Below are positions 1 to 64,000 of a stretch of 64,000 bases of DNA, one piece after another (within the stretch, counting starts at the first letter, position 1; every line of letters begins with the position of its first letter). A model generated the notes under the pieces. It was not told the DNA's origin, did no database searches, and saw only the letters and a list, made by a program, of their open reading frames with translations. Source of the DNA: Thetidibacter halocola. Lineage in GTDB: Bacteria; Pseudomonadota; Alphaproteobacteria; Rhodobacterales; Rhodobacteraceae. The translations under genes and the position numbers were made by a program. Where the stretch lies: the NCBI RefSeq assembly GCF_018224955.1, contig NZ_JAGTUU010000001.1, positions 496,001 through 560,000 on the forward strand. Direction: 5' to 3'.

Positions 1-596
1 CAGATCTTCTTCACGTAGTCCTTGGTCTCGCGGAACGGCGGCACGCCGCCATGCTTTTCCACCGCGCCCGGCCCCGCGTTGTAGGCTGCCAGCGCAAGGC
101 GCCACGAGTTGAACTTGCGGTATTGCATCATCAGGTAGCGCGCGCCGCCCTCGAGGTTCTGCTGCGGGTCGTGCGGATCGACGCCCAGCAGCTTGGCCGT
201 GCCGGGCATCAGCTGCGCAAGGCCGATCGCACCCTTGTGCGACACCGCCCCCGCCTGAAAGCGGCTTTCCTGGTGGACCAGCCGCAGGAACAGGTCCTCG
301 GGCACACCATGGCGGCGGGCGGCGGCGCGGGCCATGTCCTCGTAGGGGCCGCGATAGGTGCCGCGGTATTTCGGCACCGTGCCCTCGAGCACGCCGTATT
401 TCGTCGGCGTGACGACGGTGGGCGGCTGAAGCCGGACGGAGTCGTTGTATTGCCGCGATGCGCGGGTATCCAGAACCTTGGTCTGGTTCGAGAACAGCCG
501 CGCCCGGTTCTTGGTCGACAGAACGTCGGCGGGGGCGATGGTGGGCACCAACATGCCAAGGGCGCCGATCAATAACGCGCTGCGTGCGAACCGCAT
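1..596 (-). CDS. Lytic transglycosylase, SLT domain (3' end outside window)
   Basis: Periplasmic murein lytic transglycosylase that cleaves peptidoglycan glycan strands to 1,6-anhydromuropeptides. An ATG at 596 opens with a signal peptide ([23 protein letters not shown]), then a ~60-residue linker, then the SLT lysozyme-like domain from about residue 88. The catalytic Glu is E110 in VHQESRF, followed by the typical [10 protein letters not shown] and [17 protein letters not shown] motifs. The frame is open to base 1 at DYVKKI, so only the C-terminal tail is missing. It is transcribed away from ssb. The family is clear; the exact subfamily is not. Confidence 0.9.
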
Positions 597-743
597 GAAA
601 TCCAGTCCCTGACAATCGATGACGGACGGACTATGCCGGATTCCGACACACATGACCAGTCCCCGCCCGCGCCCCTTTCCCGCAGGGCCATGGCTGGTAT
701 ACCGTCCTTCCGATATCCGCCGACAGATTCGAAAGGAAAGTGC

Positions 744-1271
744 ATGGCCGGTTCCGTCAACAAGGTGATCCTCGTGGGAAATCTGGGCCGCGACCCCGAG
801 GTCCGCACGTTCCAGAATGGCGGCAAGGTCTGCAACCTGCGCATCGCCACCTCCGAGAACTGGAAGGATCGCAACACGGGCGAGCGGCGCGAAAAGACCG
901 AGTGGCACTCGGTCGCGATCTTCTCGGAACCGCTGGCGCGGATCGCCGAGCAGTATCTGCGCAAGGGTTCCAAGGTCTATATCGAGGGCCAGCTGGAAAC
1001 CCGCAAGTGGCAGGACCAGTCCGGCCAGGACCGCTATTCGACCGAGATCGTCCTGCGCCCCTACAAGGGCGAGTTGACGCTGCTTGACGGGCGCGGCGAG
1101 GGCGGCGGCGGTGGCGGCGGCCAAGGTGGCAGCTTTGGCGGCGGTGGCGGCGGCTATGACGACCGCGGCTATGACGACCGCGACTATGGCGGCGGCGGCT
1201 CTGGCTCCGGGTCGGGGTCAGGCCCGTCGCGCGCGCCCGCCGGCGATATCGACGACGAAATCCCGTTCTGA
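744..1271 (+). CDS. ssb: Single-stranded DNA-binding protein
   Basis: SSB coats single-stranded DNA in replication, recombination and repair and recruits partners through its C-terminal tip. The 175-residue product starts at [15 protein letters not shown], preceded by GAAAGGAAAG as ribosome binding site. An in-frame upstream extension to 633 exists but lacks family similarity. The OB fold covers about residues 1-112 ([29 protein letters not shown]). A Gly-rich linker follows, containing repeated [11 protein letters not shown], and the acidic tip is DIDDEIPF. No LexA box was found in the 147-bp upstream region. Confidence 0.97.
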
Positions 1272-1366
1272 GACAGCGGCGCGGCGCCATGGCGCACGTC
1301 CCACATGGTGGCATGATGGCGCCGGGATGCCTATCTCGGGGTCAGGACAACCCTCGGGAGTGACAC

Positions 1367-2428
1367 ATGGCATGGTCCTTTTCCATCGGGCGGCTGTTCG
1401 GCTCGGAACTGCGCGTCCACGCAACCTTCCTGCTGCTGCTGCTGTTCGTCGCGGCCTCGGCATGGTCGACGGGCGGCGCGGCGGCGGCCATCGTGAACGT
1501 GGCCTTCATCTGCGCTCTGTTCGCCTGCGTCGTGGCGCATGAATACGGCCACGCGCTGATGGCGCGGCGCTATGGCATCCAGACACCGGACATCACCCTG
1601 CTGCCGATCGGCGGGATGGCGCGGCTGACACGGATGCCGGAAAAGCCCGGGCAGGAGGTCGCCGTGGCGCTGGCCGGGCCCGCCGTCAACGTGGTGATCT
1701 GGGCCGTGCTGTGGCTGGCGGGCGCGGGCACCATGCCCGACCTCGGCGCGCCGATGACCCTGTCGGGCTTCCTTGGCCAGCTGGCGGGCGTCAACCTGTT
1801 CCTCGCGCTGTTCAACCTGCTGCCGGCCTTCCCGATGGATGGCGGGCGGGTGTTGCGGGCGCTCCTGTCGCTGCGGATGGACCGGGTGCGCGCCACCCGC
1901 GTCGCCTCGGCGCTGGGTCAGATCGTGGCCTTCGGCTTTGCCTTCTGGGGGTTGAGTTCGGGCAACCTGATCCTCGTGCTGATCGCGGTGTTCATCTTCT
2001 TCGCCGCGCAGGCCGAGGCGAACGACGTGGCCGCCCGCGACATCGCCCGCGGGCTGAAGCTGCGCGACGCAGTCATCACCAGTTTCGAGTCGCTCTCTCC
2101 CTCCGACCCGATGCACGTGGCGGCGCAGACGCTGATCCGCACGACGCAGCACGAGTTTCCCGTGATGGATGCCGAGGGGCGGCTGGCCGGTTTCCTGACC
2201 CGCGACGCGCTGTTCCGCGCCATGGCCGAGGGGCACAACACGCACCCGGTGGGCGAGGCGATGACCACCGCCATCCCAGCCCTGCCCCTGGGCGCACCGT
2301 TGTCGGACGCGCTCGACGCGCTGGCCGAGGCGCCCGCCGTGGCCGCCACCGATGCGGCCGGCCGCGTGCTGGGCTATGTCACCCGCGAGAACGTGGGCGA
2401 GCTGATGGTTCTGCGCGCCCGCCGCTGA
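1367..2428 (+). CDS. Site-2 protease family zinc metalloprotease with CBS domains
   Basis: Integral-membrane M50 (Rip3/SpoIVFB-like) protease, probably cleaving a membrane substrate within the bilayer. In the 353 residues, the zinc motif HEYGH is at 58-62 and the second metal/active-site motif NLLPAFPMDGGR is at about 150-161 with D158. About six hydrophobic segments lie before residue 220. A C-terminal pair of CBS domains (about 232-353) would sense an adenosyl ligand. The ATG follows a GGGAG ribosome binding site. No substrate such as an anti-sigma factor is adjacent, so its target is unknown. Confidence 0.92.
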   Translation: MAWSFSIGRLFGSELRVHATFLLLLLFVAASAWSTGGAAAAIVNVAFICALFACVVAHEYGHALMARRYGIQTPDITLLPIGGMARLTRMPEKPGQEVAVALAGPAVNVVIWAVLWLAGAGTMPDLGAPMTLSGFLGQLAGVNLFLALFNLLPAFPMDGGRVLRALLSLRMDRVRATRVASALGQIVAFGFAFWGLSSGNLILVLIAVFIFFAAQAEANDVAARDIARGLKLRDAVITSFESLSPSDPMHVAAQTLIRTTQHEFPVMDAEGRLAGFLTRDALFRAMAEGHNTHPVGEAMTTAIPALPLGAPLSDALDALAEAPAVAATDAAGRVLGYVTRENVGELMVLRARR

Positions 2429-2522
2429 GCCGAACTTGACACGGCTCAAGGACAGGCGCCGCGCGCGCCCGGCAAGATGCCCGCATTTGTCACCTGCATT
2501 CGGCCTTCGGGGGGAGGACACC

Positions 2523-3179
2523 ATGCCGGACAGCCAGACCGTCGCCACCGTCCGCGTCACGACTATCGGGCTGGAGGGGCACCTGCGCTGCCCGCCGGAT
2601 CCCGCCGGGCTGATCGTCTTTGCCCATGGCGCAGGCAGCAGCCATCGCAGCCCGCGCAACAACCGCGTCGCCGGGGCGCTGGCCGCGCAGGGCTTCGCCA
2701 CGTTGCTCTTCGACCTGCTGACCGAGGACGAGGCGCAGGACCGCGCCAATGTCTTCGACATCCCGCTGCTGGGCCAGAGGATGCTGGACGCGCTGGACTG
2801 GACCTGGTCGCAGCGTCCGCTGCGCCGCCTGCCCGTGGGGCTGTTCGGCGCCAGCACCGGTGCGGCGGCGGCGCTGGTCGCGGCGGCGCAGGCACCCGAC
2901 CGGGTCGGTGCCGTGGTCTCGCGCGGCGGGCGGCCCGACCTGGCCGCCGGCGCCCTGCCACAGGTGCGCGCGCCGGTCCTGCTGATCGTCGGCGGGCTGG
3001 ACGAGGTGGTCGTCCACCTCAACCTCACCGCTGCCGACCGGCTGACCTGCCCGCACCGGACAGAGATCGTCCCCGGCGCCACCCACCTGTTCGAGGAACC
3101 CGGCGCTCTGGACCGGGTCACGACTCTGGCCGGCGACTGGTTCACGCAGCACCTCTCCCATGCGGAGAGCCGGGCATGA
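2523..3179 (+). CDS. Alpha/beta hydrolase, dienelactone hydrolase-like
   Basis: Predicted cytosolic alpha/beta hydrolase of 218 residues. HGAGSS near residue 35 is the oxyanion region, and the nucleophile elbow is GASTG with S111. The acid lies near GGLDEVV and the His in GATHLFEEPG. The start is placed at MPDSQTV after GGGGGAGGACACC; a longer in-frame start at 2436 has no ribosome site. The stop overlaps the next ATG (ATGA), so it is translationally coupled to the phosphoribosyltransferase. These two families occur together or fused in other bacteria, which suggests one pathway, but the substrate is unknown. Confidence 0.85.
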   Translation: MPDSQTVATVRVTTIGLEGHLRCPPDPAGLIVFAHGAGSSHRSPRNNRVAGALAAQGFATLLFDLLTEDEAQDRANVFDIPLLGQRMLDALDWTWSQRPLRRLPVGLFGASTGAAAALVAAAQAPDRVGAVVSRGGRPDLAAGALPQVRAPVLLIVGGLDEVVVHLNLTAADRLTCPHRTEIVPGATHLFEEPGALDRVTTLAGDWFTQHLSHAESRA

Positions 3180-3856
3180 CGCTTTTTGCCGATCGCGCCG
3201 AGGCCGGCCGCGCGCTGGCCGCCCGGCTGGCGGCGCTGGCCCATGCCGACCCGGTGATCCTCGCCCTGCCCCGCGGCGGCGTCCCCCTCGGGATCGAGGT
3301 GGCGCGCCGCCTGCACGCGCCGATGGACCTGCTGATGGTGCGCAAGATCGGCGCACCGGGGCAGAAGGAACTGGCGGTCGGTGCCGTGGTCGACGGCGAC
3401 GCGCCACAATACGCCACCAACCCCGAGGTCATGCGCGCCTTCGGGCTGAGCCGGGCGGATGTAGAGCGCCTCGCCCTGCCCGAACTCGCGGAAATCCACC
3501 GCCGCCGCGCGCTGTATTCCGGCGGGCGGGCGCCGGTGCCCATCGCGGGACGCACCGCGATCGTGGTCGATGACGGGATCGCCACCGGCGCCACCACCCG
3601 CGCCGCGCTGCGCGCCTTGCGGCGGCGCGATCCGGCGCGGATCGTGCTGGCGGTGCCGGTCGCGCCGCGCGACACGCTGGACAGCCTGCGCGGCGAGGTG
3701 GACCAGATCGTCTGCCTGCACACGCCCGAGCCCTTCCACGCCGTTGGCCTGCACTACCGCGATTTTCCGCAGACCGGGGATGACGAGGTGGTGCGCCTGA
3801 TGGACGAGGCCGCGCGGATCGCCGGGCCGGAATGCGGGACGGCGCCGGGCGATTGA
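3176..3856 (+). CDS. Phosphoribosyltransferase family protein
   Basis: 226-residue type I phosphoribosyltransferase-fold protein. The PRPP-binding loop reads AIVVDDGIATGATT (about residues 123-136), with LALPRGGVPLG near the N-terminus and VRKIGAPGQKELAVGAV in the hood region. The ATG at 3176 overlaps the hydrolase stop. This subgroup (orphan PRTases beside dienelactone hydrolases) has no firmly assigned base substrate; the family is sure, the reaction is not. The gene ends at an intergenic repeat shared with four other places in the window. Confidence 0.85.
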   Translation: MTLFADRAEAGRALAARLAALAHADPVILALPRGGVPLGIEVARRLHAPMDLLMVRKIGAPGQKELAVGAVVDGDAPQYATNPEVMRAFGLSRADVERLALPELAEIHRRRALYSGGRAPVPIAGRTAIVVDDGIATGATTRAALRALRRRDPARIVLAVPVAPRDTLDSLRGEVDQIVCLHTPEPFHAVGLHYRDFPQTGDDEVVRLMDEAARIAGPECGTAPGD

Positions 3857-3918
3857 GGGGCCCTGCCCCTCTGGGCCTGCTGCCCTTTCACCCTGCGGTA
3901 TTTGGGAACCGGAGAAGG
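3857..3918 (+). repeat. Intergenic structured repeat, copy A
   Basis: Begins with the palindrome GGGGCCCTGCCCC at 3857-3869 and ends with the tail GCGGTATTTGGGAACCGG plus AGAAGG at 3895-3918. It lies between two convergent genes (the phosphoribosyltransferase and aroB). The tail matches copies at 8331-8354, 58407-58434, 63111-63135 and, inverted, 37164-37190. No long T-run follows, so it is not a standard intrinsic terminator, though a role in 3'-end formation fits its position. Confidence 0.6.
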
Positions 3919-3931
3919 CGCCGGGGCGGGT

Positions 3932-5038
3932 TCAGGCCAGCCCGTCGCGCAGCAGGCGCAGCACCGCGTCGCCCGGCACGTCGGAGGTGACGAAAGCCTG
4001 CCCGATTCCGCGCGCCAGGATGAAGCGGAGCTGGCCGTCCACCACCTTCTTGTCCTGCCCCATAAGGTCGAGCAGCGCCTCGGCCCCCGGCAGGTCGCCG
4101 GGAATGTCGGCGAGGTCGGTCTTCATCCCCATCGCCCTGAGATGCTGGCGCACGCGCGAGGGGTCCTCCTGGCTGCAAAGGCCAAGGCGTGAGGACAGCT
4201 CGAACGCCAGCGCACAGCCGATCGCCACGCCCTCGCCATGCAGCAGCCGGTCGGAATAGCCCGTCGCGGCCTCCAGCGCGTGGCAGAAGGTATGGCCAAG
4301 GTTCAGCAGCGCGCGGTCCCCCTGCTCGGTCTCGTCGCGCAGGACGATCCCGGCCTTCATCTCGACCGAGCGTTTCACCGCGTATTGCCGTGCCTCGGCG
4401 TCGCCCGCGGCGGCGCGGGGGCCGTTTTCCTCGAGCCAGTCGAAGAAATCCGCATCGCCCAGCAGACCGTATTTCACCACCTCGCCGTAGCCCGCCAGAT
4501 AATCGCGCGGGGTCAGGGTCGACAGCACGTAGATATCGGCCAGCACCAGGCTGGGCTGGTGGAAAGCGCCCACCAGGTTCTTGCCCTGCGCAGTGTTGAT
4601 GCCGGTCTTGCCGCCCACCGAACTGTCCACCTGCGCCAGCAGCGAGGTCGGCACCTGGACAAAACGCACGCCCCGCCGCAGCACGGCGGCGGCGAAGCCC
4701 ACGAGGTCGCCGATCACCCCGCCGCCGAGTGCCACGACGATGTCGCGGCGTTCCACCTTCTGCTCCAGCAGCCATTCGACCGTCTGCTCGAACGGACCCC
4801 AGCGTTTCGTGGCCTCGCCCGGCGGCAGGGTCAAGGTGGCATGCGCGATGCCTTCGGCCTCCAGCGCCGCCGTCAGCGTGGCAAGGTGCAGGCCGGCCAC
4901 GCGTTCGTCGCTGACGATGGCGACGCGGCGGCGCGCCAGCAGCGGCGCGATCTCGGCCCCGGCGCGGGACAGCAGGCCGGGCCCGATGCGCACGTCGTAT
5001 TCGCGGCCGGGCAGCGGAACGGGAACGGTGTCGATCAT
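3932..5038 (-). CDS. aroB: 3-dehydroquinate synthase
   Basis: Converts DAHP to 3-dehydroquinate, the second step of the shikimate pathway. It needs NAD+ and a divalent metal. The 368-residue product starts with MIDTVPVPLPGREYDVRIG. The NAD-binding GGGVIGDLVGF, VPTSLLAQVDSSVGGKTGIN, the metal-binding GHTFCHALE and the LLHGEGVAIG region are all present. Its ATG overlaps the aroK stop (ATGA in the coding strand), so the two are one operon. Confidence 0.97.
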   Translation of the reverse strand: MIDTVPVPLPGREYDVRIGPGLLSRAGAEIAPLLARRRVAIVSDERVAGLHLATLTAALEAEGIAHATLTLPPGEATKRWGPFEQTVEWLLEQKVERRDIVVALGGGVIGDLVGFAAAVLRRGVRFVQVPTSLLAQVDSSVGGKTGINTAQGKNLVGAFHQPSLVLADIYVLSTLTPRDYLAGYGEVVKYGLLGDADFFDWLEENGPRAAAGDAEARQYAVKRSVEMKAGIVLRDETEQGDRALLNLGHTFCHALEAATGYSDRLLHGEGVAIGCALAFELSSRLGLCSQEDPSRVRQHLRAMGMKTDLADIPGDLPGAEALLDLMGQDKKVVDGQLRFILARGIGQAFVTSDVPGDAVLRLLRDGLA

Positions 5039-5607
5039 GGGACGGTCTCCAGCACGTCGGGTCGGGTCTCGTACAGGCGCCGCGCCACGAGGCGCGCCAT
5101 CTCGTCCAGCGAGCGGCCGGCCTCGGAGGGCACGGTGATGTCGGCCAGCGCGTAGACCGGCGCGCGCGTCTCGTGCAGGGCCTTGAGCGTCCCGTATGGG
5201 TCGGGCGTGCGCAACAGCGGCCGCGAATCCTTGTGGCGGACACGGTTCCACAGCACCGGCAGCTCGGCATCGAGCCAGACCGAGACGCCCTTGTCCGAGA
5301 TCATCCGGCGGTTGCCTTCGGACATGAAGGCGCCGCCGCCGGTGGACAGGACCAAGGGCGTGCCATCCAGCAGCCGTTCGATCACCTGGCTTTCCTTGCG
5401 GCGAAAGAACGGCTCGCCGTCGCGGGCGAAAATCTCGGCGATGGACATGTTGGCGGCCTGCTCGATCTCGTGGTCCGAATCGCGGAACGGCACACCCAGA
5501 TGCGCCGCCAGCGTGCGGCCCACCGCCGTCTTCCCCGCGCCCATCATGCCGACCAGCACGACGGTTTTCCGCAGGATCAACCGGTTGCGCGTGCTTTGAT
5601 CGGCCAT
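5035..5607 (-). CDS. aroK: Shikimate kinase
   Basis: ATP-dependent 3-phosphorylation of shikimate, fifth step of the shikimate pathway. The 190-residue product has Walker A GMMGAGKT at 20-27, shikimate-binding DSDHEIE, FFRRKE and STGGGAF, and the LID-type region RHKDSRPLL. It is the first gene of the aroK-aroB operon, whose promoter must lie in the 100 bp shared with the divergent small membrane protein gene at 5709. Confidence 0.96.
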   Translation of the reverse strand: MADQSTRNRLILRKTVVLVGMMGAGKTAVGRTLAAHLGVPFRDSDHEIEQAANMSIAEIFARDGEPFFRRKESQVIERLLDGTPLVLSTGGGAFMSEGNRRMISDKGVSVWLDAELPVLWNRVRHKDSRPLLRTPDPYGTLKALHETRAPVYALADITVPSEAGRSLDEMARLVARRLYETRPDVLETVP

Positions 5608-5708
5608 CCTTCGCCCATTTGCCCTATCCCGTTGCGTGAATGACGTGAACGGGACAAAAAGACTAGGTAGAAGATGAAAAAAACCTGGGGCAGAGGCATA
5701 ATCCGGAC

Positions 5709-5858
5709 ATGGGGCGACTGATCAAACTGCTGTTCTACCTGGCCATCCTGGGCGCGCTGGCGCTGGTGGCCTATGCCTATGTCGGGCCGTTCTTCGGGGC
5801 CGACTTCAGCCCGCCGCAAGGCGAAATCCGCCAACCCGTCGACCTGGATGCGAACTGA
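5709..5858 (+). CDS. Small single-span membrane protein
   Basis: A 49-residue ORF beginning MGRLIKLLFYLAILGALALV and ending QPVDLDAN. It has one transmembrane helix (about 4-26) and a short polar tail. The stop overlaps the start of the next gene by 11 bp, which suggests coupling. Function unknown. No strong Shine-Dalgarno is visible, but the composition and overlap support a real gene. It is likely divergent from aroK. Confidence 0.7.
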   Translation: MGRLIKLLFYLAILGALALVAYAYVGPFFGADFSPPQGEIRQPVDLDAN

Positions 5859-7308
5859 GGCGCTGATCCTCGCCCTGGCGCTGGCGCTGGCGCCGGGCCT
5901 GTCACAGGCGCAAGGCGTTCCTTCCACGCGCGGGGCGCTGCCGCCGCAAGTGGACAGCGCCCCGCTGGGCGAGACCGATCCCGGCGCCGTGGGGCTGCTT
6001 TCGCCGCGCATGACCGGGCTTCCGGCTGCGCTGTGGCAGCGCTCGGACGGGGTCGCGCTCGAAGGGCTGATCGGCGCCATCGTCCCGGTGGTGCCCGCCC
6101 TGCAGGACCTGATGCACACGCTGATGCTGGCCGAGGCGCTGCCGCCCGAGGGGCATGGCATGGCGCATCTTGGCGCGCGGCTGGACTGGCTGATCGACAA
6201 TGGCGCGGTGGACGAGGCGGCGGCCCTGCTCGAGATCGTGGGCCATGACCGGCCCGCTCTGTTCGCCCGCTGGGCCGATCTCGCGCTGTTGCAAGGTCAG
6301 CCCGAAAGCGCCTGCCGCACCCAGGCGGCGGAACCGCGCCTGTCCGGCGACTGGTCGCTGCGGGTGTTCTGCATCGCGCGCTCAGGCGACTGGACGCGCG
6401 CCGCGCTGGTCCTGCAAGGGGCGCGCACGCTGGGCACGATCCCGGAACGCCGCGTCGACCTGCTGGAACGCTTCCTCGACCCGGAGCTGGCCGAGGGCGC
6501 GCCGCCGCTGCTGCCGCCGGTGCGCCCGACGCCGCTGGAATTCCGCCTGTTCGAGGCGCTGGGAGAGCCGCTGCCGACCGCGCCCCTGCCGCTGGCCTTT
6601 TCCGTTCTGGACCTGACCGGCGACAATGGCTGGCGGGCGCAGATCGAGGCGGCGGAGCGTCTGGCGCGGGCGGGCTCGCTGCCCGCGAACCGACTGCTGG
6701 GGCTTTATACGCTGCGCGAACCGGCGGCCTCGGGCGGGGTCTGGGACCGGGTGGCGGCCTTTCAGGCCTTCGAAGCAGCGCTGGCCCGAGGGCGGCCCGA
6801 CGCGGTCGGCCCGGCCCTGCAACGGGTCTGGCCGCAGATGGCCAGCGCGCGCCTGCTGGTCCCCTTTGCCGAACTGTTCGCCACCGGCCTCGCCGCGCAG
6901 CGGCTGGAGGGACGGGCGGCGCGCATGGCGCAGCGCGCCGCCTTCCTGTCGGCAGATTACGAGGGGCTTGCCCCGGCCGCCGGCGCCCCGACCGATGCCG
7001 AGACGGCCTTTCTCGCGTCGCTCGCGCGCGGCAAGGCTCCGGCCTCCATCCCCGACTTGCCCCATGCCGAGGCTGTCGCGGCGGGATTTGCCGGCGCGCC
7101 GATGCCCCCGGTGCTGGCAGAGCAACTGGCGGCGGGCCGGCTGGGCGAGGTCATCCTGCGCGCCGTGGCCCTGTTTTCCAGCGGCGCCGAGGGAAACGGC
7201 GCCGACCTGGCCGACGCGCTGGCCACGTTCCGCGCGCTGGGGCTGGAGGACGTGGCGCGGCGCGCCGCACTGCAACTGGTGCTGCTGGATGCGGAGCGCG
7301 CGCTGTGA
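5848..7308 (+). CDS. Secreted protein of unknown function upstream of xerD
   Basis: A 486-residue protein with signal peptide MRTEALILALALALAPGLSQAQG, so probably periplasmic. The mature part is Ala/Leu-rich and looks helical throughout, with helical-repeat character (for example EAAALLEIVGHDRPALFARWADLALLQGQPESA resembles tetratricopeptide-like helices). I recognise no catalytic motif. The ATG at 5848 overlaps the preceding small ORF, and the stop overlaps the xerD GTG. Three overlapping genes imply one operon, but no functional link to recombination is evident. Confidence 0.8.
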   Translation: MRTEALILALALALAPGLSQAQGVPSTRGALPPQVDSAPLGETDPGAVGLLSPRMTGLPAALWQRSDGVALEGLIGAIVPVVPALQDLMHTLMLAEALPPEGHGMAHLGARLDWLIDNGAVDEAAALLEIVGHDRPALFARWADLALLQGQPESACRTQAAEPRLSGDWSLRVFCIARSGDWTRAALVLQGARTLGTIPERRVDLLERFLDPELAEGAPPLLPPVRPTPLEFRLFEALGEPLPTAPLPLAFSVLDLTGDNGWRAQIEAAERLARAGSLPANRLLGLYTLREPAASGGVWDRVAAFQAFEAALARGRPDAVGPALQRVWPQMASARLLVPFAELFATGLAAQRLEGRAARMAQRAAFLSADYEGLAPAAGAPTDAETAFLASLARGKAPASIPDLPHAEAVAAGFAGAPMPPVLAEQLAAGRLGEVILRAVALFSSGAEGNGADLADALATFRALGLEDVARRAALQLVLLDAERAL

Positions 7309-8237
7309 GCGGCGACCGTCACTGGGTCGCGCGCTTTCTCGAGGCGATGGCCGCGGAACGGGGGGCGGCGGCGAACACGCTGGCCGCCTATGAGCGCGAC
7401 CTCGCCCACGTGGCGGAATGGCTTGCCGACCGGGGCCGCGACCTGTCGGACGCCTCGCGCGCGGATGTCGAGGACTACCTCGTGGATTGCGACACCCTTG
7501 GCCTGTCGCGGGCGACCCGGGCGCGGCGGCTGTCGGCGGTGAAGCAGCTCTATCGCTTTGCCTTCGAGGAAGGTCTGCGCGAGGACAACCCGGCGGTGCA
7601 GATCGCCGGGCCCGGCCGCGACAAGCGCCTGCCCAAGACGCTGAGCATCGAAGAGGTCGACCGCCTGCTGGAGGCCGCCGCGAAACACGGCCGGACCGAC
7701 GCCGACCGGCTGCGCAATGGCTGCCTGATGCAGGTGCTCTACGCGACTGGCATGCGGGTGAGCGAGTTGGTCTCGCTGCCGCTGTCTTCCGCGCGGGGTG
7801 ATCCAAGGATGCTACTGATCCGCGGCAAGGGCGGCAAGGAACGGATGGTGCCTCTGTCGCCACCCGCGCGGGTGGCGCTGGCAGCGTGGCTTGCCTGCCG
7901 CGATGCCGAGGACGCGGCGGCGCGCGAGAAAGGCAGGCCGCCCTCGCCCTTCCTGTTCCCGTCGCGCGGCAAGGCCGGGCACCTGACGCGCCATGCCTTC
8001 TACATGGCGATCAAGGATTTCGCCGTGGCGGGGGGCGTCTCGCCGGACAAGGTGACGCCGCACACGCTGCGCCATGCCTTCGCCACGCATCTGCTGGCCA
8101 ATGGCGCCGATCTGCGGGCGATCCAGACGCTGCTGGGCCATGCCGACGTGGCGACGACCGAGATCTACACCCACGTGCTGGAGGAGCGGTTGCGCGACCT
8201 CGTGCTGGAGCATCACCCGCTGGCCCGCGACGACTGA
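7305..8237 (+). CDS. xerD: Tyrosine recombinase XerD
   Basis: Resolves chromosome dimers at dif together with XerC and FtsK. The 310-residue product starts with GTG at 7305, overlapping the previous stop. The N-terminal SAM-like core-binding domain (about 1-90) is followed by a catalytic domain with Arg in YATGMRVSEL, Lys in RGKGGKER, the HTLRHAFATHLL box, LLGHADVATTEIYTH and the nucleophilic Tyr in that last motif. XerD rather than XerC is inferred from overall similarity; the two are close paralogues. Confidence 0.9.
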   Translation: MSGDRHWVARFLEAMAAERGAAANTLAAYERDLAHVAEWLADRGRDLSDASRADVEDYLVDCDTLGLSRATRARRLSAVKQLYRFAFEEGLREDNPAVQIAGPGRDKRLPKTLSIEEVDRLLEAAAKHGRTDADRLRNGCLMQVLYATGMRVSELVSLPLSSARGDPRMLLIRGKGGKERMVPLSPPARVALAAWLACRDAEDAAAREKGRPPSPFLFPSRGKAGHLTRHAFYMAIKDFAVAGGVSPDKVTPHTLRHAFATHLLANGADLRAIQTLLGHADVATTEIYTHVLEERLRDLVLEHHPLARDD

Positions 8238-8292
8238 TCCAGCGGGGCGCGCCTGCGGCGCGCACACGGATCTTGCGGCCTGCGGCCGGTTC

Positions 8293-8354
8293 GGGGGCTC
8301 TGCCCCCGTCGCGCTGACGCGCGACTCCCCCGGGATACTTGTGGCCAGAAGAAG
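8293..8354 (+). repeat. Intergenic structured repeat, copy B
   Basis: Three parts: GGGGGCTCTGCCCCC (8293-8307), a second hairpin GTCGCG-CTGACG-CGCGAC (8308-8325), and the tail CGGGATACTTGTGGCC plus AGAAGAAG (8331-8354). It lies between convergent xerD and the phosphoesterase gene. This is one of the two clearest copies of the family, the other being at 63078. Confidence 0.7.
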
Positions 8355-8367
8355 ACCCGGATGGCTT

Positions 8368-9174
8368 TCAGCGGCGGCGGAGGTCGGGGGGCAGAATGTC
8401 TTCGGAGGGCCACCAGCCGCTGCGCAGGGCAGCGTGGTAGCCTTGGATCAGCCCCGATACCTCCATCGCCGCTGCGGCGGTCTCATGGTCGTATTCGAGG
8501 CGGTGCAGCGCTGGGCTGCCATCGGCATCGAGCGTGGCGAAGGCCGTTTGGGGGCGGCCGTCATGCGGCGGCAGGCCGATGGCGCCGGCATTGACCCAGG
8601 TGACGCCGGCGACCTGCCGGATGAAAGGCATGCCGCAGTGGCCCGCGATCATGATGTCGACCGGGCCGGCGACTTCGGCCAGGGCGGCGATTTCCTGCGC
8701 CAGATCGGAGTCGGGTGAGGACGGCCAGAGAAAACGGGAGATGTCGGTCACGCCGCCATGGATCACCGCGCCGCGCCGACCGGCGTGGCGGAAAATCAGG
8801 ATACCGGGAAGCCCTTCCATCCAGGCGCGGGCCGTCTCGTCGCAGGCCGCAGAGGCGTGGGCATACCAGGCGGCAGAGAGCCTGTCGCAGGTGCTGCCCG
8901 CACCGAAGCCGCAGCCGCAATCCCCGCCACCCGCCGCGATCTGGCGCTCGACATTGCCGGCGATGCAGGGGATCGCCTCGGCGCGCATCCGTGCGACGCA
9001 GGCAGCCGCGTCGGCGCCGTAGGCCACAACGTCGCCGGTACAGAGCGTTTGCGTTCGGGGGATGGCGCGACGGGCGCCCTCGGCCAGCACAGCGTCGAGC
9101 GCCTGGAAATTCGAGTAAGGCCCGCCGAAGGCCAGCACCGGCCCGCGCAATTCGCCCAAATCCCGCAGCCGCAT
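8368..9174 (-). CDS. Metallophosphoesterase-like protein with altered metal motifs
   Basis: A 268-residue calcineurin-like fold protein, starting at MRLRDLGELRG after AAGGGGAAGGTC. The usual first motif GDxHG(N) is replaced by FGGPYSNFQALDA. The second motif is CTGDVVAYG and the third IAGNVERQI (normally GNHE-like). VIHGG and AGHCGMPFIRQV correspond to the later His motifs, followed by WVNAGAIG. Predicted phosphodiesterase or phosphatase, but loss of the first Asp-x-His pair makes activity uncertain. It is convergent with xerD and divergent from the CBS transporter. Confidence 0.75.
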   Translation of the reverse strand: MRLRDLGELRGPVLAFGGPYSNFQALDAVLAEGARRAIPRTQTLCTGDVVAYGADAAACVARMRAEAIPCIAGNVERQIAAGGGDCGCGFGAGSTCDRLSAAWYAHASAACDETARAWMEGLPGILIFRHAGRRGAVIHGGVTDISRFLWPSSPDSDLAQEIAALAEVAGPVDIMIAGHCGMPFIRQVAGVTWVNAGAIGLPPHDGRPQTAFATLDADGSPALHRLEYDHETAAAAMEVSGLIQGYHAALRSGWWPSEDILPPDLRRR

Positions 9175-9245
9175 GACCTTCCCCTTGAACCGCCGGGGTC
9201 CGCGCCCCATAACCAGCCACATCAGAATAAAGGAAACCCCGCCCT

Positions 9246-10568
9246 ATGGAAGCCGAGTCCGGCCTGCTCGACGCCGCCTTCTGGATGACAGCCCTGTCGA
9301 TCCTCGGACTGCTGATGATGTCGGCCTTCTTTTCGGGGTCGGAAACCGCGCTGACCGCGGCCAGCCGGGGCAAGCTGCGCGCCGCCCAGGACAAGGGCAA
9401 CAAGGGTGCGGCGCTGGCGTTGACGATCACCGAGGACAGCGAGCGGCTGATCGGTTCGGTTCTGCTTGGCAACAACCTGGTGAATATCCTCGCGACGTCG
9501 CTGGCCACCGCGCTGCTGACGCGAGTGTTCGGCGAAAGCGGCGTGGCGCTGGCGACGCTGGTGATGACGGTGCTGGTGCTGATCTTCGCCGAGGTTCTGC
9601 CCAAGACCTATGCCATCACGAACCCCGAGACCGCCGCCGCCTATGTCGCGCGACCGATCACCGTGATCGTGAAGGTCTTTGCGCCCGTGGTCTCCGCGGT
9701 GCGGATGCTGGTGCGCGGCGTGCTGCGCATCTTCGGCGTGCGCACCGATCCCGACAGTCACATCCTGGCGGTGCGCGAGGAAATCGCCGGCGCCTTGCAG
9801 CTGGGCCATTCCGAGGGCGTCGTCCAGAAAGAGGACCGCGACCGCATCCTGGGGGCGCTGGACCTGGGTGACCGCACGGTCGAGGAGATCATGCTGCACC
9901 GCTCGGGGATCGAGATGATCAACGGCGATGCCGCGCCGCAGGAAATCCTGGAACAGTGCCTGGAAAGCAGCCATACGCGCCTGCCGGTCTATCGCGACGA
10001 TCCCGAGAACATCATCGGCGTGATCCACGCCAAGGACCTGCTGCGCGCCATGTACAAGCTGGTGGGCGAGGATCAGGCCATGGCAACGGCCCTGGCCGAG
10101 TTCGATATCTCGCAGGTGATGATGAAGCCCTATTTCATCCCCGACACGACCTCGCTCGACGACCAGATGCGCAACTTCCTGCGCCGCCGGACGCATTTCG
10201 CGCTGGTGGTGGACGAATATGGCGCGCTGCAGGGGCTGATCACGCTGGAGGACATCCTCGAGGAGATCGTCGGCGAGATCACCGACGAGTTCGACCCGGA
10301 TGCAGAGCACCCGATCAAGACCGCCGAAGACGGCCATTACTGGATTGACGGCGCGATGACGATTCGCGACTTCAACCGCGCGACGGACTGGGTGCTGCCC
10401 GATGACGAGGCCAACACCGTCGCAGGCCTGGTGATCCACGAGGCGCAGATGATCCCGACCGTCGGGCAGGTGTTTTCCTTCCACGGGTTCCGCTTCGAGG
10501 TGATCGCGCGCGAGAACAACCGAATCACCAAGCTCAAGGTGCGCCCGCTGGAGACCGTCGCGGCCTGA
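9246..10568 (+). CDS. CorC/HlyC-type membrane protein with CBS domains
   Basis: 440-residue CNNM/CorC family protein (DUF21, two CBS domains, transporter-associated CorC_HlyC domain), implicated in Mg2+/Co2+ efflux. DUF21 spans about residues 10-195 with SAFFSGSETALTAASR, NLVNILATSLAT and FAEVLPKTYA. The CBS pair is at about 215-340 (RLPVYRDDPENIIGVIHAKDL, ALVVDEYGALQGLITLEDILEE). The C-terminal domain (about 355-435) includes IPTVGQVFSFHGFRFEVI. Exact ion specificity cannot be read from sequence. Confidence 0.92.
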   Translation: MEAESGLLDAAFWMTALSILGLLMMSAFFSGSETALTAASRGKLRAAQDKGNKGAALALTITEDSERLIGSVLLGNNLVNILATSLATALLTRVFGESGVALATLVMTVLVLIFAEVLPKTYAITNPETAAAYVARPITVIVKVFAPVVSAVRMLVRGVLRIFGVRTDPDSHILAVREEIAGALQLGHSEGVVQKEDRDRILGALDLGDRTVEEIMLHRSGIEMINGDAAPQEILEQCLESSHTRLPVYRDDPENIIGVIHAKDLLRAMYKLVGEDQAMATALAEFDISQVMMKPYFIPDTTSLDDQMRNFLRRRTHFALVVDEYGALQGLITLEDILEEIVGEITDEFDPDAEHPIKTAEDGHYWIDGAMTIRDFNRATDWVLPDDEANTVAGLVIHEAQMIPTVGQVFSFHGFRFEVIARENNRITKLKVRPLETVAA

Positions 10569-10589
10569 CCGCCCGGCGCGCGCCGCGGC

Positions 10590-11687
10590 TCAGGCCACGG
10601 GCCGGGCGGGCACGATCAGCTCCAGGCGATAACCTTCGGGCCCGGGGCCGATGGTCAGGCTGCCGCCCAGCTGGTCGGCCGCCGCCTGCATCAGGCGCAA
10701 CCCGATCCCGCCGCCCGTGTCACCCGCCTCTGGCGCGGCGGACCCGCCGGTATCGTGGGCCTCGAGAAGCAGCGCCCCGTCCTCGTCGCGCAGCGACACC
10801 CGCACCGCGCCCGCCTGTCCCGCGCCGAAGGCGTGCTTGAAGGCGTTCGCCGCGAATTCGCTGACGATCACCGCCAGCGCCTGCGCCGCCTCGGGGCTGG
10901 CAACCAGCGGCGCCAGGACCGCCTCGACGCGCACGCCTTCGGGCGCCTGCCGCGTCAGCAGCGCCACCACCCGGCCCAGGTAGTCGTCCAGCGGCACGGA
11001 GCCGGGCGTTCCGGCGCGGTAGAGTGCGCCATGCAGGTCCGCCACCGCGCCGATGCGGCGGGCCACGGCGTCGAGCACTTCGCGCGCCTCGTCACCCTGT
11101 GCCCGGGCCCGGTAGAGCCGCACCAGCGAGGCCACGGTCTGGAGCGAGTTCTTCACCCTGTGGTCGATCTCGTCGCGCAGCACCGCCTCGGCGCGCAACG
11201 CGCGCCGCAGGTCGAGTTGGCGCATCACCTGTGCCGCCATCACGCGCAGCGTGTTGCGCTGCAGGTCGGTCAGCACGCGCGGCCTTGTGTCCAGCACGCA
11301 GAGTGTGCCCAGCGCCTGACCGCCCGGCGCGATCAGGGGCACACCGGCGTAAAAGCGCAGGTCCACAAGCCCGCCGCAGCACAGCGGGTTGTCGATCGTG
11401 CGCCGGTCGCGCGTGGTGTCGGGGATCTCGAGCAACTCGGTGCCGAGGATCGCGTGGGCGCAGATCGACTGATCCAGTGGCGTCTCGGCCCTGTCCAGGC
11501 CAACCCGTGCCTTGAACCATTGCCGCTCGGCATCGACCAGGCTGACCAGCGCCACCGGCACGTCCAGCAGCCGGGAAACCAGGGCCACGACCTCGTCGAA
11601 GCCGGTCTCGGCCCCGCTGTCGAGGATGTCGTAATCGCGCAGCGCGCGCAGCCGCGCAGCCTCGTCCCGTGGTTTGTCAGCCTGCAT
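10590..11687 (-). CDS. GAF domain sensor histidine kinase (HisKA_2 type)
   Basis: 365-residue soluble kinase without membrane segments. The GAF domain spans about 20-160 (DVPVALVSLVDAERQWFKA, GTLCVLDTRPR). The phosphoacceptor motif DEIDHRVKNSLQTVASLVR follows, then an HWE/HisKA_2-type ATPase (VSEFAANAFKHAFG as N box, GGIGLRLMQAAADQLGG as G region). Kinases of this class commonly feed PhyR-type or single-domain response regulators, but none is adjacent. The start at 11687 follows AGGAGGGCGCGAC; the upstream open frame is spurious. Confidence 0.9.
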   Translation of the reverse strand: MQADKPRDEAARLRALRDYDILDSGAETGFDEVVALVSRLLDVPVALVSLVDAERQWFKARVGLDRAETPLDQSICAHAILGTELLEIPDTTRDRRTIDNPLCCGGLVDLRFYAGVPLIAPGGQALGTLCVLDTRPRVLTDLQRNTLRVMAAQVMRQLDLRRALRAEAVLRDEIDHRVKNSLQTVASLVRLYRARAQGDEAREVLDAVARRIGAVADLHGALYRAGTPGSVPLDDYLGRVVALLTRQAPEGVRVEAVLAPLVASPEAAQALAVIVSEFAANAFKHAFGAGQAGAVRVSLRDEDGALLLEAHDTGGSAAPEAGDTGGGIGLRLMQAAADQLGGSLTIGPGPEGYRLELIVPARPVA

Positions 11688-11757
11688 GTCGCGCCCTCCT
11701 CCTGCGGCGGGCACGGTAGCAGGACGTCGCGGCGGGGCAACCCGGTTGCGGGCCGTG

Positions 11758-12969
11758 TCAGGCGTCTGCCGCAGCCATGTCCGCCGCCATCGCCGTGGCG
11801 GCACGGGCCATGTCGCGCGCGCCCTCCAGCGCGGCCAGCGCATCCAGCGCCTGCATCACCGCGCGCCGCACCTCGGGTGCGTCGGTCGCATGGCGCAGGA
11901 TGCCGTCATAGGCGGCGTGCAGGCAGTCGACGGCGGTCACCGGCGGCGCCCAGAGCCGGTTGCAGGCGGGCGGATCGGCGGGCGGGTCGCGCGCCTCGGC
12001 CAGAACGCGCGACAGGCGGAAGGCCACGTCGATCGCAGTGCCCGGGTCGTTGATGCCGGGCGACAGTGCGCGCACTCCGACCTCGGCCAGAACCGTCACG
12101 CCGAACAGCGGATCCTGCTCGAAGCTGCGCAGCGCCGACAGGGGCAACGCCTCGGCCAGGACGGTGCGGGCGGCAAGGCCCAGCGCCTGTCCCACGTCGC
12201 CCCGGTCGGCGGCGACAAAGCCCAGCACCCCGCCTTCCAGAACGTGGCCGCCCACCGGGACGGTGACGAAGACGCGCAGGCCCTTGTCCTCCGCCTCTGT
12301 CTGGATCGCCTGTTCGAACACCTGTTGCAGGTAGCCGCTTCGCCGCGCCCGGATCGGCACCGCGTCCTCGGGAATCTGGTTGCCGGGCTCGGTCAGCGCG
12401 TGCCCGCCATGGCAGGGCATCCGTGCCGCCCGCCGCAGCGCGTCCGCCGCCTCGGCCTCCAGCGTGGCGGCGGTATCGGTCAGGCTGCCCAACCCCTCGA
12501 GATGCACGATCCAGCGGATCAGCGAGACCATCACCAGCGTGACCACGCCCAGCGTCATGAAGAACAGCAATACCACGCCCCGGTCATCGAACAGCCCCGC
12601 CGCACGCATCACGATCCCCACCAGCGAGAACAGAAACGCGCCAAGGAAATTCGCCAGCACTGAATGCGTCACCGCGTCCTCGCGCAGCACCAGGTGGCTG
12701 CGCGGCGTCCATTGCGCGGCGGCATTGTTCAGCGCCGTGACCATGACGGTCAGCGAGAAGATCGTCACCGCCAGCATCGACGAGGCCAGCGTCTGCAGGA
12801 TCGCATCCACCGCATCGGCGCCCACGACCCGGCCCAGATCGGCCGGGATCATGTGGCCGAAGGCCATCGCCCCCGCCAGCGCCAGCAGCGCCAGAATCGC
12901 CAGCAGGATCACCCGCACATGGATGCGGCGTGACAGCTGGCGCAGGCGCCGCAGGATGCTCAGGATCAT
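11758..12969 (-). CDS. DUF2254 membrane protein
   Basis: 403-residue protein with about four N-terminal membrane helices (LAILALLALAGAMAFG; LASSMLAVTIFSLTVMVTAL; VLANFLGAFLFSLVGIVM; VLLFFMTLGVVTLVMVSLI) and a soluble C-terminal half. ALSPGINDPGTAIDV is a conserved signature of the family. Biochemical function is unknown. The start at 12969 has AAGGGAGTCCCGCC upstream. It lies on the same strand as and 70 bp upstream of the GAF kinase, so co-transcription is possible. Confidence 0.85.
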   Translation of the reverse strand: MILSILRRLRQLSRRIHVRVILLAILALLALAGAMAFGHMIPADLGRVVGADAVDAILQTLASSMLAVTIFSLTVMVTALNNAAAQWTPRSHLVLREDAVTHSVLANFLGAFLFSLVGIVMRAAGLFDDRGVVLLFFMTLGVVTLVMVSLIRWIVHLEGLGSLTDTAATLEAEAADALRRAARMPCHGGHALTEPGNQIPEDAVPIRARRSGYLQQVFEQAIQTEAEDKGLRVFVTVPVGGHVLEGGVLGFVAADRGDVGQALGLAARTVLAEALPLSALRSFEQDPLFGVTVLAEVGVRALSPGINDPGTAIDVAFRLSRVLAEARDPPADPPACNRLWAPPVTAVDCLHAAYDGILRHATDAPEVRRAVMQALDALAALEGARDMARAATAMAADMAAADA

Positions 12970-13049
12970 GGCGGGACTCCCTTTTGTCCGGCGCAGGAAG
13001 GCATCCGTGCGACGGTTCGCTCCAATCGAATTCGTTGAAGGATAGAGAC

Positions 13050-13700
13050 ATGAGCGCATTCCGCCAGCGCCTGCATGGCACGCAGGGCCGCATGACCGTA
13101 CATGTCGTCACGATCCACTCGCCCTCCGTGACACAGGTGCATGCGATGATCGCCGCAACACAGGGCTTCGACTGTGCGCCGACGGTGCGCGTGGACCGGA
13201 TCGACGCCGCAACCGTCAAGCGCGTGCCGGCCCCCGGCGCCGAGGGGGTCGTCTTTCCGCAGGTCCGCAACGCCGGGGATGCCCGCGCGGCGGTGGCCTC
13301 CATGCGCTATCCGCCGCTTGGCGTGCGCGGCTTCGACCCGTTCCTTGCGCATTCGCGATGGGGTCAGGCGATGCCGGAAAATGCAAGCGAGATCGAGGAC
13401 AGGCTGATCTTCTGCCTGCTGGTCGAGACACGCGACGCGGTCGAGACCATCGACGCGATGTTCGACCTGCCCCCGGACACGGGCCTGATGGGGCAGTTCG
13501 GCCATCCCGACCTGCTGGCCGCGATGGCGCAGGTGGAACGGGCCGCACAGGCGGCGGGCAATCCGCTGGGCAATGTCGGGCCGACCGGGGCCCAGGCGCA
13601 GGGCCTGTTCGCGCGCAGCTATCGCGTCATCGCCGGTTTCGACGCGCTGTGGCCGAAGGCCATGGCGGCCGAGGCGCAGGCATGGTGCAGGCGCGGCTGA
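13050..13700 (+). CDS. Short HpcH/HpaI-like aldolase lacking part of the active site
   Basis: 216 residues, about 35-40 shorter than typical class II HpcH/HpaI aldolases (about 250). It begins MSAFRQRLHGTQGRMTVHVVTIHSPSV, then GFDCAPTVRVDRIDAATVKRV, EGVVFPQVRNAGDARAAVASMRYPPLGVRGF, VETRDAVETIDAMFDLPP and GQFGHPDLLAAM. Between GFD and TVRV, family members carry a segment with the catalytic His (DxEHGP); it is absent here without a frame break. The usual GPADLS metal motif is also changed to GHPDL. It may be inactive or altered in specificity. It lies upstream of an FAD oxidoreductase on the same strand. Confidence 0.75.
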   Translation: MSAFRQRLHGTQGRMTVHVVTIHSPSVTQVHAMIAATQGFDCAPTVRVDRIDAATVKRVPAPGAEGVVFPQVRNAGDARAAVASMRYPPLGVRGFDPFLAHSRWGQAMPENASEIEDRLIFCLLVETRDAVETIDAMFDLPPDTGLMGQFGHPDLLAAMAQVERAAQAAGNPLGNVGPTGAQAQGLFARSYRVIAGFDALWPKAMAAEAQAWCRRG

Positions 13701-13798
13701 ACGCGCGATCACCAAACGACACGACCTGTCGCAGACGGACAAGCCCGCGTGGACGAGCCTTGGTCCCCTGCCCGCATAGGCTGGCAACGGAGCGTTCC

Positions 13799-16198
13799 AT
13801 GAAAACCACCACACGGGTCGTCGTGATCGGCGGCGGGGTCGTCGGCTGTTCGGTGCTCTATCATCTGACGAAACTCGGCTGGTCGGACGTGACGCTGGTG
13901 GAACGCTCCGAGCTGACCTCGGGTTCCACCTGGCACGCGGCAGGCGGGTTCCACACGCTGAACGGCGACACCAACATGGCGGCGCTGCAGGGCTACACGA
14001 TCCGGCTCTATCGCGAGCTCGAGGAACTGACCGGCATGTCCTGCGGGCTGCACCACGTGGGCGGCGTGACGCTGGCGGACAATGCCGAACGCTGGGACAT
14101 GCTGAAGGCCGAGCGCGCCAAGCACCGCTACATGGGCCTGCACACCGAGTTGATCGGCCCCGAGGAGATCGCGAAACTCTCGCCGCTCATCAACCTCGAC
14201 GGCATCAGGGGCGCGCTCTACGACCCGCTCGACGGGCATCTCGACCCGTCCGGCACGACGCATGCCTATGCGAGGGCCGCGCGCATGGGCGGTGCTGCGA
14301 TCGAAACGCATTGCATGGTGCACGAGACCACCCAGCGCCGCGACGGCACCTGGGACGTGGTCACCGACAAGGGCACGATCCACACCGAGCACGTGGTCAA
14401 CGCGGGCGGGCTCTGGGCGCGCGAGGTCGGGGCGATGGCGGGCGTCTACCTGCCGCTGCACCCGATGGAACACCAGTATGTGGTGACCGACGACATCCCC
14501 GAGATCTATGAGCGCGAGGCAGAACATCCCCATGTAATGGACCCTGCAGGCGAAAGTTATCTCCGCCAGGAGGGGCGTGGCTTGTGCATCGGCTTCTACG
14601 AGCAGCCCTGCCGCCCCTGGGCGGTGGATGGCACGCCGTGGACCTTTGGCCATGAACTGTTGCCCGACGATTTCGACAAGATCGAGGATTCGATCGCCTT
14701 CGCTTATCGCCGCTTCCCGGTGCTGGAACGCGCGGGCGTGAAACGCGTGATCCACGGCCCCTTCACCTTTGCCCCCGACGGCAACCCGCTGGTCGGCCCG
14801 ATCCCGGGCCTGCGCGGCTACTGGTCGGCCTGCGGCGTGATGGCGGGGTTCAGCCAGGGCGGCGGTGTCGGCCTGATGCTGGCGCAATGGATGATCGATG
14901 GTGAATGCGAGCGCGACACCCGCGCGCTGGACGTGGCACGCTTCGGCGACTGGATCACGCCGGGCTACACGCTGCCCAAGGTGATCGAGAACTACCAGAC
15001 GCGCTTTTCTGTGGCCTACCCGAACGAGGAAAAGCCCGCCGCGCGCCCCAACCGCACGACGCCGATGTATGACCTCTTCGATCGTCTAGGCGCGGTCTGG
15101 GGCCAGCAATACGGGCTGGAGGTGGTCAACTACTTTGCCCAAGGCGACGAACCCCGGTACGAGACGCCGAGTTTCCGCCGATCGAACGCCTGGGAGGCGA
15201 CCGCGCGAGAGGTGGCGGCGGTGCGCAGTGGCGTCGGCATCAACGAGTTGCAGAACTTCGGCAAGTATCGCGTGACCGGGCCGCGCGCACGGGCGTGGCT
15301 CGACCGGATCATGGCGGGCCGCATCCCGGCGCAGGGGCGGATCGCGCTGAACCCGATGCTGTCGCCCGCGGGCCGGATCATCGGCGATTTCACCGTGACC
15401 TGCCTTGGCGAGCAGAGTTTCCAGCTGACCGCCAGCTACGGCGCGCAGGCCTACCACATGCGCTGGTTCCTGCAGAACCTCGAGGAGGGCGTTTCGGTCG
15501 AGAACGTCAGCGACCGCATCACCGGCTTCCAGATCGCCGGGCCAAAGGCCGCCGAGGTGCTGGCCGCCTGCACCCGCGACCCGGTCGACCTGCGCTTCCT
15601 CGACGCGCGCGAGATGGTCGTCGGCATGACAGACTGCCTGGTGCAGCGCGTCTCCTACACGGGCGACCTCGGCTATGAAATCTACTGCGACCCGATGGGC
15701 CAGCGGCAACTCTGGTCGACCCTGTGGGAGGCGGGCAAGGCGCATGGCATGGCGCCCTTCGGGATGCGCGCGATGATGAGCCTGCGGCTGGATCGCTTCT
15801 TCGGCTCCTGGGGGCGGGAGTTCTCACCCGACTACACGCCCGCCGAGACGGGTCTGGATCGGTTCATCGCCTGGTCCAAGGGCGATTTCATCGGCCGCGC
15901 GGCGGCGGAGGCCGAGCGCGCGACACCCCCCGCGCGCAGGCTCGCGCCCTTTGCCGTCGACGCGCTGGATGCCGACGTACAAGGGTTCGAGCCGATCTGG
16001 ATCGACGGCGCGGTGGCGGGTTTCTGCACCTCGGGCGGCTATTCGCACCACGCGGGCACATCGGTCGCTTTGGCGCTGGTTCCGCGTGAGCGCGCCGCGC
16101 CGGGACTGGAGGCCGAGATCGAGATCCTGGGAGAGATGCGCCCCGCCCGCCTGCTGACCGAGGCGCTGTTCGACCCGGAAGGAACGCGGTTCAGATAG
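13799..16198 (+). CDS. FAD-dependent dimethylglycine/sarcosine dehydrogenase-type oxidoreductase
   Basis: 799-residue two-part enzyme. The N-terminal DAO domain has the FAD motif VVVIGGGVVGCS (8-18) and GSTWHAAGG, where H46 matches the covalently flavinylated His of dimethylglycine dehydrogenase. The C-terminal half (about 430-790) is a glycine-cleavage T-protein/GcvT fold (NFGKYRVTGPRARAWLDRI, SYTGDLGYEIY), which would pass the one-carbon unit to tetrahydrofolate. Substrate could be dimethylglycine, sarcosine or a related N-methyl amine. Such enzymes belong to glycine betaine/choline catabolism in marine alphaproteobacteria. It ends before a long inverted repeat. Confidence 0.9.
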   Translation: MKTTTRVVVIGGGVVGCSVLYHLTKLGWSDVTLVERSELTSGSTWHAAGGFHTLNGDTNMAALQGYTIRLYRELEELTGMSCGLHHVGGVTLADNAERWDMLKAERAKHRYMGLHTELIGPEEIAKLSPLINLDGIRGALYDPLDGHLDPSGTTHAYARAARMGGAAIETHCMVHETTQRRDGTWDVVTDKGTIHTEHVVNAGGLWAREVGAMAGVYLPLHPMEHQYVVTDDIPEIYEREAEHPHVMDPAGESYLRQEGRGLCIGFYEQPCRPWAVDGTPWTFGHELLPDDFDKIEDSIAFAYRRFPVLERAGVKRVIHGPFTFAPDGNPLVGPIPGLRGYWSACGVMAGFSQGGGVGLMLAQWMIDGECERDTRALDVARFGDWITPGYTLPKVIENYQTRFSVAYPNEEKPAARPNRTTPMYDLFDRLGAVWGQQYGLEVVNYFAQGDEPRYETPSFRRSNAWEATAREVAAVRSGVGINELQNFGKYRVTGPRARAWLDRIMAGRIPAQGRIALNPMLSPAGRIIGDFTVTCLGEQSFQLTASYGAQAYHMRWFLQNLEEGVSVENVSDRITGFQIAGPKAAEVLAACTRDPVDLRFLDAREMVVGMTDCLVQRVSYTGDLGYEIYCDPMGQRQLWSTLWEAGKAHGMAPFGMRAMMSLRLDRFFGSWGREFSPDYTPAETGLDRFIAWSKGDFIGRAAAEAERATPPARRLAPFAVDALDADVQGFEPIWIDGAVAGFCTSGGYSHHAGTSVALALVPRERAAPGLEAEIEILGEMRPARLLTEALFDPEGTRFR

Positions 16199-16209
16199 GT
16201 CGGCAAGTC

Positions 16210-16243
16210 TGCTCCAATGTTTCGCGCGCGAAACTTTGGAGCA
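16210..16243. repeat. Long imperfect palindrome after the FAD oxidoreductase gene
   Basis: Outer arms TGCTCCAA (16210-16217) and TTGGAGCA (16236-16243) are perfect complements. The core TTTCGCGCGCGAAA (16220-16233) is itself a perfect palindrome. Only the two 2-bp spacers are mismatched. It lies between convergent genes, so it could act as a hairpin at the 3' end of either transcript, although no T-run follows on either strand. The perfect duplex symmetry also fits an operator. AT-rich sequence follows to about 16280. Confidence 0.6.
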
Positions 16244-16378
16244 TGATTTATTATTTATGATCAATATGTTGTTAACCAGATCGCAGCCGAGCGCGGAAAA
16301 AGGCGCGCAGCGCCGCCGCGCCATCGACGGGTCGCCCCCACGGCCGGGCGATGCCGGTCCCGGTCTGCTCCTTGCGCC

Positions 16379-17350
16379 TCAGCCCCCCGCCCGCGCCACC
16401 GCGCGGCGCACCGCCTCGATCACCGCGCCTTCGCGGGCGTGATGCGGCATGTGGCCGATCCCCTCCAGCACGGTCAGCCGCGCAGCCGGGATCAGCGGCG
16501 CCGCGCGCTCCGCATGGACCTTCAAGGGTACGATCGTGTCGGCATCGCCATGCAGGAATTCGACCGGCAGGGACAGGGATGGATAGCGTTCCGACATCGA
16601 CACAACGTGCGGGCGCAGCGTGTTCACCTGCCGCGAATTGGCGCGCAGCGTCTCGCGCCGCAAGCTAAGCCCCGGCCCGATATGATCCAGATACCCCTCG
16701 GGTGCGCTCTGCGGCTCGAAGATCGAGTTCACGACCGACCCCGTCTGCATCGGATCGGTGAAGGCCGTGACGACCAGTGGCACCGCCGCGCCGCCGATCC
16801 CGGATCCCAGCACCTTGTATTGCGCCCCCAACGAGCCTGGCCACGGCATGACCGCCCCCGACAGGATCACCAGCCCCGAAGCCGGGTGATCCAGCCCCCA
16901 GGCCATCGCAACCGCACCGCCATAGGAATGGCCCAGCACGACCGGCGCCGCGACCCCCAGCGCCCCGGCCGCCCGCGCCAGCAGCGCCGCCTGCACCTGC
17001 GGGCTTTCGGCGCGCGGGTTGAACGCGCCCGTGACCGACGGATCGGGCCGTCCGGTATAGCCCAGCCCCGGCCGGTCAAACGCCGTCACGCGGTGGCTTT
17101 CCGCCAGTCGGCCCATCAGCGAAAAGGTGAAATCACGCAGGTTGCCGCCCGCCCCGTGGATCAGCACCACGTCGGGCCCCTGCCCCTGCTGCACGTAATG
17201 GACGCGCGTTCCGTCCACCTCGACAAAGCCGCCGACGGGCGGCCAGCGCCGCTCGGCCTCGGCCTCGGCACGCTCGGCCCGGGCACCCATCCAGAGGCTG
17301 CCTCCCGGCACCACCAGCGCGGCGCTCAGGGCCACGGCACGGAATAGCAT
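16379..17350 (-). CDS. Alpha/beta hydrolase with N-terminal membrane anchor or signal
   Basis: 323 residues. An N-terminal hydrophobic stretch (about 3-22) suggests export or membrane anchoring. The hydrolase fold contains VVLIHGAGGNLRDF (oxyanion), nucleophile elbow VVLGHSYGGAVAM, the acid in EFLHGDADTIVP and the His in EGIGHMPHH. The substrate is unknown; this is the general lipase/esterase-like group. It starts one base after the metA stop on the same strand, so the two are probably co-transcribed, with no obvious metabolic link. Confidence 0.85.
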   Translation of the reverse strand: MLFRAVALSAALVVPGGSLWMGARAERAEAEAERRWPPVGGFVEVDGTRVHYVQQGQGPDVVLIHGAGGNLRDFTFSLMGRLAESHRVTAFDRPGLGYTGRPDPSVTGAFNPRAESPQVQAALLARAAGALGVAAPVVLGHSYGGAVAMAWGLDHPASGLVILSGAVMPWPGSLGAQYKVLGSGIGGAAVPLVVTAFTDPMQTGSVVNSIFEPQSAPEGYLDHIGPGLSLRRETLRANSRQVNTLRPHVVSMSERYPSLSLPVEFLHGDADTIVPLKVHAERAAPLIPAARLTVLEGIGHMPHHAREGAVIEAVRRAVARAGG

Positions 17351-17351
17351 G

Positions 17352-18293
17352 TCACCCCCTCAGGTCGGTCGATCTCATCCCAATGTCAGATAGGTCGAAG
17401 GGCGTCGTCTGGTAGATCTCGTTGATCCAGTTGCCATAAAGCAGGTGCGCATGGCTGCGCCAACGGTTCTGCGGCGGTTTGCCGGGATCGTCGTCGGGAT
17501 AGTAGTTTGCCGGCACGTTGATCGGCTTTCCGGCCGCCACGTCGCGGTCGTATTCTTCCTTCAGCGTCAGGCTGTCATACTCGAAATGGTTGAAGACATA
17601 GAGAGCGCGATGCGCCTTGTCCTCGACAAGGCAGGGTCCGGTCTGATCGCTGTCGATCAGGATGGTCAGGCCAGCGGCCTCGATCTCGTCGCGCTTCAGT
17701 TCCGTCCAGCGCGAGACCGGGATCACCATGTCATCGGAAAAGCCGCGCAGATAGGGCGAGGCCGGCGCGAGGTTGCGATGCCGCACCGCACCGAAGGCCT
17801 TGCGATCCAGCAGATGCTTCTGCACGCCGTGGAAATGGTGGATCATCGCCATCCCGCCCCAGCAGACGCCGAAGGTGGAATGCACGTTGGTCTGTGTCCA
17901 GTCGAAGACCTGGCACAGCTCATCCCAATAGGTCACCTCCTCGAAGGGCAGGTGCTCGATCGGGGCGCCGGTGATGATCAGCCCATCGAATTTCTCGCCC
18001 GTCTCGGCCACCTCGGCGAAGGGGCGATAGAAATTCTCCATGTGCTCGGCGGCGGTGTTCTTGGTCTGGTGCTCGGTCATGCGGATCAGCGACAACTCGA
18101 TCTGCAGCGGCGTCGCGCCGATCAGCCGGGCGAACTGGTTCTCCGTGGCGATCTTCTTGGGCATCAGGTTCAGCAGGCCGATGCGGATGGGCCGTATGTC
18201 CTGCCGCGAGGCCGCATCCTCGGACATGACCATGACACCCTCGCGCGACAGCACGGTATAGGCGGGTAGGTCGGCAGGCAGCTTGATGGGCAT
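17352..18293 (-). CDS. metA: Homoserine O-acyltransferase, predicted acetyl-CoA type
   Basis: Activates homoserine for methionine synthesis. The 313-residue product starts [19 protein letters not shown]. The nucleophile is C144 in FGVCWGG; the catalytic His and Glu are in FNHFEYDS. At the acyl-CoA specificity site, E. coli succinyltransferase has Gly111 (GAPLG) whereas this protein has E113 in GAPIE, the residue known from acetyl-CoA-using members. I therefore infer homoserine O-acetyltransferase. No SAM riboswitch-like sequence was recognised upstream. Confidence 0.93.
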
Positions 18294-18388
18294 CGCAGGT
18301 GTCTCCGGTTTCGGCAGGCGCCATAGATAGGCCAAGCCCGGAAGGGGAACAAGCGTTGCGCGAGAACCGATTCGACGAGATGCTGGAG

Positions 18389-18410
18389 GCTCCATTCCCT
18401 TGACTGGAGC
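18389..18410 (+). promoter_or_regulatory. Hairpin covering the ribosome binding site of the Cys-rich protein gene
   Basis: GCTCCA (18389-18394) and TGGAGC (18405-18410) can pair around a 10-base loop. The GGAG inside the second arm (18406-18409) is the Shine-Dalgarno for the ATG at 18418. If the hairpin forms in mRNA it would hide the ribosome site. The same stretch lies about 100 bp upstream of divergent metA. The 6-bp stem alone is weak, so this is a candidate only. Confidence 0.4.
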
Positions 18411-18417
18411 ATTTGAC

Positions 18418-19002
18418 ATGAAACCCATTCGAACCGCCGTTGCGGCCTTGGCCGGCCTTGTGGCGCTGGCGGCACCAGCCCGGGCCCAGGAGGATCCCAT
18501 GGCGCTGCAACGCTGCGTCTGGTCCTGCCTTTACGGGCCGGGCAAGAACGATCCGGCCAGCCCGGCCTACAGTGCCTGTGTCGCCCAGCGCTGCACCGGC
18601 GAGAGCGCCGCGACCACGCCGGCGCCGCCCGCCGACCCGACGCAGGGCTGGGCCGCGAGCCGCACCGGCGCGGGCGTCGGCTATGCCGGGGTCGACGGGG
18701 TGCCCGGTCAGACCGGGCTCTACTACTTCTGCGGCCAGGGACAGAGCTTTCTGCGGGTCATCGGCATCGACGGCGGCGAGCGCGGCATGATCGTCGAGAT
18801 CGACGGGCGGCAATTTCCCCTGACCTTCCGGCCCAATTCCAGCAACGTCCCGGAATCCCACCTGCCCTACACCGCGCCAGTGATTCAGGCGTTGCAATCA
18901 GGCAGCCGCGTCCGGGTCCTGTCCTACGAGGCCGGCGTGGTGGTGGACGCCACGCTGGCGGGCTCGCGGCGGGCGCTGGCGCAGGTCATCTCGTCCTGCT
19001 GA
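18418..19002 (+). CDS. Cys-rich periplasmic protein of unknown function
   Basis: 194 residues with signal peptide [23 protein letters not shown]. The mature N-terminus has a four-Cys cluster (RCVWSC, then SACVAQRC about 15 residues later), a Pro/Ala linker, then a beta-rich C-terminal part ([38 protein letters not shown]) with further Cys at YYFCG and the C-terminus. The arrangement suggests disulfides in the periplasm. No family recognised. It is divergent from metA. Confidence 0.75.
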
Positions 19003-19150
19003 GGCGGTCCGTCCGGCTCTTCCCGCGGCCGGGCCATGATAAGGCTTGGTGCCGCGCGGGCCTCTTTTGGCTGCAAACATCCAGAGGGGGCGCCAAAGGA
19101 CTGGCGCAAAGCCCCCCGCAGGATTTTTCGCAAAGATCTTGCGCCCGGCC

Positions 19151-20005
19151 TCAGCCCAGCGCGGCAGCGATCACGTCGTCGAAATCGGCGGCGTCGCGCA
19201 CCGTGGCCATGTCCTCGGCCTCGACGGTGACCCCCCAGTTGTCCGCCATCGCCTGGTACAGCGGCTGGCGATGGGCCATGGCGCGGGCATAGGTCCAGCG
19301 GATGAAGCCGTCGGGATCGACCGCGTCCTCGGCGCAGCCGGTCGCGTCCAGGTAGTCGCGCCAAGCACCGGTCAGGAACTCGGGCTGGTAGGCCATCGGT
19401 TTGGGCGCGCGGTCGAAGCGGCGGATGAGTTCCGCCGTATGCGCCTCCGATCCGCGGATCCAGACCATCAGCGCCACTGCGCCCAGATGCGTCAGGATCG
19501 GGTCGGCCTCGTCCTCGGGGTCGACCCATTCGCAGATGCTGCCACCGGTATCGCAGACGAAATGCGGATAGCCATAGAGGTCCTGCGCCCGATCGATGAA
19601 ATAGCCGGTGTCCAGCAGCGCCTGCATCTCGGCCCTGCGGAATTGTTCCTGGCGGCGGCGATACTCGGCGATGGGCAGGCCGCCACGCGCGACATCGCCC
19701 GGCTTGCCCAGGTAGGCTGACACAGCGCTGAGGTTATGGAAGGTGATGTTGGAGCCGATATGGATCGAATCCGACATCAGCAACTCGCGCAGGAAGGGCA
19801 CCTGCATCGCGTGCCGCTTGGCGTTGTCGGCGATGTATTCGCCCATGTAGCGGGTGCCGATGCGGTAATCGATCGAGTAGTGGAACCAGTTGCCGCTGTC
19901 ACGCAGCATGGATGAGACATGCGTCTTGCCCAGCCCGGACATGGCGAACAGCACTACCCGCTTCTTCGGCGCCTCGCGCCAGTCCCGCGCGGACTCGTAG
20001 ATCAT
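19151..20005 (-). CDS. P-loop ATPase-like protein, unknown role
   Basis: 284-residue soluble protein with a Walker A-like motif [18 protein letters not shown] (about residues 17-34) near the N-terminus. The stretches [14 protein letters not shown] and [12 protein letters not shown] may hold substrate or Mg2+ contacts, the latter resembling a Walker B Asp. The fold looks like a small nucleotide/sugar kinase-type P-loop enzyme. I cannot name the family or substrate. It is downstream of the EamA gene on the same strand, 54 bp away. Confidence 0.75.
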
Positions 20006-20059
20006 GCCCCACCACCTCTCGCGTCTTTCGCACCGGATTACGCGGGCGCGGGGCCGCCG

Positions 20060-20953
20060 TCAAATCTTCGCGCGCTTGCGGCGGTTCAGCAGCATCAGCC
20101 CCGTGGCCAGCAGGGCCAGGCCGGCAAAGGCCTGCGGCGGCAGCGCCTCGTCCCGCACCCAGGCGCCCAGCGCGATCGCCATTGGCGGGATCAGCAGCGT
20201 GACCAGCAGCAGGTTTCCCGACCCCGCCATCGCCAGCACGCGGTAGTAAAGCAGGTAGGCCAGCGCCGTCGACGCACAGGCGGCATAGAGGATGCCGGCC
20301 CAGGTCGCGGGTTGCAGCGCGACCGAGGGCACGCCCTCGACCATCAGCGTCACCGGCACCATGACCAGCGTGGCCGCCGTCAGCATGCCCAGCGCGGCGG
20401 TCACGGGTGGCAGGCCCGACAGCCGCTTGCGCGCCCAGACACCCGACAGCGCATAGCACAGCGTCGCCCCCAGAACCGCCAGTTGCGCCGCCGACGTCAG
20501 GTCGAAGGCAAGCAGCGCCTCGGGGCCGATCACCGTCACCACCCCGGCGAATCCCAGCGCCACGCCCGCCGCGCGAGGTGCCGTCAGCCGCTCGTCCGCC
20601 AGCAGCAAGGCCGCCGCGAGCACGCCGAAGATCGCCGTGCTGGCGTTCAGGATCGAGGTCAGGCCGGTCGAGATGAACTGCTGCCCCCAGGCAAGCAGCG
20701 AAAACGGCAGCGCGGTGTTCATCACCCCCATGACCGCCAGCGGCGCCAGCGAGCGGCGCGGCGGCCAAGGCACCCCGCGCAGCGCGCACCACAACGCCAG
20801 CAGCACCGCTGCCAGCCCGGTGCGCCACAGCACGGCGGTGAAGGGCCCGATCTCGTCCAGCGCGGTGCGCACGGCGAGGAAGGATGCGCTCCAGATCACG
20901 GCGAGCAGGATCAACTCGGCCCAGGCGCGCAGGGAAAGCGAGGTCTGTGTCAT
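20060..20953 (-). CDS. EamA/DMT family transporter
   Basis: 297 residues with ten predicted membrane helices in two EamA halves (for example [24 protein letters not shown] in the first; [21 protein letters not shown] and [27 protein letters not shown] in the second), ending in a basic NRRKRAKI tail. Drug/metabolite transporters of this type export small metabolites or amino acids; the substrate cannot be predicted. The ATG at 20953 was chosen because the longer frame upstream lacks membrane character. Confidence 0.9.
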
Positions 20954-21064
20954 GCGCCGTCTGTGCCGCAGGACGCGCGCCCGCGCCACCCGAAAGCTGC
21001 GCATTTGCCTCTGCCGCGCCGCCGTTCCATAGTGCGCCGCAGGACCGGACAAGAGGCAGACCCG

Positions 21065-21934
21065 ATGACCCTTCCCTTCGACGGCGCGATCTCGCGCTTT
21101 CACGCTCAGGAGGCCCCCCAGGAGATCCGCGACGCCATCGCCCGCGCCGACAAGGACGCCATCCTGGACCCCGGCTTTCCCTATGCCGAGGAGATGAAGG
21201 GCAAGCATTACGACAAGACGATGGAGGCGCTGCAGATCGAGCTGGTCAAGATGCAAGCCTGGGTCAAGGAAAGTGGCGCCCGGGTTGCCATCGTCTTCGA
21301 GGGGCGCGATGCCGCCGGCAAGGGCGGCACGATCAAGCGCTTGCGCGAGAACCTGAACCCGCGCGGCGCGCGGGTCGTGGCGCTGTCCAAACCCTCGGAC
21401 ACCGAGGCGACGCAATGGTATTTCCAGCGCTACATCGACCACCTGCCCGCAGGCGGAGAAATCGTGTTCTACGACCGGTCCTGGTATAACCGGGGCGTGG
21501 TGGAAAAGGTCTTCGGCTTCTGCACCGACGCGCAGCGCGAACATTTCTTCGCCCAGGTTCCCGATTTCGAGAAGATGCTGGTCGAAGAGGGGATCGTCCT
21601 AGTCAAGCTGTGGCTGAACGTGGGCCGCGGAGAACAGCTGCGCCGATTCCTCGAACGCGAGGGCGATCCGTTGAAACAGTGGAAACTCAGCTGGATCGAC
21701 GTCGAGGGGCTGAAGAAATGGGACGCCTACAGCGCCGCCATCGCCGAGACGCTGGAGCGCAGCCACACGGCCGAGGCGCCCTGGACAGTGATCCGGTCCG
21801 ATGACAAGCGCCGCGCCCGGATCGAGTCGATCCGCCATGTCCTGACCCGGCTGGACTACTCCAACAGGGACGCAAAGGCCCTGGGCGCCTGCGATCCGAA
21901 GATCGTCGGCGGACCGGAGATCTGGCATGGTTGA
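21065..21934 (+). CDS. ppk2: Polyphosphate kinase 2
   Basis: 289-residue single-domain PPK2, which uses polyphosphate to phosphorylate nucleoside phosphates (or the reverse). Walker A is [16 protein letters not shown] and Walker [19 protein letters not shown]. The lid region includes [26 protein letters not shown], and the C-terminal [19 protein letters not shown] is typical. Size and motifs fit class I (diphosphate substrates). A TetR regulator overlaps its 3' end, and a VTC-domain polyphosphate-polymerase-like gene lies 700 bp further on. Confidence 0.95.
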
Positions 21935-21963
21935 GCGCACCCACGCCATCCCGGGCACCTGAC

Positions 21964-22581
21964 ATGGTCAAGCGCGGCTACCATCACGGCAACCTCCGGC
22001 AGGCGCTGGTCGAGTCGGCGCTGTCCCTGATCGAAGAGAAGGGGCCGGCAGGCTTTACCCTGTCCGAGGCGGCCAAGCAGGCGGGCGTGACCCCCGCCGC
22101 CGTCTACCGCCATTTTGCCGGCCGCGAGGACCTGATCGCGGAGGCAGCAAAGCAGGGCTACGAGATTTTCGCCGACGTGATGCAATTCGCTTATGACAGC
22201 GGCCAGCCCTCGGCTCTGGCGGCCTTCGAGGCGACGGGGCGGGCCTATCTGGCCTTTGCCCGCAAGCATCCCGGCCATTACATCGCCATGTTCGAAAGCG
22301 GCATCGGCGTGAACCGTTCGCCAGAGCTGGCTGCGGCGTCGAGCCGCGCGCGCAGTGTGCTGGAACAGGCCGCCGCCGATCTCGGCCGCCACATCCCGCC
22401 CGAGAAACGCCCGCCGCCGCAGATGTTTTCGGCCCATATCTGGGCGATGAGCCACGGCGTGGTGGAACTCTTCGCGCGCAATTCGCCCGGCACCCGTGCG
22501 CCCTTTCCGCCCGAGGACCTGCTGGAATCGGGCATCGGGATCTACCTGCGCGGGCTGGGCCTGCTGCCGCCGGACGGGTGA
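21964..22581 (+). CDS. TetR/AcrR family regulator
   Basis: 205-residue regulator. The N-terminal HTH covers about residues 8-55 (HHGNLRQALVESALSLIEEKGPAGFTLSEAA then AGVTPAAVYRHFAGREDLI), followed by a ligand-binding helical domain with WAMSHGVVELF, resembling the TetR_C group seen with FadR/AcrR-like proteins. I chose ATG at 21964. A TTG at 21931 overlapping the ppk2 stop would add 11 residues and has GGAG upstream, so it is a real alternative. Target unknown; adjacency suggests ppk2 is one. Confidence 0.88.
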   Translation: MVKRGYHHGNLRQALVESALSLIEEKGPAGFTLSEAAKQAGVTPAAVYRHFAGREDLIAEAAKQGYEIFADVMQFAYDSGQPSALAAFEATGRAYLAFARKHPGHYIAMFESGIGVNRSPELAAASSRARSVLEQAAADLGRHIPPEKRPPPQMFSAHIWAMSHGVVELFARNSPGTRAPFPPEDLLESGIGIYLRGLGLLPPDG

Positions 22582-22632
22582 CAGTGGTGCACGGCACGGT
22601 GTTGCGATCGCGCCGGAACGCCGATCACGGTC

Positions 22633-23454
22633 TCAGGCGCAACGCGCCATCGGCTGGTCGAAACTCGCCAGACGGTCAGCCAGATGTTCCGGCCCGTCCC
22701 GTGCCAGATGCGGCAGCAACCGGCGGAACGCCGGCATGAACTTGTTGTATCGCGGTGCAATGCCCAGGGCCGCCAGACCGATGCAATACTTGGAGCACGA
22801 CCCCACCGGGTGATTCCCCTGGGCGCGCAGGACGGTGTCTGCAATGCCGCGCCCGAATGCGGATTTCGTTTCGATGATGACCATGTCGGCCGAGATCCGT
22901 TCGCTGCAGCGATCGTCCCAGAACTGAAGCGATCGGTCGATGGTCAACCGCTCTCCTCCGGTGCGCGCCACCAGGGTCATCCGTTCGTATTGCATCTGCA
23001 TGACGGGATCATAGGCGGCAAGGCCCCCGCGCGCGTAGAGATGATGGTGTGCGTCATCGACAAATCGCGCCGCGGGCTCGTTCAGTCGGTCGAGCATGTC
23101 CGGGTCGTGCGCCATCCGTTTCTTGACGGTTATCTTGCGGCGGGTCTTCAGCTTGACCTCGACAAAGCAGATGTCCGCGTCGAGATAATGGCGGGTGCGC
23201 ACCTTCGAGCGCCGCCGCCGCCCCTGCACATGGTGACGGAAGCTGCACAGGTCGGGCGTGTCGAAATACTGGGTCCGGTAGCCAAAGCTGCGTTTCCCGT
23301 CGATCTCGAGGATGTCGAAATGCTTGGCGAGGCGTAGGCTCGCCCGCTCGAGCACCTCCATCGGGACAACATACTTGTTATCCAGACGGGTGAGCATTTC
23401 CGCCTTGGCGTTCAGGTCGGCGAGCGAAATCGGTTCGAAGCGCCTCTCGATCAT
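22633..23454 (-). CDS. VTC-domain protein, predicted polyphosphate polymerase
   Basis: 273-residue soluble protein of the VTC/triphosphate tunnel family. The tunnel residues known from yeast Vtc4 have counterparts: K27 in LDNKYVVP, YFDTPDL (63-69), R86 and R88 in KVRTRHY, E99/K101/K103 in CFVEVKLK, IDRSLQF (172-178), E195/K197 in IIETKS, and the CSKY loop (220-223). It therefore looks catalytically intact. It overlaps the upstream DUF4956 membrane protein (ATGA), which implies a membrane-associated complex. Polyphosphate synthesis is inferred, not shown. Confidence 0.85.
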   Translation of the reverse strand: MIERRFEPISLADLNAKAEMLTRLDNKYVVPMEVLERASLRLAKHFDILEIDGKRSFGYRTQYFDTPDLCSFRHHVQGRRRRSKVRTRHYLDADICFVEVKLKTRRKITVKKRMAHDPDMLDRLNEPAARFVDDAHHHLYARGGLAAYDPVMQMQYERMTLVARTGGERLTIDRSLQFWDDRCSERISADMVIIETKSAFGRGIADTVLRAQGNHPVGSCSKYCIGLAALGIAPRYNKFMPAFRRLLPHLARDGPEHLADRLASFDQPMARCA

Positions 23455-24044
23455 TCGGCATTTCCCCTCGGCTTCTTGTTGTAGGTCAGGTTCACGATGG
23501 CCAGTTCGTTCACGTAATTCAGGCTGACGATGTCATAGCCCGTCACGTTGACGCCAAGCCGTTCGGTCAGGACCCCGGTCATTTCGCGCTCGTCTTTCAG
23601 CAACTGGGGATCGATCCGGTCCAGCGTCACGGTCACGGCGCGAGACCCTCTGACAAGCGCAGGATGATCCACGACATAGACGCCGAGCAGGGCAAGCGCG
23701 GAAATCGCAACGACGTTGAGAATCGGGGTTCCCTGGATCGAGCAGATCACCGCGATCGCGATGGCACCGAAGAAATACGCGATCTCGATCCGCCCGATCT
23801 GTTCCGAACGCAGGTTGAACAACGCAAGGATCGCAAACAGACCAAAGCCGGCCGCCAACCCGAATTCGACGCTGGACAGCTTTCCCAGCACCGCGAAGGC
23901 GAAGATGTTGAACATCGCCGCCGTTGTCGCAAGGATCCTGTCCCCGTGCCGATTGTAATACAGGCCGAATACCAGGATCGCCATCGCCGTGCAGTTCACG
24001 CCGAAGCGCAGTCCAAGATCCATCAGGTCCGAGTAATCGGTCAT
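23451..24044 (-). CDS. DUF4956 membrane protein, partner of the VTC protein
   Basis: 197 residues with about five hydrophobic helices before residue 126 (FGVNCTAMAILVFGLYYN, ATTAAMFNIFAFAVLG, FGLAAGFGLFAILALFNL, IAYFFGAIAIAVICSI, ILNVVAISALALLGVYVV). A soluble C-terminal domain (about 130-197) resembles a ferredoxin-like/ACT-type module (DERMETGVL-type helix, VTGYDIVSLNYVNELAIVNLTYN). DUF4956 genes commonly neighbour VTC genes in bacteria. The stop overlaps the VTC start, so the two are one operon. Confidence 0.85.
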   Translation of the reverse strand: MTDYSDLMDLGLRFGVNCTAMAILVFGLYYNRHGDRILATTAAMFNIFAFAVLGKLSSVEFGLAAGFGLFAILALFNLRSEQIGRIEIAYFFGAIAIAVICSIQGTPILNVVAISALALLGVYVVDHPALVRGSRAVTVTLDRIDPQLLKDEREMTGVLTERLGVNVTGYDIVSLNYVNELAIVNLTYNKKPRGNAE

Positions 24045-24432
24045 CGAGAGCTGGCCCTTTCAGTTGCACCGGTGCGCTTGGCACGGCGCGTGTCACAATT
24101 CTGTTACAAATAGGAACCGCATATGGGATTGCCAGAGACAGGGCGCCTTCGAGGGCCATTCGTCGGTTTGATCGGATGCGCGAAATTCAAACAATTGTTT
24201 TTATTATATATTAAATCTTGAACGCCCTGCCGGGCAGGCATCTGGCGCGATTGACCAAGCAAGAAATCGCCGACCGATGGCATGGCAAGAGCGAGACACT
24301 GAAAATAGGCAGATGCAGGCCCTGCCCATGGCACACCCATGCGCGACCCTGCCGCCGGAAAAGAAGCCGCCCATCGCCCCGCAGGAGTCCGGCCCCGGCG
24401 GCGCGGACCGGTCTCTAGGGCGCGGCGAAACG
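24045..24432. other. Non-coding interval between the VTC/DUF4956 operon and rpsI
   Basis: No convincing gene. It holds a Pho-box-like repeat (24090-24111), a very AT-rich core around 24180-24215 with the palindrome AAACAATTGTTT (24189-24200), and GC-rich sequence up to the rpsI terminator. Short open frames at 24104-24340 (minus) and 24277-24615 (plus, running into rpsI antisense) have no ribosome site or protein-like composition. The AT-rich core sharply differs from its surroundings and may hold promoters or the boundary of an insertion. Confidence 0.6.
24090..24111 (+). promoter_or_regulatory. Pho-box-like direct repeat
   Basis: Reads GTGTCAC-AATT-CTGTTAC-AAAT: two 7-bp half sites with 4-bp A/T spacers, the pattern recognised by PhoB (CTGTCAT-N4-CTGTCAT). 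It lies 46 bp upstream of the DUF4956/VTC operon, whose products are polyphosphate-related, which fits phosphate control. The repeats read toward the right, away from that operon, and CATATG at 24120-24125 could be a -10 for a rightward transcript. Orientation therefore argues against simple control. Confidence 0.45.
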
Positions 24433-24460
24433 AAAAAGGGCCGCCCCGAAGGACGGCCCC
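24433..24460 (-). terminator. Intrinsic terminator of rplM-rpsI
   Basis: On the minus strand the sequence reads GGGGCCGTCC, loop TTCG, GGGCGGCCC, then TTTTT (A-run 24433-24437 on the plus strand). A stable stem with a TTCG tetraloop and T-tract 23 bp after the rpsI stop is a standard Rho-independent terminator. Confidence 0.9.
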
Positions 24461-24482
24461 CTGAAGATCGCGAAACGTCGGA

Positions 24483-24971
24483 TCAGCGCTTGGAGAACTG
24501 GAAGCTCTTGCGGGCCTTGGCCTTGCCGAACTTCTTGCGTTCCACGACGCGCGAGTCGCGGGTCAGGAAGCCCGCCGCCTTCAGCGCAGACCGCAGCGAC
24601 GGGTCATACAGCTGAAGCGCCTTCGAGATGCCGTGCTTGACCGCGCCGGCCTGTCCCGACAGGCCACCGCCCTTGACGGTCGCCATCACGTCGAACTGGC
24701 CTTCGACACCGGCCACCGTGAAGGGCTGGCGCAGGATCATCTGGAGCACCGGACGCGCGAAATAGGCGTTGATGTCCTTGCCGTTGACGTTGACCTTGCC
24801 GGAGCCCGGCTTGATCCAGACGCGGGCGACCGCGTCCTTCCGCTTGCCGGTGGCATAGGACCGGCCCAGCGCGTCACGAACGGGCTCGCGCGGGGCTTCC
24901 ACGACGGCGGGAGCGGCGGTGACGCCAGCGGCGGCACCCAGCTCTTCGAGGGAGTTGATCTGATCTGCCAT
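24483..24971 (-). CDS. rpsI: 30S ribosomal protein S9
   Basis: 162-residue S9 with an N-terminal alphaproteobacterial extension (about 1-38) ahead of the core [57 protein letters not shown] and the C-terminal [17 protein letters not shown] tail that reaches the decoding centre are all present. It lies 2 bp after rplM in one operon. Confidence 0.98.
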
Positions 24972-24973
24972 GA

Positions 24974-25432
24974 TTAAACCCGCGTGTTCTTCTTGTTCAT
25001 CGACTTGACGTCCAGCACTTCGGGCGACTGCGCCTCGTGCGGGTGCGCCGCGCCTGCATAGATGCGCAGGTTGGTCAGCTGGCTGCGGCTCAGGCGGTTG
25101 CCCGGCAGCATGCGCTTGACGGCCTGGAACACCACGCGTTCCGGGTGCGTCCCCTCGAGGATCTGCGCCTTGGTGCGCGACTTGATCCCGCCGGGATGTC
25201 CGGTGTGCCAGTAGAAGTGCTCTTCGCGCTTCTTGCCGGTCAGCTGGACCTTGTCGGCATTGATGATGATGACGTTGTCACCCATGTCCATATGGGGGGT
25301 GAAGGACGGCTTGTGCTTGCCGCGCAGCCGCATGGCAACGATCGAGGCGAGGCGACCCAGAACGACGCCCTCGGCGTCGATCACGATCCACTTCTTGTCG
25401 ATGTCTGCCGGAGTCGCAGAGAAGGTTTTCAT
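24974..25432 (-). CDS. rplM: 50S ribosomal protein L13
   Basis: 152-residue L13: [71 protein letters not shown] and [24 protein letters not shown]. The start at 25432 was chosen over an in-frame ATG 12 codons upstream because all L13 proteins begin at the MKTF-type position. First gene of the rplM-rpsI operon. Confidence 0.98.
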
Positions 25433-25497
25433 CGTGTATCCCGTTCGATTGAAGCGGGCCGCACGCAAATGCGGACGGCCCGGAATCCGATTGCCGC

Positions 25498-25525
25498 GTT
25501 ATAGCCGAGCGGATTTTGCCGTCAA
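25498..25525 (-). promoter_or_regulatory. Sigma-70 promoter of rplM-rpsI
   Basis: On the minus strand TTGACG (25525-25520) is followed after 16 bp by TATAAC (25503-25498). Both hexamers are close to consensus, and the -10 is 66 bp from the rplM start, suitable for a strong ribosomal-protein promoter. Confidence 0.7.
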
Positions 25526-25592
25526 GCGGCATGCTTTCGAAATAACCATTCAAAAACAATATCTTGAAATTAAGGTATTATTATACCCCACA

Positions 25593-26996
25593 TCAGACAG
25601 CGATCCCCTCGGGCGGATTCTCCAGCAGCGCCCGGATACGCCCCACCGCGTCCTCGAAGGCGGCCAGCGGAACCTGGGCATTGACCGCGATGCGCACCGC
25701 GTGCGGCGCGTTGCCGTCGCGGGGCGCGAAATCGTCGGCGGCGCGCAGCTGAACCCCGGCGGCCTCGGCGGCGCGGACAAACTGCGCCGCGCGCCAGCCG
25801 GCCGGAAGGGTCAGCCAGAGGAACGGCACGTCCTCGCGCCAGCGCAGGTCATGGCCGCCCAGCTGGTTCACCGCGACGCGCACGTAACGGGTGTATTCCT
25901 CGCGCACTGCCGCCAGCACCCGCGGCAGGTCGGGGCGGCTCAGGACGTCGGCTGCAAGGTCGGCCAGCGGCTGCGCCAGCCCGAAGAAGCCGTGTTCTGC
26001 CACCCTGCGCAGGTCGGCCCGCGCGCCCTGCGGCGCCACGACAAAGCCGATGCGCAGAGCCGGCGTGATCGCCTTTGAAAAGGACGCGACCAGCCAGCCC
26101 TGTTCGGGCAACAACGCGCGATAACCGATGCCCACCCTTGCGCCGATCCGGTAGCAATCATCCTCCAGCACGTGAAAGCCGCGCCGCCGTGCCACCTCGG
26201 CGATCGCCTCGCGCCGATAGGCCGGGGTGACGATCGAGGTCGGGTTGTGCACCTCGGGCGAGGTGCAGAGCAGCTGCGCATCATGCCGCGCGGCAATCGC
26301 GTCGAGCGCCTCGGGGATCAGGCCGTGTTCGTCCATCGGCACCGGCACGACCACGGCGCGCAGCAGGTCGGCGGCGCGGCGAAACCCCGGATAGGACAGG
26401 TCCTCGACCAGAACCACCGGCCGCGGCCCCCGCAGCACCGCCTGCATCACAAGGCCGATGCCGTTCTGACCGCCATGGCTGAGGATGAGGTCTTCCTGCT
26501 CGACCGCGCCCATTGGCGTGTCCGACAACCAGGTCAGCGCCGCCTCGCGCGCGGGGCGAAAGGCGCTGCGGCTGGGATAGTTCAGCAGGCGTTGCGCCGG
26601 GTGCTCGGCCAGCCGGGCGAAGGCATCGCGCACAAGTTGCACCTGACCGCAATCGGGCAGCTTGGGGGCCGCAAGGCTGATGCGCATCTCCGTTTCGGTG
26701 GCCTCGACAGACCAGGGCGGATCGGGCAGCAGCGCGCGAGGTTTGATCGCCGGATCAGCGATGAAGGTGCCCCGCCCCACCTCGGCCACGGCCAGCCCCT
26801 GGTCGGTGAGGATCGTGTAGGCCCGGGCCACCGTGCCCGGCGTAATGCCCAGCCGCCAGGCGAGGTCGCGCACCGGCGGCAGGCGATCGCCCGGCGTCAT
26901 CCGGCCCTGCCGCACGGCGGTCTCCACCGCCTGAGCCACGGCGCGATACTTGGGCAGATCGGCCCGCGACTCATAAAGATCCGAAATTGTATCCAT
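25593..26996 (-). CDS. MocR-type regulator (GntR HTH fused to aminotransferase domain)
   Basis: 467 residues. The winged-helix GntR domain is at about 10-75 (YRAVAQAVETAVRQGRMTPGDRLPPVRDLAWRLGITPGTVARAYTIL). It is followed by a fold-type I aminotransferase domain with the PLP lysine in LVASFSKAITPALRIGFV and the Asp in VLEDDCYRIG. Members sense PLP or PLP adducts and usually regulate a neighbouring gene. Here the divergent neighbour is a DUF1127 gene, and the 96-bp gap holds repeated TGTATC/GATACA half sites, so that gene and itself are likely targets. Confidence 0.92.
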   Translation of the reverse strand: MDTISDLYESRADLPKYRAVAQAVETAVRQGRMTPGDRLPPVRDLAWRLGITPGTVARAYTILTDQGLAVAEVGRGTFIADPAIKPRALLPDPPWSVEATETEMRISLAAPKLPDCGQVQLVRDAFARLAEHPAQRLLNYPSRSAFRPAREAALTWLSDTPMGAVEQEDLILSHGGQNGIGLVMQAVLRGPRPVVLVEDLSYPGFRRAADLLRAVVVPVPMDEHGLIPEALDAIAARHDAQLLCTSPEVHNPTSIVTPAYRREAIAEVARRRGFHVLEDDCYRIGARVGIGYRALLPEQGWLVASFSKAITPALRIGFVVAPQGARADLRRVAEHGFFGLAQPLADLAADVLSRPDLPRVLAAVREEYTRYVRVAVNQLGGHDLRWREDVPFLWLTLPAGWRAAQFVRAAEAAGVQLRAADDFAPRDGNAPHAVRIAVNAQVPLAAFEDAVGRIRALLENPPEGIAV

Positions 26997-27077
26997 GACA
27001 ATCTTTCGTTCGACGGTCGCTTGGAGGCAATGTATCAATACAAATACGGCAATCAAGCCAATTGTGTCGATACAATT
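26986..27077. promoter_or_regulatory. Operator cluster between mocR-type gene and DUF1127 gene
   Basis: Three related sites: ATTGTATC at 26986-26993 (overlapping the regulator start codon), the palindrome TGTAT-CA-ATACA at 27031-27042, and ATTGTGTCGATACAAT at 27061-27076. GTATC/GATAC half sites of this kind are typical of MocR-family binding regions, and their spacing (about 30-45 bp) suits cooperative dimers. Autoregulation plus control of the DUF1127 gene is inferred. Confidence 0.6.
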
Positions 27078-27092
27078 CACGAGGATATGCTC

Positions 27093-27320
27093 ATGGCACA
27101 GACGATGCTCCACCCCGCACTCGCCTTTCTGGACCGGGCCGCCCCGCTGCCCGTGACCGCCGAGATCGCGCTGCGCGTGGCCGTCGTGCTGGCGCAATGG
27201 TCGCAACGCAACCGAACCCGCAAGGCCCTGGCCCAGCTCGACGATCACCTGCTGCACGATGTCGGGTTGAGCCGCGCCGAGGCCGGACTCGAAGCGGTCA
27301 AACCGTTCTGGCGCGGGTGA
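27093..27320 (+). CDS. DUF1127 small basic protein
   Basis: 75 residues beginning MAQTMLHPALAFLDRAAP, with GAGGAT 7-8 bp upstream. An ATG at 27087 is an alternative with too short a spacing. The C-terminal DUF1127/YjiS-like motif is RKALAQLDDHLLHDVGLSRAEAGLEAVKPFW. Short DUF1127 proteins are Arg-rich RNA-binding or stress-linked regulators (known for phosphate and C1 metabolism roles in some alphaproteobacteria); this one is probably controlled by the divergent MocR regulator. Confidence 0.85.
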   Translation: MAQTMLHPALAFLDRAAPLPVTAEIALRVAVVLAQWSQRNRTRKALAQLDDHLLHDVGLSRAEAGLEAVKPFWRG

Positions 27321-27341
27321 TCCCTGCCCCGCCGGACACTC

Positions 27342-27376
27342 GCGGGCGCGGCGGCATGGCCCCGCGCCCGCTTTTT
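27342..27376 (+). terminator. Intrinsic terminator of the DUF1127 gene
   Basis: GCGGGCGCGG (27342-27351) pairs with CCGCGCCCGC (27362-27371) around a 10-base loop and is followed by TTTTT (27372-27376). It lies 21 bp after the stop. Confidence 0.85.
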
Positions 27377-27548
27377 CATTTTTCGCGCGCTGCGTGAAAT
27401 CCGCCGGAACGCCGGGAAAATCCTTGATCGAGTCGCGAGCGCCCCTTACGTCGATCTGACTTTCGGAACCGATCCCAACCCGGCACCGACCTCGGGGGGC
27501 GCTAAGGGACCGACTGGAACGCACTGCTGGATTGAAGGAGGACGTGTT

Positions 27549-28076
27549 ATGACCGACGCCACCCTCTTCCAACTGGGGTACGGTCTGGAAACAGGCGCCC
27601 AGGAGGAAGACACCACCCCGGGCCCCGCCCCGACCGTCGAGCCCCCCGCAGCGTCACCGCGCGACCTGTTCGACGCGACCCGCGACGACCATTTCATCCG
27701 CCGCGACGGCACGGTCTTTGCCGGGACCCATCTGATCATCGAGGTGGTGGGCGGTCATGGGCTGGATGACGAGCCGCGCATCCAGCAGGCCTTTCGTGAC
27801 TGCGTCGACGCCTGCGGAGCGACGCTGCTGCATATCCACACGCACAAGTTCAGCCCCCAGGGCATAAGCGGCGTGGCCGTGCTGGCCGAAAGCCATATCT
27901 CGGTCCACACCTGGCCCGAGATCGGCTATGGCGCCTTCGACGTGTTCATGTGCGGCGACGCGCGCCCGTGGATGGCGGTCGACGTGCTGGCCTGCGCCTT
28001 TGGGACCAAGGATGTGCGCGTCAAGGAACTCAGGCGCGGCGAGGGTGTGGTGTCAGAGGCGGGCATCGCCGCCTGA
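27549..28076 (+). CDS. speD: S-adenosylmethionine decarboxylase proenzyme
   Basis: Makes decarboxylated SAM, the aminopropyl donor for spermidine. The proenzyme self-cleaves before S115 in LAESHISVHTWPE to create the pyruvoyl cofactor. GTHLIIEVVGGHGLDD, THKFSPQGISGVAVL and FMCGDARPW (catalytic Cys) are also present. At 175 residues it is longer than compact bacterial SpeD (about 120-130) because of a Pro/Glu-rich N-terminal extension of about 48 residues. AAGGAGGAC precedes the ATG. It is followed by speE. Confidence 0.96.
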   Translation: MTDATLFQLGYGLETGAQEEDTTPGPAPTVEPPAASPRDLFDATRDDHFIRRDGTVFAGTHLIIEVVGGHGLDDEPRIQQAFRDCVDACGATLLHIHTHKFSPQGISGVAVLAESHISVHTWPEIGYGAFDVFMCGDARPWMAVDVLACAFGTKDVRVKELRRGEGVVSEAGIAA

Positions 28077-28139
28077 CGCCTGCGCACACGACCGGGGCGC
28101 GGGCGCAGGCCAGCACCCTTTTGCACGGAGGGGCCCGAC

Positions 28140-28985
28140 ATGGCCGACTGGATCCGCGAACCGCTGCATGACGGCTGGGCGCAAGCGCTGCGCGCCGACG
28201 AGATGCTGTATGACAGCGCGACCGACCACCAGCGCCTGCGGGTCTTTTCCAACCCGCGGTTCGGCCGGGTGCTGACGCTGGACGACGTGGTACAGACTAC
28301 CGAGGGCGACAATTTCATCTATCACGAGATGATGACCCATGTGCCGATCCTTGCCCATGGCGCCGCCCGGCAGGTCTGCATCGTGGGCGGCGGCGATGGC
28401 GGCATGGCGCGCGAGGTGCTGAAACACCGTCGCGTCGAAAAGGTCACGATGGTCGAGATCGACGCGGCGGTGGTGGACTTCTCGAAACGATACCTGCCGA
28501 TGCTCAGCAAGGGCGCCTTCGACGACCCGCGGCTGGAGCTGGTCATCGCGGATGGCGCCGGGTTCATGCGCGACACGGCGGGCGGGTTCGACGTCATCAT
28601 CGTCGATTCGACCGATCCGGCCGGACCGGGCGAGGTGCTGTTCAGCGACACGTTCTATGGCCATGCGAAACGCGCCCTGAGTCCGGGCGGCATCCTGGTG
28701 ACGCAGAATGGCGTGCCCTTCATGCAGGGCGCGGAGTTGACCAACACGATGCGCGCCTTCAAGCCGCTGTTCGCGGATGCCACCTGTTACCTCGCGACGG
28801 TCCCCACCTATGCGGGCGGGCCGATGGCCTTCGGCTGGGGCACGGATGGCGACGCGCGGACGCTGCCGCTGGCAGAGCTTGCGGCGCGCTTCGCCGCCTC
28901 CGGCCTGGAACCCGGCTATTACACGCCCGAGGTGCACCTGGCTGCCTTCGCCCTGCCCGGCTATGTCCGCCGCCTGATGCCCTGA
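28140..28985 (+). CDS. speE: Spermidine synthase (polyamine aminopropyltransferase)
   Basis: 281 residues. Transfers the aminopropyl group from decarboxylated SAM to putrescine. DDVVQTTEGDNFIYHEMMTH, the nucleotide-binding CIVGGGDGGMAREVLKH, VEIDAAVVDFSKRYLP, and the catalytic IIVDSTDPAGPGEVLFS are all typical. It lies 63 bp after speD with a GGAGG site, forming a spermidine operon. Confidence 0.96.
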   Translation: MADWIREPLHDGWAQALRADEMLYDSATDHQRLRVFSNPRFGRVLTLDDVVQTTEGDNFIYHEMMTHVPILAHGAARQVCIVGGGDGGMAREVLKHRRVEKVTMVEIDAAVVDFSKRYLPMLSKGAFDDPRLELVIADGAGFMRDTAGGFDVIIVDSTDPAGPGEVLFSDTFYGHAKRALSPGGILVTQNGVPFMQGAELTNTMRAFKPLFADATCYLATVPTYAGGPMAFGWGTDGDARTLPLAELAARFAASGLEPGYYTPEVHLAAFALPGYVRRLMP

Positions 28986-29061
28986 GCGCGTCACGCAACG
29001 GAACGGCTGCATCGCCGCCCGCCCGCGTCTAGTCTGACCCCGTCCAGACAGGGGAAGAGAC

Positions 29062-29856
29062 ATGACCGATACTGTCCTGATCCAGCGAAACGGCCCCGTG
29101 GCCGAGATCGTGCTGAACCGCCCCGACAAGCGCAACGCGCTGTCGTTGGCGATGTTCGACGCCCTCTCCGAGGCCGGGCGCACGATCGCCGCCGATCGCG
29201 CCATCCGCGCCGTGATCCTGCGCGCCGAGGGGCCGGACTTCTGCTCGGGGATCGACACGGCGGTGTTCACCGCCAATCCAGACCCCGCCGCCCTGATCGC
29301 GAGGCTGCACGAGGTGCCCGAGGGCGAGACGGCCAACCCGTTCCAGAAGCCCTGCACCGTCTGGCAGGAGATCGACGTGCCGGTGATCGCGGCGCTGTCG
29401 GGTGCGGTTTTTGGCGCGGGTCTGCAACTGGCGCTGGGGGCCGATATCCGGCTGGCCGCAGCGGATGCACGGCTGTCAGTGATGGAGATCACATGGGGCC
29501 TGATCCCCGACATGGGGATCGCCACCACCCTGCCCCGGCTGGTCCGCGCCGACATCGCCAAGGAGTTGCTGTTCACCGGCCGCAAGGTCGCGGCGGACGA
29601 GGCCGCGCATATCGGCCTGGTCACGCGCCTCGCCGTCGATCCGCTGGCCGAGGCCCGCGCGCTGGCGCAGGACATCGCCGGGCGCAACCCCGATGCGATC
29701 CGCCGCGACAAGCGCCTGATGAACGACGCCTGGCTCGCCTCTCGCACCGCGGCCCTGCGGCTGGAGGCCGAGTTGCAGGCCGAGGTGATCGGCCGCCCCA
29801 ACCAGGTCGAGGCCGTCATGGCGCGGATGCAGAAACGCCCGCCGCGGTTTCGATAA
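29062..29856 (+). CDS. Crotonase/enoyl-CoA hydratase-isomerase family protein
   Basis: 264 residues. The crotonase fold signature is visible: LNRPDKRNALSLAM, RAEGPDFCSGIDTAVF (oxyanion hole), VIAALSGAVFGAGLQLALGADIRLA and VMEITWGLIPDMGIATTLPRL with a Glu at the catalytic position. The reaction (hydration or isomerisation of an acyl-CoA) is not specified by these motifs. It lies in a small acyl-CoA neighbourhood with a thioesterase and a second crotonase. Confidence 0.88.
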   Translation: MTDTVLIQRNGPVAEIVLNRPDKRNALSLAMFDALSEAGRTIAADRAIRAVILRAEGPDFCSGIDTAVFTANPDPAALIARLHEVPEGETANPFQKPCTVWQEIDVPVIAALSGAVFGAGLQLALGADIRLAAADARLSVMEITWGLIPDMGIATTLPRLVRADIAKELLFTGRKVAADEAAHIGLVTRLAVDPLAEARALAQDIAGRNPDAIRRDKRLMNDAWLASRTAALRLEAELQAEVIGRPNQVEAVMARMQKRPPRFR

Positions 29857-29922
29857 GTCCGGCGCGGTTCCAAACGCGGCCCGCCCTTTCGCCTTGACGG
29901 GAAGACGTCGGGCCCACGCCGC

Positions 29923-30345
29923 TCAGCGCGCGGGCGGGATGGAATAGGTCAGGCTGGCATGGGCGACCGGCGCGCTCGTTCCATCGGAATACAGCAGCAC
30001 ATCCGTCACGCTCAGGCTGCGCCCCAGCTTGAGGATACGCGCCTCTGCCAGCAGGTCGACGCCCGAGACCGGCTTGCGCATGAAGTCGATCGAGCAATGC
30101 GTCGTCACCGCCAGCGCCTGCTTGCCGATCCGGCTCATCGTCGCCACGTAGGCCGCCACGTCCGCCAGACTGAACATGGCAGGACCCGACACGGTGCCGC
30201 CCGGCCGCAGGTGGCGCTCGTCCGCGACCAGCCGCATGACCACGCGGGTCTCGGAGATCTCGTCGATCCGGAACATGCCCCGCACCTGCGGAAACACCTC
30301 GTCGAGGTAGTGCGCCATCTCCTCCGCGCCGATCACGATGCTCAT
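29923..30345 (-). CDS. PaaI-type hotdog thioesterase
   Basis: 140-residue hotdog-fold protein. LRPGGTVSGPAMFSLADVAAYVATMS carries the PaaI-type signature with Asp near the active site, and VTTHCSIDFMRKPVSGVDLLAEARILKLGRSL is the central strand region. It predicts hydrolysis of an acyl-CoA. It is divergent from the crotonase gene at 30403 with only 57 bp between starts, so they may share control. Confidence 0.85.
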   Translation of the reverse strand: MSIVIGAEEMAHYLDEVFPQVRGMFRIDEISETRVVMRLVADERHLRPGGTVSGPAMFSLADVAAYVATMSRIGKQALAVTTHCSIDFMRKPVSGVDLLAEARILKLGRSLSVTDVLLYSDGTSAPVAHASLTYSIPPAR

Positions 30346-30402
30346 TCTTTCCTCCGTCGCATTGCGCCGCTATGGTTCGCGCAAGCCGAAGGGGGGAACA
30401 AG

Positions 30403-31185
30403 ATGGAACTGTTGTTACGCCACGACCGCGAGGGGATCGCATTCCTGCACATGAACGCGCCCGAGCGCCTAAACGCGCTCTCGGACGAGATGCTGGCCGC
30501 GCTGCAGGCGCAGATAGACGCGCTGTCCGAGGATCGCGAGACGCGGGTCGTCGTGCTGTCGGGCGCGGGCAAGGCGTTCTGCGCCGGGCACGACCTGAAA
30601 CAGATGCAGGCGGGACGCCAGGCCGAGGACAAGGGCCGCGCCTATTTCGCCGACCTGTTCTCGCGCTGCGCCCGGGCGATGACGGGCCTGACCCGCCTGC
30701 CGCAGCCGATCATCGCGCAGGTCCACGGCATCGCGACGGCGGCGGGCTGCCAGTTGGTCGCCTCCTGCGACATGGCAGTGGCGGCACAAGGCACGCGTTT
30801 CGGCGTGAACGGGGTGAATATCGGGCTGTTCTGCTCGACCCCGATGGTGGCGCTCAGCCGCAACATCCCGCGCAAGCGCGCCTTCGAGATGCTGACCACC
30901 GGCACCTTCATCGACGCCGACGAGGCGCAGGCGCTGGGGCTGGTGAACCGGGTCGTGCCGGCGGAACGGCTGGAGACCGAGACGCAGTCGCTGGCCGAGA
31001 CGGTGGCGCAAAAGCTGTCGGCGGCGGTCAAGATCGGCAAGCGCGCCTTCTACGACCAGCTGGAACTGGATCTCGAGGCGGCCTACGATCACACCGCACA
31101 GGTCATGGTCGAGAACATGCTGTGGCGCGACACCGAGGAGGGCATCAGCGCCTTCCTGGAAAAGCGCAAGCCGGACTGGTCGTAA
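30403..31185 (+). CDS. Enoyl-CoA hydratase family protein (ECHDC3-like)
   Basis: 260 residues, starting at MELLLRHDREGIAFLHM after GGGGGGAACAAG. Crotonase motifs: LNAPERLNAL-type N-terminus, VLSGAGKAFCAGHDLKQM, IIAQVHGIATAAGCQLVASCDMAVA and FGVNGVNIGLFCSTPMVALSR. The GHDLK form and the Asn/Gly region in place of a catalytic Glu match the ECHDC3 branch, where hydratase activity is uncertain. A lower-GC, gene-poor stretch begins immediately after it. Confidence 0.88.
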   Translation: MELLLRHDREGIAFLHMNAPERLNALSDEMLAALQAQIDALSEDRETRVVVLSGAGKAFCAGHDLKQMQAGRQAEDKGRAYFADLFSRCARAMTGLTRLPQPIIAQVHGIATAAGCQLVASCDMAVAAQGTRFGVNGVNIGLFCSTPMVALSRNIPRKRAFEMLTTGTFIDADEAQALGLVNRVVPAERLETETQSLAETVAQKLSAAVKIGKRAFYDQLELDLEAAYDHTAQVMVENMLWRDTEEGISAFLEKRKPDWS

Positions 31186-31512
31186 CCGTTGAACAGACGG
31201 CGGCGGGATCGATTTGACCGTTCGCCTGGCGAGGGATCGCACTTTCTGGCAATGAGAGCCCGAAAGCGGCAAACGGCCCCGTGCGGACATTTGTCACGAC
31301 ATCACGCGCTGCCGCATGGCTTTTCCCGGCGGTCAATTCGCTACGCCGTGCAGGGACATCAACGCTTGTCGGACTTGCAGCCAAAGTGTCCCTTGCTGAC
31401 CAAGCCACTTGGCGAAATGCGACCCACCGGTAGGCAAAGCCATACTTTACGAGGTGGTCATTGACCTGTAGCCACAAGAAATGACGATGTTTCTATCAAA
31501 AGGAACACTTCA
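31186..31512. other. Gene-poor interval of lower GC
   Basis: I see no supported gene. A minus-strand frame runs through 31145-31477 into the crotonase gene, but it has no ribosome site and an ordinary random composition. GC is visibly lower than in flanking genes, especially from 31430 onward. No inverted terminal repeats, tRNA or integrase remnants were recognised. It may be eroded coding sequence. Confidence 0.5.
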
Positions 31513-32046
31513 ATGTCTTTCAATACTGGGTATTTCGCAGTCGTAAACACCAGTCGTGGTGATGGTGACACCGCATTGTTGACTTATGTCGCCGGTGGAA
31601 GCGGATCTCAACATGGTCGAGGTCTGGCCCCGCGTGGCGCTACTTCTGGCGCCGGTCCGTTGCAACTTTACAGTACTCACCAGACGTCCATGCAACTACA
31701 CTATCCGCTACGGCAAAAGTTCTTCTCCGGTGACATCACCGATTTTCGATTCCGCTATGATGCAGCCGCTGTGCCGCTTACGGTCAGTGGCCCGGCGGGA
31801 TCGAGTGTTGTACCGTGTCGCCTGGAAACGGTCATTGGCGGCACGCGCCGCATTCATCAAAGTCATCTTGTCAAACTGGTCAATATCGGTGCGATCACAA
31901 CGCTATCTCCTATGACACTTGGCATTCCGGTTGCCCAAGTCCCGATGTATCCGGTAGTTCGACGGATCATGGGACGCGCGCGTCAACTCGCCCAAACGGT
32001 GAACTCGCAAGCGCAGGAAATGCTTGTCGGCGTCTTGCTTGTCTAG
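31513..32046 (+). CDS. Orphan ORF of atypical composition
   Basis: 177 codons beginning MSFNTGYFAVVNTSRGDGD, preceded by AAAAGGAACACTTCA, a good ribosome binding site. Third codon positions are much less GC-biased than in all neighbours, which suggests horizontal origin or a recent gene. No signal peptide; the C-terminal end is hydrophobic (AQEMLVGVLLV). No family, motif or fold is recognised. A second frame of 109 codons overlaps it at 31586-31915, so the coding assignment is uncertain. Confidence 0.45.
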   Translation: MSFNTGYFAVVNTSRGDGDTALLTYVAGGSGSQHGRGLAPRGATSGAGPLQLYSTHQTSMQLHYPLRQKFFSGDITDFRFRYDAAAVPLTVSGPAGSSVVPCRLETVIGGTRRIHQSHLVKLVNIGAITTLSPMTLGIPVAQVPMYPVVRRIMGRARQLAQTVNSQAQEMLVGVLLV

Positions 32047-32385
32047 CATCAGCACGCCGCCTGTCGCGGGAGATGCTGCCAGTCTGAACAAGGTCTGGCT
32101 TGGACTCGAATAGCCGGAGACAGCTCTGTCCCGCCAATCGCGGCTTACTTTCGGCGGACAACGCCGCGTCCTCTGCATCAGCGCCGTGACACAGGAGTCC
32201 ACCTCGTTGCCGGCATTGGGGGCGTCAGAGGTCGCAGGGCACCGGACAGGCCGGATGGCGGCGGATCTGTGGAAACATGGTCTGCCTGATGATCGCCAAG
32301 CGCACCATGGCTGTCCCGGGTGGCGAGACGTTGCCCTGCCAAGGAAAAGCCGCCATGCTGACGGGGTGGGACGAGGAGGACCGCA
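32047..32385. other. Intergenic interval with no recognised gene
   Basis: Contains a short inverted repeat GGAGACAG-CT-CTGTCCC near 32113-32129 without a T-run. Minus-strand frames overlap here but lack start signals. The end of the interval provides GGAGGACCGCA, the ribosome site for the gene at 32386. Otherwise I see nothing in it. Confidence 0.5.
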
Positions 32386-32775
32386 ATGCGTACAGACGTG
32401 CTGGCGACACTCGTGATCTTGGCCCTCGTTGCGCCAGCAATCGCTGCCTCGGACGCCATGACGGCGACCCAGCGCGCCAAGGCGCGCGCCTTCGACGCGA
32501 CGGGCGAGGTCGGCTGTGCACAAGAGGTTGGCCAGTCGCTTGGAACATGCCGCGCGGCGGTTGCCCGCGCCGATGGGTCGGCGGCGGTCGTCGTGACATT
32601 CGCAAACGGCTTTTCCCGAACGCTCATCTTCTCGGACAGGGCGTTCCTGCGGGGCAATGCGACCATGTCGGGCGTGGGCACCGACACGGAGTGGCACCTG
32701 TCTGACGGGATCTACCACGTTCGGGTGGATGACCAGCGCTTCGAACTTTCCGAGGCGCTGGTCTTTGGGAAGTAG
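32386..32775 (+). CDS. Small exported protein of unknown function
   Basis: 129 residues with signal peptide MRTDVLATLVILALVAPAIAA. The mature protein has two Cys (VGCAQEV, GTCRAAV) about 13 residues apart, probably a disulfide, and a beta-rich C-terminal part (AAVVVTFANGFSRTLIFSDRAFL, YHVRVDDQRFEL). A strong ribosome site (GAGGAGGACCGCA) precedes the ATG. It may belong to a family of small periplasmic proteins, but none was recognised. It converges with the PQQ dehydrogenase gene. Confidence 0.75.
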   Translation: MRTDVLATLVILALVAPAIAASDAMTATQRAKARAFDATGEVGCAQEVGQSLGTCRAAVARADGSAAVVVTFANGFSRTLIFSDRAFLRGNATMSGVGTDTEWHLSDGIYHVRVDDQRFELSEALVFGK

Positions 32776-32808
32776 ACCGCGCGACAGGGTCGCGCGGCAC
32801 AAGGTGGC

Positions 32809-34101
32809 TCAGTTGCCGGGGGTCAGCTTGTAGATCGTGCCCTCGTCGATAGCCGTGTAAAGACCGCCATCCGGTCCCATGACGACCGACCGGAACCGTC
32901 CGGGTTCCATCGGCAGGGTCATCTCGGTCACGTCCTCGACGTCGGTGTTGTCATCGTTGAAGTGGATCACGTCGATCCGCTGACCGATCGGGGTGCCGCC
33001 AAAGCCGATCCCCATGATGCCGACGACCATCGCACCGTCCCAGTCCCCCCAGGCCTCACCACTCAGGAACGCAGCCGAAGACGTGCCCTGCGACCAGCCG
33101 TTGTTGTTCCAGATCGGCGGCATGGCGTCGGGATAGGTGTCGAAGTCGGTCATCGGCATGAAGGCCGCGCGCTCGTAGCGGTTCATGCCCTCTTCCTGGT
33201 TCGGGCTGTAGCCACAGTAGTTGTCCGGGCAATCGCCACGGCCTGCCATGTTCGGCCGCGGATCCCAGCCGGCATTGCCGCCGTTGCGCAGGATCGTGAT
33301 CTCGTCCGAATGCCACGGCCCGTGCTCGGCGGTGATCGCCTGTCCGGTTTCAGGGTGGAAGGCGATGCCCTGCACGTTGCGGTGGCCGTAGGTGTAGGTC
33401 CGCTTGTCGAAACCTTCGGGCGGCGCGTTGTCGGGATGCGCGTTGCCATCCGTGTCCAGTCGCAGAACCTTGGAGCCCATCATCGTCGGGCTTTGCGGCA
33501 CCATTCCGTTATGGGTGTCGCCGGTCGTCAGCCACAGCGCGCCATCGGGGCCAAAGCGGACGCGGCCGCCATTGTGGGCACCCGGACCGCCGAACGGGTG
33601 GTTCGACGCTGCCATCTTGTAGGGCACGTCATCGACGATGTCGGTCCGGTCGGCAACCGCGGTGAAATCCTCGTTCACGGTGAACCGCATCAGGCGGTTC
33701 GTGTGCGGGGTCGACATGTTCGACGTCGAATAGACGTAGATCCGGCGGTTGTTCGCGAAATCCGGATCGAAGGCGACGCCCATCATGCCGGCCTGGCCTT
33801 CGCAGAACAGGTCTGCTCCGTTCGATGCATAGCCCTCGGTCGCGCCGACGCCATAAAGCGCGTTCACGGTGCCGTCGGGCATGCGCACCGACAGGCCCTT
33901 GCATTTCTCGGTGAACAGCATCGTGCCGTCATCGAGGAAGGCCATGTCCCAGGGGTTGTCGAGACCGTCGAGGACGACCTCGGACTGCAGCATGGTGGTG
34001 TTCATGCCATTCTGTGCGAGCGCCGGCGAAGTGACCATCGCGGTCCCGGCAAGCAGGGACGCAACGACAGGCAGAGCGGATAGAAAGTTCACGCGTTTCA
34101 T
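32809..34101 (-). CDS. PQQ-dependent soluble aldose sugar dehydrogenase
   Basis: 430-residue periplasmic beta-propeller of the YliI/Asd (soluble glucose dehydrogenase) group that oxidises aldoses with PQQ. The signal peptide ends near VTSPALAQ. Family motifs: LDNPWDMAFLDDGTMLFTEK, GQAGMMGVAFDPDF, AHNGGRVRFGPDGALWLTTGD, GHRNVQGIAFHPETG, AEHGPWHSDEI and RFRSVVMGPDGGLYTAIDEG. A cytochrome c gene lies upstream on the same strand and is a probable electron acceptor. PQQ biosynthesis genes are not in the window. Confidence 0.92.
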   Translation of the reverse strand: MKRVNFLSALPVVASLLAGTAMVTSPALAQNGMNTTMLQSEVVLDGLDNPWDMAFLDDGTMLFTEKCKGLSVRMPDGTVNALYGVGATEGYASNGADLFCEGQAGMMGVAFDPDFANNRRIYVYSTSNMSTPHTNRLMRFTVNEDFTAVADRTDIVDDVPYKMAASNHPFGGPGAHNGGRVRFGPDGALWLTTGDTHNGMVPQSPTMMGSKVLRLDTDGNAHPDNAPPEGFDKRTYTYGHRNVQGIAFHPETGQAITAEHGPWHSDEITILRNGGNAGWDPRPNMAGRGDCPDNYCGYSPNQEEGMNRYERAAFMPMTDFDTYPDAMPPIWNNNGWSQGTSSAAFLSGEAWGDWDGAMVVGIMGIGFGGTPIGQRIDVIHFNDDNTDVEDVTEMTLPMEPGRFRSVVMGPDGGLYTAIDEGTIYKLTPGN

Positions 34102-34195
34102 CTTTTCCTCCCAAAAAGCAGTCCTCTAGCCGCTTCCGAATGCGCCGGTTGCCACTGTCAATGTGGGTCCTGCGTCAAGTTCAAAATGCCCAGAG

Positions 34196-34214
34196 ACTAC
34201 CGTAACACGGTAGT
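34196..34214. promoter_or_regulatory. Perfect inverted repeat upstream of the PQQ dehydrogenase
   Basis: ACTACCGT (34196-34203), AAC, ACGGTAGT (34207-34214): a perfect 8-bp inverted repeat 95 bp upstream of the dehydrogenase start and 79 bp after the cytochrome stop. CCCA/TGGG flanks extend partial symmetry. No T-run follows, which favours an operator over a terminator; no regulator gene lies next to it. Confidence 0.5.
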
Positions 34215-34292
34215 TCTTGGGCCCCCGAACCGTCAACGCTTATCTCATGGGCGCCACTGAGCGCTTTCGCGCCACTTCGGATCCGGTCGTCG

Positions 34293-34667
34293 TCAGTCGA
34301 ATGCCGTGGTGACGTAGACCGAGAGGCTCACGATGTCCGAATCGGACAGTTTCTTGGCGTGCTGGATCATCAGCACCGAATTCGGCCCGAACTTTTCGCC
34401 CGCCCGATAGCGTTCGAGCTTCTCCACGATATAGGCCGGCTCCTTGTCCGAGAGGCTGGGATAGCTCGACGCGCCTTGCGCCTTGTTGCCGTGGCAGGCC
34501 CGGCACGATTTGCGGAAGATCTTCTCGGCCGCCTCGAGGTCCACCTCCTGTTCCATCGTGACGGCTTCGGCCGTTTCGGCGGTCTTGGCGTCCGCCGCAT
34601 GGCTTTCGGCCCAGGCCGAAAAACCGCAAAAGACCATCGCTGCGGTCAAGACAAAGGTTCTTTTCAT
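34293..34667 (-). CDS. Small c-type cytochrome
   Basis: 124 residues with a signal peptide (MKRTFVLTAAMVFCGFSAWA), an acidic linker and a single haem motif CRACH. The axial Met is probably in SVLMIQHAKKLSDSDIVSLSVYV, the usual class I cytochrome c C-terminal region. Export and CcmE-type haem attachment in the periplasm are expected. Upstream and on the same strand as the PQQ dehydrogenase, it likely carries its electrons. GGGAGACGGAACCG precedes the ATG. Confidence 0.88.
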   Translation of the reverse strand: MKRTFVLTAAMVFCGFSAWAESHAADAKTAETAEAVTMEQEVDLEAAEKIFRKSCRACHGNKAQGASSYPSLSDKEPAYIVEKLERYRAGEKFGPNSVLMIQHAKKLSDSDIVSLSVYVTTAFD

Positions 34668-34844
34668 CGGTTCCGTCTCCCCTGTTCGCTGTTCGCTCCC
34701 TTGTGTAAACCGTCGCAGCGTCACTTCCAATGACCCGCGGGTGGCGCGCGTGGCAAAACCAAAGGCCCGCTTTCCGGTTGGCGTGTAGCGACGCCCCCTG
34801 CCCGCCCCCTTGGCAGACTGCGCCTCATCCTCTACATCCGCGCC

Positions 34845-36218
34845 ATGACACAGGAACTCCACATCGTTGGCGGCGGCATGGCTGGGTCCGAGGCCGCCTG
34901 GCAGGCGGCGAACCGCGGCATCCGGGTCGTGATCCACGAGATGCGCCCCAAGGTCGGCACCTTCGCCCACCAGACCGAAAAGCTGGGCGAAATGGTGTGC
35001 TCGAACTCTTTTCGCTCGGACGACCACAAACAGAACGCCGTGGGCCTGCTGCACTGGGAAATGCTGGCGGCGGACAGCCTCATCATGCGCACCGCCCACG
35101 CCCACCGCCTGCCCGCCGGCGGCGCGCTGGCCGTCGACCGCGAGGCGTTCTCGCAGGCCGTCACAGACACGCTGCATGCCCATCCGAACGTCACCGTCAG
35201 CCAAGAGGAAGTCACCGACCTGCCCGATCAGGGGCAATGGATCTTCGCCACCGGCCCGCTGACCTCGCCCGCGCTGGGAGAGGCGATCGCGACGGTGACC
35301 GGTGCCGACCGGCTGGCGTTCTTCGACGCCATCGCACCCATCGTCCATGCCGACAGCATCGACATGGGAACGGCCTGGATGCAGTCCCGCTACGACAAGG
35401 GCGAGACCGAGGACGAGCAGAAGGCCTATATCAACTGCCCGATGACCAGGGCGGACTACGAGGCATTCATCGACGCGCTGCTGGCCGCCGACAAGACCGA
35501 GTTCCACGAGGGCGAAACCGCGGGCTATTTCGACGGTTGCCTGCCGATCGAGGTCATGGCCGAGCGCGGCCGCGAGACGCTGCGCCACGGCCCGATGAAG
35601 CCCATCGGCCTGACCAACGCCCACACGCCCGAGCAGAAACCCTATGCCGTGGTTCAGTTGCGCCGCGACAACGCGCTGGGCACGCTGTTCAACATCGTGG
35701 GCTTCCAGACCAAGATGAAATACGGCGCGCAAAAAGAGGTGTTCCGCCTGATCCCCGGCCTCCAGGACGCCAGTTTCGCGCGGCTCGGCGGCATCCACCG
35801 CAACACGTTCCTCAACTCGCCCACGCTGCTGGATGCGCAGATGCGCCTGCGCGCCCGGCCCAACATCCGGTTCGCCGGCCAGGTGACGGGGGTCGAGGGC
35901 TATGTCGAATCCGCCGCGATGGGCCTGCTGGCCGGCCGCATGGCCGCCGCCGAGATCGCCGGTCAGACCCTGCCCGAGGTGCCGCAGGACAGCGCCCACG
36001 GCGCGCTTGTCCACCACATCACCGGCGGGGCAGAGGCAAAGACCTTCCAGCCGATGAACGTCAATTTCGGCCTGTTCCGCCCGCTCGACGACGTGCGTGG
36101 CGGCCGGCGGGGCCGCAAGGAGCGCTACAAGGGCTACACCGACCGCGCCAAGGCCGCCTGGACCGACTGGCTGGCGGCCCAGGGCGAGGGCCCGGCCCAA
36201 GGCGCGGCGGCGGAATGA
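34845..36218 (+). CDS. trmFO: Methylenetetrahydrofolate-tRNA-(uracil-5-)-methyltransferase
   Basis: 457-residue flavoprotein that makes m5U54 in tRNA from 5,10-methylene-THF. The FAD motif is [77 protein letters not shown] and [26 protein letters not shown] are hallmark regions. [22 protein letters not shown] closes the protein. It is followed 16 bp later by gluQ. Confidence 0.97.
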
Positions 36219-36234
36219 CCCGCGCCGGGGCCGG

Positions 36235-37152
36235 ATGATCACCCGCTTCGCCCCCTCGCCCACCGGCCCGCTGCACCTGGGCCACGCCTATTCGGCGATC
36301 CTCGCGCATGACCGGGCGATGCAGGCAGGCGGCACCTTCCTTCTGCGGATCGACGACCTCGATCAGACCCGCGCGCGCCCGGAATGGGAGGCGCAACTGA
36401 AAGACGACCTGCGCTGGCTGGGTCTCTGGTGGCCCGAACCCTGCCGCCGCGAATCCGAACACATGGCCGAGTACGAGGCCGCGCTCGACCGGCTCTGGGA
36501 AATGGGCCTGCTCTATCCCTGCACCTGCACCCGCCGCGACATCCGCGAGGCGCTGTCAGCCCCGCAGGAAGGCATCCCCGTCGAGGGCCCCGACGGCCTC
36601 GTCTATCCCGGCACCTGCCGCGCCCGCTGGTCGATGGAACAGACCTTTCCCGAGGACCACCCCCGCCCGCAGGGTGTCACGCTGCGCCTCGACATGGACA
36701 ACGCCACCCGCCTCGCCCCCGCCTTCACCCATCGTATAGAGACCCGCGATGGCGGCTGGCATCATGTCGCAAGCTTCACCGAAACCGGCAGCGGCCAAAG
36801 GGAAGAGTCCGGCTTGGTCGAGTTCACGTCACAGGAGATGATCGACACCATCGGCGACGTGGTTCTGGCACGCAGGGATTTCGGCGCCGCCTATCACCTC
36901 GCCGTGGTGGTCGACGACGCCGCGCAGGACGTGACCCACGTGATCCGCGGCCGGGACCTGTTCGAGGCGACGAAGATCCATGTCCTGCTGCAATCGCTGC
37001 TGGGCCTGCCCAGGCCGGTCTACCACCACCACCGCCTGATCCGCGACGACGCGGGCAAACGCCTCGCGAAACGCGACGACGCCCGCGCCATCGCCACCTA
37101 CCGGGCCGAGGGCGCGACCCCAGCCGACATCCGCCGTCTCGTTGGGCTCTGA
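36235..37152 (+). CDS. gluQ: Glutamyl-Q tRNA(Asp) synthetase
   Basis: 305 residues. Glutamylates queuosine at tRNA(Asp) position 34. It is a truncated GluRS: FAPSPTGPLHLGHAYSAI (HIGH-type), LRIDDLDQTRARPEWEAQLKDDLRWLGLWW, CTCTRRDI and the KRLAKRDDA replacement of KMSKS are present; the anticodon-binding domain is missing, as expected for GluQ. Adjacent to trmFO, another tRNA modifier. It ends at an inverted copy of the window's intergenic repeat. Confidence 0.93.
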   Translation: MITRFAPSPTGPLHLGHAYSAILAHDRAMQAGGTFLLRIDDLDQTRARPEWEAQLKDDLRWLGLWWPEPCRRESEHMAEYEAALDRLWEMGLLYPCTCTRRDIREALSAPQEGIPVEGPDGLVYPGTCRARWSMEQTFPEDHPRPQGVTLRLDMDNATRLAPAFTHRIETRDGGWHHVASFTETGSGQREESGLVEFTSQEMIDTIGDVVLARRDFGAAYHLAVVVDDAAQDVTHVIRGRDLFEATKIHVLLQSLLGLPRPVYHHHRLIRDDAGKRLAKRDDARAIATYRAEGATPADIRRLVGL

Positions 37153-37163
37153 ACCGTCCAGCC

Positions 37164-37207
37164 CCTTCATCTTGCCGGATAAACTCCGGGGTCCGGGGCA
37201 GAGCCCC
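37164..37207 (-). repeat. Intergenic structured repeat, copy C (inverted)
   Basis: On the minus strand it has GGGGCTCTGCCCC (37207-37195) followed by the tail CCGGAGTTTATCCGGC then AAGATGAAGG (37188-37164). The tail is nearly identical to copy E at 63110-63135. It lies between convergent gluQ and hisI. Confidence 0.65.
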
Positions 37208-37212
37208 GGTCC

Positions 37213-37572
37213 TCAACCCTCCATGGGCGCCATCAGCTCGGTCTCTTCACCGACCACAGAAGTATAGAAACACGACCGCCGGTTTGTATGACAGGCTGGC
37301 CCCTCCTGCTTCACCACGGCCAGCAGGCAGTCACGGTCGCAATCGACTCGCAGGTCCACCAGCGTCTGCGTATGGCCCGATGTCTCGCCCTTGACCCAGA
37401 AAGCCTGCCGCGAGCGCGACCAATAGGTGACGCACCCGGTCTCCAGCGTGCGCGCCACGGCATCGGCGTTCATCCAGGCCATCATCAGCACCTCGCCCGT
37501 CCCCTCCGCCTGCGCGATGCAGGGGATGAGGCCGCGCTCGTCATAGACCAAGGTCGCAGGATCGAAGGACAT
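37213..37572 (-). CDS. hisI: Phosphoribosyl-AMP cyclohydrolase
   Basis: 119-residue monofunctional HisI, third step of histidine synthesis. MAWMNADAVARTLETGCVTYWSRSRQ, the Zn/Mg motif DCDRDCLLAVVKQEGPACHTNRRSCFY and the short C-terminus are typical. The PRPP-ATP pyrophosphatase (HisE) domain is absent, so that function must be encoded elsewhere. It is divergent from the scaffold-protein gene at 37641. Confidence 0.95.
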   Translation of the reverse strand: MSFDPATLVYDERGLIPCIAQAEGTGEVLMMAWMNADAVARTLETGCVTYWSRSRQAFWVKGETSGHTQTLVDLRVDCDRDCLLAVVKQEGPACHTNRRSCFYTSVVGEETELMAPMEG

Positions 37573-37640
37573 GGGAAAAAACCTGTTTGATGCGCGCGGA
37601 TCAGACCCTATCTATGGGTCGCAATCGGAAAGGAAAAGCC

Positions 37641-38093
37641 ATGTCGGGCGAAACGGATCTGATCAAGCTCTATTCCGGGCGCATCCTCGAACTGGCCGCG
37701 GACATCCCCCATCTCGGCCGGCTGGACGCGCCGCAGGTGACGGTGCGCAAGCGCTCTCCGCTCTGCGGCTCGACCGTCACCGTGGACCTCGCCATGCAGG
37801 ATGGCCGCGTCGCCGAATTCGGCCAGGACGTGAAGGCCTGCGCGTTGGGCCAGGCTGCCGCCGCCATCGTCGGTGGGGCCGCGATCGGCCGTACGCCGGT
37901 CGAGCTCTGCGCCGCCCGAGACGGGTTGCGCGCCATGCTCAGGGAGGGCGGACCGACCCCGGCCGCGCCCTTCGACGGGTTCGAGGTGCTGCGCCCCGCG
38001 GCGGATTTCAAGAACCGCCACGCCTCGATCCTGCTGTCGATCGAAGCGGCCTGCGAAGCCGCCGAAAAGGCTGCCGAGGCACAATCCGCTTAA
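37641..38093 (+). CDS. SufU/IscU-like iron-sulfur scaffold homologue
   Basis: 150 residues; start at MSGETDLIKLYSG after GGAAAGGAAAAGCC. SufU-type landmarks: SPLCGSTVTVDL with C42, and VKACALGQAAAAI with C67. In canonical SufU the first motif is CGD and the third Cys follows near position 128; here the Asp is Ser44 and the third Cys position is H127 (KNRHASILLS). It may still bind a metal or cluster through a C/C/H set, or may have another role. No suf genes are adjacent. Confidence 0.8.
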   Translation: MSGETDLIKLYSGRILELAADIPHLGRLDAPQVTVRKRSPLCGSTVTVDLAMQDGRVAEFGQDVKACALGQAAAAIVGGAAIGRTPVELCAARDGLRAMLREGGPTPAAPFDGFEVLRPAADFKNRHASILLSIEAACEAAEKAAEAQSA

Positions 38094-38147
38094 CCGTTTC
38101 TTCGCCGCTTGCACTGTATCGCTGACCCGCAAGCGACAGGAGCAGCG

Positions 38148-39551
38148 ATGCGCCCCGAACCTGAATTTCCCGTCCCGGATCACTCTGGAACCCTGACGGC
38201 GCTGACGCGGAACGCCTCAGGCCTCGGCCGCGAGGTGGTCGAGGTCAGCGCCTTTCTCACCGATCTTGACCGCCAGTGCCATGACCAGTCCGCGGCGCTC
38301 GGCGATGTCGCGCGGCATCGCGCCCGGCTCGACTCGGCGGTGGATCACATGCAGCAGGCCGTGGCGCGCATGGCGACGCAGTCGGCCGAGGCCGTGGACC
38401 GGATGCGCGACTCGAGCGCGGTCCTGGCCGAAAGCGGGCACGCCTCGCGCGGGCTGGCCGAATGGGTCAACGGCGTCCATGCCCAGGGCGAGACGGTGCA
38501 GCAGATGGTCATGGCCATCCGCAATTCCAACATCCAGATTTCCGACATCGCCAGCCAGGTCTCGATCCTCGCCGTGAACGCCAAGATCGAGGCAGCGCGC
38601 GCCGGTCAAGCGGGCAAGGGGTTTTCCATCGTCGCCGACGCGGTGAACGAGTTAAGTCAAAAGACCGCGCGCGCCGCCGAATCCGTCTCCGGCACGGTGT
38701 CGCACCTGTCGGACTGGCTTAACGGCTTGCAGGCGGGCGCCGCGCGCAACGCGCGCATCGCCGACGGAATCCTGTCCAACGCGACGCGTACCGACGCCGC
38801 ACTGAACGAATTGCAGGCACGGATCGGCAAGGTGGGCGCGGACGCCCAAGGCCTTTCCGAAAGCGCGGCCGAAGCGCGCGGCGCGGCAGAGGGCTTGCGC
38901 CCGGTCCTGTCGGGGATGGATCGTTTCGTCACCGAAGTGACCCACGGCGTGGACGAGGCGGCGCGCCGGTGCCTGACGCTGGTCGACACGTCCGAGGAAA
39001 TCCTCCAGCAGACGGTGGAACTGGGCGGCGACGGCGCCGACTCGCCGATGATCACGTTGGTGCAGGACCTGGCCGGTCAGATCGTGCTGGCCTTCGAGGA
39101 TGCGATCGCGCGGGGGCGGATCACGCCGTCGCAGCTGTTCGACACCACCTATCGCCCGATCCCCGGCAGCGATCCGCAGCAGGTGCGCACCGCCTTCACC
39201 GACCTGACCGACGCGCTGCTGCCGCCGATCCAGGAGCCGGTCCTGCACCGCGACCCACGCGTGGTGTTCTGCGCAGCGGTTGACCGCAACGGCTTTTTGC
39301 CGACGCACAATCGCAAGTTCTCCCAGCCGCAGGGTAACGACCCCGTGTGGAACGCCGCCAACTGCCGGAACCGCCGGATCTTCGACGACCGTGTTGGACT
39401 CAAGGCCGGGCGCAACGAACGGCCCTTCCTGTTGCAGGTCTACCGGCGCGACATGGGCGGCGGCACTTTCGTGATGATGAAGGATCTGTCTGCCCCGATC
39501 CGGGTCCAGGGCCGCCACTGGGGCGGTCTGCGGCTGGCCTACCGGCTGTAA
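38148..39551 (+). CDS. Soluble methyl-accepting chemotaxis-type receptor, signalling domain first
   Basis: 467 residues, no membrane segment. The N-terminal two-thirds are coiled-coil MCP signalling domain; the hairpin tip region reads [50 protein letters not shown] (given in parts: [38 protein letters not shown]). The C-terminal about 100 residues form a conserved module with [30 protein letters not shown] and [13 protein letters not shown], known from alphaproteobacterial receptors. Order is the reverse of typical receptors. AGGAGCAGCG precedes the ATG; no chemotaxis genes nearby. Confidence 0.85.
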
Positions 39552-39584
39552 AAAAACCGCCGCACTCCTTTTGGGAGGCGGCGG
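39550..39584 (-). terminator. Intrinsic terminator for the recG/small-protein strand
   Basis: On the minus strand CCGCCGCC (39584-39577) and inner CTCC pair across an AAAA loop with GGAG and GCGGCGG (39563-39557), followed by seven T residues (39556-39550). It serves transcripts coming from 39696. On the plus strand the same hairpin follows the chemoreceptor stop but lacks a T-run. Confidence 0.85.
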
Positions 39585-39695
39585 AGGAATGCGCGTCTTG
39601 GAATCGCCGGGCCGGTTCGGCAGGCAGCGCCGAAGGGGGACAGGCAGTCGCATCGGGACAGGATGCGGGGCCCGGGCGGAACACGCAGGCAGAAA

Positions 39696-39818
39696 TCAGA
39701 TCAGGGCGGGCAGGTGCAGCGCACCGAACAGGATCACCGAAAGGCTGATGACGCCCAGCGCATCCTGCCAAAGGGTCGCCTTGTTGCGGCTCATGGCGTC
39801 GGTCACGGTCTGGATCAT
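39696..39818 (-). CDS. 40-residue single-span membrane protein under an SOS box
   Basis: Too short for common gene finders. It encodes MIQTVTDAMSRNKATLWQDA then LGVISLSVILFGALHLPALI: a short polar, positively charged N-terminus and one hydrophobic helix (about 20-40). GGAGAACGAAG precedes the ATG. A canonical LexA box lies 63-77 bp upstream and an intrinsic terminator about 110 bp downstream, so it appears to be a complete SOS unit. Size and topology resemble the SOS-induced division inhibitor SidA of Caulobacter (29 residues), but the sequence does not match. Function inferred only. Confidence 0.7.
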   Translation of the reverse strand: MIQTVTDAMSRNKATLWQDALGVISLSVILFGALHLPALI

Positions 39819-39822
39819 CTTC

Positions 39823-39905
39823 GTTCTCCGATGTTCTCGTCTGTTGACCCTTTGTTCTCACACCGTTAACCGTATGTAAAGAACTTTTTGAGAACATTTG
39901 AGAAC
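39823..39905 (-). promoter_or_regulatory. LexA (SOS) box and GTTCTC repeat cluster
   Basis: GAACTTTTTGAGAAC at 39881-39895 (minus strand GTTCTCAAAAAGTTC) fits the alphaproteobacterial LexA consensus GTTC-N7-GTTC exactly. Extra GTTC half sites at 39905-39902 (minus) and, on the plus strand, at 39823, 39833 and 39854 form GTTCTC-N4-GTTCTC pairs with 6-base gaps. The cluster covers the promoter of the small gene ending at 39818. The N6 pairs may be lower-affinity sites or chance. Confidence 0.7.
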
Positions 39906-39964
39906 AAATCAGCAATCCCCCGACTTGGGCGGTCCGGCTGACGGTGTTCCCGCTGCACACGGGA

Positions 39965-44947
<4,983 letters not shown>

Positions 44948-44997
44948 TTGGCTTTCTCCAATAACCTTCAGGCTTGTTCGGACCCTGACGGATAATA

Positions 44998-45013
44998 GTT
45001 AACGCACCCTTAC
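44998..45013 (-). promoter_or_regulatory. CtrA box upstream of ctrA
   Basis: On the minus strand it reads GTAA-GGGTGCG-TTAAC, one mismatch from the CtrA consensus TTAA-N7-TTAAC. It is centred about 58 bp upstream of the ctrA start, consistent with autoregulation as known in Caulobacter. It also lies between ctrA and the end of the sciP gene. Confidence 0.6.
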
Positions 45014-45041
45014 CATACGTATAAATCCTCCGGCGATCTAC

Positions 45042-45320
45042 CTATGGTTGACGATATTTCTGAATGCGCGTCGCTTTCAACGCATCCTCGCCAAAGGTCT
45101 CGGCCGCGCGCAGCCATTCACCCATTTCCTCTTCGCTGAGCGCATAGCGTTCCATGGCCTGCGGCACCGTCAGCAGCCCGTTCTGCACCGCCTTCACCAC
45201 CGCGGCCTTGCGCGAGGCGACCCAGCGCCTGGTGTCGGCCGGCGGCAGATCAGCGCGCGTCAGGTAGGTTCCGTCGGGCAATTGCACCGCCCTCGGACCG
45301 TCCACTTTCTTGAGATACAT
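45042..45320 (-). CDS. sciP: SciP-type CtrA inhibitor (DUF1153)
   Basis: 92-residue helix-turn-helix protein: MYLKKVDGPRAVQLPDGTYL, then TRRWVASRKAAVVKAVQNGLLTVPQAMERYALSEEEMGEWLRAAETFGEDALKATRIQKY (in parts: WVASRKAAVVKAVQNGLL; ALSEEEMGEWLRAAE). In Caulobacter SciP binds CtrA and blocks recruitment of RNA polymerase. Start set at 45320, the conserved MYLKK, with GAGG upstream; a longer frame to 45458 is not conserved. It lies just upstream of ctrA on the same strand. Confidence 0.93.
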   Translation of the reverse strand: MYLKKVDGPRAVQLPDGTYLTRADLPPADTRRWVASRKAAVVKAVQNGLLTVPQAMERYALSEEEMGEWLRAAETFGEDALKATRIQKYRQP

Positions 45321-45347
45321 CGCATGCCTCGTCGTCTTGACGGGTGC

Positions 45348-45384
45348 ATAAAACCGGAACGGACTTAACAGCCGATAAAACCGG
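45348..45384. repeat. Direct repeats in the sciP-mnmA divergent promoter region
   Basis: ATAAAACCGG occurs at 45348-45357 and again at 45375-45384, 27 bp apart, with CTTAAC (45364-45369) between them. The pair lies 28-64 bp upstream of sciP. A CtrA half site (TTAAC) inside the pair hints at CtrA control of sciP, but the second half is missing. Confidence 0.4.
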
Positions 45385-45439
45385 CCCTTGTGGATAGGCG
45401 GGATTTTCCTATATTTCAGCCCATTCCACGGAGTTGCCC

Positions 45440-46582
45440 ATGCCCCTCGATGCGCCAAAGCCGAACTCGCTTGGCCTGCCCAAGCCGCCGTCCGAAACGC
45501 GGGTCGTCGTCGCCATGTCCGGCGGCGTGGACAGTTCTGTCGTGGCTGCCATGCTGAAAGACGAGGGCTATGACGTGGTCGGCGTCACGCTGCAACTCTA
45601 CGATCACGGCGCAGCCCTGGCCAAGAAAGGTGCCTGTTGCGCGGGCATCGACATCCATGATGCGCGGCGTGTTGCCGCAGAGATGGGCTTTCCCCATTAC
45701 GTCCTCGATTACGAGAACATCTTTCGCGAATCGGTCATCGAGGAATTCGCCGACAGCTATCTGGGCGGCGCGACCCCGGTTCCCTGCATTCGCTGCAACG
45801 AGCGGGTCAAGTTCAAGGACCTGCTTGAAACCGCGCGCGACCTGAATGCCGATTGCATGGCGACGGGTCATTACATCCAGCGCAAGACGGGCGCGGCCGG
45901 GCCGGAATTGCACAGTGCCGCCGATTCGAATCGCGACCAGAGCTATTTCCTGTTCTCGACCACGCCCGAGCAGCTGGATTTCCTGCGCTTTCCGCTGGGC
46001 CACCTGCCGTCCAAGGACGCGACGCGTGCCCTGGCGGCGAAATACGGGCTGGCGGTGGCGGACAAGCCCGACAGCCAGGACATCTGTTTCGTCCCCGACG
46101 GCAATTACGCGGCGGTGATCGAGAAACTGCGCCCCGGCGCGGCCGAGCCGGGCGAGATCGTGCACGCGGACGGCCGTGTGCTGGGCACGCATCGCGGCGT
46201 GATCCACTACACGATCGGCCAGCGCCGCGGCCTGGGCATCGGCGGGCTGACGGAACCGCTTTACGTGGTCAAGCTCGACGTGGATGCCAAGCGCGTCGTG
46301 GTCGGGCCCAAGGAGATGCTCTCGACCCGCACCATCCCGGTGCGCGAGATCAACTGGCTGGGCGACGAACCGTTCACCAGCCGCAAGGAATGGAATCTTT
46401 CGGTCAAGGTCCGCTCGACCCGCCCACCCCGCGAGGCGGTGATCCGACCGACCTCGGCGACCGAGGCCGAGGTTGACCTGCTGACGCCGGAAGAGGGCGT
46501 CAGCCCGGGACAGGCCTGCGTATTCTACGATCCCGAAGGCACGCGGATCTACGGCGGCGGGTGGATCTGGCGCGGACGCTGA
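45440..46582 (+). CDS. mnmA: tRNA-specific 2-thiouridylase
   Basis: 380 residues. Thiolates U34 of Lys/Glu/Gln tRNAs. PP-loop [32 protein letters not shown], catalytic Cys pair in [14 protein letters not shown] and [16 protein letters not shown], plus ATGHY and [10 protein letters not shown]. The ATG at 45440 follows GGAG at 7-bp spacing; a TTG at 45434 is a weaker alternative. It is divergent from sciP and convergent with ccmE. Confidence 0.96.
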
Positions 46583-46599
46583 GCCACGCGGTGACGCGC

Positions 46600-46620
46600 G
46601 CCCCGGCCTTGTGCCGGGGC
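46600..46620. terminator. Terminator-like hairpin between mnmA and ccmE
   Basis: GCCCCGGC (46600-46607), loop CTTGT, GCCGGGGC (46613-46620): a perfect 8-bp stem between convergent genes. There is no T-run on either strand, so it is a hairpin that may stabilise or end both transcripts rather than a classic intrinsic terminator. Confidence 0.55.
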
Positions 46621-46627
46621 CCCTGCC

Positions 46628-47077
46628 TCAGCTGCCCGGTTCCTTGTAGACGCCCTGTTCCTTGAGCGCGTCGACCACTTCCTTGGGCATGTAGGTCTCG
46701 TCATGCTTGGCGAGGATCTCGGACGCCTCGAACACGCCGTTCACGTAGCGCCCGGTGCCCACCATGCCCTGATTCTCTCCGAACAGATCAGGCAGCACGC
46801 CGCCATAGACGACCGGAACGGTCGCGCCGCCATCGGTGACGTTGAAACGGATCTGCTCGCCCTGCCCGCGGATCAGGCTGCCTTCCTCGACCAGCCCACC
46901 GATGCGGAAGGTCTCGTTGGCGGCTGGCGGCTCGGCCACCACCTGGCTGGGGGAGCGAAAGAAGTTGATACCGTCGCGCATCGCGTAGCCGATCAGCACG
47001 GTCGAGACGACCAGCGCCACGGTGGCGAGTGCGACGACCTGTATGCGCCGCTGTTTCTTGAGCGATTTCAGCGCCAT
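46628..47077 (-). CDS. ccmE: Cytochrome c maturation haem chaperone CcmE
   Basis: 149 residues. Carries haem covalently in the periplasm and delivers it to apocytochromes c. An N-terminal anchor (IQVVALATVALVVSTVLIGYAM) precedes the OB fold (FRIGGLVEEGSLIRG, IRFNVTDGGATVPVVYGGVLPDLFGENQGMVGTGRY). The haem-binding His is in EILAKHDETYMP. No other ccm genes are adjacent. It would serve the cytochrome c at 34293, among others. Confidence 0.96.
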   Translation of the reverse strand: MALKSLKKQRRIQVVALATVALVVSTVLIGYAMRDGINFFRSPSQVVAEPPAANETFRIGGLVEEGSLIRGQGEQIRFNVTDGGATVPVVYGGVLPDLFGENQGMVGTGRYVNGVFEASEILAKHDETYMPKEVVDALKEQGVYKEPGS

Positions 47078-47154
47078 GTGTTTCCTCCCGCAATCTTCGC
47101 GAAATATAGGGGTTGCCGGGACCGTTGTTTAGCCCCGGCGCACCATGTCGCAGG

Positions 47155-48183
47155 TCAGGGAAAGCAGGGCGCCAGCATCAAGCCCGCCGCCTCGTCCTCG
47201 CCCAGCATCAGGTTGGCGTTCTGCACCGCCTGCCCCGACGAGCCCTTGAACAGGTTGTCGAGCGCCGCCACCACGATCGTCCGCCCCGGCAAGCGGTCGG
47301 CCACCACGCCGATATGGCAGAAGTTCGAGCCGCGCACATCATGCGTGCTGGGCGTCTGGCCCTTGGGCAGGACGTGGATGAAGGGTTCGTCCGCGTAGGC
47401 GGCCTGAAGCGTCGACAGCACCGCGTCGGCCTCTCCCCGGACATAGGCCGTGGCCAGGATGCCGCGGTTGAACGGGCCGAGATGCGGGGTGAACTGGATC
47501 TTTACCTCGCGGCCAGCCAGCGCGCTGAACTCCTGGTCGAATTCGCCCAGGTGCCGATGCACGCCGCCGACCGAATAGGCATTCGTGCCCTCGGACAACT
47601 CGGCATGCAGCAGGTTCTCCTTGAGCGAGCGACCCGCGCCGGACACGCCGCATTGCAGGTCGAGGATGATCTCGTCTAGGTCGATGACGCCCGCAGAGAT
47701 CAGCGGGCGCAGGATGTATTGCCCGGTTGCCGCGTTGCATCCCGTGCCGGCGACCAGCCGCGCGCCGCGGATGACGTCGCGGTAGAATTCGGTCAGGCCA
47801 TAGACGGCCTCTGCCTGCATCTCTAGCGCGGCATGGGGATTGCCGTACCACTTCTGATAGGCCGCCGGGTCGCGCAGGCGGAAATCGGCGGAGAGATCCA
47901 CGATCTTCAGCGACTTGGGCAGCTGGGCAATGACCTCCTGGCTGGTCTTGTGCGGCAGGGCGCAGAAACACAGGTCGATGCCGGAAAAGTCGATCTCTTC
48001 CCAGGTAACCATCTTGGGCAGGTCGAGGTGGCGCAGGTGCGGAAAGACCTGCGCAATGCTCTGCCCGGCCTTGGAATTGGCGGCCAGCGCCTTGATTTCA
48101 AAGCTGGGATGGGTGGCGATGATGCGGATCAACTCGGCCCCGGTATAGCCGGACGCGCCGATGATGGCGATGGAATGGGTCAT
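47155..48183 (-). CDS. argC: N-acetyl-gamma-glutamyl-phosphate reductase
   Basis: 342 residues. NADPH-dependent third step of arginine synthesis. [21 protein letters not shown] is the nucleotide fold; the catalytic Cys is in [20 protein letters not shown], with the His in [35 protein letters not shown] is the family C-terminus. It is 27 bp downstream of murI on the same strand; spacing suggests co-transcription. Confidence 0.96.
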
Positions 48184-48210
48184 GTCGTGCCTTCCTTTGA
48201 AACAGTCGGA

Positions 48211-49023
48211 TCAGGCGGCGCTGAAGGTGATCTTGCGGCGCAGGAACTGCGTGGCGTTCTGCGACACCTTCACCGGGTTGCCAGTGGTGAGGAATCCGCC
48301 CTCGGTGCCCTTGCCCAGCATGCCGGGATGCCGCTTGAGATAGTCGGCCAGAGACTCTGCCACGAGGTTGGCCTGCGAATAGACGGTGACACCGGGGCCG
48401 AGCGCCTCCTGGAACGCGTCCTGCATCAGCGGGTAATGGGTGCAGCCCAGGATCGCGGCCTCGGGTTCCGGCATCTTTCGCTTCAGCGCATCCACGTGGC
48501 TGCGCACCAGCGCCTCGGCGAGGATCATGTCACCTTCCTCGATCGCGTCGACCAGCCCGCCGCAGGCCTGCGCCTCGACATCGACGCCGATGGCGCGAAA
48601 GGCCAACTCGCGCTGGAAAGCGCGGCTGCGCACCGTGGCCGGCGTGGCGAACAGCGCAACATGCTTCACCGCGACCTCGCGCGGGGGAGAGTTGTCGCCC
48701 CAGCGGCGTTCTGTCAGCGCCTCGATCAGCGGAACGAAGACGCCCAGCACGCGCTTGTCCTTGGGCACCCAGCTTTCCTGCATGCGGCGCAGCGCCGCCG
48801 CCGAGGCGGTGTTGCAGGCGAGGATGACCAGGTCACAGCCTTCCGCCCACAGCCGCTCGACCGCGGCGCAGGTCAGGTTGTAGATGTCGTCGGCATCGCG
48901 TACGCCGTAGGGCGCGTGCTTGCTGTCGGCGAAATAGACAAAGGGCACGTCCGGCAGCCGGCGCGTCAGCGCGTCCAGCACCGTGAGGCCGCCCAGCCCC
49001 GAATCGAACACGCCCACCGCCAT
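48211..49023 (-). CDS. murI: Glutamate racemase
   Basis: 270 residues. Supplies D-glutamate for peptidoglycan. [26 protein letters not shown], the first catalytic Cys in LACNTASA and the second in LGCTHYPLM are intact. A relatively long middle loop is present ([20 protein letters not shown]). It is 14 bp after the acyltransferase gene in what looks like an operon with argC. Confidence 0.94.
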
Positions 49024-49037
49024 GCATGCCTCCGCCG

Positions 49038-49946
49038 TCAGTAAGGCCGGTGCGATTGACGGGCCTCACGCCTGAGATGTTTCGCCTCGAACTCGAATCC
49101 GAATTCCTCGGATCGAAGCGGGATTGGCGACAGGTCATACGTCGCCTTGCGCAGGAAATCCATCAGGCTTCTTGGATCCTTGGCGCGCGAGTCGATCTCG
49201 GACCGGGGGATCGGCTGGCCGATGGCGACGCGCACCGGCGTGTCCACGCGCTTGCGGAACTCCTGGATCAGCAGGCCCATGCGCAGCGTCATGTGCAGAT
49301 GGCTGGCCAGCTGGAACAGGCGCGAGGTATGGCCGTCGAAATAGATCGGCACGACAGTGGCGCCGGATTTCGCGATCATCTTGGCGGTAAAAGTGCGCCA
49401 GCCCGGGTCCAGCGGCCGCGAAAAGGGCCGCGCGGCGGTCGCGACGGTGCCGCCGGGAAAGATTCCGATGCAGCCGCCCTGCCCGAGGTAGCGCAGCGCC
49501 TCTTTCCGCGTCTCGAGATTCTGCTGCACCGCTTCCTTGCTTTCCTCGAAGCTGATCGGCAGCACGATCTTGTCCAGTTCCTCGGCCTTGCGAAAGACGT
49601 GGTTGGCGAGGATGCGGAAATCGCCCCGCACCACGGACAGGATGTGGCCCATCATCAGACCGTCGAGAATCCCGTAAGGGTGGTTGGCGATGACCACCAG
49701 CGGCCCTTCGCGCGGGATGTCGTCGAGGCTGCCCGCGATGACCTCGAGTCCCAGACCATAGCGTTCCACCATCACCTGCCAGAAGTCGCGCCCCTGCGCG
49801 ACCTCGGAATCATAACCCTCGGCGCGCTTGATCAGGCCAAGCCGGCCGGTAGCATTCTCCATCAGGCGGATCATGGTTCGGCCGCCGCGGGTCGCGGCGG
49901 AATAGGAATAGGAAATGTCACGGGCGACCTGACGCCGATCAGGCAT
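49038..49946 (-). CDS. Lysophospholipid acyltransferase family protein
   Basis: 302-residue PlsC-like acyltransferase. The catalytic motif NHPYGILDG (a variant of NHX4D) and the acceptor motif [14 protein letters not shown] are present, followed by [12 protein letters not shown]. The NHPYG form is common in the group near OlsA or haemolysin-annotated acyltransferases, so it could act in ornithine-lipid or phosphatidate synthesis. It probably starts an operon with murI and argC. Confidence 0.88.
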
Positions 49947-50039
49947 CTGGCAAGTCCTCCTCCGGATCGCGTCGCTACGGGCGCCGCCTCAGTCTTGCAC
50001 GGAACTGTAACGGATCGGTTGCGGATTGGCGAGACGACG

Positions 50040-53000
50040 TCATTCCGCCGCCTTCGCCATTGCCCGCCCGCCGTCGCGCAACACCGCCAGCAATTCCTCG
50101 CGGCGCTTTTCGGCCTTGGCGGCGTTGCCGTGCTTGACCGGGCCGAAACCGCGAATCTGCAAGGGCAGTTCGGCCAGCGCCACAAGCGCGTCCATGCGTT
50201 CGGGCGTCGCCTGTTTCAGCCATTCGGCCATGTCGGTCTCGTACTGGCGGATCAGCGCGCGTTCCATCCGGCGTTCCTCGGTCCGGCCGAAAATGTCGAA
50301 AGGCGTACCGCGCAGCCGCTTCATCCGGGCCAGCAGGCGGAACCATTTCACCATGCCCTCGCCATATTGCTTCTTGGCCGGGCGGCCGTCGGGCCCGGGT
50401 TTCGACAGCAGCGGCGGCGCCAGGTGGAAGGACATGCGGAAGTCGCCGTCAAAGGCCTCTCGCGCCTTGTCACGGCTTTCCAGGTGCAAGCGGGCGACCT
50501 CGTATTCATCCTTGTAGGCCAACAGCTTGTGATAGCCTTTTGCGACGGCTTCGCGCAGGTGCGGATCGGTCACGCCGTCCACCAACTTGCGATAACGCTT
50601 GGCCAACCGCTTGCCCTGGTATTTCACCAGGTGGTCGGCACGAAAGGCGATCCTTTCGTCCAGCGACTTCGGCAGCGCCGTCACGTTGGGCGCGATCAGG
50701 CGCTCAGCCTCGTCCGCATGCAGCACGGCCCAGCGGCCGATCTCGAAGGCGCGCCGGTTCCTTTCCACCGCCGCGCCGTTGAGGTCGATCGCGTCGTGGA
50801 TCGCCTCGCGCGTCAGCGGGATCAGCCCCATCTGCCAGGCCGCGCCAAGGATCATCATGTTGGAAAAGATCGAGTCGCCCAGCGTCACGCGCGCCAGTTC
50901 CGAGGCGTCGAAGAACGCCACGCGATCCCGCAAACGCGCCTGAAGAGAGACGCGCAACCGGTCACTTGGCAATGAGAATTCTGTGTTGCGGGTGAAATCC
51001 CCGGTGATGATCTCGTGGCTGTTGACGATGCCGCCGGTGCGGCCTGTGCGCATCAGGCCCAGCGTCTTGGCGCCCGCGCTGACCACCAGGTCGCCACCGA
51101 TCAGCGCATCGGCCTCGCCGGTTGCCACCCGCACGGCGCTGATGTCGTCGGGTTTCTCGGCGATGCGCAGGTGGATGTGCACCGCGCCGCCCTTCTGCGC
51201 GAGGCCCGCCATCTCCATCATGCCGGCGCCCTTGCCGTCGATCTGCGCTGCCTGTGCCAGCACCGCCCCGATGGTCACGACGCCGGTGCCGCCGACGCCG
51301 GTGATGACCACGTTATGCGTTCCACGGATCGCCGGAAGCGTCGGTTCGGCCATGTCGGGCAGCTCCAGCGAGGCGGTCGCGGGCTTCTTGAGAGTCGCCC
51401 CCTCAATCGTGAGGAACGACGGGCAAAACCCCTTTATGCAAGAGAAATCCTTGTTGCAGCTCGACTGGTCGATGGCCCGCTTGCGGCCCAGTTCGGTTTC
51501 CGCTGGCACGATCGACACGCAGTTCGACTGAACCCCGCAATCGCCGCAGCCCTCGCAGACATCGGTGTTGATGAAGACCCGCTTGTCGGGATCGGGAAAC
51601 TGGCCCCGCTTGCGACGGCGGCGCTTTTCGGCGGCACAGGTCTGGACATAGACGATGGCGCTGACGCCCTCGATCCTCGTGCAGCGGGCCTGCACATCGG
51701 CAAGCTGCGCACGCTCAAAGGTTTCAATGCCTTGCGGGAAGGACTTGAGATCGACATCTTCCTTCTCGTCGTAGACGACAAAGACCTGCGCGACACCCAT
51801 CGCCTTCAGTTCCGAGGCGATCCGCTGCGGCGTCAGGCCACCATCGTTCTTCTGCCCGCCGGTCATGGCGACCGCGTCGTTGAACAGGATCTTGTAGGTC
51901 ATGGTCGTCCCGGCAGCCAGCGCCGCCCGGATCGCCTGCACGCCGGAATGGTTGTAGGTGCCGTCGCCGAGGTTCTGGAAAACGTGACCGCGCTTTGAGA
52001 ACGGAGCCTCGCCGATCCAGTTCGCGCCCTCGCCGCCCATATGGGTAAAGCCCAGGGTCGAGCGGTCCATCCACTGCACCATGTAGTGACAGCCGATGCC
52101 CGCGTAGGCGCGGCTGCCCTCGGGCACCTTGGTCGAGGAGTTATGCGGGCAACCCGAGCAGAAATAGGGCAGACGCGCGGCAATCTCTTCGGCGTTGTCG
52201 GCTTTCGCCGCCTCGTCTACCGCCTGCAGGCCGGCCTTGATGCTCTCGGTGCCGCGCCCCTCCTCGATCAGGATGTCTCCCAGCTTGCGCGCGATCCAGA
52301 CCGGGTCGAGCGCGCCCTTGGTGGGGAAAAGTTCCTCGCGGTGCATTCCGCCCGCGCCGCCCTTGTACCAGCCGTAGACGCGCACGCGGTTGTCGTCGAA
52401 CAGCGCCTCCTTGATCTGCACCTCGATCAGCTTGCGCTTTTCCTCGACCACCACGATCAGGTCGAGCCCCTCGGCCCAGTCGTGGAACCCCTTCATGTCC
52501 AGCGGGAAGGTCTGGCCGATCTTGTAGGTGGTGATCCCCAGCCGCTCGGCCTCGGCGGCGTCGATGTTCAGCAGGCTCAGCGCGTGCACCAGGTCGAGCC
52601 AGTTCTTGCCCGCAGCGACGAAACCGATCTTGGCCCCCGGCTTGCCCCAGACGCGTTTGTCCATCTTGTTGGCGTTGGAAAACGCCTCGGCTGCAAACCG
52701 CTTGTAGTCGATCATGCGCGCCTCTTGCGCGTGGGGCGTGTCGACCAGGCGGATGTTGAGGCCACCCTCGGGCATGTCGAAGGGTGGCAGGACCAGGGTC
52801 ATCCGGTCGACCCGGCCATCCACCACCGCTGTCGCCTCGACCGTGTCCTTCATCGTCTTGAGGCCGACCCAGAGACCGGAAAAGCGCGACAACGCGTAGC
52901 CGTAGATGCCGTAATCGAGGATCTCCTGCACGCCAGCGGGCGAGACGATGGGCAGGTAGGCGTCCATCAGCGCCCATTCCGACTGGTGCAGCACGGTGCT

Positions 53001-53456
53001 GCTTTCGCCGGTATGGTCGTCGCCCATCGCCACCAGCACGCCGCCGTGCTTCGAGGTTCCGGCCATGTTGGCATGGCGGAACACGTCGCCCGTGCGGTCG
53101 ACGCCCGGCCCCTTGCCGTACCAGAGGCCGAAAACACCATCGAACTTGCCCTCGCCACGCAACTCGGCCTGCTGGGCGCCCCAGAGCGCGGTGGCGGCCA
53201 GGTCCTCGTTCAGACCTTCCTTGAACAGGATGTCCGCCTCGGTCAGGAATTTCGCGGCGCGGTTCATCTGCATGTCGACCGCACCCAGCGGCGAGCCGCG
53301 ATAGCCGGTGACATAACCCGCGGTGTTCAACCCCGCCGCCCGGTCGCGGGCCTTTTGCGTCAGCATCAGGCGGACCAGCGCCTGCGTTCCGTTCAGCAGG
53401 ACCTGGTCCTTGGACAGGTCGAACCGGTCGTTCAGCGAAATCTGCGTCTTGCTCAT
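50040..53456 (-). CDS. Indolepyruvate ferredoxin oxidoreductase, fused subunits
   Basis: 1138 residues, one-polypeptide IorA-IorB type. Oxidatively decarboxylates aryl (or branched) 2-oxo acids to acyl-CoA and passes electrons to ferredoxin. The N-terminal half binds TPP (YVTGYRGSPLGAVD, YFCSGCPHNSSTKVPEGS, GEGANWIGEAPF). In the middle is a 4Fe-4S-like Cys cluster (VCEGCGDCGVQSNC, SSCNKDFSCIKGFCPSF). The C-terminal gamma-type part has ITGVGGTGVVTIGAVLAQAAQIDGKG. It is divergent from a LysR gene, probably its regulator. Confidence 0.93.
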   Translation of the reverse strand: MSKTQISLNDRFDLSKDQVLLNGTQALVRLMLTQKARDRAAGLNTAGYVTGYRGSPLGAVDMQMNRAAKFLTEADILFKEGLNEDLAATALWGAQQAELRGEGKFDGVFGLWYGKGPGVDRTGDVFRHANMAGTSKHGGVLVAMGDDHTGESSTVLHQSEWALMDAYLPIVSPAGVQEILDYGIYGYALSRFSGLWVGLKTMKDTVEATAVVDGRVDRMTLVLPPFDMPEGGLNIRLVDTPHAQEARMIDYKRFAAEAFSNANKMDKRVWGKPGAKIGFVAAGKNWLDLVHALSLLNIDAAEAERLGITTYKIGQTFPLDMKGFHDWAEGLDLIVVVEEKRKLIEVQIKEALFDDNRVRVYGWYKGGAGGMHREELFPTKGALDPVWIARKLGDILIEEGRGTESIKAGLQAVDEAAKADNAEEIAARLPYFCSGCPHNSSTKVPEGSRAYAGIGCHYMVQWMDRSTLGFTHMGGEGANWIGEAPFSKRGHVFQNLGDGTYNHSGVQAIRAALAAGTTMTYKILFNDAVAMTGGQKNDGGLTPQRIASELKAMGVAQVFVVYDEKEDVDLKSFPQGIETFERAQLADVQARCTRIEGVSAIVYVQTCAAEKRRRRKRGQFPDPDKRVFINTDVCEGCGDCGVQSNCVSIVPAETELGRKRAIDQSSCNKDFSCIKGFCPSFLTIEGATLKKPATASLELPDMAEPTLPAIRGTHNVVITGVGGTGVVTIGAVLAQAAQIDGKGAGMMEMAGLAQKGGAVHIHLRIAEKPDDISAVRVATGEADALIGGDLVVSAGAKTLGLMRTGRTGGIVNSHEIITGDFTRNTEFSLPSDRLRVSLQARLRDRVAFFDASELARVTLGDSIFSNMMILGAAWQMGLIPLTREAIHDAIDLNGAAVERNRRAFEIGRWAVLHADEAERLIAPNVTALPKSLDERIAFRADHLVKYQGKRLAKRYRKLVDGVTDPHLREAVAKGYHKLLAYKDEYEVARLHLESRDKAREAFDGDFRMSFHLAPPLLSKPGPDGRPAKKQYGEGMVKWFRLLARMKRLRGTPFDIFGRTEERRMERALIRQYETDMAEWLKQATPERMDALVALAELPLQIRGFGPVKHGNAAKAEKRREELLAVLRDGGRAMAKAAE

Positions 53457-53501
53457 CTGCGCCTCCCCAACGCGGGCTGATGCCTGTTATAGAGCAAATT
53501 T

Positions 53502-53520
53502 AGGTCAAGAAGGCTGACCT
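53502..53520. promoter_or_regulatory. LysR-type binding site between the oxidoreductase and LysR genes
   Basis: AGGTCA (53502-53507), seven bases, TGACCT (53515-53520): a perfect inverted repeat. Its core TCA-N7-TGA is the classical T-N11-A LysR recognition box. It is 46 bp upstream of the oxidoreductase start and about 93 bp from the LysR start, a normal position for a regulator controlling a divergent target. Confidence 0.65.
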
Positions 53521-53612
53521 GAACAGGGAAATTTTCGTGATCCATGGCGCTTGCGCAATGACGCGGGCGACATTTCTTAATATGACAACCAGCAACGCGT
53601 GGAAGGAAAGAT

Positions 53613-54527
53613 GTGATCGGCATGGATTGGGACAAGCTACGAATCTTTCACGCGGTGGCCGATGCCGGCAGCCTGACCCATGCGGGCGATGTCCTGCACC
53701 TGTCGCAATCGGCCGTGTCGCGGCAGATCCGGTCGCTGGAGGAATCGCTCAACACCACACTGTTCCACCGCCACGCGCGGGGACTGATTCTGACCGAACA
53801 GGGCGAATTGCTGTTCGATGCCACGCATTCCATGCACAAGCGCGTCGAGGCCGCGACAGCCCGCATCCGCGACAGCGAGGAAGAGGTGTTCGGGCAATTG
53901 CGCGTCACCACCACCTTTGGCTTTGGCGCGCTGTGGCTGGCGCCGCGGCTGACCAAGCTCTACGAGAAATACCCCGAGCTCAACATCGACCTGATGCTGG
54001 AGGAGCGTGTGCTGGACCTGCCCATGCGCGAAGCCGACGTCGCCATCCGCATGAAGGAGCCCAGCCAGGCCGACCTGATCCGCAAGCGGCTGATGGGCAT
54101 CCGCATGCGCCTCTATGCCTCGCCGGAATACCTGGCATCGCGCGGCACGCCGCAAAGCATGGAAGAGATGCGCGACCACAGGTTGATCTGCCAGAACACG
54201 CGCTCGGCCCAGGTCAGCGCCGGCATGCAGCTGATCCAGGAGCTGATGACCTTTGACATCCACTCGACGCTGACGGTGAACAACTATTTCGGCGTGCTCC
54301 AGGGGGTAATCTCGAATCTCGGGATCGGCGTGCTGCCCGACTACATCATCGAGGATTTCCCCAATATCGTGCGCGTTCTGCCCGAAGTGGAATCCATCGA
54401 GGTGCCGGTGTTCCTTGCCTACCCCGAAGAACTGCGCCAGTCCAAGCGCGTCGCGGCCTTTCGCGATTTCGTCCAGGAAGAGATCATCGCGCATCGCCGT
54501 TCGTTGCGGGCGATGGGCGCGGAATAG
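53613..54527 (+). CDS. LysR-family regulator, divergent from indolepyruvate oxidoreductase
   Basis: 304 residues. The N-terminal winged HTH reads WDKLRIFHAVADAGSLTHAG then LHLSQSAVSRQIRSLEESLN. The substrate-binding domain (about 90-295) contains FGFGALWLAPRLTKLYEKYPELNIDLML. GTG at 53613 has GGAAGG at good spacing; ATG at 53622 (MDWDKL) would match many homologues and differs by three residues. The shared intergenic box and head-to-head layout point to control of the oxidoreductase. Confidence 0.92.
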   Translation: MIGMDWDKLRIFHAVADAGSLTHAGDVLHLSQSAVSRQIRSLEESLNTTLFHRHARGLILTEQGELLFDATHSMHKRVEAATARIRDSEEEVFGQLRVTTTFGFGALWLAPRLTKLYEKYPELNIDLMLEERVLDLPMREADVAIRMKEPSQADLIRKRLMGIRMRLYASPEYLASRGTPQSMEEMRDHRLICQNTRSAQVSAGMQLIQELMTFDIHSTLTVNNYFGVLQGVISNLGIGVLPDYIIEDFPNIVRVLPEVESIEVPVFLAYPEELRQSKRVAAFRDFVQEEIIAHRRSLRAMGAE

Positions 54528-54603
54528 GACCGAAATCCGAACTGAACCGTGTGGTATGCATATCACGCATAGCGGGAATGCTGCACGTGCGGCACGGTTT
54601 TCC

Positions 54604-54631
54604 TTGATCGACTCGGGACTGCTGCCATATT
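54604..54631 (+). promoter_or_regulatory. Candidate promoter of the small RNA
   Basis: TTGATC (54604-54609), 16-bp spacer, CATATT (54626-54631). No coding region follows on this strand, but a perfect terminator begins 62 bp downstream. Predicted start of transcription near 54638. Confidence 0.5.
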
Positions 54632-54637
54632 CGGCAC

Positions 54638-54720
54638 ATGAACGGTGCAACGCTTAGCAGCTACGCATCTTCATACCTCCCTGTTGGACTACGGCCGAGC
54701 TTTGTGCTCGGCCTTTTTTT
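54638..54720 (+). ncRNA. Candidate small RNA with CCTCCC motif
   Basis: About 83 nt between a promoter-like sequence and an intrinsic terminator, with no credible ORF. The stretch CATACCTCCCTGTTGGAC (54673-54690) contains CCTCCC, complementary to Shine-Dalgarno sequences, just before the terminator stem. That is the arrangement of trans-acting sRNAs that block ribosome binding (for example the alphaproteobacterial sRNAs with CCUCC loops). The interval after the LysR stop is 166 bp, so an extended LysR 3' UTR is the main alternative. Confidence 0.5.
54693..54720 (+). terminator. Intrinsic terminator of the candidate small RNA
   Basis: GGCCGAGC (54693-54700), loop TTTGT, GCTCGGCC (54706-54713), then TTTTTTT (54714-54720). 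The perfect 8-bp stem and T7 are among the strongest terminator signals in the window. Confidence 0.92.
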
Positions 54721-54770
54721 GGCCGCTTGCATGCTTGGCCGCCTGCACGGATCCGTCGATGCGCAGCCCC

Positions 54771-54800
54771 AAAAAAAAGGCCGCCCTCGTAAGGGCGGCC
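54771..54800 (-). terminator. Intrinsic terminator of the 57-residue protein gene
   Basis: On the minus strand GGCCGCCCT (54800-54792), loop TACG, AGGGCGGCC (54787-54779), then eight T residues (54778-54771). It is 23 bp after the stop of the gene at 54823 and faces the sRNA terminator 50 bp away. Confidence 0.92.
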
Positions 54801-54822
54801 CTGCCGTGTGGGTCCAGCCCAG

Positions 54823-54996
54823 TCACTGCGTCGCGTTCTGCGCCGCCGCCAGCCGTTCGCGAATTCCATCCTCGGACAGCGCCGATTTCGGTGCGCCCGA
54901 TTTCATGTGCTTCTCGACGGCGCGTTTGTTGATATACGCAAACGCCACCACGAAACCCAAAGTGCCGAAAGTCAGAATTCCAAGTCCGAAGTCCAT
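54823..54996 (-). CDS. 57-residue membrane protein
   Basis: Starts at MDFGLGILTFGTLGFVVAFA with GAAAGGAGACGAC upstream. One N-terminal transmembrane helix (about 2-22), then a charged cytoplasmic-type segment (NKRAVEKHMKSGAPKSALSEDGIRERL). No family function known. It has its own terminator, so is an independent unit. A 20-codon upstream extension is in frame but has no start support. Confidence 0.75.
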   Translation of the reverse strand: MDFGLGILTFGTLGFVVAFAYINKRAVEKHMKSGAPKSALSEDGIRERLAAAQNATQ

Positions 54997-55132
54997 GTCG
55001 TCTCCTTTCGCGTTGATGTTCTGTCTACGCTGCAACACGAAAGATGGATCAAACATGCGGAAAAATTTTTAAGTGAATTCAATGGCATACAAAAGCATAC
55101 TTTGCAAGCCGCCCAAAGGTTGGGCACGGCGG

Positions 55133-55387
55133 TCAGGAGATGATCAGAAATACCGCAGCAAGGAACAGCGCCATCCCGACAAGACCGAACTGCGCGGCAA
55201 ACAGGCTGACCAGGAACAGCAATCCCAGCACGCCGGTCAGCACCCCGGCCTGCGCCCGCATCGGCAGGCGCTCGATGCGCTGTGCCACTTCCGGCCCGCT
55301 CTGCCCGGGCCAGAACGCGGCAATCAACTCGGCGGCGACGATGCGCGCCTGACGGATCATCACGGCGAATGTCGAACCCTGGGCCAT
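55133..55387 (-). CDS. 84-residue membrane protein
   Basis: Polar N-terminal half (MAQGSTFAVMIRQARIVAAE, GQSGPEVAQRIERLPMRAQ) and a strongly hydrophobic C-terminal half with two helices (GVLTGVLGLLFLVSLFAAQF, GLVGMALFLAAVFLIIS). Function unknown. It shares the 119-bp upstream region with divergent purL. Confidence 0.65.
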   Translation of the reverse strand: MAQGSTFAVMIRQARIVAAELIAAFWPGQSGPEVAQRIERLPMRAQAGVLTGVLGLLFLVSLFAAQFGLVGMALFLAAVFLIIS

Positions 55388-55506
55388 GCTGCTCTCTTGT
55401 TCACCGTGGTATGCCTAACACGCCGGTCTCGCGGCAGGCAAGCGATGCCCTTTTCCCCCCCGCGCACTTGGCATAAACAGCGCCCAAAGGAACCCGAGGG
55501 GACGAC

Positions 55507-57666
55507 ATGCAGGAACCGGCCATCACCGAAGAGCTGATCGCAGCGCACGGCATCAAGCCCGACGAATATGCCGAGATCCTGCGCATCCTGAACCGTGCGC
55601 CGAACTTCACCGAACTCGGCATCTTCTCGGCCATGTGGAACGAGCATTGTTCCTACAAGTCATCCAAGATCCACCTCAAGAAACTGCCGACCACCGGCCC
55701 GCAGGTGATCTGCGGCCCGGGCGAGAATGCCGGCGTCGTGGATATCGGCGACGGGCAGGCCGTGGTCTTCAAGATGGAAAGCCACAACCACCCCTCGTAT
55801 ATCGAGCCCTACCAGGGTGCTGCGACCGGCGTGGGCGGCATCCTGCGCGACGTCTTCACCATGGGCGCGCGCCCCATCGCGGCGATGAACGCCTTGTCCT
55901 TCGGCACCAAGGATCACCCCAAGACGCGTCAGTTGGTGCATGGCGTGGTCGAGGGGATCGGCGGCTATGGCAACGCCTTCGGCGTGCCGACCGTGGGGGG
56001 CGAGGTTCGCTTTCACCCTGCCTATAACGGCAACTGCCTGGTCAACGCCTTTGCCGCGGGCCTCGCCGATGCCGACGGGATCTTCTACTCGGCCGCCTCG
56101 GGCGTGGGTCGTCCCGTCGTCTATCTCGGTGCCAAGACCGGGCGCGACGGCGTCGGCGGCGCCACCATGGCCAGCGCCGAGTTCGACGAGACGATCGAGG
56201 AAAAGCGCCCCACCGTGCAGGTCGGCGACCCGTTCACCGAAAAGCGCTTGATGGAGGCCTGCATGGAACTGATGCAGACCGGCGCGGTGATCTCGATCCA
56301 GGACATGGGCGCGGCGGGACTGACCTGTTCGGCGGTGGAAATGGGCGACAAGGGCGGGCTGGGCATCCGGCTGGACCTTGAAAAGGTGCCGCAGCGCGAA
56401 CGCAACATGACCGCCTACGAGATGATGTTGTCGGAATCCCAGGAGCGGATGCTGATGGTTCTGGATCCGGCCAAGGAGGCCGAGGCCAAGGCGGTCTTCG
56501 ACAAGTGGGACCTGGATTTCGCCATCGTCGGCGAAACGATCCCCGAGGACCGTTTCCTGATCATGCACAATGGCGTGTGCAAGGCCGACCTGCCGCTGTC
56601 GAAACTGTCCTCCTCGGCGCCGGAATACGACCGGCCCTGGGTGGCGACGGCAGAGCCCGCCCCGCTGGGGGACGTGCCCCATGTCGATCCCGTGGATGCG
56701 CTGAAAATCCTGATCGGCAGCCCGAACTATTGCGCCCGCAACTGGGTGTTCGAGCAGTATGACAGCCAGGTCATGGCCGACACGGTCCGCGTCCCGGGTT
56801 TCGGCGCGGGCGTGATCCGGGTGCATGGCACCGACAAGAAGCTGGCCTTCACCTCGGACGTGACGCCGCGCTACGTCAAGGCGAACCCCGTGCAGGGCGG
56901 GCGGCAGGCGGTGGCCGAGGCCTTCCGCAACCTCGTGGCCGTGGGGGCGAAACCGCTGGCGACCACCGACAACCTCAACTTCGGCAACCCCGAAAAGCCT
57001 GAGATCATGGGCCAGTTCGTCGGCGCCCTGCAGGGCATCGGCGAGGCCTGCCTTGCGCTCGACATGCCCATCGTGTCCGGCAACGTCTCGCTCTACAACG
57101 AGACCGACGGGCAGGCGATCCTGCCGACGCCGACCATCGGCGCCGTGGGCCTGATCGGCGCGGATCAGGAGCCGATCCTGGGCTTTGCCCGCGACGGGCA
57201 TGTGGCGCTGGTCGTGGGGGCCTCTGCGGGCCACCTCGGCCAGTCGGCCCTTCTGGCCGAGGTGTTCAACCGCGAGGATGGCGACGCGCCTCATGTCGAC
57301 CTCGAGGCCGAGCGGCGCAACGGCGACTTCATCCTCGCGCAGCGCGACCTGGTGCGCAGTTGCACCGACCTGTCCGACGGCGGACTGGCACTGGCCGCCT
57401 TCGAGATGGCCGAGGCCTCGGGCGTGGGTGTGCAGATCGACACGGACGAAACAGCCGCGCTGTTCGGCGAGGATCAGGGGCGTTACCTGGTCGCGTGCAA
57501 TTTCGACCAGGCCGAGGCGCTGATGGTCGCGGCGTCGCACGCCGGCGTGCCGGTTTCGACGGTGGGCCGGTTCGGTGGGGACATGGTGCGGTTCGGCAAG
57601 GCCGCGGCGCCGCTGGCCGAGTTGTCAGCGTTGTATCGCGGGGCATTCGCCGGGCATTTCGGCTGA
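55507..57666 (+). CDS. purL: Phosphoribosylformylglycinamidine synthase II
   Basis: 719-residue ATP-dependent FGAM synthase large subunit (small PurL type needing PurS and PurQ), fourth step of purine synthesis. [90 protein letters not shown] and [21 protein letters not shown] are family landmarks. GAGGGGACGAC precedes the ATG. purS and purQ are not next to it. Confidence 0.97.
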
Positions 57667-57690
57667 TCCAGCATAGCTTTCCAAAACGAG

Positions 57691-57720
57691 AAAGGCCGCA
57701 CCAAGACGGTGCGGCCTTTT
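57691..57720. terminator. Bidirectional terminator between purL and frr
   Basis: GGCCGCACC (57694-57702), loop AAGAC, GGTGCGGCC (57708-57716), flanked by AAA on the left and TTTT on the right. It can terminate purL transcripts on the plus strand (TTTT) and, more weakly, frr transcripts on the minus strand (TTT). Confidence 0.85.
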
Positions 57721-57741
57721 CCATTTCTCCAGCGGGGTCAG

Positions 57742-58308
57742 TCAGACCTGCATGATCTCTTCCTGCTTGGTCTCAAGCGCGGTGTCGATCTTCTTGATGT
57801 ACTTGTCGGTCAGGTCCTGAACCTCGGATTCCCAGAGTTTCTGATCGTCTTCGGACATATGGCCGTCGTTCTTGGCCTTCTTGATCTGGTCCATGCCGTC
57901 GCGGCGGACGTTACGCACGGAGACGCGGGCGCTTTCGGCGTACTGACCGGCAACCTTGGTCAGCTCGCGGCGGCGTTCCTCGTTCAGCTCGGGGATCGGC
58001 AGCATGATGATCGTGCCGTTGAGCTGCGGGTTGATGCCCAGACCGGATTCGCGGATGGCCTTTTCGACCTTGCCGACAAGACCCTTGTCCCAGACGTTGA
58101 TCGTGACCATGCGGGGTTCCGGCACGTTGACCGTGCCGACCTGGTTGATCGGGGTCATCTGACCATAGGCCTCGACCATCACCGGTTCCAGCATCGAGGC
58201 CGAGGCGCGTCCGGTGCGCAGCGAGGCGAATTCAGTGCGCAGCGAGGCCATCGCACCTTCCATGCGGCGCTTGAGGTCGTCGGTGTCGAGTTCGAAATCG
58301 TCGGACAT
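57742..58308 (-). CDS. frr: Ribosome recycling factor
   Basis: 188 residues. Splits post-termination ribosomes with [88 protein letters not shown] and [16 protein letters not shown] are all typical. Start set at [11 protein letters not shown]. In many bacteria frr follows pyrH; here no pyrH is present upstream, and an intergenic repeat lies in that place instead. Confidence 0.97.
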
Positions 58309-58649
58309 GTCTGCATCCTGCCTGTTAGTGGCCTGAGGCTTAGCGCGCTCGCCGTTGCAATTCAATGCATCAAAGACCGTGCGAGGGAAAGCCCCGCGAA
58401 GGGGGCGAGGTTCGTATTTGCCGGAAAGAAAAGGCCCTAAATGATGCGACAAACGCCCTGATTACGGCGGTTACTGCCAGAAACGACGTGTTTGAGGCGT
58501 GAAAGACCGCCTTGCCGTGTTGGCGCCTGCCGCCGACCGGCCAGCCGTTCACCCTTACGCTTGGTTTACCTTTTTCGTGCATGAAAAGACGAACATATCG
58601 GCAATCTCGCCTCAAGTGACGCAAATCAGACCGAAAAGGACGACACGTC
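58309..58649. other. Divergent interval between frr and the GlxA-type regulator
   Basis: Contains repeat copy D (58390-58434) and the promoters of both genes. A minus-strand frame runs through it from the neighbouring gene's antisense, without start signals. The stretch 58556-58600 is AT-richer and may hold the promoter of the gene at 58650. No further gene seen. Confidence 0.5.
58390..58434 (+). repeat. Intergenic structured repeat, copy D (degenerate)
   Basis: A hairpin GCCCC-GCGAA-GGGGGC at about 58391-58406 is followed by the tail GAGGTTCGTATTTGCCGG plus AAAGAAAAGG (58407-58434), matching the family tail. The GGGGGCTCTGCCCCC part is lost. Unlike the other four copies it lies between divergent genes. 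Confidence 0.5.
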
Positions 58650-59567
58650 ATGCAGATCCGCTTCGTCCTCTTTCCCGGCTTTCCGCTGCTGCCCTTCGCC
58701 CTGGCCCGCGAGACGCTGGATTGCGTCAATCGCTGCGCGGGCCGTCCGATCCTGTCCTTGGCGCTGCACAGCCCCGATGGCAATCCGGTCATGGCGCAAG
58801 AGGGCCTGGGACTGACACCCGACGCGACCGACTGGCCCGAGGCGCCAGGACTGGACCTCATCCTGCTGTTCGCGCCTGTAGGCACCATGCTCACCGTTCC
58901 GATGGGGCTGCGCGCCGCACTGCACCGGGCAGATCGCGGCGGCGCCACGCTTGGCGGGCTGGCGGGCGGCGGCCTGATCCTGGCGCGGCTGGGCCTGCTC
59001 GAGGGGCGCAGCGCCGTGCTGCCCCCCTGCCCCGACGCCGCGCCCCTGCCCGGGGGCATCGCCCGGGCCGAGGCGCGCTTTGCGCTGGACAGGCGCCGGC
59101 TGACGGTGGTGGGCGGGATGGCCACGGCCGAGGCAATACTGGCCTGGATCGCGCGCTCGGTCGGCGGGGATCTTGCCGCCGCCACGGCCCGGACGCTGGA
59201 GGCCGGGACCACAGTGTTGCCCCTGACCGGCGGTTCGGTCAGCGACCCGATCCTGTCACGGATGCGCACAATCATGGCCGCCCACATGCAAGATCCGCTG
59301 CCGCTGGAGGAGGTCGCCGAGGCGCTGGACCTCAGCCCCAAGCAGCTGCGCCTGCGTTGTCACAAGGCGCTTGGCCGCACGCCGATCCAGGCCTATTCCG
59401 ACCTGCGCCTGGACCATGCCCGCGCGCTGGTGGCAGGCACCGGCCTGTCGGTGAACGACATCGCCGAGGCGACTGGCTTTGCCTCGGCCTCGGCCTTTAC
59501 CCGCAGCTTCCGGGCACGCTTTGGCGACACGCCGCGCGACATGCGCGCGGCACAGCTGGGCAGGTAG
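58650..59567 (+). CDS. GlxA-type AraC-family regulator with DJ-1/PfpI domain
   Basis: 305 residues. N-terminal class I glutamine amidotransferase-like/DJ-1 fold (about 1-185) without an evident catalytic Cys, and C-terminal AraC HTH pair (about 205-303): DPLPLEEVAEALDLSPKQLRLRCHKALGRTP and LSVNDIAEATGFASASAFTRSFRARFGDTPRDMR. Members regulate amino-acid or quaternary-amine catabolism in alphaproteobacteria; the ligand here is unknown. GACGACACGTC precedes the ATG. Confidence 0.88.
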   Translation: MQIRFVLFPGFPLLPFALARETLDCVNRCAGRPILSLALHSPDGNPVMAQEGLGLTPDATDWPEAPGLDLILLFAPVGTMLTVPMGLRAALHRADRGGATLGGLAGGGLILARLGLLEGRSAVLPPCPDAAPLPGGIARAEARFALDRRRLTVVGGMATAEAILAWIARSVGGDLAAATARTLEAGTTVLPLTGGSVSDPILSRMRTIMAAHMQDPLPLEEVAEALDLSPKQLRLRCHKALGRTPIQAYSDLRLDHARALVAGTGLSVNDIAEATGFASASAFTRSFRARFGDTPRDMRAAQLGR

Positions 59568-59627
59568 CGAAAGGCGCGGCCGGGCCCAAATGGAACCGGC
59601 GGCGCGATCCGCGCCAGCGCGCTCGGC

Positions 59628-60500
59628 TCAGCCCATCGCGTTGAGGCGCTTGATCAAGCTCGACGTGTCCCAGCGCCCGCCACCCAGCTTCTGCACGTCC
59701 TTGTAGAACTGGTCGACCAGCGCGGTCACGGGCAGTGAGGCGCCGACCTCGTCCGCGGTCATCAGGCAGATGCCCAGGTCCTTGCGCATCCAGTCGACCG
59801 CGAACCCATAATCGAATTTGTCTTCGAGCATGGTCTGGTAGCGGTTGACCATCTGCCAGGACCCGGCCGCCCCACCGCCGATCACATCGACCACGGAGCG
59901 ACCATCGAGGCCCGCCTTCTGCGCGAAATGCAGCCCCTCGGACAGGCCCTGCACCAGGCCCGCGATGCAGATCTGGTTGACCATCTTGCACAGCTGGCCA
60001 GAGCCGCTGTCGCCCAAGCGCTTGCACATCTTGGCATAGGCGTCGATCACCGGCTCGGCGCGCGAATAGATGTCCTCGGCGCCACCGCACATGACGACCA
60101 GCTGGCCGTTCTCGGCCCCCGCCTGCCCGCCCGACACCGGCGCATCGACAAAGCCGATGCCTGCGCCCGCCGCCACGTCGTGCAACTCGCGCGTGACCAG
60201 GGCCGAGACCGTGGTGTGGTCGACAAAGACCGCGCCCGACGCCATGCCGGCAAAAGCGCCGTCCTCGCCGAGGCAAACGCCGCGCAGATCGTCGTCATTG
60301 CCGACGCAGGACATGACGAAATCCGCGCCCGCCGCCGCCTCGCGCGGGGTCTTGCCCAGCGCGCCGCCGTGCTGGGCGACCCAAGCCTCGGCCTTGGCAG
60401 TGGTCCGGTTGTAGACCGTCACCTCATGCCCCGCCTTCGCCAGATGCCCTGCCATCGGGTATCCCATCACGCCCAGACCCAGAAACGCAACCTTCGCCAT
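59628..60500 (-). CDS. 3-hydroxyisobutyrate dehydrogenase-family oxidoreductase
   Basis: 290-residue beta-hydroxyacid dehydrogenase. NAD(P) motif VAFLGLGVMGYPMAGHLAKAG; substrate motif FVDAPVSGGQAGAENGQL; catalytic Lys in GSGQLCKMVNQI. NRTTAKA after the second strand (Asn-Arg) suggests NADP preference. Candidate substrates are 3-hydroxyisobutyrate, tartronate semialdehyde or similar. Predicted to act in the cytosol; convergent with the GlxA-type regulator gene. Confidence 0.9.
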   Translation of the reverse strand: MAKVAFLGLGVMGYPMAGHLAKAGHEVTVYNRTTAKAEAWVAQHGGALGKTPREAAAGADFVMSCVGNDDDLRGVCLGEDGAFAGMASGAVFVDHTTVSALVTRELHDVAAGAGIGFVDAPVSGGQAGAENGQLVVMCGGAEDIYSRAEPVIDAYAKMCKRLGDSGSGQLCKMVNQICIAGLVQGLSEGLHFAQKAGLDGRSVVDVIGGGAAGSWQMVNRYQTMLEDKFDYGFAVDWMRKDLGICLMTADEVGASLPVTALVDQFYKDVQKLGGGRWDTSSLIKRLNAMG

Positions 60501-60604
60501 ATCTTGCCTCCCTCGCGTTGTCCCCGCCCGGCAGCCCTTGGAAATCTGGCGCAGGCGGGATAATCCCGTGCAACCCCAGTTAGCGCACAGGGCGGGCGAG
60601 GGAA

Positions 60605-63070
60605 ATGGCAGTTCTGTTCCGATGGCTTTTCCGGCTGGTCTCCGGCGCGCTGGTGCTTGGCGTGCTGGCGATTTCGCTGGTCTACTACCTCGGGTCGCGC
60701 TCCCTGCCCGTTTACGACAAGACGCGGGCCATGGCGGGAATCACCGCCGATATCGAGATCGTGCGCGACAATGCGGCGGTGCCGCACATCATGGCGCTGA
60801 GCGACCGGGACGCGTTCTTTGGCCTGGGCTATGTCCATGCGCAGGATCGGCTTTGGCAGATGATGATGATGCGCCGCACCGCGCAGGGACGCCTGTCCGA
60901 GGTGTTCGGCGTGCGCACGCTCGAGACCGACACGCTGCTGCGGCGGCTCGACCTGTATCCGCTGGCGGTGCAGTCGGTGCCGTTCCAGGACGCGCGCACG
61001 CTGGACGCGCTGGAAAGCTACGCTGCCGGGGTGAATGCCCGGATCGACGAGATCAACGAAGGCGGACTGGGCCGTGGCGCGCCGGAATTCTTCCTGTTCA
61101 ATCAGCCCATCGCGCCGTGGCAGCCGGCCGACAGCATCGCCATCGTGAAACTCATGGCGCTGCAACTGGCCGGCCACTTGCAGGACGAGGTGATCCGGGC
61201 GCGCACCTCGCTGGCGCTGGAGGATGCGGCGCGGCTGGCCGACATCCTGCCCGACATGCCCGGCGCGGGTATTGCCGCCCTGCCCGATTATGCCGCGCTG
61301 GTGCCGGGGCCTCTGCCGCGCTTTGCCGAGACGCCGGCGCGCGACCATGCCTTCCTGATGCCGGTCGCGCCGCGCGGCCTGGCCGGGGCCTCGAACGCCT
61401 TTGCCGCCGCGCCCGACCGGTCCGCCGGCGGCGGCACGTTGCTGGCCAACGACCCGCACCTGGGTCTGACCGCACCCTCGACCTGGTATCTGGCGCGGCT
61501 GCAACTGCAATCGGGCGGCGTGATCGGCGGCACGGTTCCCGGCATTCCGGCGGTCATGGTGGGCCGGTCCGAGCAGTTGGCCTGGGCCGTGACCTCCAGC
61601 TACATGGACGACCAGGACCTCTATATCGAGGAGCTGAACCCGGACAATCCGGAGCAATACCGCGCCCCCGACGGCTGGGCGGAGTTCCGCAGCCGCCGCT
61701 CGATCATCGAGATCAAAGATTCCGCCCCCGTCACCGTCACCCTGCGCTGGACCGACAACGGCCCGGTCCTGCCGCGCTCTGTCTACGACCTCGAGGCGAT
61801 CACGCCGCCCGGGCACGTGGTCTCGCTGGCCTGGACGGCGCTCTCGCCGCAGGACACCTCGGTGAGCGCGGCAGTGGGCCTGATGATGGCCGAGGACGTG
61901 GACGCGGCACTGGCGGTTTCGGACGGCTACGTGGCGCCCAGCCAGATGCTGACCCTGATCGACCGGTCCTCGATCGCGATGAAGCTGGTCGGAGCCATGC
62001 CGCGCCGCGATTCCGCCCACCAGAGCCAGGGTCGCCTGCCCAGCCCCGGCTGGCGGCCCGAGAACCGTTGGCAGGGGATGTTGCCGCGCGACGCGAACCC
62101 GACCTTCATCCGCCCGGTCGGCGGGATCGTGGGCAACACCAACAACAAGGTGATCGACCGCCCCTTTCCGCTGCATGTCAGCTTTGACTGGGGCGACAGC
62201 CAGCGGGTGCAACGCTGGCAGGCGCTGATGCAGGGCCGCGAGGTGCACACCCGCGAAAGCTTCATCGAGGCGCAGCTGGACACTGTCTCGCCCGCCGCGC
62301 GCACGCTGCTGCCGCTGATCGGCCGCGACCTGTGGTTCACCGGAGAGGCCGCGCCCGGCGGCACGCCGGAACGCCAGCGCCAGCGCGCGCTGGCCCTGCT
62401 GGCCGACTGGAACGGCGAGATGAACGAGCACATGCCCGAACCGCTGATCTATGCCGCCTGGCTGCGCGCCTTGCAGGACCGGTTGATCCGCGATGACCTG
62501 GGCCCGCTGGCGGACGATTTCGACCATGTCGAGCCGCTGTTCGTCGAACGCGTGTTCCGCGACATCGACGGCGCCTCGGAATGGTGCGACATCAAGCGCT
62601 CGGCGCGCGAGGAAACCTGTTCAGACATCTCGCGGCTGGCGCTGGACGACGCGCTGGTCTGGATCGGCGAGACCTATGGCACGGCGCTGGAATCGCTGCG
62701 CTGGGGCGATGCGCACCAGGCGATGCACGATCATCCCGTGTTGGGCGAGGTCCCGCTGCTGCGGCATTTCGTGAACATCAGGCAGAGCACCTCGGGCGGG
62801 GACCACACGCTGCAGCGCGGGCGGACGTCGGGGCGCGACCCGCACCCGTTCCGAAACGTGCACGCAGCGGGCTATCGCGGGGTCTATGATTTCGCTGACC
62901 CGGATTCGTCGGTCTTCATCAATGCGACCGGGCAATCGGGACATTTCCTGTCGCGCCATTACGACGACCTCGGGCAGTTGTGGCGGCGCGGCGAATACAT
63001 CCCGATGTCGCTGGACGTGGACCTGGCGCGCGCTGCCTCGGTCGGGGTCACGCGTCTGGTCAAGCCCTGA
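60605..63070 (+). CDS. Penicillin acylase family N-terminal nucleophile hydrolase
   Basis: 821 residues. A membrane segment (LFRLVSGALVLGVLAISLVYYLG) directs export or anchoring. The alpha chain ends before the predicted nucleophile S263 in GLAGASNAFAAAP, which would become the beta-chain N-terminus after self-cleavage. LLANDPHLGLTAPSTWYLARLQ, WAVTSSYMDDQDLY and NTNNKVIDRPFPL are typical. Relatives hydrolyse beta-lactam side chains or N-acyl homoserine lactones, so quorum quenching is possible but unproven. It ends at repeat copy E. Confidence 0.9.
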   Translation: MAVLFRWLFRLVSGALVLGVLAISLVYYLGSRSLPVYDKTRAMAGITADIEIVRDNAAVPHIMALSDRDAFFGLGYVHAQDRLWQMMMMRRTAQGRLSEVFGVRTLETDTLLRRLDLYPLAVQSVPFQDARTLDALESYAAGVNARIDEINEGGLGRGAPEFFLFNQPIAPWQPADSIAIVKLMALQLAGHLQDEVIRARTSLALEDAARLADILPDMPGAGIAALPDYAALVPGPLPRFAETPARDHAFLMPVAPRGLAGASNAFAAAPDRSAGGGTLLANDPHLGLTAPSTWYLARLQLQSGGVIGGTVPGIPAVMVGRSEQLAWAVTSSYMDDQDLYIEELNPDNPEQYRAPDGWAEFRSRRSIIEIKDSAPVTVTLRWTDNGPVLPRSVYDLEAITPPGHVVSLAWTALSPQDTSVSAAVGLMMAEDVDAALAVSDGYVAPSQMLTLIDRSSIAMKLVGAMPRRDSAHQSQGRLPSPGWRPENRWQGMLPRDANPTFIRPVGGIVGNTNNKVIDRPFPLHVSFDWGDSQRVQRWQALMQGREVHTRESFIEAQLDTVSPAARTLLPLIGRDLWFTGEAAPGGTPERQRQRALALLADWNGEMNEHMPEPLIYAAWLRALQDRLIRDDLGPLADDFDHVEPLFVERVFRDIDGASEWCDIKRSAREETCSDISRLALDDALVWIGETYGTALESLRWGDAHQAMHDHPVLGEVPLLRHFVNIRQSTSGGDHTLQRGRTSGRDPHPFRNVHAAGYRGVYDFADPDSSVFINATGQSGHFLSRHYDDLGQLWRRGEYIPMSLDVDLARAASVGVTRLVKP

Positions 63071-63077
63071 GGGCGGA

Positions 63078-63135
63078 GGGGGCTCTGCCCCCGCGCCTTC
63101 GGCGCCCCCCGGAGTTTATCGGGCAAGATGAAGGG
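63078..63135 (+). repeat. Intergenic structured repeat, copy E
   Basis: GGGGGCTCTGCCCCC (63078-63092), second hairpin GCGCC-TTC-GGCGC (63093-63105), then the tail GGAGTTTATCGGGCAAGA plus TGAAGGG (63111-63135). It is between convergent penicillin acylase and hflX genes. The tail is the best match to copy C (37164-37190), inverted. Confidence 0.7.
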
Positions 63136-64000
63136 TCAGAGCGTCTCGAACCGTGCCCGGTCGCGTGCTGACCATTCGACGGTCAGACGATAGCCGTCCT
63201 CGGTCTGGCTCTCGTCCTTGACGAGGCCTTTCTCGAACAGCCAGGCGCGGCGGCGACCGGCGTCGAAGGGCAGATCGATCACCTCCTGCCGGGTCTGTTC
63301 GCCCAGAATGTCGGTGACGGTCTGCAGGAAGGCATCCAGCCCCTCGCCGGTCAGCGCCGAGACGGCGAAGACGCCCGCATCGCGCATGGCGCGGATGCGC
63401 ACGGCCTCGGACTCTTCCGGCGGCAGGCGGTCGAGCTTGTTCCAGAGTTCGATCTGCGGCGTCTCTTCATCGACACCCAGGCTGTCGAGAATGTCGCGCA
63501 CGTCGCGCGCCTGTTCCTCGGTCTCGGGATGCGAGATGTCGCGCACATGCACGATGACATCCGCCGCCAGCACCTCTTCGAGCGTGGCACGAAAGGCCGC
63601 GACCAGTTCGGTCGGCAGGTCGGAAATGAAGCCCACCGTGTCCGACAGGATCACGTCCGCCCCCGTGGGCAGACGCACCGCCCGCATCGTCGGGTCGAGC
63701 GTGGCGAACAACATGTCCTTGGCCATCACCTCGGCGCCGGTCAGCCGGTTGAACAGCGTCGACTTGCCCGCGTTGGTATAGCCCACAAGCGCCACGATCG
63801 GATAGGGCACCTTGGCGCGCGCCTTGCGGTGCAGTTCACGCGTCCTGACCACCTTGTCGAGCTGGCGGCGCAGCCGCACCAGCTGTTCGTCGATGGCGCG
63901 GCGGTCCGCCTCGATCTGCGTCTCGCCGGGGCCGCCGACAAAGCCCAGCCCGCCGCGCTGGCGTTCCAGGTGGGTCCACGCCCGCACCAGGCGCGTGCGC
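63136..64000 (-). CDS. hflX: GTPase HflX (5' end outside window)
   Basis: About 288 visible residues of a ribosome-associated GTPase that rescues stalled or heat-damaged ribosomes. The N-terminal HflX domain is partly missing; RQRGGLGFVGGPGETQIEADRRAI is its conserved end. The G domain has P-loop IVALVGYTNAGKSTLFNRLTG, switch region FATLDPTMRAVRLP, LSDTVGFISDLPTELVAAFRATLEE and NKLD. The frame is open to the right edge. Upstream hfq, its usual neighbour, would lie outside. Confidence 0.95.
   Translation of the reverse strand, partial: RTRLVRAWTHLERQRGGLGFVGGPGETQIEADRRAIDEQLVRLRRQLDKVVRTRELHRKARAKVPYPIVALVGYTNAGKSTLFNRLTGAEVMAKDMLFATLDPTMRAVRLPTGADVILSDTVGFISDLPTELVAAFRATLEEVLAADVIVHVRDISHPETEEQARDVRDILDSLGVDEETPQIELWNKLDRLPPEESEAVRIRAMRDAGVFAVSALTGEGLDAFLQTVTDILGEQTRQEVIDLPFDAGRRRAWLFEKGLVKDESQTEDGYRLTVEWSARDRARFETL

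Follow-up and report, generated by a model that had tools for sequence, protein, structure and literature searches.

A conserved small membrane-protein gene with a LexA-type operator beside recG in Rhodobacteraceae, a candidate SOS division inhibitor

Does the short interval behind recG of Thetidibacter halocola hold a genuine gene that responds to DNA damage and, if so, what might its product do? In the 64,000 nt stretch analysed here (the window), a preliminary description had placed at this site a 40-codon open reading frame (ORF) with a ribosome site, one transmembrane helix, an intrinsic terminator and an upstream LexA box. The ORF is present as described (39818–39696, minus strand; translation MIQTVTDAMSRNKATLWQDALGVISLSVILFGALHLPALI), with recG as its syntenic upstream neighbor on the same strand (39965–42055, with matches to RecG_wedge and RecG_dom3_C), and with ligA, a response regulator and a chemotaxis-type gene also in the neighborhood. 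A ribosome-binding site, GGAG (39829–39826, minus strand), lies 7 nt ahead of the ATG. The intrinsic terminator (39584–39550, minus strand) was confirmed by folding, which gave a stem at 39584–39557 followed by a T run (−21.5 kcal/mol, z −5.1); a simple terminator scan of the ORF strand found nothing there, probably due to a 1-nt bulge. The T run is overlapped by the stop of a convergent gene of the methyl-accepting chemotaxis type (38109–39551, plus strand).

Of the first 31 Rhodobacteraceae genomes that we examined, 27 have an orthologue of the ORF, nearly always just 3′ of recG; in a protein search across 150 family genomes, its product was matched in 116 (E ≤ 1). Among 90 loci read base by base, 88 had the ORF behind recG and on the same strand; in these 88 its distance from the matched recG end was 84–316 bp and its length was constant, at 38–40 codons. 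In one genome (G060) it sits ca. 15 kb away from recG. Mean identity at codon positions 1, 2, and 3 was 0.54, 0.68, and 0.38, so that third positions vary most; dN/dS for close pairs was about 0.12–0.53, well below 1, and in an alignment of 85 sequences D19 and G22 were invariant, with M1, L26, L34, and P37 nearly so. By these measures it is the reading frame, and not only the DNA, that is conserved, and the ORF is, judged from its sequence, a real gene. Conservation is higher in the promoter DNA than in the protein, as might be expected if the conserved element were a LexA-controlled small RNA or part of the 3′ end of recG, with the ORF incidental; however, the codon-position pattern, the low dN/dS, the constant length and the invariant residues, together with the lack of any Rfam match at the locus at E ≤ 1, make this explanation extremely improbable.

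The promoter pattern, detailed below, occurred in 111 of the 150 family genomes, usually once in each, with the reversed control near zero, and led to diverged copies of the ORF behind recG in genomes negative by protein search; many genomes that seem to lack the ORF are false negatives. Likewise, 10 of 15 further protein-search-negative genomes with a recG match had a diverged ORF at recG, one case (G091) being doubtful, and these 10 were mostly accompanied by LexA half-sites or exact GAAC-N7-GAAC boxes. Among the first 31 genomes, the ORF is apparently absent only from G008, G014, G017, and G029.

Comparison of a 21-base promoter string with 85,000 species genomes retrieved at least 80 loci. 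Of the 80 matches listed, 77 are located behind recG and the ORF is present in 77; nearly all are from named genera of Rhodobacterales/Rhodobacteraceae and none is named from another order, the remainder being metagenome bins with no finer label than Alphaproteobacteria or Pseudomonadota. The recG flanks from outside Rhodobacteraceae had no LexA box (0/25), and a class-wide profile search for relatives of the ORF outside the family gave no credible match; we discarded its hits at E 0.003–0.01, which lie in long frames. A plasmid search retrieved a single weak match, from Pseudorhodobacter and without annotation.

The promoter region itself, read on the minus strand, contains two opposed LexA-type boxes. 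The upstream one, GTTCTCAAAAAGTTC (39895–39881), is the exact alphaproteobacterial GTTC-N7-GTTC already noticed in the preliminary description, and it adjoins a presumed −35 element, TTTACA (39880–39875), with TTGACA-like variants in relatives; box and adjoining −35 are kept in 89 of 90 orthologues. One extra GTTC half-site, of those also noticed earlier, lies 10 bp upstream of the box (39905–39902, N6 spacing) and is commonly conserved. A presumed extended −10 region (TGA-GAACAA, 39857–39852), placed by conservation 17 nt after TTTACA, matches TATAAT poorly and overlaps the second, inverted box, GAACAAAGGGTCAAC (39857–39843). This has the form GAAC-N7-[C/G]AAC, being GAAC-N7-CAAC in 72 orthologues and GAAC-N7-GAAC in 4. 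GAAC half-sites are found at 39857, 39836, and 39826, the last two forming an additional GAAC-N6-GAAC pair (39836–39823) that is not conserved in the family. The promoter consensus can be written as ttGTTC.caaaTGTTCtcAaAAAGTTCTTtACa-N17-GAACAAAggggcAACaaa. A sigma-70 promoter scan of the ORF strand found none. In one orthologue (L034) the downstream GAAC half-site is 11 bp, or one helical turn, closer than in the others, which suggests a face-of-helix relation between the two boxes. A link to CtrA through a GTTAA motif in the spacer was considered and dropped, the motif being present in only 18 of 76 sequences.

By itself the box is weak evidence, because GTTC-N7-GTTC occurs 129 times in the genome vs. 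50 for the reversed pattern, and we rejected the box alone as evidence of a LexA site; it is its conservation in 89 of 90 orthologues, together with the ORF, that leads us to take it as real. We scored both boxes with a matrix derived from those of recA and lexA, which by construction favors GAAC ends: the upstream box reached 15.3 and the inverted one 11.6, where the 99th percentile of random 170-bp window stretches was 10.2. Judged by its box, the ORF would belong to the LexA (SOS) regulon, and its putative LexA switch is among the most strongly preserved in Rhodobacteraceae genomes.

The five half-sites in the consensus are unusual, and together with the extra GTTC at N6 spacing they could point to an operator that serves a regulator other than LexA. 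Nevertheless, the same kind of exact box precedes lexA, recA, and imuB in the T. halocola genome (the first two identified by family search, imuB named by eye from its N-terminal sequence), and the motif is found family-wide at the promoters of lexA (28/28) and recA (25/30), so we consider a different regulator highly improbable. The recA promoters (G000:C1:156253-156267, L100, and L119; L315–L343) often combine a GAAC-N7-GAAC box with a GTTC half-site (GTTCTCTTTTTGATC-like) ca. 25 nt upstream, and this bipartite operator resembles the layout of the ORF promoter; in L329 both boxes are exact. Three other exact LexA boxes in the T. halocola genome (L104, C1:438623; L105, C1:590694; L112, C17:216553) have AT-rich spacers and lie near possible gene starts, and could possibly mark additional SOS genes.

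The recA box was absent from 6 of 8 genomes lacking the ORF vs. 2 of 35 others (p about 1e-4, for a non-random sample and uncorrected for relatedness). Three of the genomes without the ORF (G008, G017, and G029) have no exact LexA box before recA, and G029 also has no LexA match, which suggests that SOS was lost or rewired in them; G014 and G110 keep the recA box and apparently lack the ORF. Overall, the earlier proposal of a conserved small membrane-protein gene under LexA-type control is supported by the sequence and, within these searches, for Rhodobacteraceae only. The gene, its conservation, the operator architecture, and the helix and its conserved face described next are all supported by computation. 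To this extent, the locus appears to contain a new, previously unnamed small membrane-protein gene of SOS type, beside recG in nearly all Rhodobacteraceae sampled; our literature search, with many journals outside its coverage, found no description of it.

The product is predicted to be a small single-pass inner-membrane protein, in agreement with the single helix proposed initially. Residues 20–40 are uncharged in 84 of 85 orthologues and residues 1–18 have a net charge of about +1.1, which by the positive-inside rule would leave the N-terminus in the cytoplasm; a single-sequence AlphaFold2 model is one helix spanning residues 2–39 (pLDDT 85). No match to the product was found in Pfam or the PDB, and no family match in NCBIfam, with only weak single-member matches (best 0.011); in PHROGs, two unnamed families were weakly matched by 3 and 1 of the 85 members. 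The periodicity of conservation along the protein is strongest at 100 degrees per residue (p 0.003 by shuffling), with one helix face carrying R11, T15, D19, G22, L26, L30, and P37. This conserved face argues for a specific membrane partner: it would be expected of a helix that docks on a given membrane protein, and less so of a peptide that disrupts membranes in general.

Some SOS-induced peptides with one helix are toxins; TisB and DinQ are examples, restrained by antisense RNAs and narrow in distribution. A membrane-active peptide of this kind, lowering the membrane potential and slowing growth or favoring persistence, would agree with the ORF product in size class, single helix and LexA-type control (DinQ: PMC3567139), and the N-terminal half is indeed amphipathic (mean moment 0.41 vs. 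0.25 for shuffled sequences). However, the antisense or structured RNA control that accompanies such toxins had no counterpart here in Rfam, which a new antisense RNA would escape, and the single-copy, syntenic and near-universal conservation, the two invariant residues and the conserved face better fit a specific partner; we therefore deem a toxin unlikely. A division inhibitor is favored instead by the conserved face and by the way the gene is inherited, near-universally and in single copy beside recG. Four small membrane proteins induced by SOS or DNA damage, SidA, YneA, SosA, and ChiZ, inhibit division (PMC13396833, PMC4211646), and AlphaFold 3 models place all four on FtsW (PMC13396833). 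By this analogy, an SOS division inhibitor of the SidA/YneA kind is our best functional guess, to which we would give an even chance.

A helix with one conserved face would suit any multi-span partner equally. The product could thus be an SOS-induced regulator of another membrane protein, such as a histidine kinase (e.g., CckA), a transporter, or a component of DNA uptake or of gene transfer agent release, all the more as, in Rhodobacteraceae, both CckA/CtrA and gene transfer agents receive input from LexA (PMC6473078, PMC6363796). The ORF is, nonetheless, unlinked to genes of these types, and we hold such a role to be possible, at a modest probability. More specifically, that the bare helix switches off a multi-span partner other than FtsW, like CckA or another envelope regulator, and so lets DNA damage influence decisions on the cell cycle or on gene transfer in Rhodobacteraceae, seems to us doubtful.

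Returning to division inhibition, the ORF would be a core SOS gene of Rhodobacteraceae, a scheme that we see as evenly balanced between right and wrong. From general LexA biology, in undamaged cells LexA dimers on the two opposed boxes would cover the −35 and −10 regions and keep the promoter shut, and RecA on single-stranded DNA would elicit LexA self-cleavage and open it. A short transcript, stopping at the terminator, would then give the ca. 40-residue protein, which would insert as one continuous helix and keep its charged N-terminal end (K/R at positions 6 and 11) on the cytoplasmic side. Its conserved face may dock on a partner that spans the membrane several times, FtsW (the septal synthase) or its complex being the likeliest, and this would delay division until repair is complete. 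Our literature search found no SOS division inhibitor described for Rhodobacteraceae, which are abundant marine bacteria, and the ORF is a candidate for one: it is single-copy and syntenic, and its LexA-type operator is strongly preserved. Additionally, a product that is little more than a helix would bear on whether unrelated SOS membrane inhibitors converge on FtsW, as has been proposed.

Among known systems, TisB and DinQ of Escherichia coli are likewise encoded by LexA-controlled one-helix peptide genes, but differ in their antisense RNA control, none being seen at the ORF locus with Rfam. SidA of Caulobacter crescentus, another alphaproteobacterium, is also LexA-controlled, very small and built as a single helix in the inner membrane, and is likened to the ORF product by analogy, in regulation and in build as judged from sequence; it has 29 residues against about 40, and the class-wide profile search gave the ORF product no relatives outside Rhodobacteraceae. 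From the same species, DidA is another small damage-induced membrane protein that inhibits division, although it is 71 residues long and is induced by DriD, independently of SOS (PMC4211646). Finally, YneA of Bacillus subtilis, ChiZ of Mycobacterium and SosA of Staphylococcus are damage- or SOS-induced small membrane proteins, modelled or shown to inhibit division through FtsW (PMC13396833); the first two also have a LysM domain, located outside the membrane (PMC13396833), whereas the ORF product has almost nothing beyond its helix.
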